Of a stretch of DNA of 62,578 nucleotides, positions 1-62,578 are shown one piece after another. Both the position numbers and the translations under genes were made by a program. Positions within the stretch are counted from its first letter, which is position 1. Each line of letters opens with the position of its first letter. The notes under the pieces are model-generated. The model saw only the letters and a program-made list of their open reading frames with translations, did no database searches and had not been told where the DNA came from. The stretch is from Cyanobacterium sp. T60_A2020_053 (GTDB taxonomy: Bacteria; Cyanobacteriota; Cyanobacteriia; Cyanobacteriales; Cyanobacteriaceae), in contig JACYMF010000112.1 of the NCBI GenBank assembly GCA_015272165.1, forward strand, positions 1 to 62,578, in the 5' to 3' direction.

Positions 1-56
1 ACCTGAAACCTGAAACCTGAAACCTGAAACCTGAAACCTGAAACCTGAAACCTGAC
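1..56. repeat. ACCTGAA 7-bp tandem repeat, about 8 units
   Basis: Eight head-to-tail copies of ACCTGAA, the last one ending in C, open the window. The same CCTGAAACCTG words occur at the ends of the family C repeats (for example near 5040 and 11100), so this is probably an expanded end of such an element running in from the left. It is followed at once by the right end of a family E repeat (57-101). Confidence 0.85.
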
Positions 57-102
57 ACTTCCCCTCACCAACATACTTTTTCAGCAAACCCTAATTATAG
101 GT
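57..102. repeat. Family E repeat, right end only
   Basis: The stretch reads like the end CCCCTCACC...ACTTTTTCAGCAAACCCTA seen at 7840-7871 and 54305-54340. Only the right terminus is visible; the rest lies beyond the window edge or is replaced by the 7-bp tandem repeat. Confidence 0.7.
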
Positions 103-147
103 GTCTGAGCGGTTACAATAGCTATGGCTGATTTCTTTTTATAATAA

Positions 148-957
148 ATGTCTAATTATCGCATGACTTATCCCTTAGCTGGACAAACTATTTTAATTAC
201 TAGGGCAATGGGCGCTGCTTCGGAGTTTCGGCATTTGCTAGAGGCGAAGGGCGCTGTTGTTTTAGAGTTACCAGCTTTAGTGATTAAACCTCCTTCTAGT
301 TGGGTAGAGTTAGATCAGGCAATTATTGATATAAATAACTTTGATTGGTTAATTCTTACCAGTGCCAATGGCGTTAATTATTTTTGGCAGAGGTGGGAAA
401 AATACGGCAAAACTAAAGAAGATTTACAACATCTCAAGATTGCGGTGGTAGGTAAAAAAACCGCCCAAGTTTTGAGTAATTATGGTGTGGAAGCGGATTT
501 TATTCCCCCTGATTTTGTGGCAGATGCCATGGTGACAAATTTTCCTGATGCCTTAGTAGGATGTAAAATGCTATTCCCTAGGGTGGAAACAGGAGGACGA
601 GAAATATTAGTACAAGAGTTCTCTCAAGAAGGGGCTTGGGTGCTAGAAGTACCAGCTTATCAGTCAGGATGTCCTGATGATATTGATTCTACGGTATTAT
701 CAGCACTGGAAAATGGTATCGTTGATATTATTACCTTTGCTAGTTCTAAAACAGTGGGTAATTTTTATGATTTACTGGTAAGGGCGGAGGGCGCTGATAC
801 GGCACAATCTTTATTAGAATCTGTCGCCCTTGCTTCTATTGGACCACAAACTTCTCAAACTTGTCAAGAGTTATTCCAAAGAGTGGATGTGGAAGCGTCT
901 GAATATACGTTATCTGGTTTGGGGCGGGCGCTGGAAAATTTTGTGTCGAAAAGATAG
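148..957 (+). CDS. hemD: Uroporphyrinogen-III synthase
   Basis: A 269-residue protein that closes and inverts ring D of hydroxymethylbilane to give uroporphyrinogen III, the branch point for chlorophyll, haem, phycobilin and cobalamin. The HemD fold is shown by an early LAGQTILITRA segment, the ILTSANGV motif near residues 69-76 and the TFASSKTV motif near residues 196-203. Length is normal for the family. A second in-frame ATG five codons downstream (MTYPLAGQ) could be the real start. It stands alone, preceded by repeats and followed by a convergent toxin-antitoxin-like pair. GGGCGCT occurs several times in the gene. Confidence 0.88.
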   Translation: MSNYRMTYPLAGQTILITRAMGAASEFRHLLEAKGAVVLELPALVIKPPSSWVELDQAIIDINNFDWLILTSANGVNYFWQRWEKYGKTKEDLQHLKIAVVGKKTAQVLSNYGVEADFIPPDFVADAMVTNFPDALVGCKMLFPRVETGGREILVQEFSQEGAWVLEVPAYQSGCPDDIDSTVLSALENGIVDIITFASSKTVGNFYDLLVRAEGADTAQSLLESVALASIGPQTSQTCQELFQRVDVEASEYTLSGLGRALENFVSKR

Positions 958-980
958 GTGGAGGGCGCTGAATAATCATA

Positions 981-1409
981 CTACAAGTCTAAAAAAGGCC
1001 TAAAAATTACCTTTTTACCTTGAAGCTCGCCTATTTTAATTTTTTTAGCAAACGGTAAATTTCTAATACGATAACTATTGTCTTTGATCACAATAATTGC
1101 CCCAACTTGCAAAACATCTTGATGTTTTTGTAAAATGGGGTTTAATTTACTCAAAACATAATCAGGATTGGCTTTTTCTAACCGAAAAATAATCACACTG
1201 GGTAACGTATCACCGCTAAATGCTAATAATTCACCGAAATCTAAATCAAAAGTTAGAATAACTCTGTTTTCTGCTTTTGCCTTAATGACAATATCGCTAT
1301 CTGCCAGTTTCTGTAAACTTTGATCTCTAAGATGTATAGCATCATAACCATTATTGCGTAGGTTATTAATGACAGTTTGAGAAACGCCCATATCCCCTAG
1401 AAATTTCAT
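981..1409 (-). CDS. DUF5615 PIN-like protein, putative toxin
   Basis: A 142-residue protein of the DUF5615 PIN-like nuclease family. The family start MKFLGDMGVS carries an early acidic residue (Asp6), and a second acidic cluster lies in ILTFDLDFGEL. Usual family length is about 110-130, so the C-terminal tail is slightly long. The gene overlaps the upstream DUF433 gene by 4 bp, so the two are translationally coupled. DUF433/DUF5615 pairs are generally treated as VapBC-like toxin-antitoxin modules; RNase activity here is inferred, not shown. Confidence 0.75.
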   Translation of the reverse strand: MKFLGDMGVSQTVINNLRNNGYDAIHLRDQSLQKLADSDIVIKAKAENRVILTFDLDFGELLAFSGDTLPSVIIFRLEKANPDYVLSKLNPILQKHQDVLQVGAIIVIKDNSYRIRNLPFAKKIKIGELQGKKVIFRPFLDL

Positions 1410-1675
1410 GCTACTTTTTCTTCCTCATAATAATAAATTTTTTCATCCGCCAATAATGAAGCATATTTTAAAGAGGCTTGTATGTCTTCCAATTCTAAAT
1501 CAGGATATTCTCTTAAAATTTCTTCAATAGTCATATCACTGGCTAACAATTTTAAGACTAAGGTTACAGTAATGCGCATCCCTCGGATACACGCCCTTCC
1601 TCCCATGATTTCTGGGTTAAAAGTGATTCTTTCTAAAATAACTTTAGTTTTTTCCATTACTTTAGTTTTTTCCAT
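1406..1675 (-). CDS. DUF433 protein, putative antitoxin
   Basis: An 89-residue protein with the DUF433 core: ITFNPEIMGGRACIRGMRIT followed by a helix with EEILREYPDLELEDIQ, the winged-helix-like fold of VapB45-type antitoxins. It precedes and overlaps the DUF5615 gene. The N-terminus has a perfect 18-bp tandem duplication encoding MEKTKV twice, so translation could begin at 1675 or at the second ATG (1657). Likely role: neutralising the downstream PIN-like protein and autorepressing the pair (family knowledge). Confidence 0.75.
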   Translation of the reverse strand: MEKTKVMEKTKVILERITFNPEIMGGRACIRGMRITVTLVLKLLASDMTIEEILREYPDLELEDIQASLKYASLLADEKIYYYEEEKVA

Positions 1676-1741
1676 TTTTCCATCCTACTTTGCTAAACTA
1701 TACCTTCTCATTCTAGCTAATTGAAGTCTGCTAAATAAATT

Positions 1742-1892
1742 ATATCAAGTTCGGATAATCTGTTACAAACACATTATATCTTCGCTGTTTCCCCACCGTG
1801 TAATGAATTACACGGAACCAACAGTATCACGTTCAATAAATTGAACTAAAATTATTTTAATTGATTGATAAGTGATCAAACGAACTTGATAC
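1742..1892. repeat. Family B dispersed repeat (near-complete copy)
   Basis: The element is bounded by inverted ends TCAAGTTCG (1745-1753) and CGAACTTGA (1881-1889), each flanked by TA. Inside are two perfect palindromes, GTGTAATGAATTACAC and GTTCAATAAATTGAAC. Related copies lie near 6060, 22200, 30365, 35525 and 51485. There is no coding capacity. It occupies the 400-bp gap between the DUF433 gene and secA. Confidence 0.75.
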
Positions 1893-1975
1893 TAGACAAT
1901 ACAATACAATTATCAAAAGTTTAGGCACATACCCCCCTGAGATGGTAACGCCTCACCATTGTCAATTTACCTTCA

Positions 1976-2005
1976 TGATTGGACTTTTTCAGCAAACCCT
2001 AAATA
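1976..2005. repeat. Family E repeat, right end fragment
   Basis: ACTTTTTCAGCAAACCCTAA ends a degenerate copy just upstream of secA; the left part is not recognisable. The remaining 60 bp before secA should carry its promoter, but no confident boxes were assigned. Confidence 0.5.
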
Positions 2006-2072
2006 GCCTTTCACGCAAAATGATATGATGAAGAATTATATAGAAATATAGAAGAACTTATAAAAATAGAGT

Positions 2073-4892
2073 ATGTTTAAGAAAATATTTGGCGATCCCA
2101 ACGCGCGCAAACTAAAAAAAATACAACCCCTCATCGCTGATATTAATATCCTCGAAGAAGATATGCAAAAGCTCACAGATGACGAAATGAGGGCAAAAAC
2201 AGCCTCTTTCAAGGAAATGTTAGCCAAAGCCAAAAACAAAGAAGAAAGAGACGATTTACTTGATGAAATTTTACCAGAAGCCTTCGCTTTAGTCAGAGAA
2301 GCAGGGGTAAGAGTATTAGGAATGCGCCATTATGACGTGCAAATGTTAGGAGGAATTGTTTTACACACTGGACAAATTGCCGAGATGAAAACGGGGGAAG
2401 GTAAAACCCTTGTGGCTACTTTACCAGCTTATCTTAATGGTTTAACTGGTAAAGGGGTTCATGTTGTCACTGTTAACGACTATCTCGCGCGCCGTGATGC
2501 GGAATGGATGGGACAAATTCACCGCTTTCTAGGTTTAGAAGTGGGTTTGATTCAAAGTGGTATGGATTCTCCTGAAAGAAGAAAAAATTATCTCGCTGAT
2601 ATAACTTATGCCACGAATAGTGAGTTAGGTTTTGATTACCTACGGGATAATATGGCGACTTCCATTGAAGAAGTGGTCCAGCGCCCTCCCAACTACTCTA
2701 TCATTGACGAGGTGGATTCTATTTTAGTGGACGAAGCGCGCACCCCGTTAATCATTTCTGGGCAGGTAGATCGCCCCATGGAAAAATATCAACAGGCAGC
2801 CCAAATCGCTCAAATCCTTACTAGACAAAAGGAAGACGGAGACGGAGGCCATTACGAAGTGGATGAAAAAGCCAAAAGTGTCTTATTAACCGATGAAGGT
2901 TTTGCCAAAGCTGAGGAATTATTAGGGGTTGAGGATTTATACGATCAACAAAACCCTTGGGCGCATTATATCTTCAACGCTATTAAGGCTAAGGAATTAT
3001 TTGCCCGTGACGTTAACTACATCGTGCGTAATAATGAAGTGGTGATTGTGGATGAGTTTACGGGAAGGGTATTACAAGGGAGAAGATGGAGTGACGGTTT
3101 GCATCAGGCCATGGAAGCCAAAGAAGGGGTAGAAATCCAACGAGAAACCCAAACCCTCGCTAGTATAACCTATCAAAACTTTTTCCTACTGTACGAAAAA
3201 TTATCGGGTATGACAGGCACGGCAAAAACAGAGGAAACGGAATTTGAGAAGGTTTATAACCTCCAAGTTACCATTATCCCCACCAATCGCCCTAATGATC
3301 GTCATGATTTACCCGATGTAGTCTATAAAAATGAGGTGGCTAAATGGAAAGCGGTAGCGGAGGAGTGCGCTGAAATGCACGAAACTGGTCGCCCTGTCTT
3401 AGTTGGTACTACAAGCGTAGAGAAATCAGAATTATTATCTCATTTATTAAAAGAAAGAAAAATCCCCCATAATCTCCTCAATGCGCGCCCCGAAAACGTG
3501 GAGAGGGAATCAGAAATTGTCGCTCAGGCCGGGCGCAAGGGCGCTGTAACTATTGCTACTAACATGGCGGGAAGGGGTACAGATATTATTCTTGGCGGTA
3601 ACTCTGACTACATGGCGCGCCTCAAAATTCGAGAATATTTAATGCCTCAAATCGTGCGCCCAGAGGATGATAGTTTGATGGTTAACGTGGCTGGAATTGA
3701 CATGGCAAAGCGCCCTTCACCCCAAGGATTTAGCGGTAACGGTAAAGGTAAAAAAGGCAAAACATGGAAACCTAGTTCTGATATTTTCCCTTGTGAATTA
3801 TCCCCCGAAACAGAACAGGCGCTGAAAGATGTTGTTAAAATGGCAGTGGATAGCTATGGCTTACAAACCCTCTCGGAATTAGATGCTGAGGAAAAGATCG
3901 CTGTGGCGGCTGAAAAAGCGCCCGTCACCGATCCTGTTATCCTAAAAATGAGAGAAGTATATCAAATGATTCGTCGTGAATACGAAAACCTCACCAGTAC
4001 AGAACATGATATGGTAATCGATAAGGGTGGTTTACACGTCATCGGTACAGAAAGACACGAATCACGGCGTATAGACAACCAATTAAGAGGTAGAGCCGGA
4101 AGACAGGGCGATCCGGGTTCAACACGCTTCTTCTTGAGCTTAGAGGACAATTTACTGCGGATTTTCGGCGGTGATCGAGTGGCTGGGTTGATGAATGCTT
4201 TTCGAGTGGAAGAAGATATGCCCATCGAATCAGGGATGTTAACTCGTTCGTTGGAGGGCGCTCAGAAAAAGGTCGAAACCTTCTATTATGATGCTCGTAA
4301 GAGCGTTTTTGAGTATGACGAAGTGATGAATAATCAACGGCGCGCCATCTATGCCGAAAGGCGACGGGTGTTAGAAGGGCGCGATTTGAAAGACCAAGTT
4401 ATTCAATATGCTGAAAAAACTATGGATGAAATTGTCGATGCTTACGTCAATCCAGACTTACCCCCCGATGAGTGGAATTTAGAGGCATTAGTCGATAAAG
4501 CCAAAGAATTTATTTATCTCTTACAAGATATTACTGTCAAGGATTTGGAAGATATGACGGCATCGGAGATGAAAGCCTTTTTACGAGAAGAAGTCCACAA
4601 GGCTTATGATTTAAAAGAACATCAAATCGAACAAATGCAACCCGGTTTAATGCGTCAAGTGGAAAGATTTTTCATTTTGCAACAAATCGATATGTTGTGG
4701 CGTGAACATTTACAAAATATGGATGGTTTGCGCGAAGCAGTGGGATTGCGGGGTTATGGGCAAAAAGACCCTCTAGTTGAATATAAGCAGGAAGGTTATG
4801 AGATGTTTTTGGAATTGATGATCGATATTCGCCGTAATGTGGTGTACAATCTCTTTCAATTTCAACCCCAAGCACAACCCCAAGCAGTTTAA
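2073..4892 (+). CDS. secA: Preprotein translocase ATPase SecA
   Basis: A 939-residue motor ATPase that drives preproteins through SecYEG in the plasma and thylakoid membranes. Visible: the N-terminal helix MFKKIFGD, Walker [13 protein letters not shown] near residue 105, DEAD-type Walker [17 protein letters not shown] near 212, [12 protein letters not shown] (motif V region) near 505, and [16 protein letters not shown] near 670. The helical-scaffold and wing domains follow. The C-terminus ends in a Gln/Pro tail (QAQPQA) and lacks the zinc-binding Cys cluster of proteobacterial SecA. It is monocistronic, with dispersed repeats on both sides. Confidence 0.97.
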
Positions 4893-4911
4893 AAGGGCAA
4901 AGGTTAAATAA

Positions 4912-5075
4912 AGGTGTCAGGTATCAGGTGTTAGGTATTAGGTGAAAGAATTGACAAAAAATATATCTTAATTGATTTTTTCGGTTAAATTTTTTTCTCG
5001 AATCATATCATCGTCTGAAAATTACACCTGCAACCTGAAACCTGAAACCTGCCCTTATCAGGCATTCTTGCACCT
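4912..5075. repeat. Family C dispersed repeat
   Basis: A 160-bp element starting with AGGTGTCAGGTATCAGGTG and ending with GAAACCTGCCCTTATCAGG. It is nearly identical to 10980-11140 over the central segment (AATTGACAAAAAATATATCT, then CATCGTCTGAAAATTACACC). The ends form an imperfect inverted repeat around AGGTG/CACCT. It lies between secA and cpcS and has no coding capacity. Confidence 0.75.
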
Positions 5076-5118
5076 AAATGACTATAAAATAAAATAAAAC
5101 AATATCAACTGAATAAAA

Positions 5119-5703
5119 ATGGACGGATTAAAATTTTTTCAACAAAGCGCCGGAGAGTGGAAATCCCAGCGCACGACACACCATCTCCCTTTTCGTCGTG
5201 CAGAAAGTGGCGAATCAGAAATTAAGGTAAAAAATCTTGATAAAAACGATGCCAAAATTGCTGAAATCTGTGATATGCACCAATTTGATCCAGAATTATC
5301 CGTAGGTGGTTCTTTTGTCAGTTGGGAGGGCGCTATGGCATGGGATAAAGAAGACGAAAATCATCAAGGGGAAACGGTTTTTGCCCTCATTCCCGAAGCG
5401 GATAACCCCCGTCAAGGTAAGTTATTGAGAGAGAGAGGCTACGCTGAAATTGTCCCCGTAGCAGGGGAATATTACTTGGATGATGAAGACGCTTTAATTT
5501 TAACCACTGAATACGAAACCATGACTATTTATGAGCGTTTTTGGTTTGTGAATGAAGACGTAAGACTCAGAACCAGCACAGTACAAAGATTTGGCGGTTT
5601 TAATACCGCTACTTTTTGCATTGAAACGAGGGAAAAACCAGCGCCCTCCACCCCCACCAGTAAAGAATTATTATTGGATACCCCTGCCATTACAGGGTGG
5701 TAG
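5119..5703 (+). CDS. cpcS: CpcS/CpeS-type phycobiliprotein lyase
   Basis: A 194-residue protein of the CpcS/CpeS lyase family (lipocalin-like beta barrel), which attaches phycocyanobilin to a conserved cysteine (Cys82/84 type) of phycobiliprotein subunits. Family features: the start MDGLKFFQQSAGEWKSQRTT, the strand with ESEIKV, the tryptophan pair SFVSWEGAMAWD, and the C-terminal VRLRTSTVQRFGGFNTATFC. Which of the CpcS/CpcU/CpeS subtypes it is cannot be settled by eye. psbN follows 39 bp downstream on the same strand, so the two may be cotranscribed. Confidence 0.85.
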   Translation: MDGLKFFQQSAGEWKSQRTTHHLPFRRAESGESEIKVKNLDKNDAKIAEICDMHQFDPELSVGGSFVSWEGAMAWDKEDENHQGETVFALIPEADNPRQGKLLRERGYAEIVPVAGEYYLDDEDALILTTEYETMTIYERFWFVNEDVRLRTSTVQRFGGFNTATFCIETREKPAPSTPTSKELLLDTPAITGW

Positions 5704-5742
5704 AATAGAAAATATATTATTGAAATTAATTTAACATTATCT

Positions 5743-5874
5743 ATGGATACAGCAACTTTAATTGGTTTTAGCGTCGCTATTGCCCTTGTCGTCTTAACAG
5801 GATACTCCATTTATCTCGCTTTCGGACCTCCTTCCGCTGAACTTAGCGATCCTTTTGATGATCACGAAGACTAA
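5743..5874 (+). CDS. psbN: PsbN, photosystem II assembly protein
   Basis: A 43-residue protein starting MDTATLIGFSVAIALVVLTG, with one transmembrane helix (about residues 5-27) and the conserved tail AFGPPSAELSDPFDDHED. PsbN is a thylakoid protein needed for photosystem II assembly and repair rather than a core subunit. Length is exactly typical. In many cyanobacteria psbN lies next to divergent psbH; here it follows cpcS and psbH is not in the window. Confidence 0.95.
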   Translation: MDTATLIGFSVAIALVVLTGYSIYLAFGPPSAELSDPFDDHED

Positions 5875-5924
5875 TAAATAATTGACCATGGATAATTAAG
5901 TTTTGCTGAATCAATCAGCAACAT

Positions 5925-6040
5925 TACAGCGCATTTCAGATGAGCAAATCACGTTTTTTGTTTCTCGCAAAGGCGCTAAGACGCAAAGATAATCTTTGTG
6001 ATAATCCGAAGTGTCTTTCAAGTAAATGAAGACCTTTGTA
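5925..6040. repeat. Family A MITE, 112-bp form with TA flanks
   Basis: Between TA (5925-5926) and TA (6039-6040) lies a 112-bp element starting CAGCGCATTTCAGATGAGCA with the internal direct words CTCGCAAAGGCGC and AAGACGCAAAG. It matches the 112-bp copy at 35386-35497. The right terminus has decayed (GACCTTTG rather than the usual CTGCTG). Confidence 0.75.
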
Positions 6041-6057
6041 ATTGATAAAGTTTAAGA

Positions 6058-6175
6058 CAGATTATATTAAGTCCGTTGATTACTTACAAATTAGTAATAT
6101 CAATATCTTAGTTCAATTTATTGAACGTGGTCTCGTTAGCCGTGTAATTCATTACACGGTGGGTAAATTACTGTT
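6058..6175. repeat. Family B dispersed repeat
   Basis: It contains the two diagnostic palindromes GTTCAATTTATTGAAC and GTGTAATTCATTACAC followed by GGTGGGTAAATT. It sits just upstream of the ABC permease and is open in the permease frame, which creates a false N-terminal extension. Confidence 0.7.
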
Positions 6176-6209
6176 ATTCATTGTCCATTGTCAGTTATTC
6201 TCGGATAAA

Positions 6210-7040
6210 ATGCTTAAAAAAAATCATGATTTTGACTTATCAACTTATTTATTTTATACAGGAATTATCATAACCTTATTTTTCCTTATTATTGCCTTAT
6301 CTGCTAACTTTTGGCAACATATCGGAGTAATAAAAGACCCCCTCGAATCTCTTGCTAACCCTATTCACCAAGCGCCCGATAGTCAATATTGGTGGGGAAC
6401 TACAGGACAAGGTTATGATGTATTTAGTCGCACTATTTTTGGCACTCAAACAGCTTTTAAAGTAGTAATTTTAGCCACCAGTTTAAGTTTAATTATTGGT
6501 GTGCCTTTAGGATTAGTTAGCGGTTATTTTGGGGGAAATTTAGACAAGTTTTTGTTATTTATCATGGATACAATTTACACTTTACCCGGTTTATTATTAT
6601 CCATAACTTTAGCTTTTGTGGTGGGTAGAGGCATTTTAAACGCTTCCATCGCTTTATCTATTTCTTATATTCCCCAATATTATCGAGTGGTGCGCAATCA
6701 AACTACCAGTGTGAAAAATGAATTATTTGTAGAGGCTGCCACGGCGACGGGCGCTGGTGAAGGGCGCATTTTAAGCAAATATATTTTTTTTAATGTCGTT
6801 CAAAGTATCCCCGTTTTATTTACTCTCAACACTGCTGATGCTATTCTAATCTTGGGAGGTTTAGGCTTTTTAGGTCTCGGTTTGCCCGATAATGTGCCAG
6901 AATGGGGTTATGATTTGCGCCTAGCCTTGGATGGATTACCCACAGGGATTTGGTGGACAGCATTTTTTCCCGGTTTTACCATGACATTAATGGTGACAGG
7001 TTTATCTTTATTAGGAGAGGGATTGACAAGAAATAAGTAG
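6210..7040 (+). CDS. ABC transporter permease, DppC/OppC type
   Basis: A 276-residue inner-membrane permease of the peptide/nickel ABC family. It has an N-terminal transmembrane helix, the family segment HQAPDSQYWWGTTGQGYDVF, about five further helices and the EAA loop EAATATGAGEGRILSKYIFF that docks the ATPase. The start is placed at MLKKNHDF (6210): the frame is open for 56 more codons upstream, but that stretch is a family B repeat and resembles no permease. The stop codon TAG coincides with the first bases of a family E repeat. No partner permease, ATPase or binding protein is adjacent; cyanobacterial Dpp-type subunits are often scattered. Confidence 0.85.
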   Translation: MLKKNHDFDLSTYLFYTGIIITLFFLIIALSANFWQHIGVIKDPLESLANPIHQAPDSQYWWGTTGQGYDVFSRTIFGTQTAFKVVILATSLSLIIGVPLGLVSGYFGGNLDKFLLFIMDTIYTLPGLLLSITLAFVVGRGILNASIALSISYIPQYYRVVRNQTTSVKNELFVEAATATGAGEGRILSKYIFFNVVQSIPVLFTLNTADAILILGGLGFLGLGLPDNVPEWGYDLRLALDGLPTGIWWTAFFPGFTMTLMVTGLSLLGEGLTRNK

Positions 7041-7233
7041 GTGGTGCTGAAAAAGTATTTTGGTGAGGGGATGTGGAATTTAGAATGTAGAATGTAGAAT
7101 TTAGAATTTTTGACTGGGATGAAAAAAATACAGTATTTTTAGAGAAAAAAGTCAATTTATGACACTTTTTGTTATGTATAATAGACTTTAAACCTTTATT
7201 TGACAAGCGTTATGATTTATTCAGCAGACCCTA
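7038..7233. repeat. Family E repeat, 196-bp copy
   Basis: It begins TAGGTGGTGCTGAAAAAGT and ends TTCAGCAGACCCTA, with an internal AT-rich core containing AATTTAGAATGTAGAATG. The element's first bases supply the stop codon of the upstream permease gene. Related DNA lies at 7665-7871 and 54036-54340. Confidence 0.75.
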
Positions 7234-7259
7234 AGTAAAAAGTAAAAAAGCCATATTAA

Positions 7260-7661
7260 ATGAGTAATAATTTTAATTTTCAAGTAGCTAATTTATCTCT
7301 AAATCTTCCTGATGAATGGTTAGAAAAATTGGATAAAATTGCCTTACAAAAAGAGCAAAATATAGAAGAGCTAGTAACGGATATTATTGGGCAATATTTA
7401 ACCATTGATATTGAACCACTAAAAATAGAAGAAATACTACAAAAAAATAAAGCCGTTGAAGGGCGCTTGAAAGTATTGGAAAATAAAGTATTGGAAAATA
7501 AAGATCAACAAATTGAAAAAATAGTTAATCGTTTAAGTATTTTAGAAAAATTAGTTGCCTCACTGCAAATCAATAGAAGTCTTGCTCCTGTTCAATTTAG
7601 TCAGGATTATGATGAGATTGAAGATGAACCAGACGAAATTCTCACCGATTTTTTATTATAA
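7260..7661 (+). CDS. Hypothetical protein, ribbon-helix-helix-like start plus coiled coil
   Basis: A 133-residue protein not assigned to a named family. Residues 10-47 (LSLNLPDEWLEKLDKIALQK, then a second helix) resemble a CopG-like ribbon-helix-helix with a beta strand and two helices. Residues 55-105 are a charged heptad-like coiled coil containing a short KVLEN repeat, and the C-terminus is acidic. A DNA-binding or oligomerising role is a guess. It is enclosed by family E repeats on both sides and codon use is ordinary. Confidence 0.6.
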   Translation: MSNNFNFQVANLSLNLPDEWLEKLDKIALQKEQNIEELVTDIIGQYLTIDIEPLKIEEILQKNKAVEGRLKVLENKVLENKDQQIEKIVNRLSILEKLVASLQINRSLAPVQFSQDYDEIEDEPDEILTDFLL

Positions 7662-7664
7662 GAA

Positions 7665-7871
7665 AGGCAGTCGTGAGAGCAAATTGACAATTGACCATGG
7701 ACAATTATGAGGTTTTACTATCCTAGTGTAGTGTCTATAATCTTGTGGTTTAATTAACTTTTTTCTCTAAAAATACTGTATTTTTTTCATTCCAATCAAA
7801 AATTCTAAATTCTACATTCTACATTCTAAATTCTATATCCCCTCACCAAAATACTTTTTCATCAAACCCTA
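7665..7871. repeat. Family E repeat, roughly 205 bp
   Basis: The left end is poorly defined (GTCGTGAGAGCAAATTGAC); the right end is clear (CCCCTCACCAAAATAC, then TTTTTCATCAAACCCTA). The core holds the block GAGGTTTTACTATCC shared with 22090 and 51440, and the ATTCTAAATTCTACATTC block shared in inverse orientation with 7077-7110. It fills the gap before the ABC ATPase gene. Confidence 0.7.
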
Positions 7872-7878
7872 ATTAAAT

Positions 7879-8721
7879 ATGGCAGTTATATTAAAAAACG
7901 TTAGCAAAATTTACAATCAAATTCCAGTAGTAAATGACCTTTCCTTTGAGATTAAATCAGGGGAAATATTCGGTTTATTAGGACCAAATGGTGCAGGAAA
8001 ATCCACAACTATTAAAATGTTAATAACTCTCGCTAGTGCTAGTAGTGGTATTATTGAAGTGGCTGGGTATGATGTGAGCAAAAATCCCGAACAAGTTAAA
8101 CGCAGTATTGGGGTAGTCTTACAACAAACTAGCGTAGATGGGGAGTTGACGGTATGGGAAAATTTGGAATTTCATGGCAGAATGCACCATATTCCTAACC
8201 CAGAAAGACAAGAATTAATCAATCGTTGGTTAGAATATGTGGAGTTGTCAGATCGGCGCCGTGATTTAGTCAAGACGTTATCAGGGGGCATGAAAAGACG
8301 TTTACAAATTGCACGGGCGCTATTACATAATCCACAAGTGTTATTTTTAGATGAACCTACCGTAGGATTAGACCCTCAAACTCGTCGTCGTTTGTGGGAA
8401 ATTATCAAAGATTTAAACCGTCAAGGCATGACAATTTTATTAACTACTCATTATATGGAAGAAGTGGAGTTTTTGTGTCAGAGAGTTGGTATTATTGATG
8501 CTGGTCAGCTAATTGAATTGGGTACGGTGGAGCAGTTTAAGGAAAAATATGGTCAGGGAATTATGGTAAAGCAAAAGGGCGAACGCATTGATTATGAGTT
8601 TTTTCCGACTCTTCAGGATGCTAATGAATATGTTAATCATCTTCAAGATCGCACGGGTATTATGATTCGAGCGTCTAATTTAGAAGATATTTTCGTTAAA
8701 CTTACTGGTCATCAACTTTAG
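7879..8721 (+). CDS. ABC transporter ATP-binding protein, DrrA/CcmA type
   Basis: A 280-residue ATPase with Walker A GPNGAGKST, signature LSGGMKRR, Walker B VLFLDEPTVGLDP and H-loop TTHYMEE, and a C-terminal segment of the multidrug/ABC-2 exporter ATPase kind. Such proteins energise a membrane partner with about six helices, but none is adjacent. The next gene, a lytic transglycosylase, starts 3 bp after the stop, so the two probably form an operon. The exported substrate is unknown. Confidence 0.85.
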   Translation: MAVILKNVSKIYNQIPVVNDLSFEIKSGEIFGLLGPNGAGKSTTIKMLITLASASSGIIEVAGYDVSKNPEQVKRSIGVVLQQTSVDGELTVWENLEFHGRMHHIPNPERQELINRWLEYVELSDRRRDLVKTLSGGMKRRLQIARALLHNPQVLFLDEPTVGLDPQTRRRLWEIIKDLNRQGMTILLTTHYMEEVEFLCQRVGIIDAGQLIELGTVEQFKEKYGQGIMVKQKGERIDYEFFPTLQDANEYVNHLQDRTGIMIRASNLEDIFVKLTGHQL

Positions 8722-8724
8722 TCT

Positions 8725-10869
8725 ATGAATAGCAAAAAATCTCGCTTAATTCTTCCCCTCTCTACGTTGGTGTTATTGGCATCAGGGGTAATTGGAGCAA
8801 CTTATTTAACTCCTCAGTTTGGTAAAATTTGGGATAAAGTGATCTTGCCTCGTTTTGAAGAAGCGCCCGAATACCGTTTAGATGCGCCCTCCGAAGTATT
8901 AGCATTAGCGCCCGACCCCCCAGCCGAAAGAAGAGCTAAATTAGCAGAAATTGCTTCTCGTCCAGATTCTAGCTTAGATAGGGCGCGCGCCCGTTATTTA
9001 TTAGCCTCTGATTTAATTAACGAAGATTTTGACGGCGGTTTAGCTTGGACTTACTTAGAAAATTTAGAGCTACAGTATCCCATACTAGCGCCCTCCATCC
9101 TCTACAAACAGGGTCGAGCCTTTGAGTTGATGAATGATCGAACCCGAGGGGAAGAATTTTGGCAAAAATTAATTACTGAATATCCCACCTCCCCTATAAC
9201 AGTAAATGCTTATTATAAATTAGGAGAAAATGACGAAAGTTATTGGCGCATTGCCATAGAATCTTTCCCTCAACATCCCCTCAGCCAAACCATGATGTAT
9301 GAATTGTTGACAGATAATCCCGACCAAATGGATTTAATGTTAAAGTTGGTGCAACATGATATTACAGCAAAAAGTGATCCGATACGAGATCGTTTAGTGA
9401 GTGAATATGCCGAGAAATTAACCCCTTCTCAGTGGCAAATTATTGCCGATAGTTATTGGCGCCGAGGGCAATTTTTAAGTGGGGCGCAAAGTTATGTCAA
9501 AGCGCCCTCCACCGCCGAAAATCTCTATCGTATTGCCAGAGGTTATCAGGTGAGTGAGAAAAAAAATGAGGCAATTATCGGCTATGAAAATTTAATTAAA
9601 CAATTTCCCGAAGCCACAGAAACAGGTTTAGGGCTAAGACGTTTAGCCACCCTCGTCAGTGGGGAAAAAGCCCTTAATTATCTCACTCAAGTGGATGAGC
9701 GTTTTCCAGCAGAAGCGCCCTCCGCCCTTAGTCAAAAAATCGTCCTCTTAAATAGTTTAGGCAGAGGTAATGAGGCGACGGGCGCTAGATCAGAATTACT
9801 ACAAAAATATTCCAACTCCGATGAAGCTGGTGATTACCGTTGGCAAATCGCGCGCGATTTTGCTAGTAGAGGGGATACCGCTTCCGCATGGCAATGGGCG
9901 CAACAAATTGCCGTCAATAATCCTGATAGTAGCGTTGCCCCCAAAGCCTCTTTTTGGGTGGGCAAATGGGCGCGAGGATTAGGACAAACGGCAGAAGCAG
10001 AAAAAGCCTTTCAATATGTCTTAGAAAAACATCCTCACTCTTACTATGCTTGGCGTTCAGCCGTTAATTTAGGTCAAGATGTGGGAGATTTTACTACCAT
10101 TAAAAACCGCTCATTTACCATCGAAACTCCGACGGCGCGCGCCATTCTTCCCGGCGGATCGACTATGTTTAAAGAACTTTATTTACTAGGGCAAGATGAA
10201 GACGCCAAAACCCTATTTCAAGCAGAAATAATCGATCCTGAAAATATTTCGGTGACAGAACAATTTTCCCAAGCCGTCTTATTGCAACTGGAAGGAAAAT
10301 ATCTGCAAAGCATTAGTATGATTTGGAATTTGAGCAACCGAGAAAAACCCGATGACTTGCGCCAATGGCACATTTTGCGTAGTAGTCCTGAATATTGGCA
10401 AGCATTATTTCCCCTACCATATAAAGAACAAATTGTCAAGTGGTCAACGGAAAGAAAATTAAACCCATTTTTAGTAACCGCATTGATACGTCAAGAGTCA
10501 AGATTTCAACCGTTAATTAAGTCGCCGGTGGGCGCTACGGGTTTGATGCAGGTAATGCCAGACACGGGGGAATGGATTGCACCACAAATCGGCTTGGCGG
10601 ATTATTCTTTAACAGACCCTGATGATAGTATTAATTTAGGTACATGGTATTTAGATTATACCCATCGCACCTATGACAATAACTCCATGTTAGCCATTGC
10701 TAGTTATAATGCAGGTCCGGGTAATATTTCTAGTTGGTTACAAGAGTATGATATTTCTGATTTTGATCAGTTTGTGGAAAATATTCCTTTTCCTGAAACT
10801 AAAAATTATGTAGAGACAGTATTCGGCAATTATTGGAATTATGTCAATCTTTACAAGGATAATGGATAA
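8725..10869 (+). CDS. Lytic murein transglycosylase, Slt70-like
   Basis: A 714-residue periplasmic enzyme that cleaves the MurNAc-GlcNAc bond of peptidoglycan with formation of a 1,6-anhydro end. An N-terminal membrane anchor or signal (about residues 8-27) is followed by a long alpha-helical, TPR-like superhelix (to about 560) and a C-terminal SLT domain. That domain has the catalytic glutamate in RQESRFQP (near 590), then GLMQVMPDTG, NLGTWYLDY and ASYNAGPG. It is tightly coupled to the upstream ABC ATPase. The gene is rich in GGGCGCT sites. Confidence 0.9.
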   Translation: MNSKKSRLILPLSTLVLLASGVIGATYLTPQFGKIWDKVILPRFEEAPEYRLDAPSEVLALAPDPPAERRAKLAEIASRPDSSLDRARARYLLASDLINEDFDGGLAWTYLENLELQYPILAPSILYKQGRAFELMNDRTRGEEFWQKLITEYPTSPITVNAYYKLGENDESYWRIAIESFPQHPLSQTMMYELLTDNPDQMDLMLKLVQHDITAKSDPIRDRLVSEYAEKLTPSQWQIIADSYWRRGQFLSGAQSYVKAPSTAENLYRIARGYQVSEKKNEAIIGYENLIKQFPEATETGLGLRRLATLVSGEKALNYLTQVDERFPAEAPSALSQKIVLLNSLGRGNEATGARSELLQKYSNSDEAGDYRWQIARDFASRGDTASAWQWAQQIAVNNPDSSVAPKASFWVGKWARGLGQTAEAEKAFQYVLEKHPHSYYAWRSAVNLGQDVGDFTTIKNRSFTIETPTARAILPGGSTMFKELYLLGQDEDAKTLFQAEIIDPENISVTEQFSQAVLLQLEGKYLQSISMIWNLSNREKPDDLRQWHILRSSPEYWQALFPLPYKEQIVKWSTERKLNPFLVTALIRQESRFQPLIKSPVGATGLMQVMPDTGEWIAPQIGLADYSLTDPDDSINLGTWYLDYTHRTYDNNSMLAIASYNAGPGNISSWLQEYDISDFDQFVENIPFPETKNYVETVFGNYWNYVNLYKDNG

Positions 10870-10975
10870 TTTACGCATCGATGATAAGTATCAAAACTTC
10901 ATAATTCATAATTCCTACTTAATTGGGAGTTTTCGTTTTAAAATAAAGCTGAGTTCGAGATAAAATTTTCTGTAC

Positions 10976-11140
10976 TGTAAGGGTGTCAGGTGTTAGGTAT
11001 TAGGTGAAAGAATTGACAAAAAATATATCTTAATTGATTTTTTAGGTTCAATTTTTTCCTCGAATTATATCATCGTCTGAAAATTACACCTGAAACCCGC
11101 AACCTGAAACCTGCCCTTATCAGGTACTATTGCATCGAAC
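10976..11140. repeat. Family C dispersed repeat
   Basis: The element starts GTAAGGGTGTCAGGTGTTAG and ends AACCTGCCCTTATCAGG. The inverted ends AAGGGTGTCAGGT and ACCTGCCCTT suggest a terminal inverted repeat. It is over 90 percent like 4912-5075 by eye in the core. Confidence 0.75.
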
Positions 11141-11181
11141 TGAGGTTAAAATAAACTGAGAAATAATTAAATATTAAAATT

Positions 11182-11622
11182 ATGAGCGAAGAAACCCAAA
11201 ATAATAACCCAGCGCCCTCCGCCAAAACACCAGCAAAAAAAGCTAAACCACCGGCATTAGAAGATAAACCATTTACTGAATTTATCGAACAAGATTTTAC
11301 CCCATCCCTAAAAACTGCCTTTGCAAACCAAGGTATTGCTGACATCGACATCGCCCTCAAAAAAGGCAAGATTCCCGTCTTGGGCTTAGAAAATAACCCG
11401 GAATGTTGGCAGGTGGTGGGCGCTTGGGGCGCGCGCAGTTTTGCCATTTATTTTTTAGATGAAGATATTAGTGGGCAAAAGGCTTTTAGTTGTACAGTAA
11501 ATAGTCAAAAACCTAGTACATTAGAATCATTTATGATTGACGAAAGACGAGTTAACCTTGACTTAATGGTGTTATATACCTTACAGCGCCTCAACGGGCA
11601 GAAGTGGTTAACCATGAATTAG
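11182..11622 (+). CDS. DUF2996 family protein
   Basis: A 146-residue protein of the DUF2996 family, found in cyanobacteria and plastid-bearing plants. The first 30 residues are a low-complexity Ala/Pro/Lys linker; the conserved part starts at KPFTEFIEQDFTPSLKTAF and includes CWQVVGAWGARSFAIYFLDE and the C-terminal LQRLNGQKWL. No transmembrane helix or catalytic motif is visible. Function unknown; a link to photosynthetic complexes is suggested only by its distribution. Confidence 0.75.
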   Translation: MSEETQNNNPAPSAKTPAKKAKPPALEDKPFTEFIEQDFTPSLKTAFANQGIADIDIALKKGKIPVLGLENNPECWQVVGAWGARSFAIYFLDEDISGQKAFSCTVNSQKPSTLESFMIDERRVNLDLMVLYTLQRLNGQKWLTMN

Positions 11623-11630
11623 AAATGAGC

Positions 11631-11677
11631 AAGGGGTTTAAACCCCTTCTTCTCGTAATATCGGGCTTCTAGCCCGA
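11631..11677. terminator. Two palindromes after the DUF2996 gene
   Basis: AAGGGGTTTAAACCCCTT (11631-11648) and the hairpin TCGGGCT-TCT-AGCCCGA (11661-11677) lie directly behind the stop codon. The first palindrome recurs at 38625 and, interrupted by a family A element, at 44201. A terminator role is likely but there is no strong T-run. Confidence 0.5.
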
Positions 11678-11689
11678 ATCTAGCTAGAG

Positions 11690-11900
11690 TCTGCTGAAAA
11701 AGTGGGATAGTGAAGACAAATTGATAATGATTGACTTCTCCAGACACACAGGCAAGATGCCTGCTTCACCGTGCAAAAATTCTAATTGTTGGAGATGTCT
11801 AATAATTAATATTCTCCCTTTCTCCCTCTGCTTCCCTTTCTTCCTCTGCTTCCCCTTCTCACTAACCCATCAAAAAAAGCGCCCTCCAACTAAACTAAGA
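11690..11900. repeat. Patchwork of family E end, GCAGGCAT-type hairpin and CT-rich tract
   Basis: TAGAGTCTGCTGAAAAAGTG near 11690 resembles a family E left end. A CAGGCA-AGA-TGCCTG hairpin follows near 11750, and a CTCCCTTTCTCCCTCTGCTT low-complexity tract lies at 11815-11870. No gene is visible. Confidence 0.5.
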
Positions 11901-12049
11901 ATAAATGTGCTATAGTAATAATTGATGAAATAAAGTATCGGTTTCAAGATTTTGTTTAAGACATTCACGAATTTTTCGAGTTTTCCATTGGCAGTCTTTT
12001 CTCCGAGTTACGAATCATTGCAAAATAAATAAAACAAGGAGACTAGATT

Positions 12050-12352
12050 ATGTCAATTTATGTAGGCAACTTATCCTATGACGTTACAGAAGCACATTTA
12101 ACTTCTGCCTTCGCTGATTTTGGATCAGTGAAAAGAGTATACTTACCCACTGACAGAGAAACTGGACGCATGCGTGGTTTTGGTTTTGTGGAAATGGATA
12201 CTGATGCAGAAGAAAATGCAGCCATCGAAGCCTTAGATGGTGCAGAATGGATGGGACGTGACATGAAGGTAAATAAAGCTAAACCCCGTGAAAACAACAA
12301 CTCTTTTGGCGGTGGCAACAGCAGAGGAAACCGTTTTTCTCGCACTCGCTAA
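12050..12352 (+). CDS. RRM-type RNA-binding protein (Rbp family)
   Basis: A 100-residue single-RRM protein, the typical cyanobacterial glycine-rich RNA-binding type. RNP2 is IYVGNL (residues 3-8), RNP1 is RGFGFVEM, and the tail is short and rich in Gly, Asn and Arg (GGGNSRGNRFSRTR). These proteins bind mRNA, and in other cyanobacteria many respond to cold or help localise thylakoid mRNAs. A strong Shine-Dalgarno AAGGAG sits upstream, behind a leader of about 100 nt that could carry cold regulation (inference). A second paralogue lies at 38930-39220. Confidence 0.9.
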   Translation: MSIYVGNLSYDVTEAHLTSAFADFGSVKRVYLPTDRETGRMRGFGFVEMDTDAEENAAIEALDGAEWMGRDMKVNKAKPRENNNSFGGGNSRGNRFSRTR

Positions 12353-12378
12353 TTAGCTTTTCACATTAATCAGAATCA

Positions 12379-12409
12379 GGGATGTAGCATGATGCTATGT
12401 CCCTTTTTT
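12379..12409 (+). terminator. Rho-independent terminator of the RRM gene
   Basis: The stem GGGATGTAGCAT / GATGCTATGTCCC, with one G-U or mismatch position, is followed directly by six T residues, 27 bp after the stop codon. Confidence 0.8.
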
Positions 12410-12589
12410 CATAGACATTGACTTTATTGGCTTTTTTTTTCGGTGGGGGCGATAAAGAACCTGAAAAGATTGAAAATAAAAGAGTGTAAAGGTGACACCT
12501 CTGGGAAAATAGAATCTGTTGCATAAAAATATTCTTGATGTCTAAAAAATGTTTCAACTCTCTAATAAGTTATCGTGCAAAATTAATTG

Positions 12590-12775
12590 ACTGATATTAC
12601 GCAAAAATAGAATTAATTGTTGGTGTCGCGGTGTTAGGTTAAAGAATTGACAAGAAACTTATGTTTATTGATCTTTTTGTTGTACAAAAGTCTATAGAGG
12701 AAAGGGTTTTAACGCTGAAACCTGCAACCTGAAACCTCCCTTAACTTAACATTTGAATCAGTGCGTAACGTCAGT
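12590..12775. repeat. Family D inverted-repeat element with a family C core
   Basis: The ends ACTGATATTACGCA (12590) and TGCGTAACGTCAGT (12762-12775) form an inverted repeat like that of the 96-bp element at 32845-32940. Between them is degenerate family C sequence (GGTGTTAGGTTAAAGAATTG ... AACCTGCAACCTGAAACC). The right end touches the stop codon of the convergent O-methyltransferase gene. Confidence 0.6.
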
Positions 12776-13593
12776 TAATTGACTCGAATAATGGTTAAAC
12801 CATCGCGCAGAGGTAATAATACCTTTTGTACTCGCCCTTCTTCTGCTACCATTTGATTAAAGTGATGAATAGCTTGACCATTTGCTGTACGCTGAGATTC
12901 TGGTAAATACGCTTGTCCTTGATATAAGGTGTTATCCACCACAATGACACTACCGCTATGGACTAAATTTTTGTTTAATAATAAGCGAAAATAATCTTGA
13001 TATTCTTTCTTATTGGCATCAATAAATACTAAATCGAAATTTTTGCCATCCTCTGCGAGTTTCGTCATTGTATCGAGAGCTGGAGCCACTTTGACAGTGA
13101 TTTTATGACCAGATGGAGACTCTTTAAAACAGTCTTGGGCAAATTTAGCGACATAATTATCAATTTCACAGGCGATAACTTGTCCATCATTGGGTAAGGC
13201 TTCAGCAATAGCTAAAGCCGAATAACCGGTAAACATTCCTATTTCAAGCACGTTTCTAGCGCCCGTCATCTTCACAAAAATTTGTAACATTTGCCCTTCA
13301 ATATGTCCTGAAAGCATTTCCTGTTCTAATTTAAAAGCAGTTAAGCCCTCTTGATATAGTTTTGTCCAATCTGTCTGCGCTGTTTTTTCTGCTAGGTTAG
13401 CTAAGGCTTGGGATTGGGGGCTGGATACTTCACTCAAATAGGGGTTTAATCCTGATGCCAATTGATATACCTCTTCTAAATCTACTTTTAATTGAGAGGA
13501 TTCCTCAGTATTCTTGACAGTTTCTAATATTCCCTCTAATTTTTCCACTAAAATGGCGAGGGGCGCTATGGGTTTCGGTTTTTCTATAGTCAT
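12775..13593 (-). CDS. Class I SAM-dependent O-methyltransferase, mycosporine-pathway-like
   Basis: A 272-residue member of the CCoAOMT-like O-methyltransferase family. Motif I is LEIGMFTGYSALAIAEALP, the acidic SAM-ribose motif is IACEID, the metal and catalytic region is VFIDANKKEYQDYF, and the end is LPLRDGLTIIRVN. The N-terminus is about 50 residues longer than the short bacterial enzymes. In length, in GMFTGYSALA and in the C-terminal QRTANGQAIHHFN segment it recalls the O-methyltransferase of the 4-deoxygadusol/mycosporine pathway. No dehydroquinate-synthase-like or ATP-grasp partner is in the window, so the substrate is uncertain. Confidence 0.8.
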   Translation of the reverse strand: MTIEKPKPIAPLAILVEKLEGILETVKNTEESSQLKVDLEEVYQLASGLNPYLSEVSSPQSQALANLAEKTAQTDWTKLYQEGLTAFKLEQEMLSGHIEGQMLQIFVKMTGARNVLEIGMFTGYSALAIAEALPNDGQVIACEIDNYVAKFAQDCFKESPSGHKITVKVAPALDTMTKLAEDGKNFDLVFIDANKKEYQDYFRLLLNKNLVHSGSVIVVDNTLYQGQAYLPESQRTANGQAIHHFNQMVAEEGRVQKVLLPLRDGLTIIRVN

Positions 13594-13886
13594 GGGTTTT
13601 TTTGTGTTATTTAACTTGGAAGGGAGTAAGAATTAATTATCCATTGTCGGATTACTTTGCATTTTCTCAATAGGATTCAGATCAATAAATCCACTTTCGT
13701 TAAGATCAAATTAAGGATTAAGATGGTTTGAGTAAGATTAGCTGGGGTGGTGAGACAGCAATCAAAACAACCCTTAATGTCTTATTTTAAAACTAGAGAG
13801 TGTAAATCATATTCTTCTCAGACGTAAATCAATTCCATCGTAGTTCAAGAAATCTTTAAATCTAATTTTACCCTTTTAACTTTGAC
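13594..13886. other. Intergenic region, nothing recognised
   Basis: This 290-bp AT-rich stretch lies between the O-methyltransferase and DUF3611 genes, both on the minus strand. It should contain the O-methyltransferase promoter. I see no repeat-family copy, hairpin or small gene. Confidence 0.4.
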
Positions 13887-14456
13887 TTAACTATTAATTC
13901 GATTCAGTAAAATTAAGGAAGTAACAATACCTGAAAAATGAGCAGCAATGGTATTAGTATTCGCCTGAATAATTAACATATCAAGAGAATTAACATATTG
14001 CTGAGTATTAGGACCAATTAACTGAGGAGAAAGAGTTAAAAGTTTAGCAAGGGTAATACCCACCAGCGCCTCTGCCCCAAGGATAGCGAATAACATTCCC
14101 ACCAAATTAAGCACTAATCCAATTCTGATTAATTGTAAAGTATCAGATTTTTTTGGGCGCATGGCTGGGTCTCGATTTTGAACCTTGCGCCCGATTCTGC
14201 CGTAGCGAAAAGCAGTAACTAACGCTCCAATCAATAAAATAATGCCCACGAAAGCACAAAAAATACCAAATCTTATGCCCTCTAATCTTGCATCTGTTTC
14301 AAATAAAGCAGGAGTAGAAAATAAGAGAGTTACAGTCGAGATAATACCTAGTACCAGTTGTGTCCAAAATCCCCAAAATCCCCATCTTTGTAGATTAGAA
14401 GAAACTTTTTGTACTACGGGCGGTAATGGTTGACTTAACTCTGTATTGTTGCTCAT
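13887..14456 (-). CDS. DUF3611 membrane protein (Tic21/PIC1-like family)
   Basis: A 189-residue protein with four predicted transmembrane helices (about 29-51, 63-85, 110-132 and 165-185). It matches the DUF3611 family, which includes cyanobacterial homologues of the chloroplast Tic21/PIC1 inner-envelope protein. Supporting segments are RWGFWGFWTQLVLGIISTVT and GAEALVGITLAKLL. Roles proposed for relatives are iron permeation and protein translocation; neither can be read from sequence. It is likely monocistronic. Confidence 0.75.
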   Translation of the reverse strand: MSNNTELSQPLPPVVQKVSSNLQRWGFWGFWTQLVLGIISTVTLLFSTPALFETDARLEGIRFGIFCAFVGIILLIGALVTAFRYGRIGRKVQNRDPAMRPKKSDTLQLIRIGLVLNLVGMLFAILGAEALVGITLAKLLTLSPQLIGPNTQQYVNSLDMLIIQANTNTIAAHFSGIVTSLILLNRINS

Positions 14457-14572
14457 GGATGGTAATGATTTGGATGCTTAAAAGTCCAAATCTATATTAA
14501 CACGACTAAAGATTTTACCCCAACGAGAAAAACAATTCAGATATAACTTTCAATCTCTTAAATTTCACTTTG

Positions 14573-14640
14573 TGTTGTTTAAAAATATCTTTGCGCCTTT
14601 GCGCCTCTGCGAGACACAAAAACGCAATTTAACCATTGAA
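14573..14640. repeat. Degenerate family A repeat fragment
   Basis: ATCTTTGCGCCTTTGCGCCT followed by CTGCGAGACACAAAAACGCA resembles the centre of the family A element in inverse orientation; the termini are lost. It lies downstream of glnA. Confidence 0.5.
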
Positions 14641-14694
14641 TTCAGTTACCTCAACTCAACCTAATTTTTGAAACAAAAGACTAAAACGAGAGCC

Positions 14695-16119
14695 TTAAAC
14701 ATCGTAGTATAAAGCAAACTCATAAGGATGAGGACGAAGACGCATGGGATTAACTTCATTATCTAACTTATACTGTATCCAGTTTTCGATAAACTCTTGA
14801 CTAAATACACCAGTATCTGTTAGAAATTTGCTATCTTTTTCTAAGGCGGCTAAAGCGCCCTCCAAAGAAGCAGGAGTAGAAGGAATTTTACTCAATTCTT
14901 GGGGGGATAAATCGTAAATATCCACATCTAAAGGTTGTCCCGGATCGATTTCATTCTTAATACCATCGATACCAGCGCACAACATGGCAGCAAAAGCAAG
15001 GTAAGGATTACTGGTGGCATCTGGACAACGAAACTCCATGCGTTTTGCTTTGGGGTTGTCCCCAGATAAGGGAATACGAATGGATGCAGAGCGATTACCT
15101 TGAGAATAGGCGAGGTTGACGGGCGCTTCAAAACCAGGTACAAGGCGCTTATAAGAGTTGGTGGTAGGATTGGTAAAGGCGAGGAGCGCTGGAGCGTGTT
15201 TGAGAATACCACCGATATAGTGTAATGCCATGGGGCTTAAATCAGCGTAGCCACCCTTTTCGTAAAAGAGAGGCTTGCCATCTTTCCAAATGGATTGGTG
15301 AGTGTGCATCCCTGAACCATTATCGTTAAAGAGAGGTTTAGGCATGAAGGTGGCAGTTTTGCCGTATTTTTTGGCGACATTTTTGATTACATATTTATAG
15401 GTCATCAAATAATCCGCCGCCTTGATCAAAGTAGCAAAACGGAAACCTAACTCATTTTGTCCACCCGTAGCCACTTCATGGTGATGTTTCTCAATGGGTA
15501 CACCGCATTCAGCCATAGTTAATAGCATTTCCGTGCGCATATCCTGCATGGTATCGGTGGGCGCTACGGGAAAATAACCTTGTTTGTAACCCGGTTTATA
15601 CCCTAAATTACCGCCTTCTTCTTCCCTACCAGTGTTCCAGCGCCCTTCAACGCTATCCACATAGTAGTAACTTTTATTTTCTTGTTGATCAAAACGTACA
15701 TCATCGAAAACAAAAAACTCAGCTTCAGGTCCAAAATAAGCAGTATCACCAATATTACAACTATCAAGATAATCTAAAGCCTTTTGAGCGATACTACGAG
15801 GACAACGGGAATACCACTCCCCCGTGCGTGGTTCTTTGATACTACAAATCATGCTTAAAGTCGGTTCAGCATAGAAAGGATCAATCCAAGCAGTATTCGG
15901 CTCGGGAACCATTGCCATATCGGAATCATTAATGGCTTTCCAACCACGAATACTAGAGCCGTCAAAAGGTACACCCTCAATAAAAGAATTTTCGTCAATT
16001 TGATTATAATAAAATGTGCAATGTTGCCAAGTACCGGGTAAATCGATAAACTTGAGGTCAATCATTTTAATGCCATTGTCCTTGATCATTTGCAAGACAT
16101 CTTGTGGAGTTTTAGCCAT
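14695..16119 (-). CDS. glnA: Glutamine synthetase type I
   Basis: A 474-residue dodecameric enzyme that condenses glutamate and ammonium to glutamine with ATP, the entry point of nitrogen through the GS-GOGAT cycle. Visible: the N-terminal beta-grasp, the loop [19 protein letters not shown], the metal and ammonium site segment [27 protein letters not shown], and [10 protein letters not shown] tyrosine in IYDLSPQE matches the position adenylylated in enterobacteria, but cyanobacteria use inactivating factors instead; no gif gene is in the window. A classical NtcA promoter lies upstream. Confidence 0.97.
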
Positions 16120-16169
16120 TAATCATTTCTCCTAATCGTTTTTTATGAAATTTTCTTTTCAAAAGTTCT

Positions 16170-16211
16170 ATCCTAAAGATACCGTTAACTTTGTTTTGTA
16201 ACTTTTGATAC
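16170..16211 (-). promoter_or_regulatory. NtcA-activated class II promoter of glnA
   Basis: On the minus strand the box GTATCAAAAGTTAC (16211-16198) fits GTAN8TAC perfectly. Exactly 22 nt further is TAGGAT (16175-16170), a TANNNT -10 hexamer. This is the canonical geometry of NtcA-activated promoters, with the box replacing the -35 element. The predicted transcript start is about 45 nt upstream of the glnA ATG. Confidence 0.9.
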
Positions 16212-16225
16212 TTTTACTTCTATTC

Positions 16226-16789
16226 CTAAAAATTTAACCAACCAAAAATATCTCCTAAAGTTAACTGAAAATCTGACATGAAGTTAGGCACGGGCAACAC
16301 ATCACTATCACTATCAAAAGCCTTAACTTTTTCAGGGGAGTAGGCAAATATAGTTTTTTGTTCACCATCGATAATCCAAGCTAATTCACAGCCACTGTCA
16401 AGACAATGTAATATTTTTTTGATAATTAAACTCTGACTTTGTGCAGGAGAAAGAATTTCAATCATCCAATCAGGGGCGCTACTAACTATATTAGCAATAT
16501 CTCCATTTTCATCTTTGGGAATATGCTCATAAGTCAATACTACAATATCTGGCACGATGGATTTACCCCCAAAAGTGCATCTTAATTCAGGAAAAGCAAA
16601 ACCAATTTTTTTGGGCTTGAGAAAGGAATTAAGGGTTGTGGTTAATTCTGCTTGAATAATACTATGTTTTCCTTGGGGCATCGGTTTAGTAGTAATTTTA
16701 TTATCAAAAAATTCTTGTGCTGGTTTAGTTTCTGGAGTTTGCAGAAATTCCTCTAAACTGGCTATTTTTCTTTCAATAAGAGTGACCAT
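16226..16789 (-). CDS. Uma2 family (DUF820) putative endonuclease
   Basis: About 187 residues of the Uma2/DUF820 PD-(D/E)XK-like family, very abundant in cyanobacteria. The core has the acidic motif VPDIVVL, then MIEILSP and the lysine-rich SQSLIIKKI. I place the start at MVTLIERKIASLEEFL, which fits the family; the frame continues 17 codons upstream to another ATG (16840). Nuclease activity is inferred from the fold and has not been clearly tied to a cellular role. A second member lies at 29724. Confidence 0.75.
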   Translation of the reverse strand: MVTLIERKIASLEEFLQTPETKPAQEFFDNKITTKPMPQGKHSIIQAELTTTLNSFLKPKKIGFAFPELRCTFGGKSIVPDIVVLTYEHIPKDENGDIANIVSSAPDWMIEILSPAQSQSLIIKKILHCLDSGCELAWIIDGEQKTIFAYSPEKVKAFDSDSDVLPVPNFMSDFQLTLGDIFGWLNF

Positions 16790-17061
16790 ATATTCTATTG
16801 TTTCAAGTATTGATTCTAAAGTCATTATAGAAAAAATCATTTACTTCGCCACGATTTGATTATTCTCTTTTTTCTCTTGTGACCAAATAATTGCCATAGC
16901 TAACTCAATATCACTGCAGTAATTTATAATCTTCACGATGAAAGCAGTGTTTTTATTGTAAAGAAATATCGCAAAATATTAATCTTCTTGACGAATATTT
17001 CTCATTATTAAAATAGAGTGTTATCTTAATTACTAATAATAAAAAAACTAAATAAACAAGA

Positions 17062-17235
17062 ATGAATAATCAAGAAGGAAAGGACTTATTAACTGCTGGT
17101 TTAACTGCGGCGGTGGGCGCTGGAATTATTACATCTTTTGCTGTTACCCAAGGGCAAAATCCGTTAATTGCTACAGCCATTACTATTATTTCTGCACTTT
17201 GTGCAGTTCTTTGTTATCAAGCTGATTTAATTTAA
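17062..17235 (+). CDS. Small membrane protein, unknown
   Basis: A 57-residue ORF starting MNNQEGKDLLTAGL. It has two hydrophobic stretches (about residues 11-28 and 34-52) separated by TQGQNPL, so it is probably a small two-helix membrane protein. It is followed by a long inverted repeat (17247-17311). No family recognised. Support comes from the hydrophobic pattern, a GGGCGCT site in frame as in neighbouring genes, and the terminator-like structure. Confidence 0.55.
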   Translation: MNNQEGKDLLTAGLTAAVGAGIITSFAVTQGQNPLIATAITIISALCAVLCYQADLI

Positions 17236-17246
17236 CGTGATTTATT

Positions 17247-17311
17247 TTAGGGCTTAATAATATTTTTTATATTGATTATTATTATTTTTTTGAAAAGAAA
17301 ATAAGCCCTAA
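17247..17311. terminator. Inverted repeat between convergent genes
   Basis: TTAGGGCTTA (17247-17256) pairs perfectly with TAAGCCCTAA (17302-17311) across an AT-rich loop of 45 nt. The long loop makes it an uncertain terminator; it lies between two convergent genes and could serve both. Confidence 0.45.
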
Positions 17312-17331
17312 TTAAAATATCTAAGAATTAT

Positions 17332-17646
17332 TTAATCTAAATCAAAATTTGCGACTACCAGCGCACACAAAGCAAAAGCGCCCACCAAAGGCATCGGACA
17401 ACTGAAAATATAAGTAGAAACTCCAGCTACCATCATAATAAGTAGTGCTATGGCTAACCAAATTTTCTCTTCGTGACAAAATCCTTTTTTCGCTTTAATT
17501 TGTAAAAGAGTTTCTCTGGGTATAGGTAAAGGCATCACAGCATTAGGGGGAAATGCCCAATAATCTCTACGATCAAGAAATAAATCTGTCCATCCATTTT
17601 CATAACACCATTCCCTAATCCAATCTTCCGAAAAATGCTTGATCAT
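17332..17646 (-). CDS. Conserved-looking membrane protein, unknown
   Basis: A 104-residue protein. The N-terminal half is soluble and rich in aromatic and charged residues (EDWIREWCYENGWTDLFLDR, then YWAFPPNAVMPLPIP). The C-terminal half has two adjacent helices (about 60-80 and 83-101). It looks like a conserved cyanobacterial hypothetical protein, but I cannot name a family. It is convergent with the small gene at 17062. Confidence 0.6.
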   Translation of the reverse strand: MIKHFSEDWIREWCYENGWTDLFLDRRDYWAFPPNAVMPLPIPRETLLQIKAKKGFCHEEKIWLAIALLIMMVAGVSTYIFSCPMPLVGAFALCALVVANFDLD

Positions 17647-17849
17647 TGTTACCTTATTTCTAATTATTGCTTTTTTTAAGTTATCAAAACTTTTTTGCTC
17701 TCAACCATTATCTTTATTAAAGTTAATAATAAAGATAAAAATAAGTAATAATACTCAAGCATAATCTGTTACAATCAAAAATTAAAGACTGTCATAATAG
17801 GTTAGTTTAAGCTAACATTTATTATTGAATATGAGGTGGTAGTGAAGAT

Positions 17850-17878
17850 GTGAAACTCTATATTTGATAGAGTTTCAC
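17850..17878. other. Perfect 11-bp hairpin in a 300-bp gap
   Basis: GTGAAACTCTA and TAGAGTTTCAC pair perfectly around the loop TATTTGA. No T-run follows. It lies about 70 bp before the next start codon and could be a regulatory leader hairpin or a remnant terminator. The rest of 17647-17946 shows nothing else. Confidence 0.5.
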
Positions 17879-17946
17879 CATTATGCAACAATATACTCCC
17901 CCATGGAGTTAGTAATATTTGAAAATTAAATTTTTTTAATAAAATA

Positions 17947-18729
17947 ATGATTAAAAACAGCCGAAACTTTAAGAAAATATTAAGATCATCATTTTTGTTA
18001 TTAGTAAGTAGCTACTTTTTTATTAATAACAATAAGCCCATTGAAGCTCAAAATAATCAAGAAGCAGAAATTAGAGCATTAATAAGTAATATTTCATTAG
18101 CCAGTAGTCAAGAAAACTTGATGGAAATTAAAAATTATCTTAGTCCTGAGTTTAGCAGTGAAGATGGTTTAAATAATGAATCTTACTTGCAAATTTTAGA
18201 GAGTTTTTGGCAACAATATGACAATTTGAAATATACCACAGTAATTAACAATATCAAAACCCAAGGTAATCAAGTAATTGCCGAAATTACCACCAATATT
18301 GAAGGAATCAATAACAATAATGGTCAGCCACTTAATTTAAAAACTGAAATTTCTGCACGTCAAATTTTTGAAAATAACCAGCTAAGACAAGAAGAAATCA
18401 TCAGAGAGAAAAATCAAATTACTACAGGGGCAAATCCTCCCGAAATTATGCTAAGATTGCCCACTCAGGCGAGATTGGGAGAAACATTTGATTTTGATGC
18501 CATTATTCCAGCGCCCCTCGCCGGAGGCTTACTCATTGGTGGCGTAAAAGAAGAAAAAATTACCCCTGATTTAAAACTAAATCCTGAATCCATTGAATTA
18601 GAGGCGCTATCCACGGGGGGAATTTTTAAACGAGTGACTATGGATGAAGGAAATCATTGGTATTCAGCTATTTTTATTCGTGCTGACGGCATGACGTTAA
18701 TTACCCAAAGAGTAAGACAAGAAAGCTAA
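17947..18729 (+). CDS. Secreted protein of unknown function, NTF2-like
   Basis: A 260-residue protein with an N-terminal signal peptide (basic start, hydrophobic FLLLVSSYFFI, cleavage near IEAQ). Residues 35-155 look like an NTF2/SnoaL-type fold: a helical start (AEIRALISNISLA) and strands ending in a basic amphipathic stretch. Residues 170-260 form an all-beta region with GETFDFDAIIPAPLAGGLL. Probably periplasmic. I do not recognise a named family; it may be coexpressed with the next gene, 85 bp downstream. Confidence 0.6.
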   Translation: MIKNSRNFKKILRSSFLLLVSSYFFINNNKPIEAQNNQEAEIRALISNISLASSQENLMEIKNYLSPEFSSEDGLNNESYLQILESFWQQYDNLKYTTVINNIKTQGNQVIAEITTNIEGINNNNGQPLNLKTEISARQIFENNQLRQEEIIREKNQITTGANPPEIMLRLPTQARLGETFDFDAIIPAPLAGGLLIGGVKEEKITPDLKLNPESIELEALSTGGIFKRVTMDEGNHWYSAIFIRADGMTLITQRVRQES

Positions 18730-18814
18730 AATATTGTCTCTATGTTGAAGAATTGATCCGTTACAATGGTTACAAATAGATACATTTCCATAAAAGGTAA
18801 TCTGAGGCAAAAAC

Positions 18815-19660
18815 ATGGTATCCAGTAAAAAAGCATCTCCTGACTATTTTAAGTCTCGCATGGGAACATTTCTAAATCCATTATTCCTAAGTGGAGTTGT
18901 GGTTGTAGGGGTTTTTGGCATTGTCACTTGGCAATTAATACTCAACCCTCGTCAAACTAATAACACTCAAAGTAATGGTAATAATAATTTACCGTCTGGG
19001 TATGTAGATATTCAAACTAATGGCGTTAATAATGGTAATCCTTTAGTGGGGAATGGAGAGGAAAATTTTGAGCCAAATCCCCTTACCGCCGTAGAACAAG
19101 GAACACAATTACTAGCGCCCATCGCCCAAAACGACAATAGAAATAATAGTAGTAGTGCAGACAATAGGACTAGGCTTTATAATCAATTAAGTTCCATGCC
19201 CAATCTATTTCCCGACTTATTACCTGAGACTGCAAATAATGGCGGTAGCGGTAGTGGCAGTCTGCCCAATGTACCTCTAGCCATAGCCAATAGTGAATAT
19301 TCACAGTATCAGCAACGCTCTATTTCCAGCAATGTGGGAGGATTTAGTGCCGGACCTACTCCTTTATCCCAAGCAGTGAATCAAATGATGGCTTCTCAGA
19401 GTGCTAATCGTGGTTATGATACCTCTCGTTATGGAAATATCCCTCAGCCTTCCATGAATACAGGAGTACAAAGTAATATGGGTAACATGGGTAATACTGC
19501 AGTTCCTAATAGTTTTGCAGGAAGTGCGCCAACATCTAGTTTTAATACTGCTATTCCCATGATCCCTTCCGGCGCTAATTATGGCGGAGGTGCAGTTATG
19601 CAACCATCCACCAGCCCCTATTATAATTATGGTTTAAATCCTAATCAGTCGCCTTTTTAG
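18815..19660 (+). CDS. Membrane-anchored low-complexity protein, unknown
   Basis: A 281-residue protein with one transmembrane helix (about residues 24-44) near the N-terminus. The rest is Asn-, Gly-, Ser- and Pro-rich (GGSGSGSLPNVP, NMGNMGNTAVPNS), so it is likely disordered and exposed on the periplasmic side. The 3' end overlaps the convergent gene at 19657 by 4 bp. No domain recognised. Confidence 0.6.
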   Translation: MVSSKKASPDYFKSRMGTFLNPLFLSGVVVVGVFGIVTWQLILNPRQTNNTQSNGNNNLPSGYVDIQTNGVNNGNPLVGNGEENFEPNPLTAVEQGTQLLAPIAQNDNRNNSSSADNRTRLYNQLSSMPNLFPDLLPETANNGGSGSGSLPNVPLAIANSEYSQYQQRSISSNVGGFSAGPTPLSQAVNQMMASQSANRGYDTSRYGNIPQPSMNTGVQSNMGNMGNTAVPNSFAGSAPTSSFNTAIPMIPSGANYGGGAVMQPSTSPYYNYGLNPNQSPF

Positions 19661-20517
19661 CCTTGATTTTGCCATTCTTCTTCATTCCAGTCAATGTCGC
19701 CATCTGGTTTATATTCGGCATCCTCGCCATCGTTTTCGTCTTCTTCTAGCCACCCCTGCCATTCTCCGGCTAATTCAGTGGCACTATTTTCAATATCTGG
19801 GGTTTCTTCTTCATCTTCCATTAAGTTATCCCAGTCTTCTTCTGTGGCTTCGTCTCCTGTGGCGACAATATCTTCATCTTGGATACTAAAAATATCTTCT
19901 TCGTCTATTTCATCTTGCTCAAACTCCACATCTTCAGCCGTATAAATAATTTCTTCTTTTTCGTCTAATTCGTCGTCATTAGTGGCCTTATTTTCTTGAT
20001 CTAACCAATTTTCTGATTCTTCATTTTGATCAATTATTTCCGATTCATCCGAAAACAAGTCTTCACTAAAAAGATCATCATTTTCTAATTCTGAAATTTC
20101 GATTTGTGACGGCTCTATCTCTTCATTGTTTAATTCAGTAATACTATTATTTTTTGTTTCGCTCCACTTATCCTTGGTTGATAATATGGAAGAAGAAGGG
20201 CTTTTAAGCAACTCTACTTTTTCACCTTTAAGAATTTTTATAGCTTTGGCAATAGTTTCTCTATTTTTTTGCCAAGTATCATTGATTCTAGCTAATTCTT
20301 GGCGATGAAAGTTTATCAATGTCTGATTATCTGAGTCTAAGTTGTCCGCAGATAATTGATTTTTAACACCTTTAATTAGATCAATTTCTGTTATGTTTTG
20401 TGTTATTTTACCTTCACTATTGAGGGAAGTTTTTAAAGTAATTTTGAAATTATTAGTAAGAGCTAAAATAGCTATTTCTTGCCATGGTTTAAGCTCGGAG
20501 GGAGAAGATTTTTCCAT
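19657..20517 (-). CDS. Very acidic protein of unknown function
   Basis: A 286-residue protein. The first 100 residues are a possible folded domain: KPWQEIAILALTNNFKITLK, then a helical segment with NRETIAKAIKILKGEKVEL. The remaining 180 residues are extremely rich in Glu and Asp with scattered Trp (ENSATELAGEWQGWLEEDE). It is probably soluble with a disordered acidic tail. Family not recognised. It is convergent with and overlaps the preceding gene by 4 bp. Confidence 0.6.
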   Translation of the reverse strand: MEKSSPSELKPWQEIAILALTNNFKITLKTSLNSEGKITQNITEIDLIKGVKNQLSADNLDSDNQTLINFHRQELARINDTWQKNRETIAKAIKILKGEKVELLKSPSSSILSTKDKWSETKNNSITELNNEEIEPSQIEISELENDDLFSEDLFSDESEIIDQNEESENWLDQENKATNDDELDEKEEIIYTAEDVEFEQDEIDEEDIFSIQDEDIVATGDEATEEDWDNLMEDEEETPDIENSATELAGEWQGWLEEDENDGEDAEYKPDGDIDWNEEEWQNQG

Positions 20518-20687
20518 TGAATGACTCTTTAAATTATTGGTAATTTTACTGTGGTAATCTTAGCAGACCGTGGTCGCTGGATATACATTTTGCAGGGGGA
20601 AACCGGGAAAGAATAACTAAAAGTAAAAAGTTTTAATACTTAATGTATAACTTTAGCAATTTTTCATTATCAATTGTCAAATTTTCA

Positions 20688-21044
20688 TTATTCATTAATA
20701 ACTACGGTAGAAGAATGAGGAGAAAAGGAAATACCACAACTACATATATTTTGAGCTCTGGGATTCTGATACTGAAAAGCGCCCCCCATCAAATCTTCAG
20801 CATAGTCAATTACTAAATTTTCAATGTGTTGATAGCTTTCTTGATCAACAATGATCGGTATTTCTTCATGATGAGTAAAAACTAAATCTTGATCAGCGCC
20901 CGACCCCATTTCTAAATCAAGATGATAATATAAATCAGCACACCCTCCTTGATTAACCCTAATTCTAAGATAAGGGGGTGAAGGGCGCTCGTTTTGTTGT
21001 AAACGTTTAATTTCTCTAATGGCGTTGCTGGTGAGATTAATCAT
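20688..21044 (-). CDS. Iron-sulfur cluster assembly protein, IscA/SufA/HesB family
   Basis: A 118-residue A-type carrier or scaffold. The three conserved cysteines are present as Cys35 (NQGGCADLYY) and Cys101/Cys103 (CSCGISF), together with NPRA. A-type proteins deliver Fe or Fe-S clusters to apoproteins. By eye it cannot be assigned firmly to SufA or IscA, hence no symbol. It lies 8 bp downstream of a cupin gene on the same strand and is probably cotranscribed with it. Confidence 0.88.
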   Translation of the reverse strand: MINLTSNAIREIKRLQQNERPSPPYLRIRVNQGGCADLYYHLDLEMGSGADQDLVFTHHEEIPIIVDQESYQHIENLVIDYAEDLMGGAFQYQNPRAQNICSCGISFSPHSSTVVINE

Positions 21045-21052
21045 TTCTAAAT

Positions 21053-21463
21053 TTACTTTCTAGCATAGTCATCTTGAAAACGAATAATATCATCTTCTCC
21101 TAAATATTCACCATTTTGCACTTCAATTAAAACTAATTTAATTACCCCCGGATTTTCTAAACGGTGGCTAGTACATTGAGGCACATACGTTGATTGATTA
21201 GATGTTAAAATTTTAACCTCATCACCACATTCTACCTTAGCAGTACCAGATACCACAATCCAATGCTCACTACGATGATGGTGCATTTGCAAACTGAGAC
21301 GATGCCCCGGATTAACTTCAATCCTCTTAATTTTATAACCAGGTCCTTCTTCTAGGGTAGTGAAACTACCCCAAGGGCGCGTTTCTGTATTATGAAGATG
21401 ATTACTAGCCGAGAAAGAAATAACGGTATTTACTGTTTTTGATTGTGCTTGAGCCATGTCCAT
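21053..21463 (-). CDS. Cupin, mannose-6-phosphate isomerase type II-like
   Basis: A 136-residue single-domain cupin matching the C-terminal phosphomannose isomerase half of bifunctional ManC/AlgA. Visible: RPWGSFTTLEEG, the metal motif HHHRSEHWIVVSG, TYVPQCTSHRLENPG, and the end GEYLGEDDIIRFQDDY. The standalone form is common in cyanobacteria. It probably interconverts mannose-6-P and fructose-6-P for GDP-mannose supply, though standalone cupins may have other substrates. Confidence 0.82.
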   Translation of the reverse strand: MDMAQAQSKTVNTVISFSASNHLHNTETRPWGSFTTLEEGPGYKIKRIEVNPGHRLSLQMHHHRSEHWIVVSGTAKVECGDEVKILTSNQSTYVPQCTSHRLENPGVIKLVLIEVQNGEYLGEDDIIRFQDDYARK

Positions 21464-21577
21464 TTATAAAAGAAAAATTTTACTGCTTAAATATAACAAA
21501 TTATTTTTAAATTGCAAGACGTGGCAAGTTCAATCTAGGTTATGATAAAACTCATTGACAGTCAGTATCATATTTTC

Positions 21578-22015
21578 ATGAGTCATACCTTCATTGTTGA
21601 ACCGGGGCGCTGGATTATTAAAGGCAGTTGGCGAGATAAAAATAAACCCGTCATCACATTTAAAGGCGCAACAATTATTACTTGGGATCAAGCTAATTGG
21701 TTTACCATGAAAACGAAATTAGTCTTCGATGACGGGCGCCCGGGCATTGAGTTTGACTACAAAGGATTTTTACCGAGTAATCGAGATCAATATACTTATG
21801 TACTGAGAAGAACTGATTTCGATAAAATTGAAGGAGAGGGATGGATTAATACGGATTCTATTATTCAACGCTATTGGATTTTAGGGGATAATCGTCACCG
21901 CACAGGTTTTGAAAGTCTTTTTCAAATTGATGAAAGCAGCTATTTTTATTCTAGCACCATGGTTGCTGGTAATAATTTGATCAGTAATATGGAGGGAATT
22001 TTTGAACGACACTAA
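21578..22015 (+). CDS. Conserved hypothetical protein
   Basis: About 145 residues from MSHTFIVEPGRWIIKGSWRD; an in-frame ATG 12 codons earlier (21542) is possible but less likely. The sequence is beta-rich, with many aromatic residues (WDQANWFTMKTKLVF, SSYFYSSTMVAG), suggesting a lipocalin- or FABP-like barrel. Family not recognised. A family E repeat begins 7 bp after the stop. Confidence 0.6.
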   Translation: MSHTFIVEPGRWIIKGSWRDKNKPVITFKGATIITWDQANWFTMKTKLVFDDGRPGIEFDYKGFLPSNRDQYTYVLRRTDFDKIEGEGWINTDSIIQRYWILGDNRHRTGFESLFQIDESSYFYSSTMVAGNNLISNMEGIFERH

Positions 22016-22022
22016 TAATAAT

Positions 22023-22416
22023 TAGGGTGCGCTAAAAAAGTGCAACCGTGAGGGCAAATTGACAATTGACAATGGATAATTGACAATTATGAGGTTTTAC
22101 TATCCTCGTGTCGTGTCTGTAATCTTGTGTTTTAACTGCATTTTTATAAAAAAAAGTGTGATTTTGCATATTTTTCAAGGCTTGTAGTATGTCTTACATC
22201 AGGTCTGCTTGATCAGCCGAAGGCTGCCGCTGCGCGATCACTTACAAATCAATTAAAACAATCTTAGTTCAATTTATTGAACGAGATACCATTGGTTCCG
22301 TGTAATTCATTACACGGTGGGTAAATTGCGAAGATATAGTCTATTTGTAACTAATTATCCAAACTTGATATTAACCCTTATGAATCAACACTTCTAAGTT
22401 AATTCAGCAGACTCTA
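22023..22416. repeat. Family E repeat with an inserted family B copy
   Basis: It starts TAGGGTGCGCTAAAAAAGTG and ends TTCAGCAGACTCTA. A family B copy (about 22200-22372, with GTTCAATTTATTGAAC and GTGTAATTCATTACAC, ending AAACTTGATA) sits inside it. A short GATCAGCCGAAGGCTGCCGC stretch of higher GC lies at the boundary. Confidence 0.65.
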
Positions 22417-22417
22417 A

Positions 22418-22660
22418 TTAGGTGTTACTGAAAAACTGCAATCGTGAGGTTAAGGGAAAAGGTTTTAAAAGGGCAAAAATTCAAATGCTTAAAATCCTTG
22501 TCTAATAAAAGTTTTAAGTCTATTCTACATAACGAAAAGTGTCATAAATTGACTTTAAAAAAAAATACTGTGTTTTTCCATCCTAATCAAAAATTATTAA
22601 TTCTAAATTCTACATTCTACATTCTATATTCCCCCCCCTTACCAAATGCGCTTTTTCCCA
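22418..22660. repeat. Second family E repeat, back to back
   Basis: TAGGTGTTACTGAAAAACTG starts a second copy. It runs through AAAGTGTCATAAATTGAC and the ATTCTAAATTCTACATTC block to CCCCCCCTTACCAAATGCGC. The degenerate right end appears to reach into the 3' end of the spkB-like gene, whose stop codon lies at 22639-22641. Confidence 0.55.
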
Positions 22661-24153
22661 TCAGGATAAATTGTTGCCCAATTAGTTTCTGCATTTTCCA
22701 ACTGTGCCTCATCCAGTTTAGCGCCCTCCAAATTAGCACCACAAAGATTAGTTTTATGAAAACTAGCGCCCTCCAAATTAGCACCCTTCAAATTACAATT
22801 ACTAAGATCAGCATACTGTAACTGAGCCTTAGCTAAATAGGCTTTTTTCAGATTAGCCTTACTTAATTTAGCCTTGGTAAAATCAGCATCATAAAAATTA
22901 GCGCCCTCCAAATTAGCGCCCTCCAAATTAGCTTTGATAAACTTAGTATGACGGAAACTAGCACGGGGTAAATTAACATCAGCTAGATTAAACTTGTTAA
23001 AAACCTCATTGCTAAAATCAGTTTTACCCATAGCATAAGAATTTAAAACCGTTTCCTGAGTAACAGGAATTTTCACCGACGACTTACCATGATTTGTACC
23101 AACACCCTTGCCTTGACGAGATTTTCTAGCACGAATGGCCATGGCTAAACGAGAAGTAGCCGAAGTATAACTACTGGTTTCCTCACCCTCATCATCACTG
23201 ACACTAACTGCCTTCGGTTTATGAAACATACTATCTTTTAATTCCTCATCATAAGGCATCATATCAAGATCATTGATGATGTCATCTACCATACGATAAC
23301 GATGGCGTAAGTCAACCTCCAACATTTTTTTGAGAATCCGAGCAAAATTATTACCAACTTTGATTTCATTTTCCCAGAGTAACTCCCCAGTAAACTCATC
23401 ACAAGGTAAATCTTTTGGTGGTTTTCCTGTCAGTAAAAATAAACAAGTAGAACCTAACGCAAAAATATCGCTACCATAAACAGGACGCATTGCCAATTGT
23501 TCAGGGGGTGCATAACCCATTGTACCCACCGCAAACTGAGTAAAAGCAGTTTGCCCATAATTACTTGCCAACTGAGTATTAACTTGATCTTTCACCGCGC
23601 CAAAATCAATCAAAACTAATTGCCCATCTTGCTCACGTCTGATAATATTGGCAGGTTTAATATCTCGGTGAATCATTTTAATAGAATGAATATATTTTAA
23701 AACGGGTAATATTTCCGTTAAAAACCGTTTCGTTGCCGATTCACTCAATACCCCATCTTGTTTTACCTCTTGTTGTAAAGTTTTACCTTTAACTAAACTT
23801 TGCACTAGATAAAATCTTTGACCATCTTCAAAATAATCAAGGAGTCGAGGAATTTGAGGATGGTCAATTCTGCCCAGAGTTTTAGCTTCCCTTTCAAATA
23901 AATCCAGAGCCATTTTAAAAGTTTCAGCATCAGTTGAAGATGGTCTTAACTGTTTAATTACACAAAAAGGATTACCCGGTAAAGTTAAATCAATACCCAA
24001 AAATGTAGCACCAAATCCCCCCTTGCCAATTTTTTTGATGGTACGATAACGATTGTGCAGTATCAAAGACTCACCGCAACTCTCGCACTCAGTTAAGTTG
24101 GGGTGGTTTTTCGGTTGACTACAAGAAGGGTTGAGGCAGTAACTTAAAATCAT
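22639..24153 (-). CDS. spkB: Serine/threonine protein kinase with pentapeptide repeats, SpkB-like
   Basis: A 504-residue kinase. The N-terminal Cys motif (CLNPSC...CESCG, residues 6-27) is followed by a Hanks-type kinase domain: GKGGFGATF, the catalytic loop HRDIKPANI, DFGAV, and APPEQ. A linker and a C-terminal run of A(D/N)LxxA pentapeptides forming a right-handed quadrilateral beta helix follow. This architecture matches Synechocystis SpkB, linked there to oxidative stress. Four GGAGGGCGCT sites encode NLEGA units of the repeat. The last residues (PDGKKRIW) run into repeat DNA and may not be ancestral. Confidence 0.85.
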   Translation of the reverse strand: MILSYCLNPSCSQPKNHPNLTECESCGESLILHNRYRTIKKIGKGGFGATFLGIDLTLPGNPFCVIKQLRPSSTDAETFKMALDLFEREAKTLGRIDHPQIPRLLDYFEDGQRFYLVQSLVKGKTLQQEVKQDGVLSESATKRFLTEILPVLKYIHSIKMIHRDIKPANIIRREQDGQLVLIDFGAVKDQVNTQLASNYGQTAFTQFAVGTMGYAPPEQLAMRPVYGSDIFALGSTCLFLLTGKPPKDLPCDEFTGELLWENEIKVGNNFARILKKMLEVDLRHRYRMVDDIINDLDMMPYDEELKDSMFHKPKAVSVSDDEGEETSSYTSATSRLAMAIRARKSRQGKGVGTNHGKSSVKIPVTQETVLNSYAMGKTDFSNEVFNKFNLADVNLPRASFRHTKFIKANLEGANLEGANFYDADFTKAKLSKANLKKAYLAKAQLQYADLSNCNLKGANLEGASFHKTNLCGANLEGAKLDEAQLENAETNWATIYPDGKKRIW

Positions 24154-24269
24154 TCAGCAATTTTGACGATGCTTTCTTGACGTTTATTTCATCAAGTATA
24201 GCAATTAACTGTCAGTAATTAGTGATGAACAATGAATTATTATCTCCCCTGCTTCCCCTTCCTCGGACT

Positions 24270-25127
24270 TTAGGCAATCAAACTATTAGCATAGATTTCT
24301 TGACGATGATTAACAACTTCCAACACAGGAGAAAGATAAATTTTTTCAACCACAGGGGCAAACCCTAGCCATCGGTGAGAGGCGCTGGCAAAATCTTCCC
24401 CATCATCACCACTAATACAAAAACGAGTAGGTAAAGCCTCCCCTTGATTTCGCAAACCGAGAATTTCTAACTCTTTCATGGTGGCGCGCGCCACCGCTTG
24501 CGCTGGATCAACTAATTTAACCCTAGAGGGTAAAAGCTCTTTTAAAATACCTTCTAAATGAGGATAATGGGTACAACCATATACCAAGGTATCAATTTTA
24601 TTATTTAAAAGAGGTTGTAAATATTCCTTTGCTACCTGTGTCGTATAAGGATCATGAATCAAATTTTGTTCAATTAGTGGCACAAATTCAGGGCAACCCA
24701 TTTGCCAAACTTGCACACGGGGATCAATTTCTTGGATAGCATTACGATAAGCATTACTAGAAGCGGTAGCAACGGTAGAAATAACTCCAATACGTTTACC
24801 TACTTTTACCGCAGACTTAGCACCGGGATGAATTAAACCTAAAATAGGAAAATCATATTCCAAACGTACTTGTTCCAACGCCAAAGCAGAACTGGTGTTA
24901 CAAGCCATAATAACCATTTTGACTTGTTCTTGACTCATCCAAGTCAGAATCTCCCTCACATATTGTAAGATTTCCTCTGCTGTACGAATACCGTAGGGAA
25001 GGCGTTTTGTATCACCAAAATATAAAATTGACTCTTGGGGTAATTGGCGATACAGTTGCCGTAAAACGGTTAAACCGCCCACTCCACTATCAAACACACC
25101 GATTCTGTGACTGGAAACAGTTGTCAT
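24270..25127 (-). CDS. murI: Glutamate racemase
   Basis: A 285-residue cofactor-independent racemase that makes D-glutamate for peptidoglycan. The two catalytic cysteines are in ACNTSSA and VYGCTHYPHL, and the N-terminal motif is GVFDSGVGGLTVLRQL. Length is typical. It lies 116 bp downstream of the divergently ordered kinase region on the minus strand, with a 270-bp gap behind cimA. Confidence 0.95.
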   Translation of the reverse strand: MTTVSSHRIGVFDSGVGGLTVLRQLYRQLPQESILYFGDTKRLPYGIRTAEEILQYVREILTWMSQEQVKMVIMACNTSSALALEQVRLEYDFPILGLIHPGAKSAVKVGKRIGVISTVATASSNAYRNAIQEIDPRVQVWQMGCPEFVPLIEQNLIHDPYTTQVAKEYLQPLLNNKIDTLVYGCTHYPHLEGILKELLPSRVKLVDPAQAVARATMKELEILGLRNQGEALPTRFCISGDDGEDFASASHRWLGFAPVVEKIYLSPVLEVVNHRQEIYANSLIA

Positions 25128-25398
25128 ATATCTAAATTTTTATGCCTTGAAATTAATATAATATAAGCAAATTTACTTAACTTTGTAAATATTTTCTAAA
25201 TATTAATACCTCTTTTCCAATTTGGATCAATTATTTTTAGTAAAACAAGGCAAAGGAAAAATAAATTTTCTTGGCGGTATTTATTTAGCAGTAATAGTTA
25301 TATGGCTCAATTGATGACACGCCCTAGCTATATATTTATTTTTTTGTTTGTGTGAATTCTGACAATATTCAGTCTAAGACTTTTTCAAATAATCCTAG
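25128..25398. other. Intergenic region, nothing recognised
   Basis: This 270-bp AT-rich gap between cimA and murI (both minus strand) should hold the murI promoter. No repeat-family copy, hairpin with T-run or small gene was found. Confidence 0.4.
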
Positions 25399-26994
25399 TT
25401 AATGAAATTTGCTCAAACCATACTCAATGCCTTCTACTACGGCTTGATAAGAGGCATCAATAATATTGGTAGATACTCCCACGGTATTCCAGCGCCCTCC
25501 ACCGTTACTGGATTCAATTAGTACCCTTGTTTTAGCTTCCGTACCGGCGGTACTATTTAAAATACGCACCTTATAATCAGTGAGGTGAAAAGTAGCAATT
25601 TGGGGGTAAAACTTCACTAAGGCTTTACGGAGGGCGCTATCCAAAGCGGAAACAGGTCCATTACCTTCTGCTACCTCTAATAATTCCTCCCCCTTTACGC
25701 CCACCCTAACGGTAGCTAACGCATGGGTATAAGGATTATGCTCAATTACGGCAATGTCAGAATGAACCTGAAAGCCCTTGATGGTGAAAAATTCCTCTCG
25801 ATGCCCCAGCGCCCTCCGCATCAACAACTCAAAACTAGCTTCGGCTGCCTCAAATTGATAGCCCTCATTTTCTAAATTTTTCAGTTTTTGTAAAATCTCT
25901 CGACAGGTGGGATCATTTTTTTGTAAATCAATGCCAAAACTTTTTGCCTTTGCCAAAACATTACTTAACCCTGACTGATCAGAAATAACGATACGCCTTT
26001 CATTACCTATAGTTTCAGGGACAATATGTTCGTAAGTCAGAGGATTACGAGCCACCGCCGACACATGAATACCTCCCTTATGGGCAAAAGCCGAGCGCCC
26101 CACAAACGGCGCATGATCATCGGGCGCTAGGTTAACAATTTCACTAATGAGGCGACTATGGGGGGTTAACTGCTCTAACTGTGCTTTGTCAAGGCAATCA
26201 TAGCCTAACTTTAGCTGTAAATTGGGGATAACACTGCACAAATTAGCATTACCGCACCTTTCTCCATAACCGTTAATCGTGCCTTGCACCATGGTAGCGC
26301 CCGCCAACACCGCACTCAGCGCCCCTGCCACTGCTGTACCACTGTCATTATGAGTATGAATACCTAATTTTATTTGAGGATAATCTTTTAAAGCCAATTT
26401 CTCCACTACTTCCGAGACAATGCGCCCAACTTCATGGGGGAGAGTACCGCCATTGGTATCACATAATACTAACCACTCAGCGCCCGACTCCATAGCGCCC
26501 CTCAAAGTAGCAAGGGCATAATCGGCATTTTGTTTGTAACCATCAAACCAATGCTCCGCATCGTAAATAACATGACGATTTTCAGAAACCAGAAAATTAA
26601 TACTATCCTCAATCATCAAAATATTTTCTTCTAAAGTGGTTTTTAAACCCTCCGTTACCTGTAAACCCCAAGATTTGCCAAAAATGGTTATCCATTCAGT
26701 GTTCGCCCCTAAAATCGCTTTGAGCAGGGGATCATCTTGGGCATGGTGGGAAGGGCGCCGGGTAGAACAAAACGCCACCACTTGAGCTTGTCGTAAAGAC
26801 TCCCGTTGTAGCTGTGCAAAAAACTGGACATCCTTGGGATTAGCGCCCGGCCACCCCCCCTCAATAAAAGGTATGCCCATATCATCTAAAGTGTGGACAA
26901 TCTTTAACTTGTCATGGAGAGATAGGGAAATTCCTTCCCGTTGTGCGCCATCTCTGAGGGTAGTATCATAAATCCAGATTTTTTGCTTATCCAT
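25399..26994 (-). CDS. cimA: (R)-citramalate synthase
   Basis: A 531-residue enzyme of the isopropylmalate/homocitrate synthase family that condenses pyruvate and acetyl-CoA to citramalate, giving threonine-independent isoleucine synthesis. Visible: YDTTLRDGAQREG, the HxH metal motif GIHTHNDSG, NGYGERCGNANL, and a C-terminal LeuA-type regulatory domain. CimA-type features are the WPGANPKD segment and the long C-terminus. The start is put at MDKQKIWIYDTTLRDG. Fifteen extra codons upstream are open only because they read through a repeat-derived TTGACAATGG tract. Confidence 0.88.
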   Translation of the reverse strand: MDKQKIWIYDTTLRDGAQREGISLSLHDKLKIVHTLDDMGIPFIEGGWPGANPKDVQFFAQLQRESLRQAQVVAFCSTRRPSHHAQDDPLLKAILGANTEWITIFGKSWGLQVTEGLKTTLEENILMIEDSINFLVSENRHVIYDAEHWFDGYKQNADYALATLRGAMESGAEWLVLCDTNGGTLPHEVGRIVSEVVEKLALKDYPQIKLGIHTHNDSGTAVAGALSAVLAGATMVQGTINGYGERCGNANLCSVIPNLQLKLGYDCLDKAQLEQLTPHSRLISEIVNLAPDDHAPFVGRSAFAHKGGIHVSAVARNPLTYEHIVPETIGNERRIVISDQSGLSNVLAKAKSFGIDLQKNDPTCREILQKLKNLENEGYQFEAAEASFELLMRRALGHREEFFTIKGFQVHSDIAVIEHNPYTHALATVRVGVKGEELLEVAEGNGPVSALDSALRKALVKFYPQIATFHLTDYKVRILNSTAGTEAKTRVLIESSNGGGRWNTVGVSTNIIDASYQAVVEGIEYGLSKFH

Positions 26995-27088
26995 AAGGAA
27001 AATTGATAATTGACAATGGTTTAAAAGGGCAAAGGGCAAAGGAAATTATTATTTCATAATTCATAATTCATAATTTATTATCTCCGCT

Positions 27089-27148
27089 GTCTCCCCGTCT
27101 CCCTGTCTCCCCGTCTCCCCGTCTCCCCGTCTCCCCGTCTCCCCGTCT
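27089..27148. repeat. CTCCCCGT 8-bp tandem repeat
   Basis: About seven head-to-tail copies of CTCCCCGT, one with a T for C change, end 6 bp before the lpxA stop codon. Related CT-rich tracts occur at 11815, 36465 and 37620. Confidence 0.9.
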
Positions 27149-27154
27149 TGTTGG

Positions 27155-27943
27155 TTATCGACTGCCGGGAATAGGTCCTCGTCTTTTAGTATCATTACTG
27201 GAAGCAAGAAGAAAATCTCGTAAAATTTTTACTTGATTACTGACTGTCACGGATTCTAGTTTATCCAGCGCCCGTGCCAAAGTCAAATCAGAGCGATAAA
27301 TTAACCGAAAAGCCTCTTTTAACTCTTTTACTTCTTCACCACTAAAATTGTTTCTTCTCAATGCTACCAAATTAAGAGAACGGACGCGCGCTGGATTACC
27401 TTCCACTAAAGTATAAGGAGGTACATCTCGATCAATACGACTCATTCCCCCTAACATTGCCATAGTGCCAATGTGGACAAACTGATGTACTCCTAATATA
27501 CCGCCAATGACTGCCTTAGAATCCACCTGTACATGACCTGCTAAACTAACGGAATTAGCAATGACCACACGATCCGCAATGATGCAATTATGGGCAACGT
27601 GAACATAAGCCATTAATAAATTATCATTGCCGATGATGGTATATTCCCCCTCTTCTGTGGCTCGATTGAGGGTGACAAATTCACGGATCATATTGCGATC
27701 ACCGATTTTTAAACCAGTTTTACCCCCTTTATATTTTAAATCTTGAGGGTCTAAACCAATGGCAGCACCGGGAAAAATTTTATTATCAGTACCAATTTCT
27801 GTGTCGCCATAGATGACGGCATTAGCGCCCACCACCGTATTAGCACCAATTTTAACCCCAGCACCAATGACGGCATAAGGCTCAACGGTAACGGTAGAAT
27901 CTAACTCAGCTTGTTTATCAATGATCGCAGTAGGATGTATCAC
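27155..27943 (-). CDS. lpxA: UDP-N-acetylglucosamine acyltransferase
   Basis: A 262-residue left-handed beta-helix acyltransferase that adds a 3-hydroxyacyl chain to UDP-GlcNAc, the first step of lipid A synthesis. Hexapeptide repeats run through residues 1-190; the catalytic His lies in AYVHVAHNC, and GILGVHQFVHIG and VEGNPARVRSLN are family-specific. The C-terminus is a helical bundle. It follows fabZ by 101 bp, matching the usual lpxC-fabZ-lpxA order, but lpxC is absent here. Confidence 0.95.
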   Translation of the reverse strand: MIHPTAIIDKQAELDSTVTVEPYAVIGAGVKIGANTVVGANAVIYGDTEIGTDNKIFPGAAIGLDPQDLKYKGGKTGLKIGDRNMIREFVTLNRATEEGEYTIIGNDNLLMAYVHVAHNCIIADRVVIANSVSLAGHVQVDSKAVIGGILGVHQFVHIGTMAMLGGMSRIDRDVPPYTLVEGNPARVRSLNLVALRRNNFSGEEVKELKEAFRLIYRSDLTLARALDKLESVTVSNQVKILRDFLLASSNDTKRRGPIPGSR

Positions 27944-28044
27944 GGCAATGAACCTTTTTTCTTGATTAATCTAATAGGGGTTTGACGGAAAATTATATGT
28001 TTCGGGGTAATGGGTTTAAATCCATTGTTATTATTACCAAGACA

Positions 28045-28515
28045 TTAGTCAAAAAGGGAAAATAACATTTCTCCTTCTACCACTAATTGCCCATCAACTA
28101 AACCTTGCCCTTGCATTTTAGCAATGCGATTCATTCTAAATGATAATAATTCTACTGTCATAATTAGTTGATCGCCGGGTACAACTGGACGGCGAAAACG
28201 TACTTTATCGATGCCAGCGTAGGCAAAAAATTTGCCTTTCATGCCGGGTAAAAGGGTTAAGATTACTCCGCCGACTTGTGCCATGGCTTCCATTTGTAAA
28301 ACCCCCGGCATTATTGGTTTACCCGGTATATGCCCTTGGAAAAATGGCTCATTGATGGTGACGTTTTTTAGCCCCACTGCTTTTTTTTCTGGTACATAGT
28401 CAATGATACGATCTACTAGGGCGAAGGGGTAGCGATGGGGTAATAGTTCCCGTATTTCTTCTATGGCAAAAGTTGTTTTAATGATAGTTTCTTGATTGTT
28501 TTCGGTGGTCATCAA
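28045..28515 (-). CDS. fabZ: 3-hydroxyacyl-ACP dehydratase FabZ
   Basis: A 156-residue hot-dog-fold dehydratase of fatty-acid elongation. The catalytic His/Glu pair lies in [14 protein letters not shown] and [13 protein letters not shown], with [11 protein letters not shown] between them. It also supplies hydroxyacyl-ACP balance for the downstream lpxA. The start is at the first ATG of an ATG-ATG pair. It is divergent from menB, with a 230-bp spacer holding ATTCATAATTC repeats. Confidence 0.95.
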
Positions 28516-28747
28516 TTTATATGCTAGGGCGGAGGGCGCTGGTTTTTGGTCGATTATAGAATATCATGTTTTCTTTAACTTACATCCTAATTTTTTGAAA
28601 AAGGCAAGTGTAAAAACGTAATATGCTACGTCTGGACAACAGGGTGATAATAATTCATAATTCATAATTCATAATTCATAATTCATGATTCTTGCCTGTA
28701 GCTTCAGATGCTGATACAATCAACTTCACTTGAGCGGAGAAAGATTT

Positions 28748-29581
28748 ATGAGTGTTGATTGGCAGGAAGTGAAAACTTACGAGGATATTTTATATTACAA
28801 GTATGATGGCATGGCGAAAATTGTCATTAATCGACCTCATAAACGCAACGCTTTTCGCCCTCAAACAGTTTTTGAATTGTATGATGCTTTTTGCGATGCG
28901 CGGGAAGATCAAACCATCGGTGTTGTATTGTTGACGGGCGCTGGACCTCATACCGATGGGAAATATGCTTTTTGTTCTGGTGGCGATCAAAGTGTCAGGG
29001 GCAAAGGTGGTTATGTGGGCGCTGATGGTGTACCCCGTTTAAATGTACTAGATTTACAGCGTTTAATTCGTTCCATGCCTAAAGTGGTAATCGCTTTGGT
29101 GGCTGGTTATGCCATCGGTGGCGGTCATGTTTTACATTTAATTTGTGATTTAAGTATTGCTGGGGAAAATGCTATTTTCGGGCAGACTGGTCCAAAAGTT
29201 GGTAGTTTTGATGGTGGTTTTGGCGCTAGTTATTTGGCGAGGGTGGTAGGACAAAAAAAAGCGCGCGAAATTTGGTTTCTCTGTCGGCAATATAGCGCCC
29301 GTGACGCTTTACAAATGGGACTGGTTAATACTGTTGTACCAGTAGAAGAGTTAGAAAATGAGGGCATAAAATGGGCGCAAGAAATTTTGGCAAAAAGTCC
29401 TCTGGCTATTCGTTGTTTAAAATCTGCTTTTAATGCTGATTGTGATGGTCAAGCTGGTTTGCAAGAGTTGGCTGGTAATGCTACCTTATTATACTATCTC
29501 ACGGAGGAGGGCGCTGAGGGTAAACAAGCCTTTTTGGAAAAGCGCAACCCTAATTTCCGTGATTATCCTTGGTTGCCATAG
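28748..29581 (+). CDS. menB: 1,4-dihydroxy-2-naphthoyl-CoA synthase
   Basis: A 277-residue crotonase-fold enzyme that cyclises o-succinylbenzoyl-CoA; in cyanobacteria this leads to phylloquinone of photosystem I. Visible: [13 protein letters not shown], the oxyanion-hole segment [10 protein letters not shown], and the MenB-specific [16 protein letters not shown]. The start is ATG 28748, with GGAG 11 bp upstream; a TTG six codons earlier also opens the frame but is unlikely. Confidence 0.96.
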
Positions 29582-29723
29582 TTTGAGTGAAAAATGGACA
29601 ATGGATAATGGACAATTGATAACTTAGAGTTGATAGCTTAGAATTTACACACCGATGATTAAGTATTAAAACTTTATAATTCATAACTCATAACTCATAA
29701 TTTCCCCATAGGAGTAATTAATC

Positions 29724-30356
29724 ATGGTAGCCTTAACCGAAAAAATCGTAACTTCCTCTGAAAATGAAATCAAGTATTATTCTCCTGAAGAATATTTAAT
29801 CTTAGAAGAAAAAGCAGAAACTAAACACGAATATCACAATGGAGAAATTATTGAGATGGCTGGTGCAACAATCAATCATAATAGGATTAGTGGTAATATT
29901 TACGCACATTTAAACTTCTTTTTGAGGGAAAAAGAAAAGGAAGTATTTATGAGTGATGTTAAAGTATATATTCCTGAGTATAAAATTTATACCTATCCTG
30001 ATGTGATGATAGTTGCTGATAAACCTGTTTATCAAGAAAAAAGTAAATCTGCTATTCTCAATCCCGTTATTATTATTGAAGTGCTTTCTCTTTCTACTCA
30101 AGACTATGACAGGGGACAAAAATTTAAGTATTATCGCTCTGTAGAATCTCTACAAGAATATATTTTAATCGATCAATATCAATACGGTATCGAACAGTTT
30201 GCTAAAAATGAACAGCAAAAATGGGTTTTAACAGAGTATAAGAAACTAGAAGAAAATTTATTGTTAGAATCCATGGGTTGGGAAATACCTTTAACAGACA
30301 TTTATCAAAGGGTAGAGTTTTCCTCAAAATCAGAAGATGCCAAAAATAATGGATAA
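29724..30356 (+). CDS. Uma2 family (DUF820) putative endonuclease
   Basis: A 210-residue Uma2 protein. The start of the domain is YSPEEYLILEEKAETKHEYH, with ISGNIYAHL, the acidic motif YPDVMIV, IIEVLSLSTQDYDRG, and FKYYRSVESLQEYILID. This is a complete, typical member. Function beyond a restriction-endonuclease-like fold is unknown. A family B repeat follows it. Confidence 0.82.
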   Translation: MVALTEKIVTSSENEIKYYSPEEYLILEEKAETKHEYHNGEIIEMAGATINHNRISGNIYAHLNFFLREKEKEVFMSDVKVYIPEYKIYTYPDVMIVADKPVYQEKSKSAILNPVIIIEVLSLSTQDYDRGQKFKYYRSVESLQEYILIDQYQYGIEQFAKNEQQKWVLTEYKKLEENLLLESMGWEIPLTDIYQRVEFSSKSEDAKNNG

Positions 30357-30364
30357 TTATTGTA

Positions 30365-30478
30365 TCTTCGCCCTACACCCACCGTGTAATGAATTACACG
30401 GAACCAACAGCCCAATCGTTCAATAAATTGAACTAAGATTACTTTTAATTAATTTATAAGTGTTCAAACGAACTTGAT
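30365..30478. repeat. Family B dispersed repeat
   Basis: It carries GTGTAATGAATTACAC and GTTCAATAAATTGAAC in the same orientation as the copy at 1742, and ends CGAACTTGATA. The left end is truncated. Confidence 0.7.
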
Positions 30479-30531
30479 ATAATTCATAATTTCCCCTTTG
30501 CCCTTTTAACTTTGCCCTTTTTTAGCAACCC

Positions 30532-31044
30532 CTATATTAAATAAATTAAACCAGAGTATAAAGTTAAAATTACTGATAACCAAAAAACAATTATCCCGAT
30601 TTGATTAATCATCATAAATTCTGGCATAATCATCATGGCAATAGCGGTTATTTGAGTGACGGTTTTTAATTTGCCCCAAATATTTGCACCTTGTAAGGAG
30701 TTTTGTTGGGTTAATTGTGGATTGACACGCCATCCAGCGATAACCATTTCTCTGATAATGATTAAAAATACTCCCCATGCTGGAATTACTTGCCTTTCGA
30801 TTAGTATAAGGAGAGGGGCGCTGACTAATATTTTATCCGTGAGAGGGTCTAAAAATTTACCTAATTCGGTAATTTGATCGAGACGGCGCGCTAAATAACC
30901 GTCTAACCAATCCGTAGCAGATGCCAGTATAAATAAACCAAAGGCTAACCATTGAAAGATAATCTTATCTTGGTATAAAAATATTGTGAGAGGAATAACC
31001 GCCACAATTCGAGTAACCGTAACAGAATTAGGTATATTTAACAT
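30532..31044 (-). CDS. pgsA: CDP-diacylglycerol--glycerol-3-phosphate 3-phosphatidyltransferase
   Basis: A 170-residue integral membrane enzyme that makes phosphatidylglycerol phosphate. PG is essential for photosystem function in cyanobacteria. The CDP-alcohol phosphotransferase motif D-x2-DG-x2-AR-x8-G-x3-D-x3-D is complete (DWLDGYLARR, then LGKFLDPLTD). About five helices are predicted, beginning MLNIPNSVTVTRI. It is divergent from xisH. Confidence 0.93.
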   Translation of the reverse strand: MLNIPNSVTVTRIVAVIPLTIFLYQDKIIFQWLAFGLFILASATDWLDGYLARRLDQITELGKFLDPLTDKILVSAPLLILIERQVIPAWGVFLIIIREMVIAGWRVNPQLTQQNSLQGANIWGKLKTVTQITAIAMMIMPEFMMINQIGIIVFWLSVILTLYSGLIYLI

Positions 31045-31101
31045 ATAAATGAGTGATGGAGATTTCTCAGTTAGTGAAAATAAATGTTATTGAAACTAGA
31101 T

Positions 31102-31521
31102 ATGCCAAGGAAAGATATTTATCACATGACAGTCAAAAATGCTCTGATTAAGGATGGATGGACAATAACCGATGATCCTCTCAGAATTAGATTAGCACGG
31201 GGAAGAAACTTATTTGTTGATTTAGGGGCAGAGCGTTTAATTGGTGCTTGTAAGAATACTGAATATATCGCCGTAGAAATTAAAAGTTTTACTCGTCCAT
31301 CAGCCATGAAAGATTTAGAGGAAGCGGTGGGGCAATTTGTACTTTATTATCATTTATTAAAACGGTACTATCCTCAATATAAATTATATTTAGCAGTGCC
31401 AGAAAATATTAGAAAAAGTATTTTTGAAGAAGAGGCTGGACAAACTTTAGTTGATAACAAAATTTTGAGTTTATTTAGCTTTAATCCTGAAAATGAGGAG
31501 GTTATAGAATGGATTTATTAA
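31102..31521 (+). CDS. xisH: XisH family protein
   Basis: About 139 residues from MPRKDIYHMTVKNALIKDGW; the frame opens 6 codons earlier. XisH was named as an fdxN-element excision controlling factor in heterocystous Anabaena, and the family is widespread in unicellular species. The PD-(D/E)XK-like pattern is visible: VDLGAE and EYIAVEIKSF, followed by EEAVGQFVLYYHLL. It overlaps xisI by 13 bp, as is usual. No xisF recombinase or nif element is present. Confidence 0.88.
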   Translation: MPRKDIYHMTVKNALIKDGWTITDDPLRIRLARGRNLFVDLGAERLIGACKNTEYIAVEIKSFTRPSAMKDLEEAVGQFVLYYHLLKRYYPQYKLYLAVPENIRKSIFEEEAGQTLVDNKILSLFSFNPENEEVIEWIY

Positions 31522-31844
31522 TTAATAAATATGAGGAAATTATCGAAAAAGTATACAAAGATTATGCTGAGTTTTTAGCAGATGATCTAATAAAAATAGA
31601 CTTAGTTTTTGATAGAGAAAATCACCATTATTTGTTAGTAGAAATGGGATGGCAAAGGGACTATTATCTTTATGGAACTTTATTGCACTTAGATATTATT
31701 GATCATAAAATATGGATTCATCATGATGGTACGGAAGATGGTATAGCTGAAGAATTGATCAAAGAAGGTATTGCCAAAGAAGATATTATCTTAGGTTTTA
31801 AACCTCCTGAAATTAGACCTTATATTAACTATGCAGTTTCTTAA
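31509..31844 (+). CDS. xisI: XisI family protein
   Basis: A 111-residue protein of the XisI family: central DRENHHYLLVEMGWQRDYY, then IDHKIWIHHDGTEDGIAEEL, ending LGFKPPEIRPY. It is always paired with XisH. In a genome without the fdxN element its job is unknown; a toxin-antitoxin-like or nuclease-plus-partner arrangement is a reasonable guess. Confidence 0.88.
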   Translation: MDLLINKYEEIIEKVYKDYAEFLADDLIKIDLVFDRENHHYLLVEMGWQRDYYLYGTLLHLDIIDHKIWIHHDGTEDGIAEELIKEGIAKEDIILGFKPPEIRPYINYAVS

Positions 31845-31888
31845 ACAACTGTTCAAAAAATTATTATATATTTGACAAAATCAGTTTT

Positions 31889-32332
31889 ATGAGCGCCCTC
31901 CACCCCAATCCTAGTTTAGAAGACTTTATTAAACATAAATCTTTATTGATTATCAACCCCAAAAAGAAAAATGGGTTAATTATAGTTAAAAAATACTATG
32001 CTGAATTTGCGGGGCCGGGCGCTATAGTAGGGGGATGTTTTGACCAAGACTTAATCGAAGCTATCCCCGTGGGTAAACTTTCTTTACTTTTACCTCAAAA
32101 CGCCTCAGAAAGACAAAGAGCCTATCTACTCAGGCGACAATGGGTTAAACTCACCAAACAGATCACTGATAATCCCCATGCCCATGAAAGGGCGCAAGTG
32201 ATCTTGAATCAATTTGAACATTGGTTTGACTCGGCCACCGCCGAAAATCTCTCCGATGAAATATTTGCCCTACTGGTGGGAGTATTACCCCAAACCGTTA
32301 CAACTGCTAGGGATTTAGTCAATCGTTTATAA
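31889..32332 (+). CDS. Conserved hypothetical protein
   Basis: A 147-residue soluble protein. The N-terminal half is strand-rich (SLLIINPKKKNGLIIVKKYY, GPGAIVGGCFD); the C-terminal half is helical and charged, ending VLPQTVTTARDLVNRL. No family recognised. It starts 44 bp after xisI and may be cotranscribed with it. The start codon overlaps an AGCGCCCTCC site. Confidence 0.55.
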   Translation: MSALHPNPSLEDFIKHKSLLIINPKKKNGLIIVKKYYAEFAGPGAIVGGCFDQDLIEAIPVGKLSLLLPQNASERQRAYLLRRQWVKLTKQITDNPHAHERAQVILNQFEHWFDSATAENLSDEIFALLVGVLPQTVTTARDLVNRL

Positions 32333-32442
32333 GTATTTTAAACTTTTCCCTTTTTCCTACCTTTGCCAAAACACTTTTTCAGCGCACCCCAACTATGTAA
32401 TCATAGTAGAGTTATAATGAAAAAATTTAGGAAAGATAAAAT

Positions 32443-32778
32443 ATGGCTCAAATTGAATTTGCCAGAGGAATCGTTGAAAAATCAATCCCCGACGTAAAAT
32501 TAACAAGGTCTCGTGACGGAAGTAATGGTACAGCGACTTTTCGCTTTGAAGACTCAGTTATTCTCAAAAGCGGAAATACTCAAGAAGTAACGGGAATGTA
32601 TCTTATTGATGAAGAAGGAGAATTGATTTCCCGTGAAGTAAAATGTAAATTTGTTAACGGTGAACCAGTAGCCGTAGAAGGCGTTTATATCATCAAATCT
32701 ACCCAAGAATGGGAACGCTTTATGCGCTTTATGGAACGCTACGCCGAAGAAAATGACTTAGGCTTTAGCAAATCTTAG
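32443..32778 (+). CDS. psb28: Photosystem II assembly factor Psb28
   Basis: A 111-residue soluble protein that binds CP47 on the cytosolic side of PSII intermediates (RC47) during assembly and repair. Family hallmarks: IEFARGIVEKSIPDVKLTRS, NGTATFRFED, GMYLIDEEGE, and the end EWERFMRFMERYAEENDLGF. Length is typical. It is monocistronic, preceded by a family E end (32365-32392). Confidence 0.97.
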   Translation: MAQIEFARGIVEKSIPDVKLTRSRDGSNGTATFRFEDSVILKSGNTQEVTGMYLIDEEGELISREVKCKFVNGEPVAVEGVYIIKSTQEWERFMRFMERYAEENDLGFSKS

Positions 32779-32844
32779 CACTCACACTATTAAATTAAAG
32801 ATTTTGAGGGGCGATTTTTACCTCATAAAAACTTAACTAAACTA

Positions 32845-32940
32845 ACTGACGTTACGCATAATAAACCTTAAAATACTAATTTTTCGTTCGTACTTAACCT
32901 TTGAAACTATTAATATCTCGTTTGACTGCGTAACATCAGT
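32845..32940. repeat. Family D repeat, 96 bp with inverted ends
   Basis: ACTGACGTTACGCA (32845-32858) and TGCGTAACATCAGT (32927-32940) are inverted repeats with one mismatch. The interior is AT-rich and non-coding. A longer relative is at 12590-12775, and a single end (TGCGTAACATGAGTA) is near 35510. The rest of 32941-33230 shows no gene. Confidence 0.75.
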
Positions 32941-33230
32941 AAACTAACAAAACTTTGATTAATACCCCTCAGTTTGTCTCCCTAAGCAATTTGAGGTGCA
33001 ACCCATAATGAGGACACCTCCCTTTGCCAAAGCACATCCTCATTCACAGTATACCCTAGTACAATTAATCGTCTATTTTTCATTGTTATTCATGATGGAA
33101 AAAATTTAGTTATAATATCCAATGGGTATGTAATGTTGCATAGAAACTGTTACTGATATTCCTTCCAGCGCCCGTCACCATAACCATGGAGACAAAACAA
33201 CATTAACAACCAAAAACATGAGAGTAATCG

Positions 33231-33253
33231 AGTGGGTGAAGCCCACTTTTTTT
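33231..33253 (+). terminator. Attenuator-like hairpin in the rimP-nusA leader
   Basis: AGTGGG-TGAAG-CCCACT is followed by seven T residues and ends 31 bp before the rimP ATG. A rho-independent terminator directly upstream of rimP-nusA recalls the rimP leader attenuators described in proteobacteria. Here it could allow NusA feedback on its own operon (inference), or simply terminate upstream transcription. Confidence 0.75.
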
Positions 33254-33284
33254 ATTGTCATTAAACCCTAAACAGAGATTTTTT

Positions 33285-33749
33285 ATGACTCATCCTCTAA
33301 TTCCCCAAATAACTGAATTAGCAGCGCCCCTCGCCGAAAAACTAGGGGTAGAAATTGTCAATATCGTTTTTCAAACCAATAAAAATCCATCCTTACTGAG
33401 AATCGACATTCAAAAATCTAGTCAAGAAACTAGCCTCGATGACTGTGAAAAAATGAGCCGATTACTAGAAGAAATTCTCGAAAATGCCGATATTATTGCC
33501 GAAGGTTACTCCCTCGAGATTTCTAGCCCGGGTATCTCCGAAAATCTTAATAGTGATCGAGATTTTATCAGTTTTCAGGGATTTCCCGTGATGGTGACAA
33601 CCCACACCCCCCACAAGAAAAAAACCCAGTGGCTAGGCAGTCTCAAAGGTAGAGATGAAACTTCAATATATCTAAATTGTAAAGGGCGCATGGTGACAAT
33701 TCCCAGAGACTTAGTGCAACAAGTACAACTAACCACCGCAGAAAATTAA
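33285..33749 (+). CDS. rimP: Ribosome maturation factor RimP
   Basis: A 154-residue factor for 30S maturation. Visible: an N-terminal domain with LAAPLAEKLGVEIVNIVF, the strand LLRIDIQK, then LEISSPGISENLNSDRDF and the C-terminal Sm-like barrel. The start is ATG 33285 (MTHPLIPQ); the frame opens ten codons earlier at a TTG inside the terminator hairpin and is not used. It is first gene of rimP-nusA-ylxR. Confidence 0.92.
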   Translation: MTHPLIPQITELAAPLAEKLGVEIVNIVFQTNKNPSLLRIDIQKSSQETSLDDCEKMSRLLEEILENADIIAEGYSLEISSPGISENLNSDRDFISFQGFPVMVTTHTPHKKKTQWLGSLKGRDETSIYLNCKGRMVTIPRDLVQQVQLTTAEN

Positions 33750-33775
33750 TTACCAATAAATAAAGAAAAATAATT

Positions 33776-35059
33776 ATGAGTATTGTTAGATTACCCGGTT
33801 TAAATCATTTAATTGAGGAAATTAGCGAAAGCCATAGCCTCTCCACTAATGCTGTACAAGAAGCTCTCAGAGAAGCTCTATTCAAAGGTTATGAGCGTTT
33901 TCGTCGTGCCAAAGAAACTAATCTTAACCATTTTTTTAGCGAAGATTATTTTGATAATTTCCGAGTCGAATTAGATACAGACGAAGAAGGCTTCCGAGTT
34001 TTAGCCTTCAAAATCGTTGTGGAAACTGTAGAAAATAGCGACCATGAAATTTCTCTGGTGGAAGTGATGGAAGTTAACCAAGAAGTAAGATTAGGGGATG
34101 AAATGGTGGTGGATGTCACCCCCGAACAAAAAGACTTCGGGCGCATGGCTGCCATTCAAACTAAACAGGTTTTACAACAAAAATTGCGGGATCAACAAAG
34201 AATTATGATCCAATCGGAATTTAAAGAGTTAGAAGGCACGGTTTTAACGGCTAAAGTGCAGAGATTTGAACGGCAATCAGTCATTATGACCATTCAAAGT
34301 GCTTACGGGCGCCCGGAAGTCGAGGCAGAATTACCTCGCAGTGAGCAAGTAAGTAGCGATAATTACCGTGCTAACGCCAGTTTTAAAGTTTATCTCAAAA
34401 AAGTGCGCGAAGGCTTCCAAAAAGCTCCCCAATTATTGGTATCTCGTGCTGATGCTGGTTTAGTAGTCTATCTTTTTGCCAATGAAGTGCCAGAATTTGA
34501 GGAAGGAATTGTTAGTATTGTGGCAATTTCGAGGGAAGCTAATCCCATGAATCGTAATTTGACAGCGCGGACTAAAATTGCGGTGGATAGTAACGATGCG
34601 GATGTTGATCCTGTGGGCGCTTGTATTGGCGCGCGCGGTTCTCGTATTCAAGCGGTAGTTAATGAGTTAAAGGGTGAAAAAATCGATGTCATACGTTGGT
34701 CAGAAGACCCGGCAGAGTATATCGCCAATGCTTTAAGTCCTGCTAGAATCGATCAGGTAGAGTTATTAGAATCTGATGAAAGACACGCTAGGGTGATTTT
34801 AGCTCAAAATCAGTTAAGTTTAGCCATTGGACGAGATGGGCAAAATGTGCGTTTAGCAGCTCGTTTGACGGGGTGGCGCATTGATATTGTCTCCAAGGAA
34901 GAATATGCGGAATTACGAAAAAATCCCCCCTTATCTTCTCAAAATCGAGAAGTCATTACACAGAAAGTAATGGAAGAGGTAGCGCCCGTCACCCCAGAAA
35001 TAGAGGAAGAATTAGCGCCCCTCACCGTAGAAACTGACGTTAACTATGAAGAAGAATAA
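33776..35059 (+). CDS. nusA: Transcription termination/antitermination protein NusA
   Basis: A 427-residue RNA-polymerase-binding factor. It has the N-terminal polymerase-binding domain, an S1 domain (EGTVLTAKVQRFERQSVIMT), KH1 (DPVGACIGARGSRIQAVVNE, EDPAEYIANALSP) and KH2 (AIGRDGQNVRLAARLTGW). It lacks the acidic repeats of enterobacterial NusA, as usual in cyanobacteria. It lies 26 bp after rimP and overlaps ylxR by 14 bp. Confidence 0.96.
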   Translation: MSIVRLPGLNHLIEEISESHSLSTNAVQEALREALFKGYERFRRAKETNLNHFFSEDYFDNFRVELDTDEEGFRVLAFKIVVETVENSDHEISLVEVMEVNQEVRLGDEMVVDVTPEQKDFGRMAAIQTKQVLQQKLRDQQRIMIQSEFKELEGTVLTAKVQRFERQSVIMTIQSAYGRPEVEAELPRSEQVSSDNYRANASFKVYLKKVREGFQKAPQLLVSRADAGLVVYLFANEVPEFEEGIVSIVAISREANPMNRNLTARTKIAVDSNDADVDPVGACIGARGSRIQAVVNELKGEKIDVIRWSEDPAEYIANALSPARIDQVELLESDERHARVILAQNQLSLAIGRDGQNVRLAARLTGWRIDIVSKEEYAELRKNPPLSSQNREVITQKVMEEVAPVTPEIEEELAPLTVETDVNYEEE

Positions 35060-35300
35060 AAATTGGCGCCGTTGTCTTAGTTGTGGGCATTATGCCCCCA
35101 AAGATGATTTTATTAGGGTGGTGAGGATATTTCCTGATCACCAAATTGCCATAAATAAAGGTGAGGGGCGCTCGGCTTATGTTTGCCCCAACTCTGATTG
35201 CATTAACATTGCCCGTAAAAAGAAACGGCTAGGGCGCTGTTTGAGGGCGCCCGTCTCCCCAGCAATTTACGATGATTTACAGCATATTTTAGATAAATAG
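35046..35300 (+). CDS. ylxR: YlxR (RnpM-like) RNA-binding protein
   Basis: An 84-residue DUF448/YlxR protein: RRCLSCGHYAPKDDFIRVVR, GRSAYVCPN, and a basic tail IARKKKRLGRCLR. Relatives bind RNA, and in Bacillus this protein modulates RNase P. infB, which normally follows, is missing; instead a dense block of repeats starts exactly at the stop codon, whose TAG is the first triplet of a family E end. Confidence 0.9.
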   Translation: MKKNKNWRRCLSCGHYAPKDDFIRVVRIFPDHQIAINKGEGRSAYVCPNSDCINIARKKKRLGRCLRAPVSPAIYDDLQHILDK

Positions 35301-35331
35301 GGTTTGCTGAAAAAGTATTTTGGTGAGGGGA
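35298..35331. repeat. Family E repeat, left end only
   Basis: TAGGGTTTGCTGAAAAAGTA followed by TTTTGGTGAGGGG is the clean left terminus. The right end is missing, replaced by family C sequence. Confidence 0.75.
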
Positions 35332-35332
35332 G

Positions 35333-35383
35333 GTGTCAGGTGTCAGGTGTCAGGTGAAATAATTGACACCTGACACCAACAAT
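35333..35383. repeat. Family C repeat, left part
   Basis: GTGTCAGGTGTCAGGTGTCA repeats are followed by GAAATAATTGACACC. The matching right part is at 35654-35720, so the family C copy has been split by the elements between. Confidence 0.6.
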
Positions 35384-35499
35384 TACAGCGCATTTCAAAT
35401 GAATAAACCACGTTTTTTGTGTCTCGCAAAGGCGCAAAGACGCAAAGATAATATTTGTAATAATCTAAAGTGTGGTTTAAGGAAATGAAAACTGCTGTA
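35384..35499. repeat. Family A MITE, 112-bp form with TA flanks
   Basis: TA (35384-35385), CAGCGCATTTCAAATGAATA ... GAAATGAAAACTGCTG, TA (35498-35499). The terminal inverted repeats pair over roughly 27 bp with mismatches. This is the best-preserved long form; compare 5925-6040. Confidence 0.85.
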
Positions 35500-35524
35500 A
35501 TTCTATTTTTGCGTAACATGAGTA

Positions 35525-35652
35525 AATTAATTAAAAATAATCTTAGTTCAATTTATTGAACGAAAAACTGTTGGTTCTGTGTAATTCATTACACGGTAGG
35601 GAAATTGCGAAGATACCATCTATTTATAACGGATTATCCGAACTTGATATTA
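35525..35652. repeat. Family B dispersed repeat
   Basis: It contains GTTCAATTTATTGAAC and GTGTAATTCATTACAC, then GCGAAGATACC and the terminus CCGAACTTGATA. It is nested between the two halves of a family C element. Confidence 0.75.
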
Positions 35653-35653
35653 G

Positions 35654-35720
35654 ATCATCGTCTAAAAATTACACCTGCAACCTGCCCTTATCAGGCATTC
35701 TTGCATCGAACTGAGGTTTT
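35654..35720. repeat. Family C repeat, right part
   Basis: GATCATCGTCTAAAAATTAC followed by ACCTGCAACCTGCCCTTATC matches the right third of the copies at 4912 and 10976. Confidence 0.7.
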
Positions 35721-35810
35721 TTTGGTTTTTCTGTTGCTGAAAATTTTTATTTGTTGGGTTTTCCTATCCTTAACCCAACCTACAAAAAATTTATAAATTA
35801 TTTTTTAACT

Positions 35811-36425
35811 TCAACTAACTCTAAACTGCTGATCAACCTGTGCCACATACCAAATATAATCATCTATAGGCTCTTTAATTGCTTGATCAATGTAAATATT
35901 ACCTTCATGGTGATACTCTAGCCCCTGAGATTGTAAATATAATCCAGCATAAACATGACTATAAACAAAATCTCTTTTATCACCATTTTTTCCAGCTTTC
36001 AATAAATCATCCACAGAACAATTTTGAGCAAAAAGTTGATAAATTTGACGCAAAATAGGGCGTGGATCATACTTTACAGGAAGTAAAGATTTTTGAGCCT
36101 CGCCAGCGCCCTCCGCCTTAGCAATACATAAATAAAGCCAAATAGTTTCTTCAATATCACGGGAGTTGACACTTAAATCTATTTCAAACTGTCTCGCTCC
36201 TTGTATGTATTTACCTAAGTAATAATAAGTAATACCTCTTTGCCAGAGATAGGGAGTTAATTGGGGATTTAACTCTTCCGCCTTATTATAATCCCGTAAA
36301 GACTCAATGAGTTTGCCCAATTTAAAATAAGTCATGCCTCGATAAATATAATTTCGGGCATCAAAAGGGTAAATCCGTAATCTTTTATTCCATTTACTTA
36401 AATCTGTTTCGATCATAATGGACAA
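35811..36425 (-). CDS. TPR repeat protein
   Basis: A 204-residue protein with at least two tetratricopeptide units in the N-terminal half (ARNYIYRGMTYFKLGKLIES, then TPYLWQRGITYYYLGKYIQG). The C-terminal half (from about 125) resembles the extension often seen in cyanobacterial lipoprotein-like TPR proteins (YSHVYAGLYLQSQGLEYH). No signal peptide. The start could be the first ATG or the one three codons later. Partner unknown. Confidence 0.75.
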   Translation of the reverse strand: MSIMIETDLSKWNKRLRIYPFDARNYIYRGMTYFKLGKLIESLRDYNKAEELNPQLTPYLWQRGITYYYLGKYIQGARQFEIDLSVNSRDIEETIWLYLCIAKAEGAGEAQKSLLPVKYDPRPILRQIYQLFAQNCSVDDLLKAGKNGDKRDFVYSHVYAGLYLQSQGLEYHHEGNIYIDQAIKEPIDDYIWYVAQVDQQFRVS

Positions 36426-36575
36426 TTGATAATTGATAATTGATAATGGACAATTGATAGTTAAATCTCTCTCCCCTTCTCCTCTGCTTCCCCTTTTCCC
36501 TTTCCCCCTGTTTCATGACAGAGCCTATAAATGGTATAATAACGGGTGGGGTAGTGAAAAAATAAAACAATTACA

Positions 36576-37583
36576 ATGAGTAAAAAACGGATATTATCAG
36601 GAGTACAACCGACAGGAAATCTACACATCGGCAACTATCTAGGCGCGATTCGTAACTGGGTAGAAATACAACCACAATATGATAACTTTTTTTGTGTGGT
36701 GGATTTACACGCCATTACCGTGCCTCACAATCCTGCTGTTTTAGCTCAGAATACCTACACTATCGCCGCCCTGTATTTAGCCTGTGGCATTGATTTAAAC
36801 TACTCAACTATTTTTGTTCAATCCCATGTTAGCGCCCACACTGAATTAACATGGTTGCTCAACTGCGTTACCCCCCTCAACTGGTTAGAACGCATGATCC
36901 AGTTTAAGGAAAAAGCCATTAAACAGGGAGAAAATGTCAGCGTTGGCTTGTTGGACTATCCCATTTTAATGGCATCTGATATATTATTATACGATGCGGA
37001 TCAAGTACCCGTAGGGGAAGATCAAAAACAGCATTTAGAGTTAACCCGTGATATTGCCATCCGTTTTAATGATCGTTTTGCTGATGGGGAAAACTCCGTC
37101 TTAAAAGTGCCAGAACCTTTAATTCGTAAGGAGGGCGCTAGGGTAATGAGTTTGAGTGACGGCACCAGTAAAATGTCAAAATCTGATCCTTCTGAATTGA
37201 GTAGAATAAATTTACTAGATGATGCTGATACTATCAAGAAAAAAATTAAAAAATGTAAAACTGATGCTGTTATCGGTTTAAGTTTTGATCCAGCGCGCGC
37301 CGAATGCCATAATTTATTAACTCTTTATAGTATTTTTGCCCAAAAAAGTAAAGATGAAGTAACGGCGGAGTGCGCTGATATGGGTTGGGGTAAATTCAAA
37401 CCTTTGTTAACCGATGCCACCATTGAAGCGTTAACTCCCATTCAGCAGAAATATCAAGAAATTGTTGCCGATAGAAGTTATTTAGATTCGGTATTGCAAC
37501 AAGGGCAGGAAAAAGCTGAAATCGTTGCTAATGCTACCTTAAAGAGAGTAAAACAGGCTTTAGGCTTTTTGATAATGACTTAA
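36576..37583 (+). CDS. trpS: Tryptophanyl-tRNA synthetase
   Basis: A 335-residue class I synthetase charging tRNA-Trp. The HIGH motif appears as GNLHIGNYLG (residues 13-22) and the KMSKS motif as SKMSKSDPSE near 198; the start SKKRILSGVQPTG is family-typical. metF follows 130 bp downstream behind a CT-rich tract. Confidence 0.97.
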   Translation: MSKKRILSGVQPTGNLHIGNYLGAIRNWVEIQPQYDNFFCVVDLHAITVPHNPAVLAQNTYTIAALYLACGIDLNYSTIFVQSHVSAHTELTWLLNCVTPLNWLERMIQFKEKAIKQGENVSVGLLDYPILMASDILLYDADQVPVGEDQKQHLELTRDIAIRFNDRFADGENSVLKVPEPLIRKEGARVMSLSDGTSKMSKSDPSELSRINLLDDADTIKKKIKKCKTDAVIGLSFDPARAECHNLLTLYSIFAQKSKDEVTAECADMGWGKFKPLLTDATIEALTPIQQKYQEIVADRSYLDSVLQQGQEKAEIVANATLKRVKQALGFLIMT

Positions 37584-37712
37584 AAGGGCAAAGGAAATTA
37601 TTATGTCATAATTCATAGTCTCCCCTTTCTCCCCTTCTCCCTCTGCCTCCTCTTCTCCCCTGCCTCCCCTTCTCCCTCTGCCTCCCCTGCTACCCTTTCT
37701 CTGTCTGAATTA

Positions 37713-38615
37713 ATGGAAAATATCACCAAACTAAGAAAAGCCATCGCCCTCAAAGAATTTATTATCACCGCCGAAGTTACTCCCCCCAAAGGAGGCAACC
37801 CCAGCAGAATGCTGGAAGTAGCACAATTACTCAAAAATCGTGTTCATGCTATTAATATTACCGATGGTAGTCGTGCCGTATTACGAATGTCCTCCATCGC
37901 TTCTTCGGTGTTATTATTACAACACGGTATCGAGCCAATTTGTCAAGTAACAGGGCGCGATCGTAATTCCATTGGTTTACAAGCTGATTTGATGGGCGCT
38001 TATGCTTTAGGTATTAGAAATATTTTAGCTCTAACTGGCGACCCGATTAAAGCTGGAGATCATTTACAAGCAAAACCAGTTTTTGAGTTAGAATCAGTGC
38101 GATTATTAAAGTTAATAAATAATCAATTAAATCAAGGATTAGACATTAATAATAAACCTCTCACCGATGGCGCTTTGGATTTGGTGACGGGCGCTGCTGT
38201 TGATCCTCAATCGAAAAGTTGGTCAGGATTACAACGCCGTTTTGATCAGAAAATAGCTTCAGGTGCAAAGTTTTTTCAAAGTCAATTAATTACTGATTTC
38301 GACAAGCTAGATAAATTTATGAATCAAATTGCTATTAAAAGTAGCGCCCCTGTCTTAGCAGGAATATTCTTGTTAAAAAGTGCTAAAAATGCTCAATTTA
38401 TTAATAAAAATGTACCGGGTGTGGAGATTCCTGAACATTTAATTACCAGATTAGCAGAGGCAAAAAATCCCCTTCAAGAAGGCATGAAAATCGCTTCAGA
38501 GCAAGTTAAAATGGCTCAGAGTATTTGTCAAGGAGTGCATTTAATGGCGGTAAAAAAAGAGGAATTAATTCCCCAAATTTTAGACTTAGCAGGAATTGCA
38601 CCTATTAAAAAATGA
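37713..38615 (+). CDS. Methylenetetrahydrofolate reductase family protein
   Basis: A 300-residue TIM-barrel protein of the MTHFR family: FIITAEVTPPKGGNPSRML, CQVTGRDRNSIG, LALTGDP, and ASGAKFFQSQLI. It is shorter and more divergent than enterobacterial MetF; these cyanobacterial forms are presumed to reduce methylene-THF for methionine synthesis. It is followed by a perfect 20-bp palindrome. Confidence 0.85.
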   Translation: MENITKLRKAIALKEFIITAEVTPPKGGNPSRMLEVAQLLKNRVHAINITDGSRAVLRMSSIASSVLLLQHGIEPICQVTGRDRNSIGLQADLMGAYALGIRNILALTGDPIKAGDHLQAKPVFELESVRLLKLINNQLNQGLDINNKPLTDGALDLVTGAAVDPQSKSWSGLQRRFDQKIASGAKFFQSQLITDFDKLDKFMNQIAIKSSAPVLAGIFLLKSAKNAQFINKNVPGVEIPEHLITRLAEAKNPLQEGMKIASEQVKMAQSICQGVHLMAVKKEELIPQILDLAGIAPIKK

Positions 38616-38623
38616 ACAAAAAA

Positions 38624-38643
38624 CAAGGGGTTTAAACCCCTTG
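38624..38643. terminator. Perfect palindrome between convergent genes
   Basis: CAAGGGGTTTAAACCCCTTG lies 8 bp after the MTHFR stop and 20 bp from the end of the convergent small gene. Its core recurs at 11631 and around the element at 44208. It probably serves as a bidirectional terminator, although it has no T-run. Confidence 0.55.
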
Positions 38644-38663
38644 CTACACCAATAACTGATAAG

Positions 38664-38825
38664 TTACTGTTGATTATCATTATCTGACTGTTCATTAGAA
38701 TTACCAGTACCGTTATAATCTCTTCTTTTAAACTTAGAATTAAAACGGGTGGTTTTTTTTCTAAACTGACGGGCGTAAGCCTTATTGCGTTCAGCTTTTT
38801 CCTTTTTAGGATTACTTTTTGCCAT
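38664..38825 (-). CDS. Small basic protein, unknown
   Basis: A 53-residue ORF: MAKSNPKKEKAERNKAYARQ, then FRKKTTRFNSKFKRRDYNG, ending in a polar Asn/Gln/Asp tail. The strongly basic first 37 residues suggest RNA or ribosome binding. It is convergent with the MTHFR gene. It reads like a conserved small cyanobacterial protein, but I cannot name it. Confidence 0.55.
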   Translation of the reverse strand: MAKSNPKKEKAERNKAYARQFRKKTTRFNSKFKRRDYNGTGNSNEQSDNDNQQ

Positions 38826-38929
38826 TATTGCCTCATATATTGAAATGTTTAGGCTCTCAATTTAAGCAACTCAATAAGATTAAGTTATTATAATTAAGAG
38901 CATTAAAAAAATAGATTCAGTTAGACTGA

Positions 38930-39220
38930 TTAGAAGCGATTACCTCTGCGTCCACCTTTATTAAAAGATTGGTTTTCTTCACGAGGTCTAGCTTTATTAA
39001 CTTTTAAATCTCTTCCCATCCACTCAGCTCCGTCAAGGGCTTCGATCGCACCATCTTCTTGGGCTTCGGTTTCCATTTCTACAAAGGCAAAACCACGCAT
39101 TCTGCCAGTTTCCCTATCAGTAGGGATATGAACTCGTTTAACTGTACCATATTCGGCAAAGACTTCGCTGAGGTCATCTTGACTTACACTATAGGAAAGA
39201 TTTCCTACATATATCGACAT
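38930..39220 (-). CDS. RRM-type RNA-binding protein (Rbp family)
   Basis: A 96-residue paralogue of the protein at 12050. RNP2 is IYVGNL, RNP1 is RGFAFVEM, and GAEWMGRDLKVNKARPREEN precedes a short Gly/Arg tail (NKGGRRGNRF). The start is set at MSIYVGNLSYS, with GGAG 12 bp upstream; the frame is open 24 codons further into the leader. The 310 bp upstream (39221-39533) hold no other feature and probably include a long 5' leader, as is common for rbp genes. Confidence 0.9.
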   Translation of the reverse strand: MSIYVGNLSYSVSQDDLSEVFAEYGTVKRVHIPTDRETGRMRGFAFVEMETEAQEDGAIEALDGAEWMGRDLKVNKARPREENQSFNKGGRRGNRF

Positions 39221-39533
39221 GAATTGACAAACTCCATAAATAATTAACTTGTAGAGAGTAAAGATGCTGTTTAGGAAGTTTATCAATATCACAAATACTG
39301 AACAAAAACCTTATCACTTAATCTTGGTCTCTGGTTAATTATAACACTAACTCGAAAAAGTAGCTACAGGTTAATAATTAATTAATAATTCCTTACATTC
39401 GCTTAACGGGGCAAAAGGTAAAGTTTATTCAGTAAAAGTTTAATTTCTTGATCAATTAATTCTAAAAAAATAATCTAAAATCTGTTCAATTTATTATCAT
39501 AAAAGCAATCTTTTTTATTAGTAATTATTAGTT

Positions 39534-41276
39534 ATGTTTAGCTTTTTTCTGCAATTATTATCTCATGACCGTTATATACCTCATGGACATTGTTATTTAT
39601 GGCAACCGTCATTAGTTTGGCTACATTTGCTGACGGATTCTTTCATTGCTTTAGCTTATTTTTCTATTCCTTTAATGCTAATTTATTTTGTTAAAGAAAA
39701 GAAGGAAGATACTCCTTTTCCCAAAATTTTTATTTTATTTAGTCTATTTATAATTTGCTGTGGTTTTACCCATACGATGGGTGTTATTACTTTATGGTAT
39801 CCTATTTATTGGTTTTCAGGATTAATTAAGGCAATTACTGCTTTAGTTTCTCTATTGACTGCTTTTGAGTTATTTCCTGTTATTCCTGTTGCTTTAGCTT
39901 TACCAAGTCCTGAAAAGTTAAGCAAAATTAATACTACTTTAGAACAAGAAATTAAGGAAAAAAATATTGTCCAAGAGCAATTATTATTTTTAAATCAAAA
40001 CTTAGAAAATATCATCACAAAAAGAACAGCAGAAATTGCTGAAATCAATATTTTTTTGCAAGAAAAACTAAAACTAGAACAACTAATAAGTAAAGTTGCT
40101 AATTCTTTTCTTAATATTGATTATCCTAATTTTAGTAGTAATTTTAAATATGTTATTCGGGACATTTGTCAAACTTTTCAGTTAAACGGTGGTAGTCTCT
40201 TATTTTTAAATAAAAATTGTGATTTTCCCCCCCAATATCTTTATCCAGAAACTATACAAATTAATAATTTAGAACAAGATATTCCTTCTTTATTAATGAG
40301 AATAAGAAATTTAGAGTTAATTAAACAAAATGATATAGAAGAAAACTTTATCAAAGATTCTTTTATTGTTCAAAATAAAATTAAGTCTTTCTTAGCTAGT
40401 CCGATTCATTCCCGTGGCGAACTTAAAGCAGTGTTAATTTTATGGCATCAAGAAGGGATAAAAAATTGGGACAACATAGAAGAAAATAGCTTAAATCTAA
40501 TTAGTAATATTATTGTTAATGCTTTAGACAATTATTCTCTTAATAAAGCCTTAGAAACAAGTAATAAAGAGCTTAAAAGGTCTAATGAAGAATTGGAACA
40601 GTTTGCTTATGTAGCTTCCCATGATTTACAAGAACCTTTGCGCACGATGGCTAGTTTTTCTGATTTATTAGTGGCAGAATATCAAGATATTTTAGACAGA
40701 GAAGGGCAAGAATATTTACAGTTTATTTTTTCTGCTTCTAGTCAAATGAAGCTATTAATTCAAAGTCTTTTAAATTTGTCTAAAATACAAGAAAAACCTC
40801 CTTCATTTACTTTGGTTAATCTTGACGAGCTATTACAAAATGTGTTGGATTTATTGAGTGTCAAAGTTAGGGAGAAGGGCGCTGTTATTAGTTGCGATAG
40901 CTTACCGATAGTGAAAGGAGATCAAATTCAATTATTACAGTTATGGCAAAATTTGTTAAATAATGCTCTGAAATTCAGTGATAAATCGCCTTTATCGATC
41001 AAAATAACGGTAGAATCAAGGGAAGACCATTGGCTATTTTCCATTAGTGATAATGGCATTGGTATTGCTCCTGAGTATCAAGAAAAGATTTTTGTTATTT
41101 TTCAGCGTCTGAATTCTCGACATGATTATGATGGTACTGGTATTGGGTTAAGTTTATGTCGTAAAATTGTCACTCGTCATAGAGGAGAAATTTGGGTACA
41201 ATCCGAGTTAGGAAAAGGGTCAACATTTTTTTTTACTATGCCTAAAGTGAATACAGCATTCTTAAATGAGTCATGA
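39534..41276 (+). CDS. Histidine kinase with ethylene-receptor-like membrane domain
   Basis: A 580-residue sensor kinase. Three helices (about 29-52, 66-86 and 95-120) form an ETR1-like ethylene/copper-binding domain: TDSFIALAYFSIPLMLIYF and CCGFTHTMG keep the Asp, Tyr, Cys and His positions of plant ETR1 with the same spacings (D35-Y42, C76-H80). A coiled coil, a GAF-like domain (about 180-335) and a kinase core follow: SHDLQEPLR with the phospho-His near 363, NLLNNALKFS, DNGIGI, and GTGIGLSLC. A CheY-like regulator gene follows by 92 bp. Ethylene sensing is inferred from relatives such as Synechocystis Etr1. Confidence 0.88.
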   Translation: MFSFFLQLLSHDRYIPHGHCYLWQPSLVWLHLLTDSFIALAYFSIPLMLIYFVKEKKEDTPFPKIFILFSLFIICCGFTHTMGVITLWYPIYWFSGLIKAITALVSLLTAFELFPVIPVALALPSPEKLSKINTTLEQEIKEKNIVQEQLLFLNQNLENIITKRTAEIAEINIFLQEKLKLEQLISKVANSFLNIDYPNFSSNFKYVIRDICQTFQLNGGSLLFLNKNCDFPPQYLYPETIQINNLEQDIPSLLMRIRNLELIKQNDIEENFIKDSFIVQNKIKSFLASPIHSRGELKAVLILWHQEGIKNWDNIEENSLNLISNIIVNALDNYSLNKALETSNKELKRSNEELEQFAYVASHDLQEPLRTMASFSDLLVAEYQDILDREGQEYLQFIFSASSQMKLLIQSLLNLSKIQEKPPSFTLVNLDELLQNVLDLLSVKVREKGAVISCDSLPIVKGDQIQLLQLWQNLLNNALKFSDKSPLSIKITVESREDHWLFSISDNGIGIAPEYQEKIFVIFQRLNSRHDYDGTGIGLSLCRKIVTRHRGEIWVQSELGKGSTFFFTMPKVNTAFLNES

Positions 41277-41368
41277 AATATAATCCTCTCCTAACTCACA
41301 ATGGAAGGAATTAATGATCATTTTTCACAAATATCGCCGTAATCTGGATATTAGTATTTAAAAAAGTT

Positions 41369-41809
41369 ATGAAATTCTTAAATCGAGCAATTAATATTTT
41401 ACTGGTAGAAGATTCTCGCACCGATGTAATTTTGATGAAAAAAATGCTGTCTATGCTTAATACTCCCAGTCAAGTGGAGGTTGCTGATGATGGGGTAGAA
41501 GCTATTGCTTTTCTGCGTAAGGAAAATAAGTATCAAACTAAAACGAGACCAGATTTAATCATTCTTGATCTTAATTTACCTCGTAAAAGTGGTCATGAGG
41601 TATTGGTAGAAATCAAAAATGATCTTATTTTAAGAGTGATTCCTATTATTATTTTAAGTACATCTGACAGTGAAAAAGATATTCTCCGGTGCTACGAAAA
41701 TTATGCGAATTGTTATATTACTAAGCCCATGAGTTTAAAGGATTTTCAACAACAAATTAAAATCATTGAGGATTTTTGGTTTAATGTTGCCCATTATCCT
41801 AGTGAGTAA
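41369..41809 (+). CDS. Single-domain response regulator, Rcp1/CheY-like
   Basis: A 146-residue receiver domain without output. Acidic pocket LLVEDSRTD (Asp15), phospho-acceptor Asp67 in LIILDLNLPRKSG, switch residue in ILSTSDSE, and the conserved lysine in YITKPMS. The NLPRKSGHEVL region and C-terminal DFW are typical of the Rcp1 group that pairs with phytochrome-like kinases. It probably receives phosphate from the upstream kinase. Confidence 0.9.
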   Translation: MKFLNRAINILLVEDSRTDVILMKKMLSMLNTPSQVEVADDGVEAIAFLRKENKYQTKTRPDLIILDLNLPRKSGHEVLVEIKNDLILRVIPIIILSTSDSEKDILRCYENYANCYITKPMSLKDFQQQIKIIEDFWFNVAHYPSE

Positions 41810-41839
41810 TGGGTTTTTTTTTCCTTGTTTTGCCTACTG

Positions 41840-42339
41840 CTAATCTTGGGGGGCGCTTTTAGCCAGTTGTTTTAACATATTTTCTACTTGCTGGGCATGG
41901 CGCACTCCAACAAAGCCTATTTCCTCACGTTGCGCATCACCATCGCTGTCTTTCCAGTGTCTGACACCCATAATCACATCACCACTGCCATCAGGTTTTT
42001 CTCGGCGATATAAGTCTTTGATTTGCTCTGGGGAAAAACTCCTAATGGTAGTAGATGAGCTTCCTTGAATAATAATCGCCCGTTTATTGGTGATCAAATA
42101 AACTGTATTACGCATGGTTTGCCATTGCCAATAAGGGCTTGAGAGCATAAAAAAACCTACCACCACATCCAAAATATGGCAAAGCTAGTCCAAGGAATAG
42201 CGAATAATACTGCACCGATGGAGGGCGCTGAAAAAAACCTCGCAATGGGTTGTTCAACCCATTTGATGATTTCTCCTGTGTCTAACTCTTTCTCGATAGT
42301 TTGACGAAGTTGTTTCGGGATTTTTAGGCTACTTAACAT
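41840..42339 (-). pseudogene. Disrupted PH-like membrane protein gene (two overlapping frames)
   Basis: The 5' part (42339-42157, 60 codons) encodes IPKQLRQTIEKELDTGEIIK, WVEQPIARFF and a helix ending FAIFWMWW before TAG. The 3' part (42172-41840) continues in another frame with GFFMLSSPYW, TVYLITNKRAIII, IRSFSPEQIKDLYRREKPDG and a helical tail. Together they resemble one cyanobacterial PH-domain membrane protein, but the loop and much of the second helix between the helices are missing. An internal deletion with frameshift fits better than programmed slippage, since no slippery run precedes the stop. An assembly error is possible. Confidence 0.65.
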
Positions 42340-42383
42340 AAAAATTCACTGTCTTGAGCTAATATTTTAAAATTAATTCACTA

Positions 42384-44057
42384 TTAATTTAAACTGTGAT
42401 TAAGATAATTTTGCATTAAATTACGATCAGCGCTCTTCAACAAATCTTCATCATTGTCTCCTTGTTGAGGATAATAAGCCGTTGCCATACTAAAACTATA
42501 ACGAATAGATTGCTCTTTAATGGTGGTGGGTTTAGCACTCAAAGCTATAACCTTTGCCAAAATAATTTCTACTGTTTCTTTGTCATCCTGATTTAATAAG
42601 ATCGCAAACTCATCATCACGCCAGCGCCCGATAATATCCCTTGCCGACAATGTTTTTTTTACTTTTCTGGCTATTTTTTGCAATAGAAGATCAGCAATTT
42701 CGTAACTTTGTCCATAACCAATTTCTCTTAATTCGTTAATTTTTAATAAACAAACTGCGATAATGGATTTATCTTCCTTACGACTATTAGCATTAGCAAC
42801 CATAGCGGATAATTGTTCTCTAAATAACTTGCGGTTAGCTAAATTAGTGACATTATCATGACAACTTTGATAACGTAATAATTCTTCGATATTTTTTTGT
42901 TCACTAATATTTTTTATACAAAAACAAATAGCTTTCTTGCCTAAATAATAGGCAATTCTTCCTCTCATTTCCACATCAATTAATTGACCATTTCTTTTAC
43001 GATTAATTGATTCTCTCGTAAAAGTTAAAGAAGATGAGATAATTTCTTTGATATTTTCATTCAAAATATCTCGATCCACACCTAAAAATTCATTAAAATC
43101 CCTGCCTATTAGTTCTTCTTTACTGCTGTAACCAAGCATTTCATAAAATGGTGTGTTGGTGTTGAGTATTTCTTGAGATTCTAATTCGATAAATACTACT
43201 CCTTCTGAAATCTGCTCAATGATACTTTTATATTCAATTTCGCTATATTTTATTTCTGTCTCTAAGGAGTCTTGATTGTCGGGCGCTAGGAGATAAATAT
43301 TAATATTTTCCCCGTGGTCAGTGTAGGAAATATATTCAGTATAATTTTTATGATTTAAACTAATTTCTCTGATTAAAAATTTAGGTTGATTTTCTTGGAG
43401 TTGAAGATCAATATTTTTTAGTAAAGGATGTTCTAATTTTAATTCTTCCAAATCAGTAAAATTATCTCTCATGGTGGGGCTAATATTAATTATTTCTCCC
43501 TGATTATTAATAGTTACAGAAGGATAATCATAGACATCATTTAACTGATTTATTTTTTGTAAAAAATATTCCGTTAGAGGTTCAATATAAGTCTTATTCT
43601 CAAAAGTTGGTAAGGTTGAAGAAGTATCTTCGGCTTGAGTTTCATTAATATTTGCTACTTCTTTATTTTTTAGTAAACTATAAAAAGTTTTAGAATTGAC
43701 ATCGACAATATCATATTTTGCTCTTACTTGTATTCCCCCCAACACAACTAAATCACCCGGTTGCAGTTGGTGCATTAAACATTTTTGACCATTAACAAAA
43801 ATCCCGTTAGTGCTACGATTACCTTTTAAATCGCCGTCAATAATCCAAAATTTAACGTCAGGGTTATTGGTATTTTCCCCTTCGTAGGTAACTTTCAATA
43901 AAGTTGCGTGACTACGGGAGATAACTCGATGGTGAAGGGCAATGGCACTGGTGGAACTTCTACCAATGGAGTAGGCATTTTTTTCAAGAAAAAAAGTCTT
44001 TTTCCCGGTGGTTAATTCAATGGCAAATATATGTTTCAGGGGATTTTCATTACTCAT
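42384..44057 (-). CDS. FHA-PAS-GGDEF signalling protein with degenerate active site
   Basis: A 557-residue protein. FHA domain (about 10-115: YSIGRSSTSAIAL, RVISRSHATLL, KGNRSTNGIFVNG) for phosphothreonine binding, a linker, PAS (about 275-395: EYKSIIEQISEGVVFIELES), then a GGDEF domain (about 395-557: SCHDNVTNLANRKLFREQL). The signature reads GRWRDDEFAILL, so both glycines of GGDEF are replaced (RDDEF). Diguanylate cyclase activity is therefore doubtful; it may bind c-di-GMP or GTP or act as a scaffold. It is cytosolic and stands alone. Confidence 0.88.
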   Translation of the reverse strand: MSNENPLKHIFAIELTTGKKTFFLEKNAYSIGRSSTSAIALHHRVISRSHATLLKVTYEGENTNNPDVKFWIIDGDLKGNRSTNGIFVNGQKCLMHQLQPGDLVVLGGIQVRAKYDIVDVNSKTFYSLLKNKEVANINETQAEDTSSTLPTFENKTYIEPLTEYFLQKINQLNDVYDYPSVTINNQGEIINISPTMRDNFTDLEELKLEHPLLKNIDLQLQENQPKFLIREISLNHKNYTEYISYTDHGENINIYLLAPDNQDSLETEIKYSEIEYKSIIEQISEGVVFIELESQEILNTNTPFYEMLGYSSKEELIGRDFNEFLGVDRDILNENIKEIISSSLTFTRESINRKRNGQLIDVEMRGRIAYYLGKKAICFCIKNISEQKNIEELLRYQSCHDNVTNLANRKLFREQLSAMVANANSRKEDKSIIAVCLLKINELREIGYGQSYEIADLLLQKIARKVKKTLSARDIIGRWRDDEFAILLNQDDKETVEIILAKVIALSAKPTTIKEQSIRYSFSMATAYYPQQGDNDEDLLKSADRNLMQNYLNHSLN

Positions 44058-44207
44058 TTAATTACCTACCAAGTATCTCTAGCTTACGGTTTAAAGATAA
44101 CATAACTTTTTAGAATCACACCATAAAAAGCTAGTTTTCGTTTAATTCGTTTGGTGAGGGTAGGCAAGACGTAACTGTTAAACGTTTGAGTCATTAAGCA
44201 AGGGGTT

Positions 44208-44312
44208 TACAGCAATTTTCATTTCTTTAAACCACACTTAGCATTCTTCTTTGCGACTTGGCGACTTGGCGAGACATAAAAAATGTGGTTTATTCATTAG
44301 AAAAGCGCTGTA
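44208..44312. repeat. Family A MITE, 101-bp form inserted in a palindrome
   Basis: A 101-bp element (44210-44310, CAGCAATTTTCATTTC ... AGAAAAGCGCTG) flanked by TA on both sides. The outer sequence is AAGGGGTT-TA / TA-AACCCCTT. Removing the element and one TA restores AAGGGGTTTAAACCCCTT, the palindrome seen at 11631 and 38625. It differs by a single base from the inverted copy at 56925-57025. Confidence 0.9.
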
Positions 44313-44470
44313 AACCCCTTGTTAATAATAAAAATGGCAAATTAAATGGGTTTAGGGATTATTGAAAAAATGAAAAATCCAGCGCCCTCCACCATAGACT
44401 AAAAACCTAAAAACTATAGCCTGTTTTATAATGGTGGTAAAATCATCGTTTTAAAAATAAATTGACTACC

Positions 44471-44815
44471 ATGGGAACTAACGGCAATGGCACTCACCAT
44501 CATCACCATAACTCATCGGATGTAATTACAGCGCACTCCCACAGTCACAGTGAGGAATCGATACGAAAAATCATTAACCGTCTTTCTCGTATTGAAGGTC
44601 ATGTTAGAGGTATTAAAACCATGATTAATGAAAATAGGGATTGCCCAGAAGTTTTAATTCAAATTGCTGCCATTAGGGGCGCTTTAGACCGAGTTGCTAG
44701 AATGATATTAGATGAACATTTAAGTGAATGTATCACCCGCGCTGCGCAAGATGGTAGTATTGACATAGAAATCGAAGCCCTCAAGACAGCCCTAGACCGA
44801 TTTTTACCCTCTTAG
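44471..44815 (+). CDS. inrS: Nickel-responsive repressor, InrS (CsoR/RcnR family)
   Basis: A 114-residue helical metalloregulator. The His-rich N-terminus (THHHHHNSS, AHSHSHSEES) precedes a CsoR core IRKIINRLSRIEGHVRGIK. Metal ligands Cys58, His83 and Cys87 keep the 25- and 4-residue spacing of Synechocystis InrS (C53/H78/C82). In that organism it represses the nickel exporter nrsD; no exporter is adjacent here. The start is ATG 44471; a TTG three codons earlier also opens the frame. Confidence 0.85.
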   Translation: MGTNGNGTHHHHHNSSDVITAHSHSHSEESIRKIINRLSRIEGHVRGIKTMINENRDCPEVLIQIAAIRGALDRVARMILDEHLSECITRAAQDGSIDIEIEALKTALDRFLPS

Positions 44816-44979
44816 ACGCAGAGAAGGGGAAGCAGAGGGAGAAAGGGAGAAAAGAAGACAAGGGGAGACAGAAGGATTATAATTCATAACTCATAATTCA
44901 TCATTCATAATTCATTCAACCTGAGTTATAATATAAAACGCTGTTTTTTTTTAATAAAATAAGTTAGGAGGAAAGAAAA

Positions 44980-45117
44980 TTGAGTAAGCATACTTTAAAT
45001 GGTACTAGACGGAAACAAAGAAGAACCTCTGGTTTTCGTGCCAGAATGAGAACTGAAAATGGACGTAAAGTAATTCAAGCTCGTCGTCGTAAAGGCAGAC
45101 AAAGATTATCTGTATAG
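44980..45117 (+). CDS. rpmH: 50S ribosomal protein L34
   Basis: A 45-residue protein, (M)[18 protein letters not shown]... ending [11 protein letters not shown], matching L34 in length and in the Arg/Lys-rich pattern. It starts with TTG, placed by the strong Shine-Dalgarno AGGAGG 8 bp upstream; no ATG is available before the first conserved residues. First gene of rpmH-rnpA-PH-yidC-khpB. Confidence 0.95.
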
Positions 45118-45156
45118 TTTTTTGACTGACTATCTATCCATTTATCATCAACTCCA

Positions 45157-45519
45157 GTGGGATTACCGTCACAACATCGGCTTAAAAAGCGGTCGGATTT
45201 TGATACTGTCCATAAACAGGGTATTCGCCGCTCAAGTCGTCATCTCATCATTCGAGCATTTCCCCTGATTACTTCGGTAAGCTCCCCCGTTAGTAGATTT
45301 GGCATTTCCATTAGTCGAAAAGTAAGTAAAAAAGCGGTGGTGCGTAATCGCATCAAAAGACAGATTAGGTCAGCTTTATGGAGTTTATTCCCTGAGATTT
45401 CCTCTCCTTGGTTAGTGGTAATCATGGTTAAATCTGATGCCGTCGAATGCAATTATGAGCATTTTTTGAGAGAATTAAGAGAGCTATTTATTAAAACAGG
45501 AATGATCTATGGGAATTAA
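45157..45519 (+). CDS. rnpA: Ribonuclease P protein component
   Basis: A 120-residue basic protein subunit of RNase P, with LKKRSDFDTVHKQG, FGISISRKVSKKAVVRNRIK (the RNR signature) and a C-terminal helix. The start is GTG 45157. It overlaps the next gene by 11 bp, implying translational coupling. Confidence 0.95.
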   Translation: MGLPSQHRLKKRSDFDTVHKQGIRRSSRHLIIRAFPLITSVSSPVSRFGISISRKVSKKAVVRNRIKRQIRSALWSLFPEISSPWLVVIMVKSDAVECNYEHFLRELRELFIKTGMIYGN

Positions 45520-45901
45520 AGAAGATGTATTTTATGAAGGTGGTCCCCACATTGGCGATCTCATTTTCAATGTATTATTAGCTTTTACCGTAATTTGTTT
45601 GCCATTGACGGTGGGCGCTGTAGTTCGGGCGATTTGGCTTCGTTACCGTATTACAGACCGCCGTATTTCTGTGACTGGAGGGTGGCAAGGGCGAGAACGC
45701 ACCGATATTATTTATTCTGAAGTGGTTAAAATTGTCAAAGTTCCCAGAGGTCTCGGTTTTTGGGGTGATATTGTCGTTACTCTCAAAGATAGAAGTCGTT
45801 TAGAATTACGAGCTATGCCTAATTTTCGCAAGGTTTATGATTATATTGCGGAGCGCGCTGCTGATAAAACCGGTAAAACAGTGGAAGCTATTGCCAAATA
45901 A
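45509..45901 (+). CDS. PH-domain membrane protein of the rnpA-yidC cluster
   Basis: A 130-residue protein with a transmembrane helix (about 17-40) followed by a bacterial PH (bPH2-like) domain: RYRITDRRISVTGGWQGRER, VKIVKVPRGLGFWGDIVVTL, AMPNFRKVYDYI. It occupies the conserved slot between rnpA and yidC in cyanobacteria. Function unknown; membrane-associated by position and topology. Confidence 0.8.
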   Translation: MGIKEDVFYEGGPHIGDLIFNVLLAFTVICLPLTVGAVVRAIWLRYRITDRRISVTGGWQGRERTDIIYSEVVKIVKVPRGLGFWGDIVVTLKDRSRLELRAMPNFRKVYDYIAERAADKTGKTVEAIAK

Positions 45902-45911
45902 CAAGATTTTA

Positions 45912-46065
45912 CAGCGTAGGGGTTGAACATTGTTCAACCCTATGATCTGGTTTTATCCTTTTTAGGTAAATAAACTTAGCTTTTTTTATCTCGCCAAGGC
46001 ACAAAGACGCAAAGATATTTTTGGCAAGAGAGAAAGGTGCGGTTTAAGGAAATGGAAACGATGGT
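45912..46065. repeat. Degenerate family A repeat interrupted by a GGGTTGAAC palindrome
   Basis: TTTACAGCG is followed at once by GGGTTGAACATTGTTCAACCC (45920-45940, a 9-bp perfect stem also found at 57808 and, varied, at 59208). Family A sequence resumes with ATCTCGCCAAGGCACAAAGA ... GGTGCGGTTTAAGGAAATGG. It fills the gap before yidC. Confidence 0.65.
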
Positions 46066-46153
46066 AAGAAAGTGGTAATTTCCCTTCTTGTTTGAAAAAC
46101 TTTTCAGTGTAAGATGTACAATAAAACCCGTATAGTAAGGAAATAAAATTAAA

Positions 46154-47302
46154 ATGGATTTTGGTATAGGTTTTATATCAACTAATATTATGTTGCCAAT
46201 CCTAGATTTTTTCTATGGGATTGTGCCTAGTTATGGGTTTGGCATTATCGCGCTGACTTTAGTGGTACGTCTTGCGGTTTACCCTCTCAGTGCTGGTCAA
46301 ATTCGCAATATGAGAAAAATGCGTATTACTCAACCTCTGATGAAAAAAAGACAAGAGGAAGTACAACGTAAATATAAAGATAATCCTCAAAAACAACAAG
46401 AGGAAATGGGCAAAATTATGCAGGAGTTTGGCAACCCTTTAGCCGGTTGTTTACCTCTGTTATTACAAATGCCCATTTTATTTGCTTTATTTGCCACTCT
46501 CAGAGGATCGCCGTTTGCCGATGTTAATTATACGGTGGATGTACAGATTTTCCCTCAAGAACAAATTGAACGTATCCAACCTCAACCATTTAGTGTTAAG
46601 GCTCAAAATGTTTTTATCAGTGATGGAGTACACCAAAAAATTACTGCTCTTTTACCCACTGGTAATAAGTTAATAGTGGGAGATACTGAACAAATTGAGT
46701 TACAAACTCCTGAAGGTAAGTCTTTGTCTGCTCTAAGTTCTGAATACGAAAATACTAATTTACAACCCCGTTGGCAAGTTATTAAAGGACAAGAAAGGGT
46801 AGAAGTAACAGAAAATGGAGAAATAATAGCTTTAGCCACTGGGGATGCCACTATTCAAGTAACATTACCCGGTATTGCCGCCGATAAGGGTTTCTTATTT
46901 ATTGAGGCTCTAGGGCGTATTGGCGCCACTGGTGAAAATGGTGAGATTCACTGGGACATTTTGGGCATGATTATCTTTTTTGGGGTGAGTATTTACCTTA
47001 ACCAAGAGCTTTCTGGGTCTTCTCAACCTAGTACAGGAAATGATCAGCAAAAGAGTATTAATAAAATCACGCCAGTAATTTTTTCGGGGATGTTTTTGTT
47101 TTTCCCTCTTCCGGCTGGGGTGTTAATGTATATTGTTTTGGCTAACGTTTTTCAAACTATCCAGACTTTAATTTTAATGCGCGAACCTTTACCAGAGAAT
47201 ATTCAAAAAATTCTTGATGATCAAATGAAAGAGGCTAAGGGTAGGGAAGCAATTCCTTTTGAGAAAAAAAGTTCTAAAAAGAAAGAGAAAACTTCAGGTT
47301 AA
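46154..47302 (+). CDS. yidC: Membrane protein insertase YidC/Oxa1
   Basis: A 382-residue insertase. The first core helix is near 20-45 with [20 protein letters not shown], followed by the cytosolic coiled-coil hairpin ([20 protein letters not shown]), [20 protein letters not shown], a lumenal insertion (about 125-260) characteristic of cyanobacterial YidC, and further helices with [20 protein letters not shown]. The C-terminus is lysine-rich. It works with SecYEG and alone in inserting thylakoid and plasma-membrane proteins. Confidence 0.95.
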
Positions 47303-47321
47303 ATAAAAGATAAGTAAAATT

Positions 47322-47810
47322 ATGGATGAACAAATCCAACGGGGTCAGCACTGGTTACAAACTCTCCTGAAATTGATGAATGTTCCTACTGATGTACAGG
47401 TGGGCAGAATTGAGGACAATGGTCAACAAACAATTTCTTGTTGGTTGACTATGGATGAGCGTAATTTTAATGCGGATCAAATCAGTGCTTTAATCGGTAA
47501 AAAGGGGGATACTATTGATGCGATTCAATACTTAGCTAATTCTCTTTTAAATGTTAATTTAGGGGAAAATTTGCCCTGCTTTTTTACGGTGGAGTTGAAT
47601 GGTTATCGTCTTGGTCGTCAGGCGGAGTTGATTGCTATTGCACAAGCAGCGGCGGCGAGAGTTCGACAAACGGGAATGCCGGAGGAAATTCGTTATTTAT
47701 CTTCGGTGGAAAGGCGACAAATTCATAGTATGTTGGAATCTTCTGATGATTTAACTACAGAAAGTCAAGGTAATGAGCCTGAACGTCGTTTGATTGTTAA
47801 GTTACGTTAG
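47322..47810 (+). CDS. KhpB/Jag-type RNA-binding protein (KH-R3H)
   Basis: A 162-residue protein with a KH domain (about 25-90; ALIGKKGDTIDAIQYLANSL) and an R3H domain (about 95-160; SSVERRQIHSMLES, ERRLIVKL). It lacks the N-terminal Jag_N domain of Bacillus. It lies 19 bp after yidC, as in the classic operon. Binds RNA in relatives. A terminator follows. Confidence 0.9.
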   Translation: MDEQIQRGQHWLQTLLKLMNVPTDVQVGRIEDNGQQTISCWLTMDERNFNADQISALIGKKGDTIDAIQYLANSLLNVNLGENLPCFFTVELNGYRLGRQAELIAIAQAAAARVRQTGMPEEIRYLSSVERRQIHSMLESSDDLTTESQGNEPERRLIVKLR

Positions 47811-47838
47811 TTTTACTTTTAAAATAATTAATATAATT

Positions 47839-47864
47839 AGAGGAAATAAATTTCCTCTTTTTTT
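47839..47864 (+). terminator. Rho-independent terminator of the rpmH-khpB operon
   Basis: AGAGGAAA-TAAA-TTTCCTCT followed by seven T residues, 29 bp after the stop codon. The following 195 bp to the next gene contain two GGCGCTG sites in an imperfect direct duplication (TTATTGAGGGTAAAAGGCGC and TCATTGATGGTGAAGGGCGC). Confidence 0.9.
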
Positions 47865-48059
47865 ATTGGTTTGATTAAAACAATTATTATTGAGGGTAAA
47901 AGGCGCTGATTTTATTAAAAAAGTTATCATTGATGGTGAAGGGCGCTGGTTATAATAACAAGTTAGTTAAAAAAATTGTGTCAAAAGCCTACTTTTGACC
48001 ATTTGATTAGTTTATTAGATAAGTTTCCTCACTCCAATATAGTGGGATAATCAATCATC

Positions 48060-48539
48060 ATGATCTTTAATTTTTCTTTCAAATTACTAGCTGACGGAGA
48101 AAAACTCTTATGTCAATGTTCTTTATATAAAACTTATCGAGTCATGACTAATGTGCCAGTGGATGTGGTTTGGCATCGTCTAATTAATCTGGCTGATATG
48201 TCTTGGCATCCTTTATTTGAAAAAACGAAGTTACCAAAGGGTTTAATCCCTAAACCTGGTTTAATTTTTCGGGTAGTTACTCGTTTAACACCAATTCCAA
48301 TTCGGGTTTTTGTGGAAAATGTACGCCCTCGTGAATTTCTGAGTATTCGTTTATTGGCAATTCCGGGTATTGAGCAAAGAATTACTTATCACATGGAGTC
48401 CACCTTGCGTGGTAGTTATATTGTTTATTCTATCACTCTCAAGGGGTGGCTATCTCCATTAATTTGGTGGTTAATCAAGCCTTATTCGATGGAAGTTGCT
48501 TCGGAGTTGGCGAATGCGGCGGCGAAGTCTTTACCATAA
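48060..48539 (+). CDS. SRPBCC (START/polyketide cyclase-like) family protein
   Basis: A 159-residue protein with the helix-grip pattern: NVPVDVVWHRLINLADMSWH, KPGLIFRVVTRLTPIPIRVF, RITYHMESTLRGSYIVYSIT, and a C-terminal helix ending ASELANAAAKSLP. These fold around a hydrophobic cavity for lipids or pigments. Substrate unknown. Family E/B-like TTGACAATGGATAATTGACA sequence follows. Confidence 0.75.
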   Translation: MIFNFSFKLLADGEKLLCQCSLYKTYRVMTNVPVDVVWHRLINLADMSWHPLFEKTKLPKGLIPKPGLIFRVVTRLTPIPIRVFVENVRPREFLSIRLLAIPGIEQRITYHMESTLRGSYIVYSITLKGWLSPLIWWLIKPYSMEVASELANAAAKSLP

Positions 48540-48693
48540 TAGATATTATCTGAGTGTTAATGGAAAAGTGGTGTCGTGAGGGCAAATTGACAATGGATAA
48601 TTGACAATTATAAAGGTTTACCACCTCCATATAATCTTGTATTTTAACTGTATAGAGTGTTTATTTTGATCAATAATTTTTGGAAAAAAATAT

Positions 48694-49656
48694 TTATTGA
48701 CTGGAAACAATGCCTTTTTCTTTTAATTGTTGAATAAAATAATCTTCTAAGGATTCTCTTGCTAAATTCATGCTGATTAATCCAGCGCCCTCCACCCTTA
48801 AAAAAGCCATAAAATCTTCAGGATTAGACTTTAATTCACCGATACATAAATCATTTTCTTGTCTGATATTATCTAACCAATCCTGAAGCCGTAATGCAGA
48901 AATATTTTTAACGACTACCTGATAATTTTTAGTAGTGCCTAAAATGTCATCAAGAGAACCAATATTAAGTAATTCTCCCCGTCCTAAAATTGCAATTCTA
49001 TCGCAAATTTTTTCGACATCAGCTAAAATGTGAGAATTAAAAAAGATAGTTTTTCCCTGCTCTTTTAGAGATAAAATAATTTGTCTAACTTGATACCGTC
49101 CCATGGGGTCTAAACCTGACATTGGTTCATCAAAAAAGACAATTTCAGGGTTATTAATCAACGCTTGTGCCATACCTACTCTTTGCATCATGCCTTTAGA
49201 ATACTGCCTTAATTGTTTTTTTTGTGCGGTATTTTTAGCCAATCCGACTAAGTCTAATAACTCGATAATTCTACGCTTTTTCTCTTGACTAGGAATCTGA
49301 AATAAATCACCAATAAAGTTTAGAAATTCCCATCCTGTTAAAAATTCATAATAGTAAGCATTTTCGGGAAGATAACCTAACCTTTTTTTTACAGAATTAT
49401 CTCCTAATGATTTTCCTAATAAAAAGGCTTTTCCAGAAGTGGGTTTGATAATACCTAAAAGAGTTTTTAATAAAGTAGTTTTTCCTGCACCGTTTGGACC
49501 TAATAAACCAAAAGTTTCCCCTTCAAATACTTGTAATGTGCAGTTTTTTAGCGAAGGGATTTTTTTATTTAACCAAAATCCTGTCACATAAGTTTTAGTT
49601 AAATCATAAGTCTCAACAACGGCTTTCTTATTGTTTATCTGCTTAACTTCAGTCAT
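48694..49656 (-). CDS. ABC transporter ATP-binding protein, ABC-2/gliding type
   Basis: A 320-residue ATPase: Walker A GPNGAGKTT, a signature with YSKGMMQRVG instead of LSGG, Walker B IVFFDEPMSGLDP, and the H-loop NSHILADVEK. The C-terminal 90 residues form the regulatory tail of the NatA/ABC-2 group. No permease gene is adjacent, so the exported substrate is unknown. A palindrome AGGGGTTTCAACCCCT lies upstream at about 49731. Confidence 0.85.
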   Translation of the reverse strand: MTEVKQINNKKAVVETYDLTKTYVTGFWLNKKIPSLKNCTLQVFEGETFGLLGPNGAGKTTLLKTLLGIIKPTSGKAFLLGKSLGDNSVKKRLGYLPENAYYYEFLTGWEFLNFIGDLFQIPSQEKKRRIIELLDLVGLAKNTAQKKQLRQYSKGMMQRVGMAQALINNPEIVFFDEPMSGLDPMGRYQVRQIILSLKEQGKTIFFNSHILADVEKICDRIAILGRGELLNIGSLDDILGTTKNYQVVVKNISALRLQDWLDNIRQENDLCIGELKSNPEDFMAFLRVEGAGLISMNLARESLEDYFIQQLKEKGIVSSQ

Positions 49657-49773
49657 TATTAGAATAATTTATACGCTGAAAGAAACTACATAACTTTTGT
49701 ACCAATTTTAACATCAAACTTGCCAAATAAGGGGTTTCAACCCCTCATTCAAACATTGAGATTATTTGTGTAT

Positions 49774-50034
49774 TTATTCTTTATTCTCTTGTTTATAGCT
49801 ATAATCAGCAATTACTCCGATATACAATAAATGTAAGAGGAGAAGGGCGCCCCAAATACCACTAAACCAAGTTATCCACTCCCACGACGCGCGCTGTAAA
49901 TTGTGAAAAAACCACACTCCCGAATTACAGGCTAGAAAGAAAGCGACATGAACGGCAAAATTCATGCGATCATCTAATTTACGGTATTGTAGATCGTTCT
50001 GGCGATCTGGTTCTCTGGGCCAACGAGGAGGCAT
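49774..50034 (-). CDS. Two-helix membrane protein, 2TM-domain-like
   Basis: An 86-residue protein with a charged N-terminus (MPPRWPREPDRQNDLQYRKL) and two helices (about 26-45 and 55-76), with WEWITWFSGIWGALLL between and in the second. It resembles the small bacterial 2TM domain found alone or fused to sensors. Function unknown. Confidence 0.65.
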   Translation of the reverse strand: MPPRWPREPDRQNDLQYRKLDDRMNFAVHVAFFLACNSGVWFFHNLQRASWEWITWFSGIWGALLLLHLLYIGVIADYSYKQENKE

Positions 50035-50220
50035 AATATTAACTCTAACTCAACTAACTTGACTAGATTTAGTTTACCCTGAATGAGGATGATTTTGGCA
50101 ATTTCAATATCAAGATATAATCATTATGGTGATGAAATACAGAATGGTCTCACTAAATCCCCCTTTTAAAAGCAGGGTTTTTACAAAGTCGGCATTAAAA
50201 CCCTTTACCCTCACCCCCAA

Positions 50221-50242
50221 CCCCTCTCCCACGGGAGAGGGG
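50221..50242. other. Perfect 10-bp stem, REP-like
   Basis: CCCCTCTCCC-AC-GGGAGAGGGG is preceded by CCCTCACCCCCAACC, the widespread cyanobacterial REP-like string; a degraded relative is at 57745-57790. It lies 30 bp upstream of the lipoprotein gene and may act as an mRNA-stabilising or terminating hairpin. Confidence 0.6.
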
Positions 50243-50271
50243 AGTAATATTTTATTCAGATACTCTATATT

Positions 50272-51405
50272 ATGATTAATCGTCGTTCTTTTTTAATGAC
50301 ATCCAGCGCCCTCCTCCTCAGCAGTTTAATTACGGGTTGTGAAAACCAAGCAGATTTAGAAATATTTTTATTACAAAATTCTATTCCTATTCAATTAATT
50401 TCTGCTTTTAAAAAAGAATTTGGTACACAAAAAATTATTAATTTACAACCACAAATAAATTTACAAAAAATTTATGATTTCCTCCTTAAATGGCAAGGTA
50501 AAACCTCAGAAAGAAAAGACAAATCTAGGTTTAAAATACCTTTTATTAACAGAGATTCAGCGCCCGATAAAATTTCTGATTTAGTAACCCTAGGGAATTA
50601 TTGGTTAAAATCTGCTATTATAGAAAAATTAATCAATCCTTTAGAAACTAAAAAATTAGAAAATTGGGCAAATATTCCCCCTATTTTTCAGCAATTAGTC
50701 ACTAGAAATAATCTGGGTAATTTAGATGATAATAGCATGGTGTGGGGTGCGCCTTATCGTTGGGGTTGTACCATGATAGTTTACCGAGAAGATCAACTTA
50801 ATTTTAGACCTCAAGACTGGCAAGATTTATGGGCAGAAGAATTAAAAGGTAAAATTTCTTTACTAAATCAACCAAGGGAAATTATCGGTTTAATTCTTAA
50901 AAAATTAGGTTATTCTTACAATGAAGAAAATATCAATCAAATTAAGGAATTAAAAACAGAATTAGCATTACTAAATCAACAAGTAAAATTTTATGATTCT
51001 ACCAACTATTTACAGCCATTAATTAATGGTGACACCTCATTAGCTGTGGGATGGTCAACTGATATTTTGCCCGTATTAAATACTCAAAAAAACCTCAAAG
51101 CAATTATCCCTAAATCTGGCACAAGTTTATGGGCGGATATTTGGGTAAATCCTATTAATGAGGCAACAAATGAAGGCAGATTAACTAATATTTATCAATG
51201 GATTAATTATTGTTGGCAGAAAAATTCAGCTAAAAGTATTAACTTATTTACTGATGGTTATTCTCCCATTCAAGCAGAAACAAAAAATAACACAAAAGCA
51301 GAAACTTTATCTTTAAATAAACTTGACAATTGTGATTTTATTGAACCTTTAAATACTGAAAGTTTAACAGTGTATGAGAGTTTATGGCAAGAAATCATAT
51401 CGTAA
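50272..51405 (+). CDS. PotD-like periplasmic binding lipoprotein
   Basis: A 377-residue solute-binding protein of the spermidine/putrescine family. The N-terminus combines a Tat-like NRRSFLM with a lipobox LITGCE (lipid-anchored Cys near 23). Core pieces are VWGAPYRWGCTMIVYREDQL, DWQDLWAEELKGKISLLNQP, LAVGWSTDILPVL, and WADIWVNPINEATNEG. No permease or ATPase is adjacent. In cyanobacteria this group is poorly characterised; substrate unknown. Confidence 0.75.
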   Translation: MINRRSFLMTSSALLLSSLITGCENQADLEIFLLQNSIPIQLISAFKKEFGTQKIINLQPQINLQKIYDFLLKWQGKTSERKDKSRFKIPFINRDSAPDKISDLVTLGNYWLKSAIIEKLINPLETKKLENWANIPPIFQQLVTRNNLGNLDDNSMVWGAPYRWGCTMIVYREDQLNFRPQDWQDLWAEELKGKISLLNQPREIIGLILKKLGYSYNEENINQIKELKTELALLNQQVKFYDSTNYLQPLINGDTSLAVGWSTDILPVLNTQKNLKAIIPKSGTSLWADIWVNPINEATNEGRLTNIYQWINYCWQKNSAKSINLFTDGYSPIQAETKNNTKAETLSLNKLDNCDFIEPLNTESLTVYESLWQEIIS

Positions 51406-51640
51406 CAATGGACAATGGATAATGAACAATTGATAATTATAAGGTTTTGCTATCCTCGTATAGCAGAATTTTGCTATTATGTCGAGTTTGTTTGATCACT
51501 TACAGATAAATTAAAAATAATCTTAGCTCAATTTATTGAATGGGATACTATTGGTTCCGTGTAATTCATTACACGATGGGGAAATTGCGAAGATACAATT
51601 TTTAATAACTAATTATGTGAACTTGATATTATTTTCTCGC
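51406..51640. repeat. Family E-like piece followed by a family B repeat
   Basis: AATGGACAATGGATAATG ... AAGGTTTTGCTATCCTCG (as at 7690 and 22090) leads into a family B copy at about 51485-51632, with CTCAATTTATTGAATG (decayed palindrome), GTGTAATTCATTACAC and the terminus GAACTTGATA. The last 140 bp before the glycosyltransferase gene show nothing else. Confidence 0.65.
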
Positions 51641-51778
51641 CAATTTCCTATGGAGGCAATTTATTGGGAGGCAAGTTATAAGTTGTCGTGCAAAATTAAG
51701 TTTTTCTCATCTTATTCTGACCCAAATTTTATCTATGGTCGTCAATATACAAAAAGATACTAATTTTTGAATCAAATT

Positions 51779-54034
51779 ATGAAAAGGCAAACTCGTTTTT
51801 ATGTGTATCCTGCCTCTAGTGTTATTTTTTTGATAATAACGGGTTTGGTGACTTTATGTGGCTTATGGTGGGGCGGTAATCAAACTTTAATCGATTTTTT
51901 TGGTAATTTTTATTTATTCCAAGAAATTCCTTCTCAGTGGTTAAGAGTCCCTCAATTTCAGCAATCTTATTTCTTATTTTTACCTACAGTTATAGTTGCC
52001 ATCATCGTTACCATTACGACTAAAATATCACCCCAACAAAAGCTATGGTCAAGATGGCTAATGATTAGCATTCTATTATTATTTATGGGGCGCTATCTTG
52101 TTTGGCGTTGTTTATCTAGTTTAAATTTAATTGATCCTGTTACAGGTATTTTTAGTTTAGCTTTATTGGCAATAGAATTATTTTTTGTAGCTAGTCCTTT
52201 GTTACAAAATATATTGATGTTAAAACTAAAATTTCGTAATCATCAAGCTGATAAAATGCAACAAACTGTTATAATAGGGCAATATCAGCCTAGTGTCGAT
52301 ATTTTAATCCCTACTTATAATGAACCAGCAGAAATTATAAAAAAAACGATTATTGCTTGTCAAAATATAGATTATGATAACAAAATAATTTATCTTTTAG
52401 ATGATGGAGATCGCCATGATATAGCTAAATTAGCTTGTCAATTAGACTGTGAATATATTACTCGCTCTGATAATTTACACGCAAAAGCTGGTAATCTAAA
52501 TCATGCTTTAGAATTAACTAATGGTGAATTAATTGCTGTTTTTGATGCTGATTTTATGCCCCAGCGCCCTTTCCTCAGTCGCACCGTTGGGTTTTTTCAA
52601 AAAGCAAAAATTGCCCTTATACAAACTTATCAAAGTTTCTATACACCTGATCCAGTGGCGCGTAATTTAGGTTTAGAAAATGATTTTCCTCCCGATGTGG
52701 AAATTTTCTCTCGTCATTATCAAGTCATCCGTGATAGTTGGGGGAGTGCGCTGTGTTATGGTAGTTCTTTTGTAGTCAGAAGACAATATTTGATGGAAGT
52801 AGGGGGATTTTGTCAAAATTCCCTCAGTGAAGATTATCATACGGGAGTAAAATTGGCGGCGCAGGGTTATGAAGTGATTTATCTCAATGAGAGTTTAAGC
52901 GCTGGGTTAACTGCAGAAAATATTTTTGGACATATTCGTCAGCGACAACGGTGGGCGAGAGGTACAATGCAATCATTATTTATCCCTGAAAATCCCCTCA
53001 CTATCAAAGGGTTAAGTTTTGGGCAGAGATTAACTCATTTTGAGGGTATCATGCAATGGTTTACTAGCCCGTTAAGGATTTTAATTTTCTTTTTACCTCT
53101 TGCTTATACGGCTGGAATTATTCCCATCAAAGCAAGTGTTTCTGAGATTATTTATTTTGTTTTACCTTACTATTTTTTACAAGTAGGAACTTTTGCTTGG
53201 CTTAATTTTAAGAGTCGCTCGGCAATGATTTCAGAAATATATAATATCATTACAACTTTTCCAGTAGCTTGGGAAATTGTGCAAACTTTAATCACTCCTT
53301 TTTCGTCTATTTTTAAAGTTACTCCTAAAGGTACAAAATCAGATAGTTATTATTTTAATTGGTCTTTAGCGACTCCTTTATTTTTTGTTTTTGCTGTTAA
53401 TATTGTCAATCTTATTAGTATTATTGGCTTTATTAAAGCTGGTGTTTTAGGAGAATTTAATACGGCGGGAGGTATTGGTTTAATTTTATTTTGGAATGTT
53501 TATAATATAGGGATTATCGCTCTCAGTTTGTGGGCGCTATTGGATGTGCCGAAGCCTGAAAACTATCAATGGTTCAAAGTTTGTGAATCAGCGAAAATTA
53601 TTTATAATGGTTATATTTATGACACGATAATTACTCAAATTTCTGATCAGGGTGTTGAAATTAAACTTAATTTTAGAGCAAACTTTAGAGCAGAAGATAA
53701 TTTAGAAGTTATGATGGATAATTTTTGTGTGAAGGGCGCTGTTTCTTCCGTCAAATACCATCATACCTATAGTCTGTTGAAAATTAATTTTGAGCTATCC
53801 AATTTAGCACAATTTCGCCAGTTAATTAATAAAATTTATGGTCAAAATAATATTTGGTCAACCATGACGACTCCATCGGAAATAAAGACTGTTTATTTTT
53901 TGTTTAAGTCTCTATTTACTACTCCAATTAAGTGGTTATATTTTCAATCAAAATTAAGAAAAAATCTACCGAATAGTGTATCAACTAATCTAGGTAATTC
54001 TCAAGTAAAGATTAATACTTTCAGTGAAAAATAA
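51779..54034 (+). CDS. Cellulose-synthase-like glycosyltransferase (GT2) with PilZ-like tail
   Basis: A 751-residue membrane processive glycosyltransferase. About four N-terminal helices, then the GT2 domain with TYNEPAEIIKKT, DDGDRHD (near 205), DADFMPQR (near 254), SEDYHTG (near 350) and QRQRWARG (near 386), i.e. the D,D,D,QxxRW set of BcsA. C-terminal helices and a PilZ-like beta domain (about 600-690) follow. That domain has ISDQG in place of (D/N)xSxxG and no clear RxxxR, so c-di-GMP binding is doubtful. Likely makes cellulose or a related beta-glucan. The start is ATG 51779; TTG 51767 also opens the frame. Confidence 0.85.
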   Translation: MKRQTRFYVYPASSVIFLIITGLVTLCGLWWGGNQTLIDFFGNFYLFQEIPSQWLRVPQFQQSYFLFLPTVIVAIIVTITTKISPQQKLWSRWLMISILLLFMGRYLVWRCLSSLNLIDPVTGIFSLALLAIELFFVASPLLQNILMLKLKFRNHQADKMQQTVIIGQYQPSVDILIPTYNEPAEIIKKTIIACQNIDYDNKIIYLLDDGDRHDIAKLACQLDCEYITRSDNLHAKAGNLNHALELTNGELIAVFDADFMPQRPFLSRTVGFFQKAKIALIQTYQSFYTPDPVARNLGLENDFPPDVEIFSRHYQVIRDSWGSALCYGSSFVVRRQYLMEVGGFCQNSLSEDYHTGVKLAAQGYEVIYLNESLSAGLTAENIFGHIRQRQRWARGTMQSLFIPENPLTIKGLSFGQRLTHFEGIMQWFTSPLRILIFFLPLAYTAGIIPIKASVSEIIYFVLPYYFLQVGTFAWLNFKSRSAMISEIYNIITTFPVAWEIVQTLITPFSSIFKVTPKGTKSDSYYFNWSLATPLFFVFAVNIVNLISIIGFIKAGVLGEFNTAGGIGLILFWNVYNIGIIALSLWALLDVPKPENYQWFKVCESAKIIYNGYIYDTIITQISDQGVEIKLNFRANFRAEDNLEVMMDNFCVKGAVSSVKYHHTYSLLKINFELSNLAQFRQLINKIYGQNNIWSTMTTPSEIKTVYFLFKSLFTTPIKWLYFQSKLRKNLPNSVSTNLGNSQVKINTFSEK

Positions 54035-54035
54035 A

Positions 54036-54340
54036 TAGGGCTTGAGGAAAAAGTAAAGTCATGAGGGCAAATTGACAATTGATAATGGATAATTGACAAT
54101 GATGAATCAAAACTTCTGAGTTATGTCAAGTCCGCTCATAACAAAAAGTGTCATAAATTGACTTTTTTCTCTAAAAATACTCTATTTTTTCCATCCGAAT
54201 CAAAAATAATTGATACAAATGAGCAATTTATGAAAAATAACTATTTGGCTAAAGTCTTAAATTTATAAGCATTTCACCTGAAACCTGACACCCGAAGCCT
54301 GACACCTCCCCTCACCAAAATACTTTTTCAGCAAACCCTA
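54036..54340. repeat. Family E repeat, complete 305-bp copy
   Basis: TA-GGGCTTGAGGAAAAAGT ... ACTTTTTCAGCAAACCC-TA. It exactly fills the space between two convergent stop codons (54034 and 54342). The inside contains AATTGACAATTGATAATGG, AAAAAGTGTCATAAATTGAC and a family C-like CACCTGAAACCTGACACC end. Confidence 0.85.
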
Positions 54341-54341
54341 T

Positions 54342-56444
54342 TTAGGAAAGCCTAATTATTTTAACGGCACAGGCTTTTAATTCTGGTTGCTTAGAATCAG
54401 GGCAGGAAATCGAGTGAGTTAGGGCATTTGCCTCAGTATTTTCCGCCCATAAATTCCCCCAGTGCATTGGTACGAATATTGTACCAACTGTAATGCGATC
54501 AGTAATTTGGATTTTAAATATTCCTTCTCCGCGGCGAGAAATTACTTTAACCATTTGCTCTTTTTCTAAACCTAATTCTAGGGCATTTTTGGGGTTAATT
54601 TCTAATAATGGTTCAGGGTACATCTTTTGTATTTTCTCAATTCTCCCCGTGCGCGTCATGGTGTGCCAGTGTCCATATAATCTTCCGATAGTTAAAATTA
54701 AAGGAAATTCCTCATCGGGCAATTCGGCTAAACCTTTTGGGTGATAGGCTAAGAATAAAGCGCGCGCCGTCCCAGTATAAAATTTAAAATCAGTATAAAG
54801 TCTTTTGCCGTATTTATCCTTAACTGGATCGCTATTTTCTGGAAAGGGCCACTGCATCGCACCATATTCTGTTAAGATTTCATGACTTAAACCAGACATA
54901 TCACAGGGGCGATTTTTAGTAGTTTGTACATATTCCCCATATACCTCCCCTGAGTTGGCAAAATTGAAATATTTTTCATAACCTAATCTTCTACCTACCT
55001 CAGCAAAAATTTCCCAATCTGCTTTGGCTTCTCCCAGCGCCCTCCGACTTTGCGGAGAGAGGGTGACAACTCGCTCAGAGTTAGTCATCGTACCAGTTTT
55101 TTCACTCCACTGACAAGCCGGTAATAATAAATGGGCAAGGGCGCTGGTTTCCGTAGGATAATAAGCATCTTGATAAACGGTAAAAGGAGATAGTTTCAAT
55201 GCTGGTTGGGCGCGCCGTAAATTAGGCATACTAACGGCTGGATTAGTTGCCACAATCCATAACAAACCAACTTTACCTTGTTCTAAATCCGTAATGATTT
55301 GCCAAGCATCCTTACCTACCTGCGGAGAAATACTTTGAGGCGGTAACTGCCATAATTCTTCCAATTCTTGACGATGTTGAGGATTTTTAACACTGCGATA
55401 ACCCGGCAAAATATGAGCTAACCCCCCCGTTTCGCGCCCTCCCATGGCATTAGGTTGCCCCGTTAAAGAAAAAGGTCCAGCGCCCTCCCTCCCTATCTGT
55501 GCCGTCATTAGGTGTAAATTAATAATATTTCGAGCTTTTGCCGTGCCTTCCGAAGATTGATTAATACCCATTGACCACAAAGATAATACATTCTCTGACT
55601 CTAACCAAAAACGAGCAGATTTTTCTAAATCTTCCCTACTAATCCCACACAGAGAAGCCACCACATCAGGGGTATAACCCTTAATAACCTCTTGATATTC
55701 TGCAAAACCATCCGTATGATTATCGATAAAATCCTGTTTAATGCCCCCCCAGCGCCCGATCAAATGCGCCATACCATGAAGTAAATATATATCACTACCC
55801 GGATTAATAGCTAAATGTAAATCAGCGCCCTCCGCCGTTTTCGTGCAACGAGGATCGACTACAATCATCTTAGCCTTGGGATTACCCTTAATTTGTTTGT
55901 ACAAACGATTAAACACGATAGGATGACACTCCGCCGTATTACTACCAATAATAAAAGCACAATCAGTATAATCTAAATCCTCATAATTGCAAGGTGGCCC
56001 ATCCACCCCAAAACTTTGGCTATAAGCCGATACTGCCGATGACATACATAAACGAGAATTACTATCAAAATTATTAGTACCCAAACAGCCTTTAAGTAAT
56101 TTTTGAGCAACGTAATAATCTTCCGTTTGCATTTGCCCTGAGCCATACATACAAATGCTTTCTACTCCCAAACTATCCCTAGCAGTGATAATTTTTTCGA
56201 CTATTAAATCATAAGCAACATCCCAACTAATCCGCTCAAAATCATCATCCAATGACTTACGATAAAGAGGATATTGTAAACGATCTTTATCCAACGATTC
56301 CAGAATAGTAGCGCCCTTCACACATAACATTCCCTGACTAGAAGGGTGATTGCGATCGCCAATTATTTTAGATTGTTGACCTTTCGTAACGATTTCCAAA
56401 CCGCAACCGACACCGCAATATGGACAGAGGGTTTTTGTGGACAT
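54342..56444 (-). CDS. narB: Ferredoxin-nitrate reductase
   Basis: A 700-residue assimilatory nitrate reductase of the molybdopterin (Mo-bisMGD) family reducing nitrate to nitrite with ferredoxin. The N-terminal 4Fe-4S motif is [11 protein letters not shown] with a fourth Cys in [11 protein letters not shown]-binding segments are [17 protein letters not shown] and [20 protein letters not shown], with a C-terminal barrel near [15 protein letters not shown]. It has its own NtcA promoter and is not preceded by nirA or nrtABCD. narM lies 840 bp away on the other strand. Confidence 0.96.
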
Positions 56445-56479
56445 TTTCTACAACTGATACTCAAATCCTTAAAGAAGAT

Positions 56480-56521
56480 AGTCTAAAGGTCTTTAATGTA
56501 ATATTTTGTAACTTTAACTAC
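56480..56521 (-). promoter_or_regulatory. NtcA-activated class II promoter of narB
   Basis: On the minus strand GTAGTTAAAGTTAC (56521-56508) is a perfect GTAN8TAC box. Exactly 22 nt later is TAGACT (56485-56480), fitting TANNNT. The same spacing as at glnA strongly supports nitrogen control of narB as a separate transcription unit. Confidence 0.9.
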
Positions 56522-56681
56522 TATTTATTCCTATTTCTAGCAACTCATGCAATTAGTGAATGCACATTAAGCATGAATTTAATCGATAATTGACAATGGA
56601 TAATGAAAAGTAGATAATTAGGTGTTGATAAAACAGTTCAACGGCGAGGGCAACCTGATACATAAAATCTTTTTTGTCTTT

Positions 56682-57084
56682 ATGAGTAAAAACGATATTT
56701 TTCACCAGTTACGAAAACATCAAAAGACTTTGCAAGATTATGGAGTAAGACGATGTGGTTTGTTTGGTTCATTTGTGCGAGGGGAAGCAACACAAAAAAG
56801 TGATATTGATTTGCTAGTAGAGTTTGATCCCTCATTAAAAACTTTTATGAATTTTATGAATTTATGCTTTTTCCTCGAAGAATTATTTGAGCGTAAGGTA
56901 GATGTATTGACTCCAGAATCTTTACAGCGCTTTTCTAATGAATAAACCACATTTTTTATGTCTCGCAAAGTCGCCAAGTCGCAAAGAAGAATGCTAAGTG
57001 TGGTTTAAAGAAATGAAAATTGCTGTAAGTCCTATTTTTGGGCATAAGATTCTGGCGGAGGTGGAATATGTCTCATTCTCTTGA
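56682..57084 (+). pseudogene. MNT-type nucleotidyltransferase gene split by a family A MITE
   Basis: The 5' part (56682-56924) starts MSKNDIFHQLRKHQKTLQDY and has the nucleotidyltransferase motif GLFGSFVRGEATQKSDIDLL, followed by VDVLTPESL. There a 101-bp element (56925-57025) interrupts the gene, adding QRFSNE and a stop at 56945. After the element, 57028-57084 encodes SPIFGHKILAEVEYVSFS and a stop, which matches the usual C-terminus of these proteins. Deleting the element plus one TA joins the parts in frame (ESL-SPIF) to about 99 residues, the normal length. No HEPN partner gene is visible. Confidence 0.88.
56923..57027. repeat. Family A MITE, 101-bp form with TA duplication
   Basis: TA (56923-56924), the element CAGCGCTTTTCTAATGAATA ... 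GAAATGAAAATTGCTG (56925-57025), TA (57026-57027). Imperfect terminal inverted repeats of about 27 bp end in CAGC/GCTG. It is identical to the reverse complement of 44210-44310 except for one base. It has no coding capacity. Confidence 0.92.
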
Positions 57085-57284
57085 GGATTATTTAGGGTTT
57101 AAGCATAGGATAAGAGACAAAAAATAGGAAAAAACAACACTGTTAGGACAAAGATAGCATTAAAAAAACAAAACAACAGATATTACAGTGAGAAAATAAA
57201 TTCTTCTAATTTTTAATTATCCATTATCAATTGTCAATTACCCTCACTACATCACTTTTTTATTAACTCCTAATTACTGAGCTT

Positions 57285-57737
57285 ATGAATTATTTTTTTG
57301 AATTTGAATCAGATTTTGTAGAATCATTGCGGTGTATTCCCATGATAGTCAGAATGAAATTAGACACCTGCGGAGTAAAACTAAAATTATTTCACTGGCA
57401 TCAATTTTCACAATTAGAAAGAGAAACAGTTGTAAAAATGCCTTGTGAAATAGAAACAGATATTAATAATTATCGAAGATTTGTACAAGATTTAGTCATA
57501 GCAAAAACAGGGGAACCAGCGCCCTCCCTTCCAGTTGAAAAAGAACCTGCATGGCATAATAAGCAGACAATTCCTGAATCAGTGCAAGAAAAAGCTCAAG
57601 AATTTGATGTTAAAATCTCTATAGAAAAGTGGCAAAAATTAACACCATTACAAAGATTTGCTTTAATAAAATTAAGTCATCCTAGCCATGAAAATCGCAA
57701 TTTTTTACCAGCGCTAAAAGAATTTAATTTACTTTAG
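57285..57737 (+). CDS. narM: Nitrate reductase-associated protein NarM
   Basis: A 150-residue protein of the nitrate-reductase-associated family: FEFESDFVESLRCIPMIVRM, LDTCGVKLKLFHWHQF, and a C-terminal KWQKLTPLQRFALIKLSHPS. In Synechococcus elongatus NarM is needed for active nitrate reductase. Its closeness to narB fits. No clear NtcA box was found in the 200 bp upstream, which hold AATTATCCATTATCAATTGT repeat DNA. Confidence 0.88.
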   Translation: MNYFFEFESDFVESLRCIPMIVRMKLDTCGVKLKLFHWHQFSQLERETVVKMPCEIETDINNYRRFVQDLVIAKTGEPAPSLPVEKEPAWHNKQTIPESVQEKAQEFDVKISIEKWQKLTPLQRFALIKLSHPSHENRNFLPALKEFNLL

Positions 57738-57807
57738 TATTTTGCCCTCACCCCTAACCCCTCTCCAACCCTCCCTTACGAAGGGTGGGAAGAAAAAAAG
57801 TCCGTAG

Positions 57808-57828
57808 GGGTTGAACAATGTTCAACCC
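57808..57828. terminator. GGGTTGAAC palindrome after narM
   Basis: GGGTTGAAC-AAT-GTTCAACCC is a 9-bp perfect stem, the same unit as at 45920-45940. It lies between narM and trpB, behind a REP-like CCCTCACCCCTAACCCCTCT string. Confidence 0.5.
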
Positions 57829-57908
57829 ATCATCAATTATCAATTATCAATTGAACCACACCCTAAGTATAATAAAAGTTAGATGAAATAGTAAAAAAAA
57901 TAATTAAA

Positions 57909-59150
57909 GTGACCGTAACACCCATCAAAACCACCACAAAATCAGTTATAGTACCCGATAACTTTGGACGCTTTGGCAAATATGGCGGAAAATATGTTCC
58001 CGAAACCCTCATGCCAGCGCTCAGTGAATTAGAAACCGCTTTTTATCAATATAAAAACGATCCTGATTTTACCAAAGAATTAAATTATCTTCTCAAGGAT
58101 TATGTCGGCAGGGCAAATCCCCTTTATTTTGCCGAAAGACTAACCCAACACTATCAAACTGAGAAGGCATCCCCTCAAATTTACCTGAAAAGGGAAGACT
58201 TAAACCACACCGGCGCCCACAAAATCAACAACGCCTTAGGGCAAGTATTACTGGCGAAAAGAATGGGCAAACAACGTATTATTGCCGAGACGGGCGCTGG
58301 ACAACATGGAGTAGCTACGGCGACGGTGTGCGCTCGTTTTGGGCTAGATTGCGTCATTTATATGGGTGTGGAAGATATGGAGCGTCAAAAGCTCAACGTG
58401 TTTCGGATGCGTTTGTTGGGCGCTAGAGTACAACCAGTTTCCGCTGGAAATGGTACGTTAAAAGATGCCACTTCCGAAGCCATTCGAGATTGGGTGACAA
58501 ATGTAGAACATACCCACTATATTCTCGGTTCTGTAGCAGGTCCTCATCCTTATCCCATGATGGTGAGAGATTTTCACGGAGTAATCGGCAAGGAAACTCG
58601 CGCTCAATGTTTGGAAAAGTGGGGCGGTTTACCTGATATTCTCCTCGCTTGTGTGGGCGGTGGCTCTAATGCCATGGGCTTATTTTACGAGTTTGTGGGT
58701 GATGGTGGAGTGCGCTTAATCGGCGTTGAGGCGGCCGGTAGTGGGGTTAATTCGGGGAAACACGCCGCCACCCTTACCGCCGGACAACCGGGGGTATTAC
58801 ACGGCGCTATGAGTTACCTATTGCAAGATAATCAAGGGCAGGTAACAGAGGCGCACTCCATCAGTGCCGGGTTAGATTATCCGGGTGTAGGACCAGAACA
58901 TAGTTACTTGAAAGATGAAGGTAGGGCGGAGTATTACAGCATCACAGATCAAGAGGCTTTAGATGCTTTCCAGTTGGTTTGTAAATTAGAAGGCATTATC
59001 CCCGCACTAGAAACTGCCCACGCCTTTGCTTACCTTGAAACACTTTGTCCTCAGTTAGAAGGGCGTGTGTCAATCGTGATTAATTGTTCTGGGCGTGGTG
59101 ATAAAGACGTGCAAACCGTTGCCAAACATATTGAAGGCATTGACCTATAG
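57909..59150 (+). CDS. trpB: Tryptophan synthase beta chain
   Basis: A 413-residue PLP enzyme joining indole and serine. The PLP lysine lies in [21 protein letters not shown] binds the PLP phosphate, and [20 protein letters not shown] is the typical N-terminus. The start is GTG 57909. trpA is not adjacent, as usual in cyanobacteria. Confidence 0.97.
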
Positions 59151-59207
59151 GATAATTAATGGACAATTGACAATGAGTAATTATCGGATAAGGCTTTTGT
59201 CATAAAT

Positions 59208-59232
59208 AAGGGTTGAATTTTGTTCAACCCTT
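59208..59232. terminator. Palindromic terminator between trpB and rne
   Basis: AAGGGTTGAA-TTTTG-TTCAACCCTT is a 10-bp perfect stem between the two convergent genes. A family A fragment (TTTGCGCCTTCGCGCCTTTG) follows at 59239-59265. Confidence 0.65.
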
Positions 59233-59274
59233 GAAAACCTTTGCGCCTTCGCGCCTTTGCGAGAGATAAAAAAC

Positions 59275-61269
59275 TTATTCCTCAGAATTTTTAGCCATTT
59301 TAGAACCACGACGGCGTCTAGCGCGCACCACCGGTCGATCACCCTTGAGAGCTTCTTCTATGACCATTTGCGCAATGGTTTGAGGTTCGCTAACAATAGT
59401 TACCGCCTCTACTTCTGGGGTGATAACTTTTGGCTCATCATCCTCAATTTCCGTATATTCTTCCTCAATTTCTGCTAAACTTTCGCTATCTTCCAAAGAT
59501 AAAGATGGTAATTCATCTTTACTATCAAGGGGAATATCGATATTTTCATCAGAAGAAAAAATAACCGTATCTTCTTCTTCTTCAGTCTCGTCCGTTTGAT
59601 TACCCTTATCGGTGGGATTTTGTACATAAACCAAAACTGATTTAGGGTCTTTAAATTCGCGCCCCAAATGAACCAAGGGAGACACCCCCATCATGGCATA
59701 AATATCCTGCTCTGCTTCTGTCATCTCCACGATTACTTTTTCAAGGATAGCTTCATCTCGACGGGAAGTGCGCTGGGGTAGATAACTACGCTCTTTCCTT
59801 TCTGGTTTTGACTCCGTTTGATTACCCTTATTTCCTTTACCGTTGGTTAAAACCAAGTCTTCTTTTGGTTCATCCAAACGACGACGACGGCGCCCGTTTT
59901 GTGGCTCTAATACCTCGTCTTCGTTATTAGTTTCTTCAATAATAACCAATGGTTTTTCATCAATAACTGGTCTTTCTACACCCTTATTAATAATCACCGG
60001 TTGCCCGTAGGTGTTCAGGTTGAGGGGCGCTGATTGTCCGGGTAAATTTGCCACAATACCTAAACCACCGCAATGGGAGCAAGTCTGTCCGAATAGTTCA
60101 TAAATATTCTGCCCCTGTCGTTTACGAGTTAATTCCACCAATCCCAACTCGGACAACTGAGCAATTTGAGGCGCTGCTTTGTCATTTTTCAGCACTCGGT
60201 TAAAATGTTCAATTAATTTCAGTTTATCTTGGCGACTATCCATGTCGATAAAGTCCACAATGATAACACCACCAATATTACGAAGTTTTAACTGTCGGGC
60301 GATTTCTGTGGCTGCCTCGGTATTTGTCCAAGATACGGTTTCCCTTGAGGTGGCAGAATGGGTGAAAGAACCAGAGTTTACATCAACAACGGTTAATGCT
60401 TCGGTAGGCTCAATGACGATATAACCTCCTGATGGTAAGTCAACTCTAGGTTTGAGAGCTTCTTTGATGGCGCTACTGATGCGGAAATGATCCAAAATAG
60501 GAGTATAACCCTGATGACATTCAATGATTACCCCTTGAGGGTGACGACTAGCATTCCAATCATTAAGTTGTTTTTTCACTCGCTTAACGCTGTTGTCGCT
60601 ATCCACCACGATGCGATCTACTTCATCGCTATACATATCCCGCAATACTCTCTGAATAAAATCATCATCTCGGTTGAGGAGGGAGGGCGCTTTAACCGTA
60701 TTCGCTTCCTGTTGAATTTTATCCCATTGTTTTTGCAGAAAATCTAAGTCTTCAAGGATATTTTCCTCCGCTTTTCCTTCTGCTTCCGTGCGCACCAAAA
60801 GCCCCATACCCGGAGGCTTAGAAAGAATACACAGCGCCCTCAACCGATTTCTTTCCGCCTCATTTTTAATACGACGAGAAAGACTAACACCTCTGCCGTA
60901 AGGCATTAACACCAAATAGCGCCCCGGCAAACTAATATTCCCCGTCAAACGAGGTCCTTTATTGCTAGTAGGCTCTTTCATCACTTGTACTAACACTGGT
61001 TGCTGAGGGCTTAATAACTCAGTAATCGCCCCAGATGTCTTGCGCAAACGTAATGGTCCTAAATCTGAAACGTGGATAAAACCATTCTTATCAGCACCAC
61101 CAATATTAACAAAGGCTGCATCTATTCCTGATACGACATTTTCAATTTTGCCTAAATAGATGTCTCCCACTTGTTGACTTCCTGTAGCTACGACTAATTC
61201 TTGAACTTGATTTTCGGCAAATACCGCAGCAATCTGATTTTTTTCTGCAATGATTATTTGTTTTGACAT
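59275..61269 (-). CDS. rne: Ribonuclease E/G
   Basis: A 664-residue endoribonuclease for mRNA turnover and rRNA processing. S1 domain (about 35-120), RNase H-like and DNase I-like parts with the catalytic aspartates in VVDVNSGSF and VIIVDFIDMDS, and the Zn-link CSHCGG near 400. The rest is a shorter acidic non-catalytic tail ending in the basic patch VRARRRRGSK, matching the conserved cyanobacterial C-terminal motif that recruits PNPase. GAGGAG precedes the ATG. The long upstream gap fits the extended rne leader known in this phylum. Confidence 0.95.
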   Translation of the reverse strand: MSKQIIIAEKNQIAAVFAENQVQELVVATGSQQVGDIYLGKIENVVSGIDAAFVNIGGADKNGFIHVSDLGPLRLRKTSGAITELLSPQQPVLVQVMKEPTSNKGPRLTGNISLPGRYLVLMPYGRGVSLSRRIKNEAERNRLRALCILSKPPGMGLLVRTEAEGKAEENILEDLDFLQKQWDKIQQEANTVKAPSLLNRDDDFIQRVLRDMYSDEVDRIVVDSDNSVKRVKKQLNDWNASRHPQGVIIECHQGYTPILDHFRISSAIKEALKPRVDLPSGGYIVIEPTEALTVVDVNSGSFTHSATSRETVSWTNTEAATEIARQLKLRNIGGVIIVDFIDMDSRQDKLKLIEHFNRVLKNDKAAPQIAQLSELGLVELTRKRQGQNIYELFGQTCSHCGGLGIVANLPGQSAPLNLNTYGQPVIINKGVERPVIDEKPLVIIEETNNEDEVLEPQNGRRRRRLDEPKEDLVLTNGKGNKGNQTESKPERKERSYLPQRTSRRDEAILEKVIVEMTEAEQDIYAMMGVSPLVHLGREFKDPKSVLVYVQNPTDKGNQTDETEEEEDTVIFSSDENIDIPLDSKDELPSLSLEDSESLAEIEEEYTEIEDDEPKVITPEVEAVTIVSEPQTIAQMVIEEALKGDRPVVRARRRRGSKMAKNSEE

Positions 61270-62057
61270 TCAATACTCCTCGAAAAATTTAAAATTCTGA
61301 TCATTCTTTGTTTCTTACACACAGTTAAACTATCAAGTAAATTTGCAACATTAATTGTGGTTTTTATTTTGGTAAACTAACAAGGAAAGTAAGGTAATCT
61401 AGTTCCTTTTTAGATCATTCTTTTTATACCAATTTAATTATGTTGATTTACTTGTTTTGAAATTAAGAGAAAATATAAAATACACCGCTACAACCTAATC
61501 TTTAAAAAGAATTAACGTTGAGTAATTAACATCTTTTACTCAGTTATTATAGCGTGTTTCATGATTATAAGGTACATTTATTGTTTCTTATTTTCCCTCT
61601 TATCCTACTTCAAAAAGGCGAGAATACTAGATGCTTCACTTTTTTTCGGTGAGGATAGAGAAGGATTATTTTGTACGCTATAAAAATGATGATTGCTATA
61701 TACCTTTTTATTCATATTTAAACAACATTTTTTAGAAATATTTAGTCTTAATCTTTATTCCTAAAATAATGCTGATAATGACTGTATATCTAAATTTAAA
61801 CTGATACCTTGTCATAGAAATTATTAGATTATTGGTAGTTACTGCTATCTCTTGATTAATGTTTGAAGTGTAATCACTTCACATATTCCTGAGCGAATGG
61901 GGGATAATGCTAATTAAAAAATAATTGTTGATTAAGACTATTTAGTTAGAAAGCAATCTTTGCTCAAATATTTTTTAACACCCCACCTTAATAATGTCAA
62001 TTAGAGTAGGAACTGAATATTTTATTAATTGATTGACATCATTAAAACTAAGTCTGA

Positions 62058-62144
62058 ATGAAAAAAGTACAATTTATAACAATGTTATTGATCATCGGCA
62101 CTGATGTTATGTTTTATTTAGTAGTCACCCTAACCAATTATTGA
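62058..62144 (+). CDS. Possible 28-residue membrane miniprotein
   Basis: ATG 62058 opens MKKVQFITMLLIIGTDVMFY, then LVVTLTNY and TGA: a basic start and one hydrophobic helix, like the single-helix subunits of photosynthetic complexes. It matches no such subunit I know, and no strong Shine-Dalgarno is present. It may be chance. Confidence 0.2.
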   Translation: MKKVQFITMLLIIGTDVMFYLVVTLTNY

Positions 62145-62503
62145 TTCAGGCAACAAAAAGATTTTTGACCAAATCACACTTAAATTTGATCGATATATAT
62201 TAACAATCATGGGCTTTTATACCCTGACTGAGGTTATTAACTAATAATACCACTCAATCAAGTTGTTGTGAACTAATGTAGTTGACAACGGGTTAATTAG
62301 CCATGCTGAATCTAATTTTTATCGAAGAATAAAGGGTTTAAAACCTCGTCTTTTAAGACGTAAGCAAATTCAATAGTAGTCCAAGCTATTTTAAAATTTG
62401 CCTTTGCCCCTTGCCCTTTGCCCTTTTGACTAAGTGTTGCAACACATTGTACCATAACTTTATGATCATATTTTCTTTTTTATCTTGAAATGTGAGTGAA
62501 AGA

Positions 62504-62552
62504 CCCCCGTTGAATTTCTCAACAAAAAAATACCCACTGAAATCAACGGGGG
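62504..62552. other. Long-loop inverted repeat at the right edge
   Basis: CCCCCGTTGA (62504-62513) and TCAACGGGGG (62543-62552) pair perfectly across 29 nt. The word CAACAAAAAAAT follows each arm (62519 and 62565), so the unit may be partly duplicated. It could be a leader structure of a gene beyond the edge. Confidence 0.5.
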
Positions 62553-62578
62553 ATGTAAACGAACCAACAAAAAAATCG

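Follow-up and report, generated by a model that had tools for sequence, protein, structure and literature searches.

In cyanobacteria, MITEs have been described for Anabaena sp. 90, where 15 of 147 interrupt genes (PMC3542288). They are short and non-coding, have inverted ends and lie mostly between genes, with a minority interrupting genes. The family described here is likened to them by description, and differs in having a TTAA target and what look like fossil codons of a parent transposase. Nezha is likewise a MITE of cyanobacteria, and the title of the work on it, as cited in PMC10969869, describes it as "active"; it is likened to our family by that title. The gene that concerns us resembles part of the type VII system HepT/MntA of Shewanella oneidensis, as portrayed in PMC7641770: it encodes an MNT protein with the motif GSX10DXD which, in relatives, has a HEPN gene with RX4HXY beside it. 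In contrast to the Shewanella pair, however, the HEPN gene is nearly deleted at our locus and the MNT gene is truncated, and even the pair in genome G007, the source of the nearest MNT homologue, falls below the NCBIfam cut-offs. Among the titles and abstract openings listed for MITEs, IS630 elements and toxin-antitoxin systems, none names the present MITE family, and a literature search for Geminocystis MITEs found none.

The locus lies in a stretch of 62,578 nucleotides from Cyanobacterium sp. T60_A2020_053 that was analysed as a whole and is here called the window. We are highly confident that an IS630-type MITE sits at a TTAA in an MNT gene, that the TA was duplicated, and that the gene belongs to a relic MNT-HEPN module. 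The MITE occupies the 101 bp at 56925-57025 and was recognized from the letters themselves, from its inverted ends and from an identical copy elsewhere in the genome. It has no transposase gene, the longest frame inside this copy being at most 27 codons. The two copies of the TA target are at 56923-56924 and 57026-57027 and, like the MITE itself, are assigned to no strand. The junction runs in the order GAATCTT, TA, the 101 bp (from CAGCGCTTTTC to GAAAATTGCTG), TA, AGTCCT. A sequence-only reading of this DNA had proposed a 101-bp element flanked by TA, and its coordinates and letters were correct. Its description of the ends as CAGCG...CGCTG was mistaken: on the right the element closes in ...TTGCTG, and its inverted ends are imperfect, with 33-nt arms that are 73% complementary.

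The truncated gene, MNT-domain and MntA-like, runs from 56682 to 56945 on the + strand and encodes 87 amino acids (PF01909, 55 bits, cut-off 21). Its last 6 codons and its stop come from the element; the frame opening at 56682 closes at 56945 after ...ESL-QRFSNE, the same addition and premature stop that the sequence-only reading had described. The displaced 3' end of the gene, with the last 18 codons and the stop, is found at 57028-57084 (+). That this downstream piece belongs to the MNT family, as had been claimed, was confirmed by tblastn, in which residues 79-98 of the homologue from G007 match 57022-57081 at 85% (E 5e-7). Insertion of a non-autonomous IS630-type MITE at a TTAA spanning MNT codons 81-82 best accounts for this arrangement. 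The central TA of the TTAA was duplicated, as the spacing in homologues and the family as a whole show, and the net insertion of 103 bp shifts the frame and supplies a stop, leaving a protein without its last 18 residues.

Uninterrupted MNT genes were sought in 40 genomes, including that of the window, and matches were found in 29. The nearest homologue, in G007 (same family, different genus), agrees at 88% over residues 2-82; at the DNA level it matches the window at 206 of 240 positions in 56684-56923 (86%) and at 65 of 68 in 57028-57095 (96%). In all eight homologues in which the junction was read, the codons that flank the break in the window are adjacent (ESL-SP or alike), a spacing that fits the duplication of two bases when TA is counted once. 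Deletion of the element plus one TA had been predicted to restore the MNT frame, and the eight homologues do pass the junction without a gap and at the predicted spacing. A single TA is present at the junction in five of the eight, as TTAAG in G003, G004, G036 and G032 and as CTAAG in G035; the two same-genus genomes among these, G003 and G004, read TTAAGT. In the other three (G007, G020 and G013) the junction is TTAAG's counterpart TTGAG, with no TA, and continues as TTGAGT in G007. A BLAST alignment had presented the G007 site as CTTTAAGTCC with one TA; this was rejected, the junction reading being CTTTGAGTCC, in which TA is absent. Past the break, all seven aligned homologues run on through ...EVEYV, and none of the seven ends naturally at SNE, the outcome named beforehand as refuting an insertion. 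As far as is visible, the eight junction homologues sit at chromosomal places other than the window locus. An empty site at the same locus was looked for in the stretches of 14 relatives upstream of the neighbouring gene, and these gave no MNT or HEPN match at E < 1. That neighbour, a nitrate-reductase-associated protein identified by a Pfam match, occurs in all 15 genomes searched (the window's own included), with the reductase inside the stretch in only two of the 14 relatives. Neighbouring genes also include ones that, by the look of their sequence, may be NarB-like and TrpB.

The element is one of many in its genome. Among 55 own-genome stretches examined there were at least 48 copies with both ends, a count that leaves out stretches with one recognizable end and that may be below the true number, as the similarity searches scored 40 candidates. 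A pattern scan for the ends at no more than 2 mismatches gave 42 forward and 40 reverse occurrences. The copies are short, without a transposase gene, dispersed, bounded by terminal inverted repeats and accompanied by a target duplication, as expected of MITEs. TA was present at the A end in 46 of the 48 two-ended copies and at the B end in 47. The target was TTAA in 36 of the 48, as against 721 of the 5281 TA dinucleotides of the window (13.7%; binomial 9e-22). At least six copies in the genome are 105 bp long, all pairs of which are identical at 102-105 of 105 positions (97-100%); other copies measure 100-124 bp. The 105-bp unit of the window, counted from TA to TA, has one identical twin (G000:C15:25499-25603) and four further copies sharing 103-104 of the 105 bases, so that it cannot be put down to chance. 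A 118-bp subtype, observed at L025-L029, has a modified inner GCAAAG repeat that contains CTCGATG.

Three further copies lie in the window. One belongs to the 116-bp subtype (35384-35499, +) and was found by similarity search; another, at 5925-6033 (+), is diverged and matches only positions 1-109 of the 116-bp query. The third is a second 105-bp copy at 44208-44312 on the - strand, inserted at a TTAA within a palindrome, which it splits as AAGGGGTT-TA-AACCCCTT. The same palindrome stands unsplit, with one TA, at 38623-38644 and 11629-11650; with up to 3 mismatches allowed, 100 shuffles gave the unsplit form 0 times. The palindrome, AAGGGGTTTAAACCCCTT, thus recurs at 11629-11650, at 38623-38644 and around 44208-44312, and it was also seen in 4 of 260 loci. 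The exact duplication of TA asserted in the sequence-only reading is upheld by the ends of the family, by the split and unsplit palindrome and by the homologue spacing; because these three, with 48 copies in the family, carry the claim, it stands despite the lack of TA in G007. The family also bears on a quite different account of the 101-bp stretch, as a local hairpin born by slippage or a structured RNA that was never mobile. The stretch has inverted ends and does fold better than shuffled versions of itself (z -3.1, with 1 of 200 shuffles equally good), but the copies with TA ends scattered over unrelated sites, the existence of an IS630 element with similar ends, and zero matches of the window to Rfam at gathering scores make this account extremely improbable.

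The sequence-only reading had proposed a search for an IS630-family transposase gene bounded by MITE-like ends. In the 118-contig assembly of the same genome no intact transposase of the MITE's IS630 lineage was found, the best match being a remnant of 75 residues at 49%. Genome G149, which belongs to another family, does contain an IS630 element whose ends are similar and whose target is TTAA. The own genome has three places with DDE_3 similarity, one intact (L031) and two broken. L031 was considered as the autonomous partner and rejected, its ends (TAAGCTAAGACGCATT) agreeing with those of the MITE at only 5-11 of 28 positions. Among 30 IS630 loci, of many in 15 genomes of the family, there was no end pair of the TACAG type, with candidate end pairs of whatever type reported at 18 of the 30. 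Searches with the 116-bp MITE gave no match at E 0.001 in four same-genus genomes, and a single MITE end at two mismatches was present in same-genus G003. In the 14 other genomes of the family searched, matches occurred in six genomes of two other genera, one of the six being from Geminocystis; many of the matches were to the inner GCAAAG stretch only. Viral contigs gave one match (L163), to the same 161 bases as L128 of G008.

A pattern scan at the level of the order, covering 195 genomes with the own genome included, found MITE-type ends in 22 and led to the G149 element (L203). This is 1052 bp long, has MITE-like ends on both sides and contains two frames that overlap, of 128 and 200 amino acids, unlike the MITE, which has none. 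The 200-aa frame matches PF13358 (DDE_3) at 128 bits (cut-off 28.6) and the IS630 model NF033545 at 113.9 (cut-off 100); the 128-aa frame alone scores 56.8 against NF033545, whose cut-off is 100. The element is thus placed in the IS630 family by its DDE_3 transposase and by a curated model. Seven full-length candidates were fetched from G149; the six that could be parsed at both ends are 1051-1052 bp long and comprise two distinct sequences, with TA at both ends and TTAA at five of the six. Their ends agree with the B ends of the MITEs at 23-24 of 28 positions and with the A ends at 19-22 of 28. In the window MITE, the B end (56996-57027, -) matches the right end of the G149 element at 24/28 and its left end at 23/28; the A end, at 56923-56954 (+), matches at up to 22/28. 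When all 10,561 TA-anchored 28-mers of the window were compared with the ends of the G149 element, only MITE ends exceeded 18/28.

An element of intermediate size was found in Geminocystis sp. GBBB08 (NZ_VRZC01000042.1; G012, contig C262; L161, 4153-4354). It is 202 bp long, has both ends and derives from an IS630 element by internal deletion, being collinear with IS630 positions 1-32 (88%) and 118-173 (84%) and then with the other 28-bp end. On its reverse strand it retains transposase residues 147-199, about 53 codons, at 58% identity, and this frame closes in HCGLFI-stop within the end sequence. The ends in G167 and G058 also translate to HCGLFI-stop, and those of the G149 element to HCGLFT-stop. 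The A end of the window MITE, whose reverse complement contains the codons C-G-L-F-I of the transposase C-terminus, gives KCGLFI in that frame, where the stop codon has been altered; GLFI and the stop are retained in 20 of the 48 own-genome copies. The left end of the MITE thus looks like a fossil of the last codons of a transposase gene. The comparison links an autonomous IS630 element, by way of a 202-bp derivative that keeps transposase codons, to a family of MITEs measuring about 100-124 bp, with fossil codons in the MITE end. On this reading the MITE arose by internal deletion of an IS630 element, with the Geminocystis element as intermediate and the G149 element as parent-like form; an IS630 transposase would have mobilized it in trans. 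The IS630-type mobility that the sequence-only reading had deduced from the TA duplication is supported by the TA ends, the TTAA preference, the IS630 element with similar ends and the intermediate deletion derivative.

The MNT gene of the window has also lost nearly all of its partner, a point that the sequence-only reading had missed. Homology between the window and G007 does not end with the MNT stop but reaches the beginning of a HEPN gene; DNA identity breaks off at 57095. What is left is a HepT-like HEPN remnant of about 10 codons at 57068-57097 (+), overlapping the MNT end, with 8 of 10 residues shared with the G007 HEPN protein. The match has an E of 0.9 on its own, but its place and frame are those of the G007 gene, and the HEPN frame overlaps the MNT end in G007, G003, G013 and G036. 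No further HEPN similarity was found at the window locus beyond 57068-57097. The G007 HEPN protein matches PF01934 (HepT-like) at 97.1 bits, and RX4HXY is present in the HEPN proteins of both G007 and G003. The G007 pair stays below the 60-bit cut-off of the NCBIfam type VII equivalogs (MNT 48.6, HEPN 38.2). At the window locus GSX10DXD is present, no HEPN gene with RX4HXY adjoins it, and the 87-aa protein (P0001) scores 40.3 bits against NF047752 (MntA_antitoxin), below the cut-off of 60. The window locus is therefore a relic MNT-HEPN module in which the HEPN gene has been deleted down to some 10 codons. Short AT-rich repeats of the TTGACAATGGATAATG type flank the relic module in opposite orientation, at 56590-56605 and 57216-57237, and possibly mark how it was acquired or trimmed.

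The motif GSFVRG...SDID had been noted as retained in the truncated protein, with partial function as a possible consequence. The first part is right: GSX10DXD is intact (G29-S30-x10-D41-x-D43), and a third Asp is also kept. The suggestion of partial function is weakened by the loss of a C-terminal helix, since a model of the G007 homologue (mean pLDDT 94.8) has a helix at residues 85-91, in the part missing from the window protein, and by the near absence of the HEPN gene; in a relic module the question is largely moot. In S. oneidensis MntA, Q85 and Q87 contact adenosine, according to PMC7641770. Judged by protein length, without an alignment of that protein, their equivalents would fall in the lost part. 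Homologue alignments span 95-98 residues, and the C-terminal part is kept in 7 of 7 aligned homologues. The retention of this part, with its helix, weighs against the idea that selection has kept the 87-aa protein as an enzyme working on its own, its C-terminus and stop furnished by the MITE. Its intact motif, a frame otherwise undamaged and 83% identity to the G007 homologue would fit such an enzyme, but the adjacent partner is nearly gone, and with six copies of this MITE subtype 97-100% identical the break may be too young for more decay to have accumulated. We regard a retained enzyme as improbable; the 87-aa protein probably has no activity, and it is at all events without its neighbouring partner.

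Of the two events, toxin loss and MITE insertion, we infer that the toxin was lost first, after which the antitoxin would have been free to decay. A state in which HEPN has decayed and MNT is open is expected if toxin loss comes first, and it is seen in same-genus G004 at another locus (L040, G004:C15), where HEPN similarity ends after 35 codons with a stop inside and the MNT frame remains open; G004 would represent such an intermediate elsewhere. The HEPN decay there is independent of that in the window, and the neighbours are those of the intact pair in G003 (L038). The reverse order, with the MITE inserting first and the HEPN gene lost later, is allowed for by a deletion that the sequence does not date and by adjoining DNA still 96% identical to G007. 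Toxin damage moreover takes several forms, the HEPN gene of G020 being altered with its MNT gene intact. While the HEPN RNase is still live, damage to the antitoxin next to it should nevertheless be harmful, judging from what PMC7641770 says of HepT/MntA, and G004 has toxin decay with an open antitoxin frame, so we think insertion before toxin loss unlikely. In G020 (L036, G020:C117) the HEPN frame at 1742-2242 is open and has about 40 extra residues near or inside the RX4HXY region, as if by an in-frame insertion.

When the 48 sites were joined across the MITE and surveyed for interrupted genes, taking frames of at least 90 codons, a frame ran clearly through both flanks mid-gene in two: the MNT gene and a PIN-domain gene (L019, G000:C60:1035-1149; Pfam PF01850) interrupted by a 116-bp copy. 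Toxin-antitoxin modules often include genes of this kind. Other copies lie at gene ends (L021, L024 and L029), and one, L164, lies within a 120-codon open frame. It is doubtful that the MITE prefers to land in toxin-antitoxin genes or is selectively tolerated there, with MITE bursts a regular route by which modules are dismantled after toxin loss in cyanobacterial genomes; a preference cannot be claimed from two mid-gene cases. The comparisons fix the TA duplication and the TTAA target, and they carry a warning for annotation: where an MNT protein from such a genome is short, it may be a truncated relic. They leave the knowledge of MITEs and of toxin-antitoxin systems unchanged, the locus being a clean but ordinary case of mobile DNA in a dying gene pair. 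Elsewhere in the window, the contig end (1-55) is a tandem array of the heptanucleotide ACCTGAA with 7.9 perfect copies, and several further 7-bp tandem arrays are present.
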